Of a DNA stretch of 21,469 bases, positions 1 to 21,469 are shown in pieces. The DNA is from a virus. Every line of letters starts with the position of its first letter. Within the stretch, counting starts at the first letter, position 1. Position numbers and translations under genes: made by a program. The stretch spans positions 1 to 21,469 of the IMG/VR virus record IMGVR_UViG_3300028879_000011; one strand, written 5' to 3'. The notes beneath the pieces are model-generated. The model saw nothing but the letters and a program-made list of their open reading frames with translations, was not told the origin of the DNA and searched no databases.

Positions 1-365
1 CCGCCCGGGCCGACGAGACCGCCAGGGAACTGGCCGTCATCACCGCCCGGATGCGGGAAGGGGACTACCAGACGGAGAAGCGGAAGCTCGCCGACATGGG
101 CGTCCCCCCGTTCATCACCGAACTGGCGAGGCCGCTGCTCGAAGGCGCCGGGCGGGTGGTCGAGCTCGCCAACGGGAAGACCGCCGACGCCGGGCAGATC
201 ATGCGGCGGGTCCTCACCGAGTACGCCCAGCAGGCCCGCCTCCTCGACCTCGACGTCGAGCTGGGCTCCCCGATGGACGAGCCGGAAGACGCCGTGCGGG
301 AGCAGGTGGCAACGTCGCGGGACGACGTGGTGTCCCGGTTCAAGCAGGCCACGGGGCTGAAGTAA
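1..365 (+). CDS. C-terminal part of a capsid-assembly protein (scaffold or prohead-protease scaffold domain), partial
   Basis: The frame is open from base 3, the window edge, so the true start lies upstream; an internal ATG at 51 is not a convincing start. About 120 residues are visible. They are charged and helical, with a conserved-looking core (VPPFITELARPLLEG, then a VELANGKTADAGQ stretch) and an acidic tail (GSPMDEPED) ending in a basic helix. I recall this pattern from the C-terminal scaffold-like part of capsid maturation proteases or scaffolds in actinophages. Position fits: two genes upstream of the major capsid protein, where siphoviruses encode protease and scaffold. A scaffold would chaperone capsid shell assembly in the cytoplasm and be lost on maturation. 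No protease active-site residues are in the visible part, so function is inferred from context and general resemblance. Confidence 0.6.
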   Translation, partial: ARADETARELAVITARMREGDYQTEKRKLADMGVPPFITELARPLLEGAGRVVELANGKTADAGQIMRRVLTEYAQQARLLDLDVELGSPMDEPEDAVREQVATSRDDVVSRFKQATGLK

Positions 366-369
366 GCCA

Positions 370-564
370 GTGGCCCGCTACGTGGTGGTGACCCCGGTGA
401 CAGTCGCCGGGTCCGGGTACGGCCAGCCGGCCCGCCTGCTGGCAAAAGGCCAGGTGGTGGAACTGTCCGCGGCCGAAGTCGTCCAGGTGGGCGCGGGCAA
501 CCTCCGCGCCGTGACCGCCCACGATCAGCTCGCCGAAGGGCCGGCGGTGAGCAATGGTGACTAG
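370..564 (+). CDS. Small phage protein with a GAGNLR motif, function unknown
   Basis: A 64-residue protein starting with GTG four bases after the preceding stop, so probably translated by coupling; no strong Shine-Dalgarno is visible. The sequence looks like one small beta-rich domain (RYVVVTPVTVAG, then LLAKGQVVELSAAEV) followed by VGAGNLRAV and a short acidic tail. A similar GAGNLR ending is seen in the larger protein at 4409-5026, suggesting a shared domain. Small proteins of this kind are common between scaffold and decoration genes in actinophages, and a minor head component is possible but not shown. Its TAG stop lies 13 bases from the end of an antisense HNH gene, which may have inserted right after it. 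Confidence 0.7.
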   Translation: MARYVVVTPVTVAGSGYGQPARLLAKGQVVELSAAEVVQVGAGNLRAVTAHDQLAEGPAVSNGD

Positions 565-577
565 CGAACGGTCCGCG

Positions 578-1372
578 TCACTTCATGGCCCTGGCCTCGG
601 CGCGCCTCCTTTGCCCCTCCCGGCGGCACGCCTTGCACTCCCGGTGGCCGGACGGGCTGGTGTAGGTGTTCGCCTCGTCCCAGGGAGTCCCGCAGGCAAC
701 GCAGCACGGTTCCAGCTCCAGGGGCCGGCGGTTATCGACCTGCTCCTTCGCCGTGGCCCAGCGGACGTTTCCGGGCTCGTAGTTCCCGTTGACGTCGATG
801 CGATCGAACGTGTAGATGGGCATCCCGCTCGGGTACTTTCCTTCCGGCTGCGGTCCGATCTCGGCCTCCACGTCGGCGATGAAGACAAGCACGTCATGCC
901 AGCGATCGCAGACGCGGATACCACGGCCGCCGTAGTAGCGGTAGCCGGTCGCGGCGGGGATCTCGCAGCGCCGGAGGATCCTGTACCAGAGCCGCAGCAG
1001 GGGATGCTCTTCCCCGCGTGCGGAGAGGCCATGGCCGTCGATCCGGGTCTGCTGCCGGGCTTTCTGCTCAGGAGTCAGGTTGCCGAGCACCCTGGCCGCC
1101 CGCGCTCTGCCCTCGGGTGTTCTAGCGGACATCGGCCCGGGGGAGAACTCGCACGTCTTCCCGCACGTTTTGACCCGCCCGTTGAACAGGTTGGACAGCG
1201 CGACCGTGACCGTCTGCCCGCAATCACACAGGCACACGGCGGCACGCCAGCCACCCGGCTTAGCGGGCGTGACACCCGTCAGGACGCCGGTTTCGGTCAC
1301 CATCAGCCTGCCGAACCGCTGCCCGACGTCCACGAAAAGCCTCGGCTTCGGCCCGTTCCCCGTTCCGCCCAT
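578..1372 (-). CDS. HNH-family homing endonuclease, first minus-strand copy (HNH-1)
   Basis: A 264-aa protein encoded antisense to the structural operon. The N-terminal region (about 47-74) has a Cys cluster (CLCDCG, then CGKTC) like the zinc ribbon often placed before phage HNH domains. The core (about 146-215) has the recognisable series YYGGRGIRVCDRW, FDRID, NGNYEPGNVRWAT and EQVDNRR, a phage HNH subgroup in which the first catalytic His position is not His. A second Cys-pair module follows (CCVACG, then CKAC, residues 223-249) before a basic tail. Such proteins cut DNA at a cognate site and spread their own gene by homing. Between the Cys cluster and the core is a basic insert (about 82-115) absent from the paralogue at 5717-6631. 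It starts with ATG, has no visible Shine-Dalgarno and may be leaderless. Confidence 0.85.
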   Translation of the reverse strand: MGGTGNGPKPRLFVDVGQRFGRLMVTETGVLTGVTPAKPGGWRAAVCLCDCGQTVTVALSNLFNGRVKTCGKTCEFSPGPMSARTPEGRARAARVLGNLTPEQKARQQTRIDGHGLSARGEEHPLLRLWYRILRRCEIPAATGYRYYGGRGIRVCDRWHDVLVFIADVEAEIGPQPEGKYPSGMPIYTFDRIDVNGNYEPGNVRWATAKEQVDNRRPLELEPCCVACGTPWDEANTYTSPSGHRECKACRREGQRRRAEARAMK

Positions 1373-1378
1373 GACGTA

Positions 1379-1408
1379 ACACTACACGCAATTCGGGCGG
1401 GACACCAA
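1379..1408 (-). promoter_or_regulatory. Candidate promoter for HNH-1, possibly leaderless
   Basis: Read on the minus strand, TTGGTG (1408-1403) and TAGTGT (1384-1379) are separated by 18 bases, with six bases between the -10 and the ATG at 1372. That spacing would put transcription initiation at or next to the start codon, consistent with the missing Shine-Dalgarno. The -35 matches consensus only in TTG, so this is a visual candidate. Confidence 0.25.
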
Positions 1409-1464
1409 CCACCGACGTGTCGAACAGCGACTAGGCATACGAGAACTGAAGGGGGCGTGGCCGC

Positions 1465-1962
1465 ATGACTGCGGTACTCCCGCATTACACCAGGGGGCCA
1501 CGGAACCTCCAGGTCTCCACCCTGATCTTCGGCGGCCAGTTCGTCATGCCGACCACCCAGGGGTACGGGACCACGGACCTGACCGTGAAGGTGGCCACGT
1601 CCGCGACGGTCTACTGCTCAGGCGTCGCCGGCGCCGACGCGAACGTCATCTCCACCCAGACCGGCGCCGCGAACGCCTACGGCGACCCCCTCATCGACAT
1701 GTCCGTCCTCACGGACTACGTGCCCGTCTACGCGGGCGGGTGGGACATCTGGGTCTGGTACGTCGGGCAGGCGTACACCGACCAGAAGCTGATCATCGGC
1801 GCGACCGGCGGAGCGGTCACCGGCGCCGGCGCGGGACCGGCCGCGGACCAGGTGGTGGCCGTGTGCACCCACCCGGGCGGCGTGTCCAGCGCGATGCTCA
1901 CCCAGCAGATCGGCGGCACCGGGGCCGCATCCTACTTCCTGGGCCGGGCCCGGGTCCTTTAA
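1465..1962 (+). CDS. Probable capsid decoration / minor head protein
   Basis: A 165-aa protein starting with ATG behind a good Shine-Dalgarno (AAGGGGGCG). It is low in charge, rich in Gly, Ala, Thr and Val, and looks all-beta (VSTLIFGGQFVMP, LTVKVATSATVYCSGV, WDIWVWYVGQ, QKLIIGATGGAVTGAGAG). It lies directly upstream of the major capsid gene with an 18-base gap, the usual site of decoration or head-stabilising proteins in siphoviruses. Such proteins sit on the outside of the capsid shell and stabilise it after expansion. I recognise the position and composition rather than a specific family. A head fibre or other minor structural protein is the alternative. The 92-base gap upstream carries a TCGAACA motif and follows the HNH-1 insertion. 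Confidence 0.6.
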   Translation: MTAVLPHYTRGPRNLQVSTLIFGGQFVMPTTQGYGTTDLTVKVATSATVYCSGVAGADANVISTQTGAANAYGDPLIDMSVLTDYVPVYAGGWDIWVWYVGQAYTDQKLIIGATGGAVTGAGAGPAADQVVAVCTHPGGVSSAMLTQQIGGTGAASYFLGRARVL

Positions 1963-1980
1963 GAGAGAAGGACTGACCAG

Positions 1981-2892
1981 ATGCCATCTGGCGCGAGGGG
2001 CTATAGCGACGGCCCGAGAATCACAGTCAACGAGCTGCTGAAAGACCCCCTGGTCATTCCGGCGCTCATCCTGGATATCACCGCCAACGAGTTCATCATG
2101 GACTCGGTGCTGCGGATGGGCGGCGCGGCCCCTTCCGGCGCGGTCCGCTACTCGGAGTCCACGCCGCTTTACGCCGACGATTTCCCGGAGATCAGGCCCG
2201 AATTCGGTGAGGTCCCCGTCGTCCCGACGTCCATCGGCGTGCCCCGGGTGGTGTTCACTCACGAGCGCGCCATGGCCATCATGGTGTCCGACGAGATGCG
2301 GCGCAGGCAGGCCATCGACCCGGTGACCCGGCAGCTGCTGCAGGTCAAGAACACGATGGTGTACTCGTGGAACACCGCCTTCTACTCCGCCGTCGTGGCG
2401 AACGCGTCCATTCAGACGCTGGCCGTGGCCAATCCGTGGGCGAGTGCTTCGGCCACTATCCGGGCGGATATCGCGCAGGCCGTATATCTGGTCGAAAACG
2501 CGAATATCGTGTCCCCGAGCGGGGTAACACAATGGCTCGGATTCGAAGCCGACACGCTGATAATCAACCACGGGACCAAGAACACGCTTCTGCAAAGCTC
2601 CACGTTCGCGGCGCCGTACATCGGCGATATCGCGTCGGAATCCCTTCTTTACACGGGGACTCTGCCGCAGAAGATATTCAACCTGGACGTGCTCGTGTCC
2701 CGCCAGGTGCCGGCCGGAAACGCGATCATCATGCAGCGGAACCGGGCCGGTTTCTACGCCGATGAGCTGCCTTTCATCGCAGGGCCGCTTTATCGCGACG
2801 AGAGCCGCAAGACCTGGCGGTCGGACACTCAGCGTAGTTCGGCCGTAGGGCTCGACCAACCGTTGGCCGTGTCTTTGCTGTCCGGGGTCTGA
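1981..2892 (+). CDS. Major capsid protein (HK97 fold)
   Basis: A 303-aa protein starting with ATG, with a strong Shine-Dalgarno (GAGAAGGA) about eight bases upstream. The N-terminus (ITVNELLKDPLVIPALILDI), then RMGGAAPSGAVRYSES near residue 50, a VVFTHERAMAIMVSDEMRRR segment near 95-115 and the C-terminal pattern (VSRQVPAGNAIIMQRNRAGF, then the RDESRKTWRSD region) match actinophage major capsid proteins of the HK97 fold. At about 300 aa the length is typical of versions that use a separate scaffold rather than a long N-terminal delta domain. It forms the icosahedral shell around the genome. Local AT-richer stretches with several GATATC/AATATC codon pairs stand out from the surrounding GC. This assignment anchors the rest of the window. 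Confidence 0.9.
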   Translation: MPSGARGYSDGPRITVNELLKDPLVIPALILDITANEFIMDSVLRMGGAAPSGAVRYSESTPLYADDFPEIRPEFGEVPVVPTSIGVPRVVFTHERAMAIMVSDEMRRRQAIDPVTRQLLQVKNTMVYSWNTAFYSAVVANASIQTLAVANPWASASATIRADIAQAVYLVENANIVSPSGVTQWLGFEADTLIINHGTKNTLLQSSTFAAPYIGDIASESLLYTGTLPQKIFNLDVLVSRQVPAGNAIIMQRNRAGFYADELPFIAGPLYRDESRKTWRSDTQRSSAVGLDQPLAVSLLSGV

Positions 2893-2901
2893 TTTCGAAC
2901 A
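2892..2901 (+). promoter_or_regulatory. ATTTCGAACA motif directly after the major capsid gene
   Basis: This 10-mer overlaps the last base of the capsid stop codon and recurs exactly at 10966-10975, just after the major tail protein gene. Its core TCGAACA also occurs at 1420-1426, upstream of the decoration gene. TCGAAC is half of the actinobacterial LexA box, but the second half is poor here. Role unknown. Confidence 0.3.
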
Positions 2902-2925
2902 CATAACCGAGTACGGAGAGTTACT

Positions 2926-3198
2926 ATGAGCCGGGAACGCGAACGGGACGGGGGGCGTGACGAGATGACCGCGCTGGCCGAGACCGTACGTGAACTGCGG
3001 GAGGAAGTCGCCAGGCTTCGCGCCGGGCAGGCCGCGCACCACTGCTCTTGCGTGCACTACCACTGGGCCGGCTACCCGGCGGCCCCGTCTGTGCAGCCGT
3101 ACACCCCGCCGTACACCATCACCTGCGAGTCCCCGGTGTTCAGCACCGTCACGACCACCAATGTCCCGCAGTACCAGACCTTCACCCTGAGCAACTGA
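2926..3198 (+). CDS. Small coiled-coil protein with a Cys/His cluster
   Basis: A 90-aa protein starting with ATG after a Shine-Dalgarno (CGGAGAG). The highly charged N-terminus leads into a heptad-like helix (LAETVRELREEVARLRAG, about residues 16-33), then a compact Cys/His cluster (HHCSCVHYHW, about 38-48) that could bind metal, then a Pro/Tyr/Thr-rich tail (YPAAPSVQPYTPPYTI) that is probably extended or beta. It lies between the major capsid gene and further accessory genes, so a minor head or assembly role is plausible. I do not recognise a named family. The coiled coil suggests it oligomerises and the cluster suggests a metal-stabilised knuckle; both are inference. Confidence 0.75.
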   Translation: MSRERERDGGRDEMTALAETVRELREEVARLRAGQAAHHCSCVHYHWAGYPAAPSVQPYTPPYTITCESPVFSTVTTTNVPQYQTFTLSN

Positions 3199-3207
3199 GG
3201 AGACGGA

Positions 3208-3771
3208 ATGGCAACCGCAGTCACCGAGCCGGCACCGCTTTCCGCCGAGGAAACAGCCACCCTCGACAAGCTCCTGGCCCGCGCCACGGGCGCACCCGCC
3301 ACCCGCGTAGGCGAGCCCTACCAGGCCCTCATCTGCCTGAGTGTCCCCCGCCGCGGCGACAAGGACCGGGCCACCGATCTCGTATACCCCGGTGAGATCG
3401 TGCACCTGACCGAGGAAGAGGCCCGCCAGTTCAACCGCAAAGGCGCGCGGGACGGACGGCAGGTCGACGTGGTGCGGAAGGTGTCCGGGCCGGACGGCAC
3501 GCATGAGCCGGTCCCGGTAGTCCCGCCCCGCGCCGTGTCCGGCCGCCTGTTCCGGCCGACCACCCCGCCTCCCGGTTCGGACGCCCCCCGCCCCGACCCG
3601 GACGGCTCGAGCGCCGTCCAGTTCCTCGCCGGGGACATGGGGAACGCCCCGGAAGGTTCCGAGGCTTCCCGCCCGGACGCGTCGGAGATGGCCGCGCACC
3701 TGACCGAATCGGCGACCGACGCCGTGGATCTCCCGCCGTCCCGCCGCGTCCGGCCGCAGGGAAGCCGATAA
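3208..3771 (+). CDS. Phage accessory structural protein, function unknown
   Basis: A 187-aa protein starting with ATG, with a good Shine-Dalgarno (GAGGAGACGGA) and a nine-base gap after the previous gene. The N-terminal half holds a small domain with YPGEIVHLTEEEARQFNRKG followed by a basic stretch, a pattern I associate with short beta-barrel-like phage proteins of unknown role. From about residue 95 the sequence turns Pro-, Gly- and Asp-rich (PVPVVPPRAVSG, RPTTPPPGSDAPRPDPDG) and looks disordered, ending in a basic tail. It lies in the accessory block after the capsid gene. No catalytic or transmembrane features are visible. A connector or minor capsid role is possible by position only. Confidence 0.75.
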   Translation: MATAVTEPAPLSAEETATLDKLLARATGAPATRVGEPYQALICLSVPRRGDKDRATDLVYPGEIVHLTEEEARQFNRKGARDGRQVDVVRKVSGPDGTHEPVPVVPPRAVSGRLFRPTTPPPGSDAPRPDPDGSSAVQFLAGDMGNAPEGSEASRPDASEMAAHLTESATDAVDLPPSRRVRPQGSR

Positions 3772-3774
3772 CCC

Positions 3775-4389
3775 ATGCCCTGGATCGGAGGCACGATCGA
3801 GCCGCTGGAGGTAGCCGGCCTGCGCTGCCCCCGCTGCTGGTTCGCGGGCCCGATGGCGCCGTACGCGGCGCTGACATACCGGTGCCTGCGGTGCGAATGG
3901 CCCTTCACGCTGGCCGCCCCGGCTGTCTCCTCCCCTGCCGTCCCGCTGACCGCCGTCCCGGTCACGAACGCCACGGGCACCGTCGCGGCGGTCACCATCA
4001 CCGGCGGCACCCTCACGTTCGTGTACGTCAACGCGGTGCAGGCCGGAACCACGGCGGGGACGTACCTGGTCCCGGCCGGCGGGACGATCTCGGTCACGTA
4101 CTCGGCCGCGCCGGCATGGGCGTGGGCGCTGCCCGCGATCTCCGCCGGCGTGTCCGCCGGGGCGGCGGCGCTGCCGTTCACCGCCGGGGGCACCAGCTTC
4201 ACGGCGGGGCAGGTGCTGATCATCGACCCGTCCGGCACTTCTGACGTGGCGGTCGTCACCGGCACGCCTACAGCCACTTCCGTGCCGGTGGGCGGGATGG
4301 AGCTCGCGCACCTGTCCGGGGTCCTCGTCACCGTCGCGCAGCTCACCCCGGCGCTGGCCGGCGACGCCGTACCGCAGACCGCCTACTAG
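3775..4389 (+). CDS. Zinc-ribbon protein fused to a W-x-W beta module
   Basis: A 204-aa protein starting three bases after the previous stop. The N-terminus has two Cys pairs (CPRC at 18-21, CLRC at 37-40) spaced like a zinc ribbon. A beta-rich module follows (about 61-117): VTNATGTVAAVTI, a VYVN turn, GTYLVPAGGTISVTYS, and a final WAW. The same module occurs twice in the protein at 5079-5720. The C-terminal third (about 118-204) is another low-charge beta region (GGTSFTAGQVLIIDPSG) resembling repeat units of phage fibre or decoration proteins. The beta module resembles small domains common in actinophage head or tail accessory proteins. Fusion to a zinc ribbon is unusual for a virion protein; DNA or protein contact by the ribbon is a guess. 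Confidence 0.75.
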   Translation: MPWIGGTIEPLEVAGLRCPRCWFAGPMAPYAALTYRCLRCEWPFTLAAPAVSSPAVPLTAVPVTNATGTVAAVTITGGTLTFVYVNAVQAGTTAGTYLVPAGGTISVTYSAAPAWAWALPAISAGVSAGAAALPFTAGGTSFTAGQVLIIDPSGTSDVAVVTGTPTATSVPVGGMELAHLSGVLVTVAQLTPALAGDAVPQTAY

Positions 4390-5552
4390 ACCGCAGGGGG
4401 GTGACCGCATGACGCTGAACCGGTACATAGTGACATCCGATGTCACCATTGCCGCAGGCACCGGCAGTTCCCCGGCGTCAGGACCGGCGACCTCGGCCAG
4501 CGGAACCACCTCCGCGGCACCCGCAGCCGGGACCGTGATCACCTCCGAGGCCGCCGCGACGGGAACGTTCCTGCTGTCCTGGACGTGCACCCTGGCCTCA
4601 GCCGCAGCGGCCGGGGACGCCGGCAACTTCGGCCTGTACTCCGGGACGACGCTGCTGGCCACGTCGGTCAACGCGGGGACCGTCGGGTCCTACCCGCAGC
4701 AGGCGGTCACGACCTACATGGGGGCCGGCGCGGCGGTCACCGTCCAGGTCATCGCGGCGGGGTCCGCCGGGTCGGTGTACAGCGCGGCACTGACAGTGAC
4801 GCCGCTGATGGCCGGGGACACCAAGGGGGCCGTGGCGTGGGACGGGTCCGGTTCGCCGGCGGGGTGGACGCCCGGCGGGTTCCCCGTCAAGTTCCTCCAG
4901 GGCACGCCGCTGATCCTGGACCCGGCCGGGGATCTGTACAGCGCGATCGGGGCCGGGAACCTGCGGGCCTGGGTTGACGGAACGGACACCTGCGGTCACG
5001 GGCATTGGGGGGCACTCGCAAATTGAGCTCCATCCAGCCGCCTACTGGCCGCAACTACGACGCTACGGAGATGGCCCCGTGATCATGCAGCCAGCGGTAC
5101 CCGCGACGAGCCCCGGCGGGACCACCAACACCGTCGTCAACACATCGGGCGGAACCGCGTACGTGAGTGTCGGCGCGAACGGCGCGACGATGGCCAACTA
5201 CTGGGTCAACGGCGTGTCCGTGGCCACCACCGCGACCGCTTACATGATGACCGTCCCCCCGGGCGCCACGTGCGCTTTGCAGTACACCGGCGCGACCCCG
5301 GTCTGGTACTGGTCCGCGATCACCCCGGCGCTGCCCGCCTCCCCCGCCACAGTCGTGAACACCACCGGCCGGAACCTGTCCGCCGCGTTCCTCGGCGCCG
5401 GCGCTGTTACCGCGGTCACGGTCAACGGCCTGACCACCGGGATCACCCAGGCCCCCGGGATGCAGCCCGCCGCCGCGGCCACCGGAGGGGTGCCGCTGCC
5501 CGCCGGCGCCACCATCGTGGTCACCTACACCGGGACCGTGGCGTGGGCGTGG
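3955..5552 (+). repeat. Three dispersed copies of a W-x-W beta module
   Basis: Protein-level repeats lie at about 3955-4125, 5130-5312 and 5349-5552. Each starts with V-x-N-x-(S/T)-G, has a VNG/VNA turn in the middle and ends with a P-(A/P)-G-(A/G)-T strand followed by Y-(S/T) and W-x-W. The unit is 57-68 residues. Divergence between copies implies old duplication. The intervening gene at 4409-5026 lacks the W-x-W ending. Confidence 0.7.
4409..5026 (+). CDS. Beta-rich accessory virion protein, function unknown
   Basis: A 205-aa protein starting with ATG after a purine-rich Shine-Dalgarno (AGGGGGGTGA). Residues about 20-45 are a Ser/Ala/Thr/Pro-rich linker. Residues about 43-132 look like one Ig-like or jelly-roll domain (TFLLSWTCTLASA, NFGLYSGTTLLATS, VTVQVIAAGSAGSVYSAALT). 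The C-terminal part has VKFLQGTPLILDPAGDLY then IGAGNLRAWVDG, similar to the end of the 64-aa protein at 370-564. It is almost uncharged, as expected for an exterior beta protein. A capsid surface or head-fibre role fits its place beside the capsid gene, but I do not recognise a named family. Confidence 0.7.
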   Translation: MTLNRYIVTSDVTIAAGTGSSPASGPATSASGTTSAAPAAGTVITSEAAATGTFLLSWTCTLASAAAAGDAGNFGLYSGTTLLATSVNAGTVGSYPQQAVTTYMGAGAAVTVQVIAAGSAGSVYSAALTVTPLMAGDTKGAVAWDGSGSPAGWTPGGFPVKFLQGTPLILDPAGDLYSAIGAGNLRAWVDGTDTCGHGHWGALAN

Positions 5553-5720
5553 CTCGACAGCCTGGACATGTCCGGGACCAGCTCCGACGGCACCGCCTAC
5601 GCGCAGTCCAACATCGTCCCCGCGTCCGGCGCAGGCGGGTACTCGTCGCTGAACACCCTGCCGTACGCGCCCCATGCTGCAAGTGGCTTCAGCGGATGGG
5701 GGGCCGGAATATCAAACTAA
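5079..5720 (+). CDS. Protein with two W-x-W beta modules (probable virion surface protein)
   Basis: I place the start at the GTG at 5079 because GGAG (5067-5070) lies eight bases upstream. An ATG at 5085 is also possible; the in-frame TTG at 4974 would overlap the previous gene by about 50 bases. The 213-aa product carries two copies of the beta module also found at 3775-4389: residues about 18-78 (VVNTSGGTAYVSV, TVPPGATCALQYTG, WYW) and about 91-158 (VVNTTGRNLSAAF, VTVNGLTTGI, LPAGATIVVTYTG, WAW). A Gly/Ser-rich tail follows. It is probably a capsid-surface or accessory tail protein. Its TAA stop overlaps by a few bases with the stop of the convergent HNH-2 gene, so the last residues may have been altered by that insertion. 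Confidence 0.75.
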   Translation: MIMQPAVPATSPGGTTNTVVNTSGGTAYVSVGANGATMANYWVNGVSVATTATAYMMTVPPGATCALQYTGATPVWYWSAITPALPASPATVVNTTGRNLSAAFLGAGAVTAVTVNGLTTGITQAPGMQPAAAATGGVPLPAGATIVVTYTGTVAWAWLDSLDMSGTSSDGTAYAQSNIVPASGAGGYSSLNTLPYAPHAASGFSGWGAGISN

Positions 5721-6631
5721 GCCGCCCGGTCCGGCAACTCCAGACGGTCGCCATCCCACCCGACGGTGCCGTCGTCCGCCGTGACCCTTTCTCTGACAAT
5801 CAGGTCCCCGGAGGGAAGCGTCACCGTCGGCACATCGGATGGCGGCGTTATCAGCGCCAGTACGGTCGTCTGCAAGCTGAGCGCCAGGCCCAGCAGTTCA
5901 TCGGCGTAGATAACTCGCCTGGCCGTCTCCGCATCGCTGACGGTTTGCCGATGCCAGGTCTTGAATCCCAGTGCCTGCATCCGGGCGGCGAGGGATGGCC
6001 CTCCCAGGTGCAGTTTCGCTCTCTGCCCGGCAACGTTCCAGGCCAGGACCTCCTTGTAGGACTGCGGCGCCCTCGCTTGAGCACCCCTTACCGGGTGATC
6101 TTGCCGGTTGTGCCGCTGTTGCAGCGCCGTCGCCCATCGGACGTTGCCCGGCTCGTAATTGCCGTCGTTGTCGATGCGGTCAAGCGTGTAGAGCGGCATG
6201 CCGCTCGGATACCTGCCTTCCGGCTTCACGCCGATGCTCGACTCGATATCCGCGATGAACGCAGCCAGGTCGCGCCAGCGTTCGCAGACCTTGATGCCGC
6301 GCCCCCCGTACCGGGGAAATTGCGGGGCGGACTCCTTGTAGCAGCGGTCCATCATGCCGCCCCACGTGGCGCGGAGCGGATGGCCCGAAAGCCCGTGCCT
6401 GACGCCGTGCTCCCGCTGCCAGCAGCCGCAGGACCCGCTGGCGCCGCTGTTCAGGTTGGACAGCGCAACCGTGACTACATTCCCGCAGTCGCACTGACAG
6501 ACGGCGGCACGCCATCCCGCAGGCTTGGACGGACTGACACCAAGCCGGGCATCGCTGTTCAGTACGACCAGCCGGTTGAATCGCTGTCCTACCTGGACGA
6601 ATATCCGCTGCTTAGCTCCCTTGCCGATCAC
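5717..6631 (-). CDS. HNH-family homing endonuclease with C-terminal XRE-like extension (HNH-2)
   Basis: A 304-aa protein on the minus strand, starting with a GTG that overlaps the stop of the upstream ribbon-helix-helix gene by four bases (GTGA). Domains in order: a Cys cluster (CQCDCG, then SCGC, 45-70); an HNH-type core (107-177) with RYGGRGIKVCERW, LDRID, NGNYEPGNVRWAT and QQRHNRQ; then a 120-residue extension absent from HNH-1. In the extension, WNVAGQRAKL, SLAARMQALG, WHRQTVSDAET, ADELLGLALSLQTTVLALI and VTLPSG (about 192-275) follow the layout of actinobacterial XRE/Cro-type helix-turn-helix regulators. It closely parallels HNH-1 across residues 1-180. A homing nuclease with an extra DNA-binding domain is the likeliest reading; the HTH assignment is from remembered family patterns. 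Confidence 0.82.
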   Translation of the reverse strand: MIGKGAKQRIFVQVGQRFNRLVVLNSDARLGVSPSKPAGWRAAVCQCDCGNVVTVALSNLNSGASGSCGCWQREHGVRHGLSGHPLRATWGGMMDRCYKESAPQFPRYGGRGIKVCERWRDLAAFIADIESSIGVKPEGRYPSGMPLYTLDRIDNDGNYEPGNVRWATALQQRHNRQDHPVRGAQARAPQSYKEVLAWNVAGQRAKLHLGGPSLAARMQALGFKTWHRQTVSDAETARRVIYADELLGLALSLQTTVLALITPPSDVPTVTLPSGDLIVRERVTADDGTVGWDGDRLELPDRAA

Positions 6632-6786
6632 TTCTGGCCGTCGCCCTCGGGCAGCGCCGGGAGTGTCAACGCCAGCCGGTCGCGCACGACTGCGCTGACC
6701 GACCGCTCCTCGGTGTATGCGGCCAGCCGCAACCGCTCGTACAGGTCATCGGGCAGGTCCACACTGATTCGCTTCATGGAATCCAT
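6628..6786 (-). CDS. Ribbon-helix-helix (CopG/Arc-type) DNA-binding protein
   Basis: A 52-aa protein starting at the ATG at 6786 (a second in-frame ATG is at 6777). The sequence has the compact RHH layout: a beta strand (KRISVDLP), helix 1 (DDLYERLRLAAYTEE), the turn (RSVSA) and helix 2 (AVVRDRLALTLPAL). Such proteins dimerise, place the strand pair in the DNA major groove and commonly autoregulate small operons or act as antitoxins. The only downstream partner is the HNH-2 gene, joined by a GTGA overlap, so the two are almost certainly co-translated. The frame stays open further upstream, but that part is antisense to other genes and unlike RHH proteins. No clear Shine-Dalgarno precedes the ATG. 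I infer it controls the nuclease gene. Confidence 0.75.
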   Translation of the reverse strand: MDSMKRISVDLPDDLYERLRLAAYTEERSVSAVVRDRLALTLPALPEGDGQK

Positions 6787-6790
6787 GATA

Positions 6791-6802
6791 CCGGAAATCC
6801 GG
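6791..6802. promoter_or_regulatory. Inverted repeat CCGGA-AA-TCCGG, candidate operator
   Basis: A perfect 5-bp inverted repeat with a two-base spacer, five bases upstream of the RHH start, in the 30-bp gap before the divergent plus-strand gene. Short palindromes like this are typical RHH operators, so autoregulation is plausible. Short GC-rich palindromes are also common by chance. Confidence 0.3.
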
Positions 6803-6816
6803 GAGATGGCGGCCTT

Positions 6817-7041
6817 ATGTCCCAATATCCTCAGCGGGTACTTACTGACACTTCCGTAACATGGGATTCCCATGCGAACGGCGCGGAGCGGGCAACCTTC
6901 ACCCGTCACGGAACGGTCGTCGACGTGGTGCCCGGATCGCTGCTGGAAGCCGCCTACGGGCCGTCCGTCCTGTCCGGCGTGATCCCTCTCAGCCAGCGCG
7001 GCAACGAAGCCTGCCTGAGCCAAGCGTGCGTAAGTAACTAG
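6817..7041 (+). CDS. Small phage protein, function unknown
   Basis: A 74-aa protein starting with ATG behind a plausible Shine-Dalgarno (GGGAGATGG). It is divergent from the RHH-HNH-2 cassette. The sequence looks like a small mixed alpha/beta fold with a VVDVVPGSLLEAAYG segment near the middle and two Cys near the C-terminus. It lies ten bases before the small membrane protein gene and reads with the structural operon. I do not recognise the family. It could belong to the phage backbone or to the inserted cassette; the good start signal and tight downstream spacing favour the backbone. Confidence 0.6.
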   Translation: MSQYPQRVLTDTSVTWDSHANGAERATFTRHGTVVDVVPGSLLEAAYGPSVLSGVIPLSQRGNEACLSQACVSN

Positions 7042-7050
7042 GAGGCAGTC

Positions 7051-7233
7051 GTGAGCGTGCCGGGGGTGAAGCCGGGGATGGCGTCCCGCCTGCCCTTCGC
7101 CGTGGCCGCGCTGTTCTTCCTGGCCTCCGCCCTCACCACCTGGCACCACCCGGCAACGGTTGCCTCTGCGGGCATGTGGCTGTTCTTCGGCGGTGTGGCC
7201 GCTGTCGCGGCCGGGGCGGTGACGAGCCCGTGA
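7051..7233 (+). CDS. Small two-helix membrane protein
   Basis: A 60-aa protein starting with GTG, with a near-perfect Shine-Dalgarno (AGGAGG) five to six bases upstream. A short basic N-terminus (VKPGMASR) precedes two hydrophobic segments (about 14-29 and 38-56) separated by a short HHP loop, predicting a hairpin in the cytoplasmic membrane. Size and topology fit class II holins, but the gene lies in the head-tail region rather than near a lysin, so a holin call is not justified. The stop overlaps the next start by four bases (GTGA), indicating coupling. Confidence 0.65.
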   Translation: MSVPGVKPGMASRLPFAVAALFFLASALTTWHHPATVASAGMWLFFGGVAAVAAGAVTSP

Positions 7234-7511
7234 CCCGGTACAGAAAGAAGCCCGTCGTTATCGACGCTGAGCGCGTCGACCGGGACAAGCTGCACCGGCT
7301 CAGCCCGGAGTTCCGTGCCGCCGTCTGCAACGAGGTGTGCGACCAGGGTGAGCGGAAGTACGAGAACGGCCGATCGATGCCGCACGTCCACACGCTCGAA
7401 GGCGCCATGCACATCAGCGACGGGGACTGGCTGGTCAAAGGCGTCCAGGGCGAGTTCTACCCGGTGAAAAGTGACATCTTCGCGGCCACCTACGAGCCGG
7501 TGATCGCGTGA
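7230..7511 (+). CDS. Conserved phage protein of the YRKKPVVIxA type
   Basis: A 93-aa protein. I choose the GTG at 7230 because it overlaps the previous stop (GTGA) and the protein family starts exactly here (TRYRKKPVVIDAERV). The C-terminal half has LEGAMHISDGDWLVKGVQGEFYPVKSDIFAATYEPV written as two motifs, GDWLVKGVQGEFYPVK and DIFAATYEPV, which are the hallmark of a small family found in many phages of Gram-positive and Gram-negative hosts. No biochemical role is known to me. It overlaps the adaptor gene by four bases. Its place among head-tail genes is less common, as members usually sit in accessory regions. Confidence 0.85.
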   Translation: MTRYRKKPVVIDAERVDRDKLHRLSPEFRAAVCNEVCDQGERKYENGRSMPHVHTLEGAMHISDGDWLVKGVQGEFYPVKSDIFAATYEPVIA

Positions 7512-8065
7512 CGACCCCTGTTGCTAGCGGCGTCCTGTACGCGTCCGTCGCTGACCTGCGGAACGTCATGAGCGGGACAGACTCCGGGACGGGCACGGCG
7601 GCGCAGCTCACCGACGCGCAGTTGGAGCTGGCGCTTTATGCGGCGAGCAATCGCGTGTCGGTGTACGCGGGCAACCTTTACGACAGTTCCGTGCCGGAGG
7701 CCGTGCCCCCGCCTGTCCTGCATGATCTAACGCTCGATCTGGCGTGCTTCTGGGCGTACAAGACATATCTCAAGAGCAAGGAAATCACGGCGACCCACCC
7801 CGTGTACATCGCCTATCGCGACGCAATGGGGATCCTGGCCGACGTGAGAAAGGGCGTCGTCCTCCTCGATCCGGCGGCGGCTCCGGGAATCGGCATGGAA
7901 ACGGGGACGGTCATCAACCGCCTCCCGCCGATCTTCACGGGCCGGGACAGCAACACCAGAGTGTCGCCTGTGACTGGTGTTCTCGAAGCCGATGTCCCCC
8001 TCGGCCAGTGGTCCCCGCGCGGCATGGGCTGGGGCGACGGGGCGGGGACGGTGTACGAGGGATGA
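7508..8065 (+). CDS. Head-tail adaptor (Mu gp36-like / DUF1320-type)
   Basis: A 185-aa protein starting with GTG overlapping the previous stop. The first 120 residues follow the gp36-like/connector layout: a YASVADLRNVM start, a helix with QLTDAQLELALYAASNRVSVY, an LTLDLACFWAYKTYL helix and YRDAMGILADVRKGVVLLDP. These bundles form the ring that docks under the portal and leads to the tail. The C-terminal 60 residues are Gly/Pro-rich (RLPPIFTGRDSNTRVSP, WSPRGMGWGDG) as in related phage adaptors. The ATGA overlap with the next gene and its place before neck and terminator genes support the call. The portal must lie upstream of the window. Confidence 0.8.
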   Translation: MTTPVASGVLYASVADLRNVMSGTDSGTGTAAQLTDAQLELALYAASNRVSVYAGNLYDSSVPEAVPPPVLHDLTLDLACFWAYKTYLKSKEITATHPVYIAYRDAMGILADVRKGVVLLDPAAAPGIGMETGTVINRLPPIFTGRDSNTRVSPVTGVLEADVPLGQWSPRGMGWGDGAGTVYEG

Positions 8066-8592
8066 CCGGCACCGGGACGTTCAACGCGCGCATAGACGCG
8101 CTGCGCAGCATGGTCGGCAGCGGCGTACTGACCGGCTCAGTTACATGTGACCAGGTATACGCACATTTTCAGCACGAACGCGCGGACCTGCATCATCCTC
8201 GCGGCGGCGGCCCGTTCTTCCTTTCGAGACCGCTGATGGAACATTACCGCGACTACCTGGACGACTACGCCAAGACCGTGCTCACTGACGGCGGACAGCC
8301 CGCGATGAAGCGCAGCATGGAACATCTTTCCGATCAGGTCGAGGTCACTGCGCCGCGCGAGTGGGGCGACCTCCTCGCATCGGGCCACCCCGCCGTCACG
8401 CAGAACGATCATGTGATCTATGACCGGCCCCCGAAGGTCGCCCGGCTCACGAGGCAGGAATTGCGGGCCAAGAGCCGGGCTGTCCTGCGGGCGCGGCTCG
8501 CTGCCGGCCTAAGTGTCTACTTCACCCGTGATGGCAGGGTCATCCGCATCCCCGGCAAGAACGAACCCCACGAGATGCGGGGCCGGCTATGA
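8062..8592 (+). CDS. Neck / tail-completion protein (HK97 gp10-like, tentative)
   Basis: A 176-aa protein starting with the ATG in the ATGA overlap at 8062. It has a helical N-terminus, a HHPRGGGPFFLSRPLMEHY segment (about 47-65), then DQVEVTAPREWGDLLASGHP and VIYDRPP around 95-130, which resembles the gp10-like/minor capsid neck proteins between adaptor and tail terminator in actinophages. A basic helix (RQELRAKSRAVLRARLA) follows, with a short beta tail. Its job would be closing the head or completing the connector. The order adaptor, this gene, terminator is canonical. I am confident it is a neck component and less so of the exact class (stopper or gp10-like). Confidence 0.65.
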   Translation: MTGTGTFNARIDALRSMVGSGVLTGSVTCDQVYAHFQHERADLHHPRGGGPFFLSRPLMEHYRDYLDDYAKTVLTDGGQPAMKRSMEHLSDQVEVTAPREWGDLLASGHPAVTQNDHVIYDRPPKVARLTRQELRAKSRAVLRARLAAGLSVYFTRDGRVIRIPGKNEPHEMRGRL

Positions 8593-9017
8593 GCCACACC
8601 GCGCCCACCGTCGCCGTTGAGCAGGTCGTCTGCGACTGGATCGCCTCCCTCGGCTGGGATAACAGGCAGGAGCTTGGATTCCCGCTGTACGTGGGCCCGG
8701 AGATCATTGCGGACCCCGACAAGGCCGTTTTCATCACCGGGACCGGGGGCCCGGGCTTTACGACCGAGGAGCCGGCGACGGACGCGGTGACGTTCCAGGC
8801 GCGCGTCCGGGGCCCGGCCGATGACCCCCTCGCCGCCCGGCTGGCCGCGGACACCCTGGACGCGCTGATCCTGTCCGCTCCTTTTCCTGCGCAGGTAGAC
8901 GGGACGCAGATTGTCCACGTGCACCGGCTAGCCGGTCGGCCCGCCATGCTCCCCCTTGATGAGTCCGATAAAAGGTTTGAATGTACTTGCTCCTACATAA
9001 TAGTAATAGGAGTGTGA
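8589..9017 (+). CDS. Tail terminator protein
   Basis: A 142-aa protein overlapping the previous gene by ATGA. It has an N-terminal helix (VAVEQVVCDWIASLGW), the loop FITGTGGPGFTTEEPATDAV, a VTFQARVRGPADDPLAARLAADTL strand-helix, then HVHRLAGRPAMLPLDESDKRF and a final beta strand, matching actinophage tail terminators (gpU-like alpha/beta fold). These form a ring that stops tail tube growth and joins tail to head. The last codons (Ile-Val-Ile-Gly-Val-stop) lie in an unusually AT-rich patch next to the HNH-3 gene, and Ile-Gly-Val-stop is repeated at the end of HNH-3. The gene therefore looks interrupted at its 3' end, with that end rebuilt by duplication. Confidence 0.8.
   Translation: MSHTAPTVAVEQVVCDWIASLGWDNRQELGFPLYVGPEIIADPDKAVFITGTGGPGFTTEEPATDAVTFQARVRGPADDPLAARLAADTLDALILSAPFPAQVDGTQIVHVHRLAGRPAMLPLDESDKRFECTCSYIIVIGV
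8990..9012 (+). promoter_or_regulatory. Hairpin that can hide the HNH-3 Shine-Dalgarno
   Basis: CTCCTA (8990-8995) can pair with TAGGAG (9007-9012) around an 11-base A/T-rich loop, possibly extended by two G-U pairs. The 3' arm is the Shine-Dalgarno of the HNH gene starting at 9025. Ribosomes finishing the tail terminator (stop at 9015-9017) would melt the stem. Low nuclease expression unless coupled is the likely consequence. Confidence 0.4.
9006..9013 (+). repeat. Left copy of ATAGGAGT direct repeat flanking HNH-3
   Basis: ATAGGAGT lies within the last codons of the tail terminator gene and carries a Shine-Dalgarno. An identical copy is at 9451-9458, at the end of HNH-3. In both copies the frame reads Ile-Gly-Val followed by a stop codon. 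Confidence 0.55.
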
Positions 9018-9024
9018 TGCGATT

Positions 9025-9462
9025 ATGCCATTCGAGCCACGAGAGAAGCACTGGGCATGGAAAGGCGACGACGCCGGGTACGGCGGTCTCCATCTCAGGG
9101 TCAGAAGAGAACGCGGTCCAGCGTCAGATTACAAATGCGAATGCGGCAACCAATCGCAGGAATGGTCGCGTATCGCCGGGCGGGACGGCTGTGACGTGCA
9201 GGATTACGTTGCTAAGTGTCTTTTCTGCCACAGAGCGTACGACAAGTCCAACGGCGGGACGGGCTCATGGCCGAGAGGCGAGGGCTGCTGGAACAGTGTA
9301 CTTACCGCTGACGACGTGGAAGACATCCGGGTTCGCCACGGATTTTTCGGCGAGGGAAGCACGGCAATCGCCCGTGAGTACGGCGTATCAAAAGGAGCGG
9401 TGGACGGCGTGATCCACTTCCGCAATTGGCGTCATTTGAACGCCTGTGAGATAGGAGTTTAG
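9025..9462 (+). CDS. HNH endonuclease with C-terminal HTH (HNH-3)
   Basis: A 145-aa protein in the plus direction, starting with ATG 12 bases after GGAG. The N-terminal half carries the small actinophage HNH pattern: HWAWKGDDAGYGGLH (9-23), YKCECG (37-41), a Trp about six residues on, DYVAKCLFCHRAYDK (60-74). The two Cys pairs should bind zinc. Residues about 93-137 form a helix-turn-helix (LTADDVEDIRVRHG, AIAREYGVSKGAVDGVI, then FRNW), as in resolvase-like specificity domains attached to phage HNH proteins. It is visibly less GC-rich than its neighbours, with more AT-ending codons, suggesting recent transfer. It splits the usual terminator to tail-gene order and is not related in sequence to the two minus-strand copies. 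A homing role is inferred. Confidence 0.82.
   Translation: MPFEPREKHWAWKGDDAGYGGLHLRVRRERGPASDYKCECGNQSQEWSRIAGRDGCDVQDYVAKCLFCHRAYDKSNGGTGSWPRGEGCWNSVLTADDVEDIRVRHGFFGEGSTAIAREYGVSKGAVDGVIHFRNWRHLNACEIGV
9451..9458 (+). repeat. Right copy of ATAGGAGT direct repeat flanking HNH-3
   Basis: Identical to 9006-9013. This copy provides the Shine-Dalgarno (GGAG, six bases before the TTG at 9464) for the next structural gene and encodes the last Ile-Gly-Val of HNH-3. Confidence 0.55.
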
Positions 9463-9463
9463 A

Positions 9464-9964
9464 TTGGCTACCGGACCGCGGCTCGCCGTCATCCCCGCCC
9501 TGTTCAACACCGGCCCTGCGGTGTCGGTGTTCCCGCTCTACGCGACGGTCGGCGCGGCCGGGGTGGACGCCGTAGGCGCCGGCGGGACGGCCTTCGCTAC
9601 CGCCTGGGGCACAAACCTGGGCGTCATGATCCCCAATGTCAGCAACGGCGGGGTGTGGCTGTACTACACGTGCGGGGCCGTCACTCCCTCCTATCAGGTG
9701 CTGATCGGGAACGTGGCGGGGACCTCCGGCCAGGTGCCGCCCGCTACCGCCGAGGCCGGCACGCTGGTCACCTCCTCATCGGGCTGGCTGGGGCCGTTCA
9801 GCCCGTCCACGTACAACCAGGAATCGCCGACCACCGTGACCTACACGGGGGCGATCAACACGACCGCGCTGACCGCCGCCGCGCAGGGCTGCGTGGTCAT
9901 CGACTTCTCCGCTACCACTCTCCTGTGTGTCCGCGCCTACCAGTTTGTGACGGTGACCCCATGA
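9464..9964 (+). CDS. Beta-rich structural protein upstream of the tail tube gene
   Basis: A 166-aa protein. The start is TTG, chosen because GGAG lies six bases upstream and no better start follows. It is low in charge and rich in Gly, Ala, Thr and Val, with VMIPNVSNGGVWLYYTCG, VLIGNVAGTSG and a WLGPFSPSTYNQ motif that I associate with a small structural protein next to major tail genes in actinophages. The final residues (CVRAYQFVTVTP) look like a beta strand. The ATG of the next gene overlaps its stop. It could be a tail-tube accessory or decoration protein; the exact role is unknown. Confidence 0.7.
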   Translation: MATGPRLAVIPALFNTGPAVSVFPLYATVGAAGVDAVGAGGTAFATAWGTNLGVMIPNVSNGGVWLYYTCGAVTPSYQVLIGNVAGTSGQVPPATAEAGTLVTSSSGWLGPFSPSTYNQESPTTVTYTGAINTTALTAAAQGCVVIDFSATTLLCVRAYQFVTVTP

Positions 9965-10350
9965 GCGAGACCAGCACCCCGGCATCATCCCCGCCAGCGC
10001 CCAAGCCAGCGGCGCCGCCCGCGCAGACCCCGGCGCAGGTGCCAGGCGCGGCGGCAGGCGACACGTCGGCGGCGCTGGCGGCGCCCGTCACCGCCCTGGC
10101 GTCCGGGCCTCCCGCGGCGGCGGAGGACCAGTCCGGCCTCGCCGCGAAGCTCGAGGAAGAGCTCGCGAAGCTCCGCGCCGACGCGACCGCCGGGGAGAAA
10201 GCGGTCATGCGGGTCCTGGCGCCCCACTCCTCCATGACGTGGGGCGGGGTCACGGTCACCGACCAGCCAACCACTGTTCCGGCGCACACGGTGCCCGGCC
10301 TGACCGAGGCCGCGCTGAACGCCGGCGTCAAGATCATCCAGGAGCACTGA
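9961..10350 (+). CDS. Ala/Pro-rich linker protein, function unknown
   Basis: A 129-aa protein starting with ATG in an ATGA overlap. The first 55 residues are almost only Ala, Pro, Ser, Thr and Gly and should be disordered. A short charged coiled coil follows (LAAKLEEELAKLRADATAGEKAVMRVL, about 60-85, heptad-like), then a small C-terminal domain (SMTWGGVTVTDQPTTVPAH, then LTEAALNAGVKIIQE). It ends one base before the major tail gene start and supplies that gene's Shine-Dalgarno (AGGAG). Position suggests a tail accessory protein. The first 55 codons would be prone to length variation because of the simple composition. Confidence 0.7.
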   Translation: MSETSTPASSPPAPKPAAPPAQTPAQVPGAAAGDTSAALAAPVTALASGPPAAAEDQSGLAAKLEEELAKLRADATAGEKAVMRVLAPHSSMTWGGVTVTDQPTTVPAHTVPGLTEAALNAGVKIIQEH

Positions 10351-10351
10351 T

Positions 10352-10960
10352 ATGGCGATCGTCCCGCTCAACTACGCCCCTCCGGCGTACACGACCACGA
10401 ACGTGCTGTACGGGGTCGGGGTGCTGTTCACCGCCCCCACCGGCACCGCGGTGCCCGGCGACGCCTATCTCGGGTACGGCACGTCGTGGACAGGCCTGGG
10501 CTGGAACTACGTCGGCGGCACCCTCGACGGCGTGACGCTCACGTTCGCTCCCACGACCCAGAACATCCTCATCGAGGAGCAGCCGACACCGGTCGGCGTC
10601 GCCGTCTCGACGGCGGACCTGACGGTGACCTGCAACCTCTCGGAAGAAACCCTGAACAACGTCAGCCTGGCGTGGGGTAACTCCGGGACGCAGGCGACCA
10701 CCGCGGCGGGGGCCAGCCAGCCCGGCAAGACGGTCCTCACCCTCTCCACGGTGTTCCCGTCGCTGAGCGTGGCGCTGATCGGCAAGAACCAGTCGGGGTA
10801 CGCCAGGGTCCTCTACGTCCCGACCATGATCAGCGCCGGTCAGGTGCAGACGGCGTACCGCAGGGCCGCGCAGCAGCGCGTCTACCCGCTCACCCTGTCC
10901 GCTATCTGCCCGTTCAGCAGTATCACGTGGTCGGATCTCACAAGTTTGGCCACCTCGTAG
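10352..10960 (+). CDS. Major tail protein (tail tube)
   Basis: A 202-aa protein starting with ATG, with AGGAG about eight bases upstream. The central part (GVTLTFAPTTQNILIEEQPT, then PVGVAVSTADLTVTCNLSEE, then LNNVSLAWGNSG) is the signature of actinophage major tail proteins that stack as hexameric rings to form the tube. The C-terminus (ARVLYVPTMISAGQVQTAYR, then RVYPLTLSAICP) fits the same family. About 200 aa is typical. It is followed by the tail-assembly chaperone pair and tape measure gene, the standard order. A 52-base gap follows, with the second ATTTCGAACA motif and a small hairpin. Confidence 0.88.
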   Translation: MAIVPLNYAPPAYTTTNVLYGVGVLFTAPTGTAVPGDAYLGYGTSWTGLGWNYVGGTLDGVTLTFAPTTQNILIEEQPTPVGVAVSTADLTVTCNLSEETLNNVSLAWGNSGTQATTAAGASQPGKTVLTLSTVFPSLSVALIGKNQSGYARVLYVPTMISAGQVQTAYRRAAQQRVYPLTLSAICPFSSITWSDLTSLATS

Positions 10961-10965
10961 ATCTT

Positions 10966-10975
10966 ATTTCGAACA
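10966..10975 (+). promoter_or_regulatory. ATTTCGAACA motif after the major tail gene
   Basis: Exact copy of the 10-mer at the end of the major capsid gene (2892-2901), starting six bases after the major tail protein stop. A shorter core, TCGAACA, is at 1420-1426. The shared position after the two most abundantly needed virion genes suggests a regulatory or RNA-processing role; chance is not excluded. Confidence 0.3.
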
Positions 10976-10977
10976 TC

Positions 10978-10991
10978 GCTCCGGGAGGAGC
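10978..10991 (+). promoter_or_regulatory. Short GNRA-tetraloop hairpin between tail tube and chaperone genes
   Basis: GCTCC (10978-10982) and GGAGC (10987-10991) form a perfect 5-bp stem closed by GGGA, which fits the stable GNRA tetraloop class. There is no T-tract, so it is not a classic terminator. It could protect the 3' end of the major tail message or damp read-through into the chaperone and tape measure genes. Confidence 0.3.
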
Positions 10992-11012
10992 CTGGCAGGG
11001 GGGGAAAGGTCA

Positions 11013-11462
11013 TTGGCAGCATTCAGCGCGGAGTCCGTAGCCGAGGAGCTCGGCTACACGTTCACCTACAAGGTCGGGGACAAGGTGATACCGGGGCCGT
11101 CCGGCGTGATCGACGAGCCGACGGACAGGCAGATCGCCAAGTTCCTGACCGGGGTCAAGAAGGTCGTCAAGGAGTCGGAGGACAAGCTGCCCTCCACGGC
11201 GGACCCCGCCAACCCCGCATCGGTGACAGACGCCCTGGACGACCTGAACCCCGAGGACGTCGTGAGCTTGATGGGGAAGATGGCGCAACTGTACGCCGAC
11301 CTGTGCTCCGGGTCGCCGTCCAAGGCGGAGATCCTGGCGCTGCCGATGCGGCGCAGGCAGGCATTCTACGCCTGGCTGCAGCAGGAGGTTATGTCCCCGG
11401 AAGCCGGACCCGGCGCTGGGAGAGCGCGGCCGAGCTCCCCGCTGCGCGCAGTCGCCGGGTAA
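11013..11462 (+). CDS. Tail assembly chaperone, short form (gpG-like)
   Basis: A 149-aa protein. The start is TTG, chosen because GGGGAAAGG lies about four bases upstream and the reading matches a whole folded protein from there. It is acidic and helical with a small N-terminal beta part (YTFTYKVGDKVIPGPSG), then DRQIAKFLTGVKKVVKESED, an Asp/Pro linker (STADPANPASV) and a helical C-terminal region (LSLMGKMAQLYADL-like segment, PMRRRQAFYAWLQQEV). Lying between tail tube and tape measure genes, it corresponds to lambda gpG, which coats the tape measure protein during tail assembly and is not in the final virion. The reading frame of the next gene overlaps it in -1, the arrangement used to make the longer gpGT product. 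Confidence 0.82.
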   Translation: MAAFSAESVAEELGYTFTYKVGDKVIPGPSGVIDEPTDRQIAKFLTGVKKVVKESEDKLPSTADPANPASVTDALDDLNPEDVVSLMGKMAQLYADLCSGSPSKAEILALPMRRRQAFYAWLQQEVMSPEAGPGAGRARPSSPLRAVAG

Positions 11463-11722
11463 TCCTGTACTCGGTCCGCCGCTACCTGAACTTCACCGAG
11501 GACGACTGGGACGATCTGTCGTGGGACCGGCAGCGGGCCTACCTCGAAGGCATGTCCGAGGACGAAAGCGTGCCGTTCAGCTTCCAGGCCGCTGCTTCCG
11601 CGCCGCCTGAGGGGCCGTACGGGCCCACGGTGCGGACCGGGGTCAAGACCGGGGCCGACGTCATCGACCTGGCCGGGATGATCGAGCAGATGGAAGCCGC
11701 CCGGCAGCCGGGGGGCCGGTGA
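11303..11722 (+). CDS. Tail assembly chaperone, frameshift extension (gpT-like)
   Basis: This frame is -1 relative to the gene at 11013 and is open from at least 11303 to the TGA at 11720-11722. The first bases given are only the open-frame limit. Residues after the overlap (YSVRRYLNFTEDDWDDLSW, then RQRAYLEGMSEDESV) look like real protein, with conserved-looking Trp and acidic residues, and end with a VIDLAGMIEQMEAARQPGG helix. No convincing independent start with a Shine-Dalgarno is visible before the folded part. By comparison with lambda G/GT it should be made as a fusion to the upstream chaperone at a low ratio, linking the chaperone to the tail tube protein. The next gene starts in a GTGA overlap. 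Confidence 0.72.
   Translation: MLRVAVQGGDPGAADAAQAGILRLAAAGGYVPGSRTRRWESAAELPAARSRRVILYSVRRYLNFTEDDWDDLSWDRQRAYLEGMSEDESVPFSFQAAASAPPEGPYGPTVRTGVKTGADVIDLAGMIEQMEAARQPGGR
11396..11402 (+). other. Tentative -1 frameshift site
   Basis: In the overlap, C CCG GAA (11396-11402 in the zero frame) is the nearest thing to a slippery heptamer: the P-site Pro codon can re-pair as CCC, but the A-site re-pairing (GAA to GGA) is imperfect. I see no canonical X XXY YYZ in the overlap. The existence of a shift is well supported by gene order; the exact site is not. Confidence 0.25.
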
Positions 11723-11916
11723 TGGCGTTCAATCCGGCGCGCTTCCCGTGGCGGACGGGGCGGCACGCGGGCCGCACGATTTACGTGCAGCTCACAGCCA
11801 TCCCGTCCGACGATGATCCGCTCATCGGGCTGATGGACACGCCGGAGCTGGCGCAGGCCGCCTGCGACGGTCACAACCTCTTCCTCGACCGGGGAGGTGA
11901 GCAGCATGGCCTTTGA
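11719..11916 (+). CDS. Small conserved actinophage protein, function unknown
   Basis: A 65-aa protein starting at GTG 11719 (overlapping the previous stop) or ATG 11722. The pattern GRTIYVQLTAIPSDDDPLIG then MDTPELAQAACDGHNLFLD resembles short proteins I recall from many actinophage genomes, with a beta strand pair and a helix ending in HN. It ends 11 bases into the tape measure gene, giving tight coupling. Family members occur in varied genome positions, so its place before the tape measure does not imply a tail role. Confidence 0.75.
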   Translation: MMAFNPARFPWRTGRHAGRTIYVQLTAIPSDDDPLIGLMDTPELAQAACDGHNLFLDRGGEQHGL

Positions 11917-14900
11917 CGCTGGGTCCATTGAGGCGAGACTGTCGATTGACACATCGAAGTTCGATGCCGATCTCGCCGCGGCCCGCGCCAAGCTCGACGC
12001 GCTGACCAAGGACCGCGAGGTCCGCGTCGCCGCCGTTTTCGACACGGCCAGCCTGGGCCGGGCCCGGCGTATGTTCGCCGATCTCGACAATATGATTTCC
12101 CGCGACGCCGCGCAGCGCCTCAAGTCCTCGCCGCAGGGGTCGGTGCTGGGCACGCTCAACAGCCTGTTCAGTCCCCACCCGGTGACCGGGGCACCCACCG
12201 CGCAGTCCTCCGCGCAAGGCGGCCTGCTCGGCCGGATGATCTCCGACCCGGGCGGCGGCGGCACCGTCACCCCGGTGCAGCAGGTGCTGCAAGGCGGCGG
12301 CGTCCCGCAGGACCAGTCCGGCTACATCCGGCAGGTGATCACCGGTCAGGGCCAGGCGGCCAGCGGCCCGGGCTCGGAGCAGGCCGCCGGGGACCTTGAG
12401 GCCGCAGCCGCCGCGGAGAAAGCCGCGGCAGCCGCTGCGGGGAGCGCCGCCGCTGACACCGCCGACGCGGCCGGGCAGCTCAGGGACGCCGCCGCGGCCC
12501 TGCGGTCGGCCGCCGCGGCGCTGCTGACCGGGAGTATCCAGTCGATGCTCAGCGGCCCCGCTCCAAACGCGGCGGCTGCCCCCGTCGCGGTCCCCGTCCC
12601 CGCAGCCGCGTCGCCGTCCGCCGCGCCCGAGGCCGCCGCGGCGCCGTCCCCCGCGGCCACGTCGCCGGCTGCCGCCCCCGCCGAAGCTGCCGCGGCGCCG
12701 GTCACCTCCGCCGGGGGCGCGGGCGGCACCGCGGGGACGGACGCGGGCACGCAGGCGGCGGAGCAGCTTGACACGCAGGTGAAGCAGGCATCCGCCGACT
12801 ACGCGACGCTGCTCAACCAGATGGCGGCGCCGCAGCGGCCCGCGATCCTCGCCGCGATCCCGCAGCTCGAGCAGCTCGAGCAGTTGCTCGCGCAGGTCAC
12901 CGCCGCGATGAGCGGACCCGGGCAGGCCGGCGCGGATGCCCTCGCCGCGTTCCAGTCGCAGCTCCGGGAGTCCGCGACGGCGCTGGACGCGTTCCAGCAG
13001 CAGGCCGCGTCCGCGTCAGGGCAGCTCGGGGACCTGGACAGGGACATCGCGGGCACCCCGCCGCTCGATGTGGACAACGCGCAGGCGCTCGCGGCGATCG
13101 CGCAGGGACGGGCCGCGTTCACCGCGCTGAAGGCGATGCTGGCGCATGGTGTGCCGCTGGACGTGAACAACGCGCAGGCTCTCGCCTCCGTCGCGCAGGT
13201 GGCAGCGGCGGCGGAGGCGCTGAAGGCGGCGGTTGCCGGGACGCCGCTGGCGGGCGGCCAGGCCGGGAACGTCACCGTGAACGTCGCCGGGGCCGCCGTG
13301 GCCACGCAGCAGGCGGCGGGACTGCAGAAGGCGCTGACGGGCGTCAGCGTCGCGTCGGCGTCGGCGGCGCTCAGCATGGGGAAGCTCGTCGGGGTCGCCA
13401 AGGACGCAGGGGAGGCTGCCGAGGGGGGGAGCAAGGGGTTCTTCGACCTGACCCGGCAGGTGCAGCTGTGGGCGGGGGCGTTCGGGTCCACTGAGCTCAT
13501 CGGGCAGGTGCAGCTATGGCACATCCTGCTCGACGGCCTCATCGAAACCTCGGTGATCGTGGTCGAGACGACGCTGACGATGGCGCAGACGATCATCACG
13601 ACCCTGCCGATCTGGGAGCAGCTTGCCAGGAACATCAAGGCTGTCGACGAGGTAGCGCACACGTTCGGGATGAGCCTCGGCCCCGTCCACATCGGCCTGT
13701 CCCAGCTGCAGAAGGATCTGCAGCCGGGGATCCTGGAGCTGTACGGCGGGGTGATGGGGCTGGTCGGGAAGCAGTCCTCCGTCGCGGCGGGCGGCATCCA
13801 GATGGTCGTGACCGGGTTCGACACCTGGATAGCGAAACTGGACCTGTTCCAGAAAGCGCAGGGCGCCTCCGGCGCGATGCTGGTGTCCGGCTACAACATC
13901 ATGAAGCAGCTCGCGCAGATCCTGGACACGCTCGGGGTGGCGTTCGAGAACCTGCTGAAATCCGACCCGGGGACCGTGCATTACCTGCTGGACCTGGTGG
14001 AGGGCGCCGCGAAGCTCGTGCAGGTGTTCTCCGAGATCCCCGCGCCGATCCTGAAAGCGGTCCTCGGCATCCACGCGTTCCTGCTGTGGGGCGGGCTGCT
14101 CGCCGACCTGGCCGTGAAGATGGTGTCGCCGCTGTACTCGCTGACCCTGGCCCTGGGCGGGGTGGCCAAGGGGGCGGGAGCGCTCGCGAACGTCGACAAG
14201 GACGCGGGCGGGTTCACCCGGCTCGGGGCGATGTTCACGGACCTGTCGGGGGCCGCGTCGAATCTCGGCCAGAAGTTCATGAGCCTCGGCTCGGTCATCC
14301 TTCTCCAGCTCAAAAGCTGGGGGCTGTTCGGGTCCGCGGCCCAGCAGGCCGCCGCCGAGACCAAGGCGGCGATGGCTGAGATCGAAGCCTCGACAGCCGC
14401 CGAGGGCGAGGCGATGGCGGGGCTCGCCGCGGAGGAGGACGTGGCGTCGGAGGCCAGCGGCGGGCTGCTGGCCAAACTCGGCGCCCTGGCGCTGAGCCCG
14501 TGGGCCTGGGCGGTCGTGGCGGCTGCCGCGCTCGCCGACGTCGTGTACGAGGCCGGCCGGGCCAGCGCCAGCGTGACCGGCCTCATCGGCACGCTGAACA
14601 CCGGGATCGCCTCCGACAACGCCAGCGCCGCCATCCTGCAGATCAACTCCGCGATCGGGACGCTGAACACGTCGATCTCCCAGGTGAGCACCGCCCAGAT
14701 CATGAAGGGCTGGAACACCCTGGGGGGCACCGCCAACTCGTTCGGCAAGGACGCCCTCGCCTTCGGCCAGGACTGGACCAAGTCGTGGTCCGACTTCGCC
14801 GGCGGCAACGTGATCGGTTCCGTGGAGAACCTCGGGAAGGCCGTCAAGGGCATCTTCGTCCCCGGCCAGGGCGCCGCGATCCAGGCGACGGACAACATCA

Positions 14901-17900
14901 GCGCCTACAAGGGCGCGATCATCAGCCTGTCCAAGGAACAGACAGCCCTGTTCTCCGAGACCGGCAGCCTCATCACCCAGGGCTACTCCTACTCCGACGC
15001 CCTTGCCCTGATGGACCTGGCGGGCGTGAACGCCGGCGACTCGTTCGCCCTGATGCAGCAGAAGGTCGCCAACCTGATCTCCGGGTACAAGGAGATGTCG
15101 GTAAGCGGCGGCCTGCTGACCGGCGCCCTTGACGCGGTGACGTTCGCGTCCGAGCAGCAGAAATCGTCCGTCTCCGCCATCACCGGCGGCTGGACGGCGT
15201 TCCTCGGCGTGGTCACCGGGGGCGCGTCCGCGTTCATCACCTTCGAGCAGGGCATGAACACGATGAACGCCGACGCCGCCGCGTCCGGCGCGTCGATGGA
15301 GGGCACCGGCACAGCCGCGCTGACGCTCAAGAAATCCCTCGGCACCGTCAGCGACGCCTCGCTCACCCTGCAATCCCAGTTCCAGTCACAGATATCAAGC
15401 GCCTCGGCGGTGGAGGCGGCGCTGCTCAACCAGGCCAGCGCGGCGGGGCTCGGCGCCAAGGGCACCGCGATGCTCACCCAGGCCGGGAAAGATCTCGTCG
15501 CGCAGCTGATCCCCACGGCCAGCGGCAGCAAGGAGGCCACCGCCGAGCTGTACGCGTTCGCGCAGACCGCCGGGTACACCGGCCCGGACAGCCTGAAGTC
15601 GCTGACGCTGTGGCTCGGGAACACCAAGGACGCCACGAAGAACCTCGACGGCATCGTCTCCACGCTCACCATCGACTCATCGAACCTCGCCGACGACATG
15701 AACAACCTGGCCTCGGCGCTGCAGCAGAACCTCAGCACGGCGATGGCCGCGGCTATCTTCCAGGTCGGCGGCGGCCAGAAGGTGTTCGACAACTTCGCGA
15801 CCGCAGCCCGCAGCTCCCACGACAACCTCGGCGCGATGACCGCCTCGGCGCAGGCCCTGGCCACCGCGCTGGTCGCCACTCTCGGGAACACGGCCCAGGC
15901 TCAGGCCGAGTTCGTCGTCTTCGCCGAGAAGCTCGGATTCACCAGGGCGCAGGCGGAGGCGCTGTGGAACCAGGTCAACAACACGCCTCTCGCGCCGGCC
16001 GTGAACGTCACGGAGTTCGACGCGTTCCTCACGGACATCGGCCTGCTCCCGGGGCAGATCACCGCAGTCAACAAGCTGCACATCAGCCCGCAGTCGAACC
16101 AGGCGCAGGTCGACGCGCTGCTGAAGAAACTCGGCCTGATCCAGACGCAGATCGGCGCGATCAACACCGATGTTTTCAGCCCCCGGGCGAACAACACGCT
16201 GCTCGACGGGTTCCTCACCCAGCTTGGCCTGATCCCCGGGCAGATCGACAAGGTAAACGCCCTGGACATCAGCCCGAAATCCGACGAGAAGCAAGTTGAC
16301 GCGCTGCTGAAGACGATCGGGCTGACCCCGGGGCAGATCGCCTCGATCAACGGCCTCGTCATCCGACCGAAGACGGACCCGTCGGAGACGTACCTGCTCC
16401 TGGACTCGATCGGCCTGTTCCCCGGGCAGATCGCCGCGGTCAACAAAATGGACATCAGCCCGAAGTCAGACCAGACGAAGGTCGACGCGCTGCTGGCGAA
16501 ACTGGACCTGACCCCGGGGCAGATCGCCGACATCAACGCGGCGCTCATCCACCCGTCGGTGGACGCCACGGAACTGAACGCGTTCCTCACCGCGCTGGAA
16601 CTGACCCCGACGCAGATCTTCAACATCAACCAGATGGACATCAGCCCGAAGTCCGACCAGAAGCAGGTCGACGCGACGCTGAAAATCCTAGGCCTGACCT
16701 CGGGGCAGATCGCCGCGATCAACGCGACGCTCATCCACCCCGCCGTGGACTCCGCGGACCTCAACGCGTTTCTCACCTCGCTGAACCTGACCCCCGGGCA
16801 AATCCAGGCGATCGACCAGATGAACATCAGCCCGGGGTCGGACACCAAATCCGTCGACAAGCAGCTGGCGAGGCTGAAACTAACCCAGGGCGACATCAAC
16901 GCGATCAACGCCACGCTCATCTCGCCGGCCGTGAACGCCGCGCCCCTGACCGGATACCAGGCCAAGCTCAAGCAGATAGGGAAGGAACTGGGACCGCCGC
17001 CGGCGGCTAACTGGTCCGGGTTCTGGGGGACGATCGGCGGGTTCTTCAACACCGGCCTGCTACTGCCCGTCGATCATTTCTTCACCGTGATGCTGCCCGG
17101 CTGGGCGCATTCCAGCGGCCTCGCCGGAGTGTGGGACACCACCCACGACGGGTTCCTGCGTGACGTGCAGGCCCCGGTGTCGAACTTCTTCAACGGCGAC
17201 ATCCCCGACTGGGCGGCGAACACCCTCAATACCTGGGAAACGATGTGGTCCACGGCCCACAACGGGTTCATTAACGACGTCCAGGACCCTGTCAGCGATT
17301 TCTTCAACAAGACCCTGCCGGGGTTCTTCGAGGCGATCGGCGCTGGCATCTCCATGGACACCGGCTTCCTGGCATCCATTGGATCAAGCCTTATCGGCGG
17401 GCTGTGGTCCGGTATCCAGGACGCGTGGGAAACCGTCTCCGCGTGGTTCACCGCAATGCCCGGCCGCATCGCCGGGTGGTTCTCAGCGGCAGGGTCGTGG
17501 CTGGTACCGGGCGGCAGGAAGATCATCTCCGGCCTGTGGTCGGGCATCGCTGACATCTGGTCCGGGACGGTGGCCCCGTGGTTCTCATCCGTGGCGGGCC
17601 GCGTCGGGGGATGGTTCGGCGGGGCCGGCGGGTGGCTGGCCGCCGCGGGCAGGAACGTCATCAGCGGCCTGTGGTCCGGGGTCTCCGGCTACTGGTCCGG
17701 GACCGTCGCGCCGTGGTTCTCCGGGGTGGGGGCCCGGTTCAGCGGGTTCTTCGGCGGCGCCGTGTCCTGGCTGGCATCGGCCGGCAGGAACATCATCTCC
17801 GGCCTGTTCAGCGGCATCACCTCCGCGATGGCGGGGATCGGGTCGTGGGTCGACAGCAACATCGTCCAGCCGATCGTCGGCGCGGTGAAATCGTTCTTCG

Positions 17901-19450
17901 GCATCCACTCCGATTCCACCGTGATGGCCGGGATCGGCGAGCACCTGATGGGCGGCCTGCTCGGCGGGATGCTGCGGGCCAACCCGGTCGCGATCGCGGA
18001 CAAGGTACTCGGCGGGCTCCCGAAAGCCCTGGAGGACATCGTCAAGAAGGGGCTCATCTCCGTCACCAGCCTGCCCGGCAAGGCGCTCGGCGCGCTCAAG
18101 GGCCTCGGCGGCGACATCCTCGGCCTGCTCGGCATCGGCAGCGGGTCCACCGCCACCGGCAAGGGCGACCTGACGGACGCGCAGCTCCAGGCGCTGTGGA
18201 TCCAGGCGGGCGGCAACCCCGCCGTCGCCGCAAACATGGCCCAGATCGCCATAGCAGAGTCCGGCGGCCGGGTCGATGTCGTCAACTCCATAGGCGCCTC
18301 CGGGCTCTGGCAGATTTATCCCGGTCAGCCGGGATCCCTGAACGCCCTGGACAACGCCCGGCAGGCCGTCGCCAAGTACAACGCGAGCGGGTACTACCCG
18401 TGGATCTCCGACCCGGTGGCGGCGGGCCTGATCGCGCAGGGCGACACGGGGCTGGCCGCCGGCGGGAAGGTCACCGCGGGCACCTCGCCGACCGCCGATG
18501 ACGTGCTGATCCGCGTATCCAAGGACGAGACCGTGGTGTCCGCCGCGGACAGCAGGATACTGGCGCCGCTGTTCGCCGCGCTCGGCATCAAGGGCTACGC
18601 GGCAGGAGGGTCGGTCGCCAGCCAGGGCGCGGCGTACCTGAAAGCCTGGACGGGCAGCAAGCACCCCACTGTCAACGCGCAGATCGACACGTGGACCAGC
18701 GGCCTGTCCCGGGACAAGACCCTCGCCGGCGCCGGGGGGCTGTCCGAGGCCCTGCACGCGCACTACGTGAACGCTGAGGCCGCCGACAAGAAGCACATCG
18801 CCGCGCTGACCGGCGAGCGGACCGCGCTGACCAAGTGGCGGACGTCGCTGGCCGGCTCCGATTCTCACCTGTCGTCCTGGATCTCAGCGGCCGGGTCCAC
18901 GGCCGCGCTGAAAGCCAGCGTGGCCGCGTGGAAGAAACAGCTCGCCAGCCAGAAGGCCACCATCGCCGGGGTCACCAGGATGCTGGGCCTGACTCCCGCC
19001 CAGGTAGCCGCCGCCAGCGCAGCCGCAGCCGCGGCGGCGAGCGCGGCATCAGCGGCCGGGGACGACTCAGATGACGGGCCGGACGGTACAAGCACTGCCG
19101 CGGCGGCGCCGCTGACCGCCGCGAGCGTGATCGCCGCCCTGGCCGGGATCGGGCCGCAGGCATCCCAGGCCAGCACGGCACCGACCTGGTACGGGTCCGG
19201 CGGCATGATCTCCGAGCCTGTGATCGGGTACGGGGCCAGCGGGAAAGCCTACGGGTTCGGGGAGAAAGGCCCCGAGATGGTGTCACCCGGCGGGGGGATG
19301 ACCCTGGCCGGGATCGCGGCGCGGCTCGAGCGGCTGATCGACGTCACCGCCGCCGTGCCCGCGGGGGTCGGCGGCTCGGTGGGCGGGGCGATCGGCGGGG
19401 CGAGCCAGGCGGCCAGCTTCAGGAGCCGTTACCCGCGCGGCGGCTCTTAG
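11906..19450 (+). CDS. Tape measure protein with repeats and a lysozyme-like domain
   Basis: A 2514-aa protein, the longest in the window. The ATG at 11906 is chosen because GGGGAGG (11891-11897) lies eight bases upstream; a GTG at 11897 overlaps that signal. In order: a helical N-terminus (FDADLAAARAKLDALTK); an Ala/Pro-rich low-complexity stretch (about 155-295); coiled coil; hydrophobic segments near 525-570, 715-740 and 855-880; ten 31-residue repeats (1370-1679); Trp-rich 45-residue repeats (1830-1963); a lytic-transglycosylase/lysozyme-like domain (about 2090-2180) with IAESGG (Glu2118 probable catalytic), GASGLWQIYPG and YYPWISDP; and a helical, Ala-rich tail. It sets tail length and is ejected at infection. 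The muralytic domain would open the peptidoglycan and the hydrophobic parts the membrane. Confidence 0.9.
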   Translation: MAFDAGSIEARLSIDTSKFDADLAAARAKLDALTKDREVRVAAVFDTASLGRARRMFADLDNMISRDAAQRLKSSPQGSVLGTLNSLFSPHPVTGAPTAQSSAQGGLLGRMISDPGGGGTVTPVQQVLQGGGVPQDQSGYIRQVITGQGQAASGPGSEQAAGDLEAAAAAEKAAAAAAGSAAADTADAAGQLRDAAAALRSAAAALLTGSIQSMLSGPAPNAAAAPVAVPVPAAASPSAAPEAAAAPSPAATSPAAAPAEAAAAPVTSAGGAGGTAGTDAGTQAAEQLDTQVKQASADYATLLNQMAAPQRPAILAAIPQLEQLEQLLAQVTAAMSGPGQAGADALAAFQSQLRESATALDAFQQQAASASGQLGDLDRDIAGTPPLDVDNAQALAAIAQGRAAFTALKAMLAHGVPLDVNNAQALASVAQVAAAAEALKAAVAGTPLAGGQAGNVTVNVAGAAVATQQAAGLQKALTGVSVASASAALSMGKLVGVAKDAGEAAEGGSKGFFDLTRQVQLWAGAFGSTELIGQVQLWHILLDGLIETSVIVVETTLTMAQTIITTLPIWEQLARNIKAVDEVAHTFGMSLGPVHIGLSQLQKDLQPGILELYGGVMGLVGKQSSVAAGGIQMVVTGFDTWIAKLDLFQKAQGASGAMLVSGYNIMKQLAQILDTLGVAFENLLKSDPGTVHYLLDLVEGAAKLVQVFSEIPAPILKAVLGIHAFLLWGGLLADLAVKMVSPLYSLTLALGGVAKGAGALANVDKDAGGFTRLGAMFTDLSGAASNLGQKFMSLGSVILLQLKSWGLFGSAAQQAAAETKAAMAEIEASTAAEGEAMAGLAAEEDVASEASGGLLAKLGALALSPWAWAVVAAAALADVVYEAGRASASVTGLIGTLNTGIASDNASAAILQINSAIGTLNTSISQVSTAQIMKGWNTLGGTANSFGKDALAFGQDWTKSWSDFAGGNVIGSVENLGKAVKGIFVPGQGAAIQATDNISAYKGAIISLSKEQTALFSETGSLITQGYSYSDALALMDLAGVNAGDSFALMQQKVANLISGYKEMSVSGGLLTGALDAVTFASEQQKSSVSAITGGWTAFLGVVTGGASAFITFEQGMNTMNADAAASGASMEGTGTAALTLKKSLGTVSDASLTLQSQFQSQISSASAVEAALLNQASAAGLGAKGTAMLTQAGKDLVAQLIPTASGSKEATAELYAFAQTAGYTGPDSLKSLTLWLGNTKDATKNLDGIVSTLTIDSSNLADDMNNLASALQQNLSTAMAAAIFQVGGGQKVFDNFATAARSSHDNLGAMTASAQALATALVATLGNTAQAQAEFVVFAEKLGFTRAQAEALWNQVNNTPLAPAVNVTEFDAFLTDIGLLPGQITAVNKLHISPQSNQAQVDALLKKLGLIQTQIGAINTDVFSPRANNTLLDGFLTQLGLIPGQIDKVNALDISPKSDEKQVDALLKTIGLTPGQIASINGLVIRPKTDPSETYLLLDSIGLFPGQIAAVNKMDISPKSDQTKVDALLAKLDLTPGQIADINAALIHPSVDATELNAFLTALELTPTQIFNINQMDISPKSDQKQVDATLKILGLTSGQIAAINATLIHPAVDSADLNAFLTSLNLTPGQIQAIDQMNISPGSDTKSVDKQLARLKLTQGDINAINATLISPAVNAAPLTGYQAKLKQIGKELGPPPAANWSGFWGTIGGFFNTGLLLPVDHFFTVMLPGWAHSSGLAGVWDTTHDGFLRDVQAPVSNFFNGDIPDWAANTLNTWETMWSTAHNGFINDVQDPVSDFFNKTLPGFFEAIGAGISMDTGFLASIGSSLIGGLWSGIQDAWETVSAWFTAMPGRIAGWFSAAGSWLVPGGRKIISGLWSGIADIWSGTVAPWFSSVAGRVGGWFGGAGGWLAAAGRNVISGLWSGVSGYWSGTVAPWFSGVGARFSGFFGGAVSWLASAGRNIISGLFSGITSAMAGIGSWVDSNIVQPIVGAVKSFFGIHSDSTVMAGIGEHLMGGLLGGMLRANPVAIADKVLGGLPKALEDIVKKGLISVTSLPGKALGALKGLGGDILGLLGIGSGSTATGKGDLTDAQLQALWIQAGGNPAVAANMAQIAIAESGGRVDVVNSIGASGLWQIYPGQPGSLNALDNARQAVAKYNASGYYPWISDPVAAGLIAQGDTGLAAGGKVTAGTSPTADDVLIRVSKDETVVSAADSRILAPLFAALGIKGYAAGGSVASQGAAYLKAWTGSKHPTVNAQIDTWTSGLSRDKTLAGAGGLSEALHAHYVNAEAADKKHIAALTGERTALTKWRTSLAGSDSHLSSWISAAGSTAALKASVAAWKKQLASQKATIAGVTRMLGLTPAQVAAASAAAAAAASAASAAGDDSDDGPDGTSTAAAAPLTAASVIAALAGIGPQASQASTAPTWYGSGGMISEPVIGYGASGKAYGFGEKGPEMVSPGGGMTLAGIAARLERLIDVTAAVPAGVGGSVGGAIGGASQAASFRSRYPRGGS
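16013..16942 (+). repeat. Ten 31-residue (93-bp) repeats in the tape measure gene
   Basis: Ten consecutive units of exactly 31 codons with the pattern (Q/K)VDALLKxLGLTPGQIxxIN followed by an 11-residue tail. Tails alternate: odd units end in (M/L)-x-ISP-x-SD, even units in LI-(H/R/S)-P, so the true period is a 62-residue pair (186 bp), present five times. Phase is kept without indels. Divergence between units is too great for recent slippage. Confidence 0.9.
17393..17794 (+). repeat. Three Trp-rich repeats of 44-45 residues in the tape measure gene
   Basis: Units begin with I-(S/G)-GLWSG at 17393, 17525 and 17660, each with W..WF in the middle, an RxxGWF-like step and GxWL before a G-R-(K/N)-(I/V) end. 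A fourth truncated start (ISGLFSG) is at 17795. Regular aromatic spacing suggests amphipathic helices that could lie on or insert into membrane. Confidence 0.8.
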
Positions 19451-19452
19451 CG

Positions 19453-19515
19453 ATGACGAACTCACGCGCCGTAGCTAACGCATCCCCGGGCCTGTCACAG
19501 GGGGTGACTGGCTGA
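19453..19515 (+). CDS. Possible 20-codon leader ORF coupled to the distal tail gene
   Basis: An ATG three bases after the tape measure stop opens a 20-residue frame (MTNSRAVANASPGLSQGVTG) whose TGA overlaps the next ATG as TGATG. This fills the 64-base gap and would couple translation from the tape measure to the distal tail gene. Its own Shine-Dalgarno is weak, and the next gene has a good one (AGGGGGTGA), so it may be fortuitous. Confidence 0.2.
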   Translation: MTNSRAVANASPGLSQGVTG

Positions 19516-21469
19516 TGTCGGACAGTCTTACTATCGCCAACTGCGTCGAGCTGCTAGGCGGCGGGGTCGCGTCGGTGAACCCGATGTGCCCGGGCGCTGT
19601 TTTCCGCCTGCAGCCCGGGTTCGACCTGTCCGCCCCGCAGCCCACCACGGATTTCGTAGCCTCGCTCCTGCTCGACGGGGAACGCCCGTTCGGCCGGCGG
19701 GCGTCCAACCGGACCATCAAGCTGCCGATCTGGATCACCGCGCCGACCAGGCAGATTCTGGCCGCGGCCCGCGAGATGCTCGAGGAAGCCGTCGACCAGG
19801 ACATGTGGACGATGACGTGGACCCGCGACCCGGCGGGCGGCACTCCCCTGCCGATGATCATCGACTGCTTCCGCGCGCAGCCCACGGTGCCCACGTACAA
19901 CACCCTCTTTGAGAAGGAGATCACCGGGCTGCAGGTCACGCTCACCATCCCGGCGCTGCCGTACGGGCGGGCGGACGTGCAGCAGCAGATCAGCTTCGCC
20001 GCGCCGGCGCCGACGACCCCCGTCCCGGTCCCGCCGCCGGCCCCGGTGGTGCTCGACACGTTCTCCCAGATCAGCAGCAGCCGGGTCACCCGGTCCGCCC
20101 AGTGCGCGGTCGGCCCGTGGACGGCGTGCTGGGATCCGGACAGCTTCGGCGACCCGGGCGGGCAGGTGACCCCGCTGACGTACGGGGCGTCGTTCCCGGC
20201 CCCGCTGAACCTGACCTCGATGACGTCGCTGCAGATGTGGCTCGGCCTCGGGTCACGGTATTACGCGAACCTGGAGTACCACGGCAAGATCCACGGCCTC
20301 AGCGTGTACGTCACCCTGACCGACATATACGGCGGCACCCTGTCATTCGGCCGCGGCCACCTGAAGGTCCCGGTGTCCCCGTCCGCGCAGTCGCCGGTGT
20401 TCACCCGGGTCAACATGGCCATCCCGCAGTCCTCGGCGACGTTCGCCTACGCGTCAGCGGCCTCGTACAGCCTGGAAATCGTCAACCGGCAGGACACGAT
20501 CCGGCGGCTGTCGTGGGTGACCGCCTACCTGGACGCGCTGACAGCCTATCCGGGTTCCACATCCGTAACACCCGTCACTCGCGGCGCTCTGTACACCCTG
20601 TACGGGCTGCAGGGCACCGCGCGGTCCCCGGCGTCCCTGTCGTTCCAGCAGCCTCCCAGCGCGGGCACCCCGACGACGATCACCGCGGCGGGGGCAGGCA
20701 ACTACACGGTGCCCTCGCTGGCGGCCTGGCTGAAGGTGGAAGGCTGGGGCGGCGGCGGGTGCGGCGCGGGCATGACCATCGCGGGGGCCGGCGCGGGCGG
20801 CAACGGCGCCGAGTACGCGGCCGAGTTCGTGTTCCCGTGCGGCGCCGGGCAGGTCATCCCGTATTTCATCGGGGCGGGCGACACTCCCGGTGCGTCCCCG
20901 CCGGGCGGGCAGGCTACGATCTTCGGGCCGGCTCCGGGCGGCACCCTGCAGCTGACCGCCAACGGCGGCGGGTCGGTGGCCACGAACTCGCCCGCAGTGG
21001 CCGCGGCCGGGCCGGTTTCGTCCAACTCAACCGAGCACCTGGGGGGCCTGGGACGCGCGAACCCGGCCGGGACGTACGGCGGCGGCGGCGGGTCCTCGGC
21101 CGGGCCGCTGGCGCCGGGCAGCACGCCGGTCGGCCCCGGCACGGTGCTGTTCACCGCACCGGGCACCTACACAGGCACCTACACAGGCAGCGGGTCCGGG
21201 TGGCTGTGCCCGGGCGGGGTGTTCCAGGTGCTCGCCGAGGTGTGGGCCGGGGGCGGGTCCGGCGGCGGCGGGGTCACGTTCTCGACAGACGGCGGCGGCG
21301 GCGGCGGCGGCGGGCAGTACCGCAACGCCTTCATCGCGGTTGTCCCCGGCACCTACTACACGGTGGTCGTGGGGGCCGGCGGGGCCGCGGTCACCAATAC
21401 CGCGGGCAACCCCGGCGGACTGTCCAGCTTCACCGGCGCGGCGGGGGCGCAGGTGGTCGCGGAGCCGGG
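19515..21469 (+). CDS. Distal tail / minor tail protein with glycine-rich C-terminal region, partial
   Basis: The frame is open from the ATG at 19515, with AGGGGGTGA nine bases upstream, to the window end: 651 codons with no stop. Residues 1-150 match the actinophage minor tail/Dit-like domain: CPGAVFRLQPGFDLSAPQPT, VASLLLDGERPFGRRASNRT, TWTRDPAGG, IIDCFRAQPTVPTY and LPALPYGR-like end. A Pro-rich linker (about 155-175) leads to a beta-sandwich (about 178-345). From about residue 389 are two glycine-rich domains, each starting with a strand such as ITAAGAGNYTVP or TVLFTAPGTYT and carrying Gly runs and VGAGG. Such regions are known in phage adhesins. The N-terminal part should form the tail-tip hub below the tube; the Gly-rich part may contact the host surface. 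Confidence 0.85.
   Translation, partial: MSDSLTIANCVELLGGGVASVNPMCPGAVFRLQPGFDLSAPQPTTDFVASLLLDGERPFGRRASNRTIKLPIWITAPTRQILAAAREMLEEAVDQDMWTMTWTRDPAGGTPLPMIIDCFRAQPTVPTYNTLFEKEITGLQVTLTIPALPYGRADVQQQISFAAPAPTTPVPVPPPAPVVLDTFSQISSSRVTRSAQCAVGPWTACWDPDSFGDPGGQVTPLTYGASFPAPLNLTSMTSLQMWLGLGSRYYANLEYHGKIHGLSVYVTLTDIYGGTLSFGRGHLKVPVSPSAQSPVFTRVNMAIPQSSATFAYASAASYSLEIVNRQDTIRRLSWVTAYLDALTAYPGSTSVTPVTRGALYTLYGLQGTARSPASLSFQQPPSAGTPTTITAAGAGNYTVPSLAAWLKVEGWGGGGCGAGMTIAGAGAGGNGAEYAAEFVFPCGAGQVIPYFIGAGDTPGASPPGGQATIFGPAPGGTLQLTANGGGSVATNSPAVAAAGPVSSNSTEHLGGLGRANPAGTYGGGGGSSAGPLAPGSTPVGPGTVLFTAPGTYTGTYTGSGSGWLCPGGVFQVLAEVWAGGGSGGGGVTFSTDGGGGGGGGQYRNAFIAVVPGTYYTVVVGAGGAAVTNTAGNPGGLSSFTGAAGAQVVAEP
21162..21185 (+). 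repeat. Tandem 12-bp duplication in the glycine-rich region
   Basis: GGCACCTACACA occurs twice in a row, encoding Gly-Thr-Tyr-Thr twice. The copies are identical, which suggests a recent slippage event. Confidence 0.85.
21291..21314 (+). repeat. GGC triplet tract encoding eight glycines
   Basis: Seven perfect GGC triplets followed by GGG, in frame, inside the second glycine-rich domain of the tail-tip protein. Slippage here would change the glycine run by whole residues without breaking the frame. Confidence 0.85.

Follow-up and report, generated by a model that had tools for sequence, protein, structure and literature searches.

A phage homing-type nuclease cassette with a candidate co-mobile ribbon-helix-helix autorepressor

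Introduction

Can a homing-type nuclease of a phage have a dedicated regulator that travels with it? To our knowledge, nucleases of this type normally travel without one. The question is raised by a viral record of 21,469 bases, which we have analyzed whole and refer to as the window. In it, a small ribbon-helix-helix (RHH) gene overlaps the start of a gene for an HNH-type nuclease. The ways in which selfish phage nucleases limit the damage that they cause are known mainly from T4, and a small co-mobile repressor, if this is what the RHH protein is, would be a separate and portable solution to the harm done by a nuclease.

A sequence-only reading of this DNA had proposed a self-regulated mobile nuclease module or, alternatively, a toxin-antitoxin-like pair in which the nuclease is restrained until the cassette enters a new genome. 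The best explanation that we can give, with a probability of roughly 60%, is a phage homing-type cassette in which the RHH protein would be a co-mobile autorepressor. The mobile part of the first proposal is supported by the relocation of the pair and by a trio of donor-like, recombinant, and empty alleles. The self-regulated part is what we infer from the place of the RHH gene in the cassette and from a conserved block in front of it.

Results

The gene pair and its surroundings

The window has a head-tail gene order, with the major head protein at 1981-2892, the connector at 7508-8065, and tail proteins. The whole cassette (5717..6802, minus strand) lies between two rightward genes, one ending ...GISN-stop at 5720 and the other starting at 6817. 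Both the RHH gene and the nuclease gene are on the minus strand, and the pair is antisense to the phage structural genes. The "antisense HNH gene" of the sequence-only reading is thus antisense to the phage genes, but not to the RHH gene.

The RHH domain is identified by Pfam profile (RHH_5, E=4.7e-10, 39.5 bits with a cut-off of 26), and the same protein also matches RHH_1 (5e-5, 23.5 bits, cut-off 20.5). The gene had been described as coding for 52 amino acids, and an open reading frame of that length does exist from the first ATG (6628-6786, minus strand). We favor the second ATG (6775-6777) as the true start, because the first one reads ATT in relatives and overlaps a -10 box. The probable extent of the gene is then 6628..6777 (minus strand), coding for 49 amino acids from MKR. 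Its TGA stop overlaps the GTG start of the nuclease gene in a GTGA (6628..6631, minus strand), as had been reported.

The nuclease gene (5717..6631, minus strand) codes for 304 amino acids. Its product (P0001) matches PHROG 374, "HNH endonuclease", with E=6.6e-46, and four more HNH/restriction families; the 304-aa protein itself has no Pfam or NCBIfam match. An AlphaFold2 model built from 73 relatives is confident over residues 10-177 (pLDDT >90 over most of 10-170), with a low-confidence C-terminal part. The modeled fold has an N-terminal three-stranded beta domain with conserved cysteines, followed by an HNH-like beta-beta-alpha unit at 148-176. Its viral fold neighbors (BFVD) are phage HNH/AP2 homing-type proteins, and neither sequence nor fold searches of the PDB returned anything usable. 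AP2, HTH, CapR, or NUMOD1 modules are present in some of the relatives.

The canonical HNH residues are not all in place. The position of the first catalytic His is Arg152 in all 73 aligned members, together with N163 (73/73) and N175 (71/73). Because Arg152 is invariant, "HNH" is only a superfamily label here, and the nuclease activity is a predicted one. Family relationship and mobility are our grounds for filing the protein as homing-type rather than as a canonical HNH enzyme. Two other residues of the alignment are also conserved, H79 (70/73) and R96 (73/73).

Two diverged copies of the pair

A scan of viral sequences with the RHH protein reports two lineages only. One is formed by L082 and L083, near-identical contigs of the same phage, and the other by L084-L087. 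In the second lineage, the RHH protein is 77% identical and its gene sits directly upstream of a 246-aa nuclease that is ~60% identical (61% over aligned residues), and the GTGA overlap is kept. Purifying selection acts on both genes (dN/dS 0.35 and 0.37).

The insertion sites differ. The cassette is downstream of gene 4974-5720 in the window, and in the relatives it is on the other side, upstream of the corresponding homologue. The junction that is occupied in the window is empty in the relatives L178-L193. Further RHH-HNH pairs were found neither in phage records, nor when viral sequences were scanned again with an alignment of RHH proteins, nor among GTDB genome matches. A tree of the nucleases is compatible with the two RHH-bearing ones being sisters and with their being separate.

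HNH homologues lacking an RHH neighbor, and RHH homologues with unrelated neighbors, had been named as observations that would count against a dedicated pair. The former are many, but the close RHH homologues in viral contigs (the two lineages) all have the nuclease as their neighbor. On chromosomes, the nearest RHH genes are ~40% identical and adjoin PIN toxins or other unrelated genes. A different RHH/HNH neighborhood is seen in a Chloroflexi MAG (L090, 4001-5000), in which a protein with an N-terminal RHH is followed by a classical HNH open reading frame.

A transfer footprint

The comparison of L084 and L086, in window orientation, shows a cassette that is 100% identical and a right flank that is 100% identical over at least 410 bp, next to left flanks that are only ~80% identical. 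Junction 4988..5041 holds the RHH-HNH cassette in L085/L086 and is empty in the window, and just to its left the DNA of L085/L086 is 99.6-99.8% identical to the window, that of L086 99.8%. For the RHH cassette we then have occupied and empty alleles in near-identical genomes (L086 and the window, 99.8% on one side). In a three-way alignment, L086 follows the window as far as ...GGTTGACGGAAC and matches L084 from GACGGAACCGACAACG onward, so that the switch falls inside the 8-nt stretch GACGGAAC, ~40-47 bp to the left of the cassette. As each of the two arrangements is present in two samples, the footprint is not an assembly chimera.

That the RHH and nuclease genes move as one homing-endonuclease-like cassette is supported by these comparisons, as the pair has relocated to another junction and is found in the trio of donor, recombinant, and empty alleles. 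The footprint of this recent exchange in L086 would match homing with co-conversion; ordinary homologous recombination, or a transfer in the reverse direction, would fit as well.

Sister cassettes without the RHH gene

The same phage carries a second cassette (570..1451, minus strand) with a paralogous nuclease (578-1372) and no RHH gene. Its junction is empty in L224, where the right flank is 99.4% identical. In the comparison of this cassette (570-1451) across L224, L222, and L276, the last has a 70% identical copy, and GACTAG is present at both ends of the cassette. Another RHH-free nuclease is found in L179 (4220-4979), after a 74-aa gene, and L178 lacks it while being 99.8% identical on both sides. 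This insert is flanked by an 8-bp direct repeat, AACTGATG, located at an overlapping stop/start (L178 4220-4227), and the repeat provides the upstream gene with its stop and the downstream gene with its start. The expected start codon of the L179 nuclease reads ATA.

The RHH gene was not found elsewhere in 538 kb of loci from the same phage group, and it is next to none of the other places of the nuclease (185 counted, duplicates included).

Promoter and operator candidates

Every cassette has a TANNNT box 6 or 7 nt before its first codon: TAGTGT for the 578-1372 gene, TATGCT in L276, TAGAGT in L179, and TATCAT in both RHH cassettes. These amount to three independent cases: L276 and the 578-1372 gene are orthologous, and the RHH cassettes are related to each other. 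The window has few TANNNT boxes (0.001 per position), and the distance of 6-7 nt between box and first codon makes it probable that the cassette messages are leaderless. A scan with the sigma-70 consensus reports no -35/-10 pair and no recognizable -35, which leaves the -10 box as the basis for proposing a promoter.

In the window, the TATCAT box (6785..6790, minus strand) is 7 nt before the ATG of MKR; it is conserved in L086 and would mark a probable leaderless promoter. With its start at the second ATG, the RHH gene fills the promoter-proximal slot that is held by the nuclease in the other cassettes, and from this position we take the RHH protein to be, probably, an autorepressor of 49 amino acids. 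Between the two lineages, the 21 nt that precede the start at MKR have 2 differences, compared with ~31% (pS 0.31) at the synonymous sites of the RHH gene. It is from this slot, together with the conserved promoter/operator-like block, that we infer a regulatory role for the RHH protein.

The block includes a 6-1-6 palindrome, CATGGAATCCATG (6775..6787), which the sequence-only reading had missed. It is conserved at 12 of 13 positions in L084-L087 and spans the last part of the -10 box, the start of the transcript, and the ATG, a place for a repressor to act, which makes it our candidate for the RHH operator. The palindrome that had been noted earlier, five bases upstream of the gene, does exist (the 5-2-5 CCGGAAATCCGG, CCGGA-AA-TCCGG, at 6791..6802), four bases from the first ATG by our count. 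We considered it as the main operator candidate and rejected it: it is at the margin of the conserved block, relatives read GCGTAATTTCTGG, and 5-2-5 palindromes are common in the window (34, or 1.6 per kb). It is probably due to chance.

Discussion

What else could the RHH protein be doing?

One other possibility is that the RHH protein is a captured phage regulator, or a passenger, that acts on other phage or host promoters and has no special tie to the nuclease. Its best PHROG matches are indeed Arc-like repressors, and two lineages are all that we have. Yet a regulator with wider duties in the phage is hard to reconcile with its absence from all other surveyed members of the phage group, or with the promoter, the overlap, and the gene order having all been kept through a relocation. 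We consider this explanation unlikely.

The RHH protein could also be a partner in specificity, binding the target DNA and bringing the nuclease to the gene junction. The overlapping genes and their strict co-movement would agree with such a role, as would the nuclease of the relatives, which stops right after the catalytic domain and is without a C-terminal DNA-binding part. But RHH-free paralogues sit in the same type of junction, so that the RHH protein is dispensable for targeting, and the conserved DNA associated with it is in the cassette's own promoter. We find a recruitment role improbable, somewhat more so than a captured regulator.

RHH proteins are common antitoxins, the gene order and overlap resemble those of type II pairs, and PIN toxins lie beside some of the closest RHH relatives on chromosomes; but a toxin-antitoxin-like pair, in which the RHH protein would neutralize the nuclease through direct contact and host or phage would be harmed when the cassette is lost, is very improbable given a nuclease family that is large (~980 phage records), phage-mobile, and usually without RHH (578-1372 in this same phage included), an RHH protein of only 49 amino acids with no long toxin-binding tail, and no PADLOC match. 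The nuclease is neither of a toxin family nor in constant antitoxin company, as a type II partner would be, and this second proposal of the sequence-only reading is not supported.

How the cassette might work

We return to the autorepressor as the favored explanation. The cassette would have a leaderless promoter of its own, with transcription running antisense to the structural genes. An RHH dimer would bind the palindromic -10/start region CATNGATTCCATG and repress that promoter, and reinitiation of translation at the GTGA would give the nuclease at a low level. The nuclease would cut cassette-free AGCAAC-stop junctions in a co-infecting phage, and repair of the cut junction would copy the cassette. 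With repression, there would be less off-target cutting and less antisense transcription of the structural operon.

The known kind to which the cassette belongs is the free-standing phage homing nuclease; what is new is a candidate regulator of its own, carried along. With T4 mob/seg and the AP2-associated IPA-HNH genes it shares intergenic insertion beside structural genes and occupied/empty alleles (PMC2988022, PMC10448857). Its antisense orientation is that of segD, and an exchange boundary at the nuclease gene is also a feature of free-standing phage homing endonucleases, whose genes mark the boundaries of exchange between phages (PMC10448857). Unlike those elements, T4 mob/seg and IPA-HNH alike, this cassette has a dedicated small RHH gene in the operon.

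For T4, the reviewed forms of control are late promoters and RNA hairpins and, in the case of intron enzymes, repression by the nuclease itself (PMC2988022). The last is the case of I-TevI, which represses its own promoter (PMC2988022). A repressor over the promoter of a homing nuclease is thus demonstrated there and proposed here, with the difference that I-TevI is itself the repressor, and we propose a separate RHH protein.

The C proteins of restriction-modification systems are another relative by analogy. In PvuII (PMC2997769), as here, a small DNA-binding regulator is encoded directly upstream of the nuclease gene, overlaps it, and shares one transcript with it. C proteins, however, act as activators, with positive feedback that is delayed, and have a methylase as partner; the present case is a mobile phage cassette with an RHH protein and no methylase. 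As the overlap between the PvuII C and R genes proved dispensable (PMC2997769), the GTGA overlap is no proof of coupling either.

The Pacc40 gp60 insert, which is a match of the present nuclease family, has been regarded as a putative HNH element of the homing type (PMC11855218). Like our cassette, the ShiLan and Pacc40 gp60 HNH insertions have a homing-type distribution, and leaderless translation has also been proposed for them (PMC11855218); they differ by lying within a methylase gene, in a different frame, and by having no RHH gene. In the open-access literature that we searched, there is no described case of a homing or HNH endonuclease with a ribbon-helix-helix or CopG protein. Precedents in that literature exist for the idea, not for the arrangement of an RHH gene with a nuclease.

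Would this be a more general solution? The proposition that free-standing homing nucleases can gain a dedicated co-mobile repressor, placed between promoter and nuclease, to form a "regulated homing cassette" that is C-protein-like but uses an RHH repressor, is one that we regard as evenly balanced. Sister cassettes with and without RHH, together with the donor-like, recombinant, and empty alleles, make the effect of the RHH protein on expression, toxicity, and spread directly testable.

Target junctions

All four occupied junctions follow gene ends of the AGCAAC-stop type, a sequence that several gene junctions in the phage group have in common. If 5 of the ~20 junctions in the window are AGCAAC-type, the chance of finding four out of four is ~0.001, a figure that depends on our own count of junctions and on sites that are clustered. 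A preference of the cassettes for AGCAAC-stop junctions is for now a lead, not a result.

Several junctions in the window and in L178-L193 (around 5720, 5026, and 7041) also have GAGCAACTGATG, which may be a nuclease target or a recombination linker. Allowing at most one mismatch, it is found in 20 places in 16 loci, partly by orthology, compared with 0.2-0.5 in shuffled sequences. Elsewhere in the window (9025-9462, plus strand), after a tail-terminator-like gene, a cysteine-containing open reading frame of 145 amino acids has weak matches to the HNH family phrog_20467 and to phrog_4160, and is possibly a third nuclease-type insertion.
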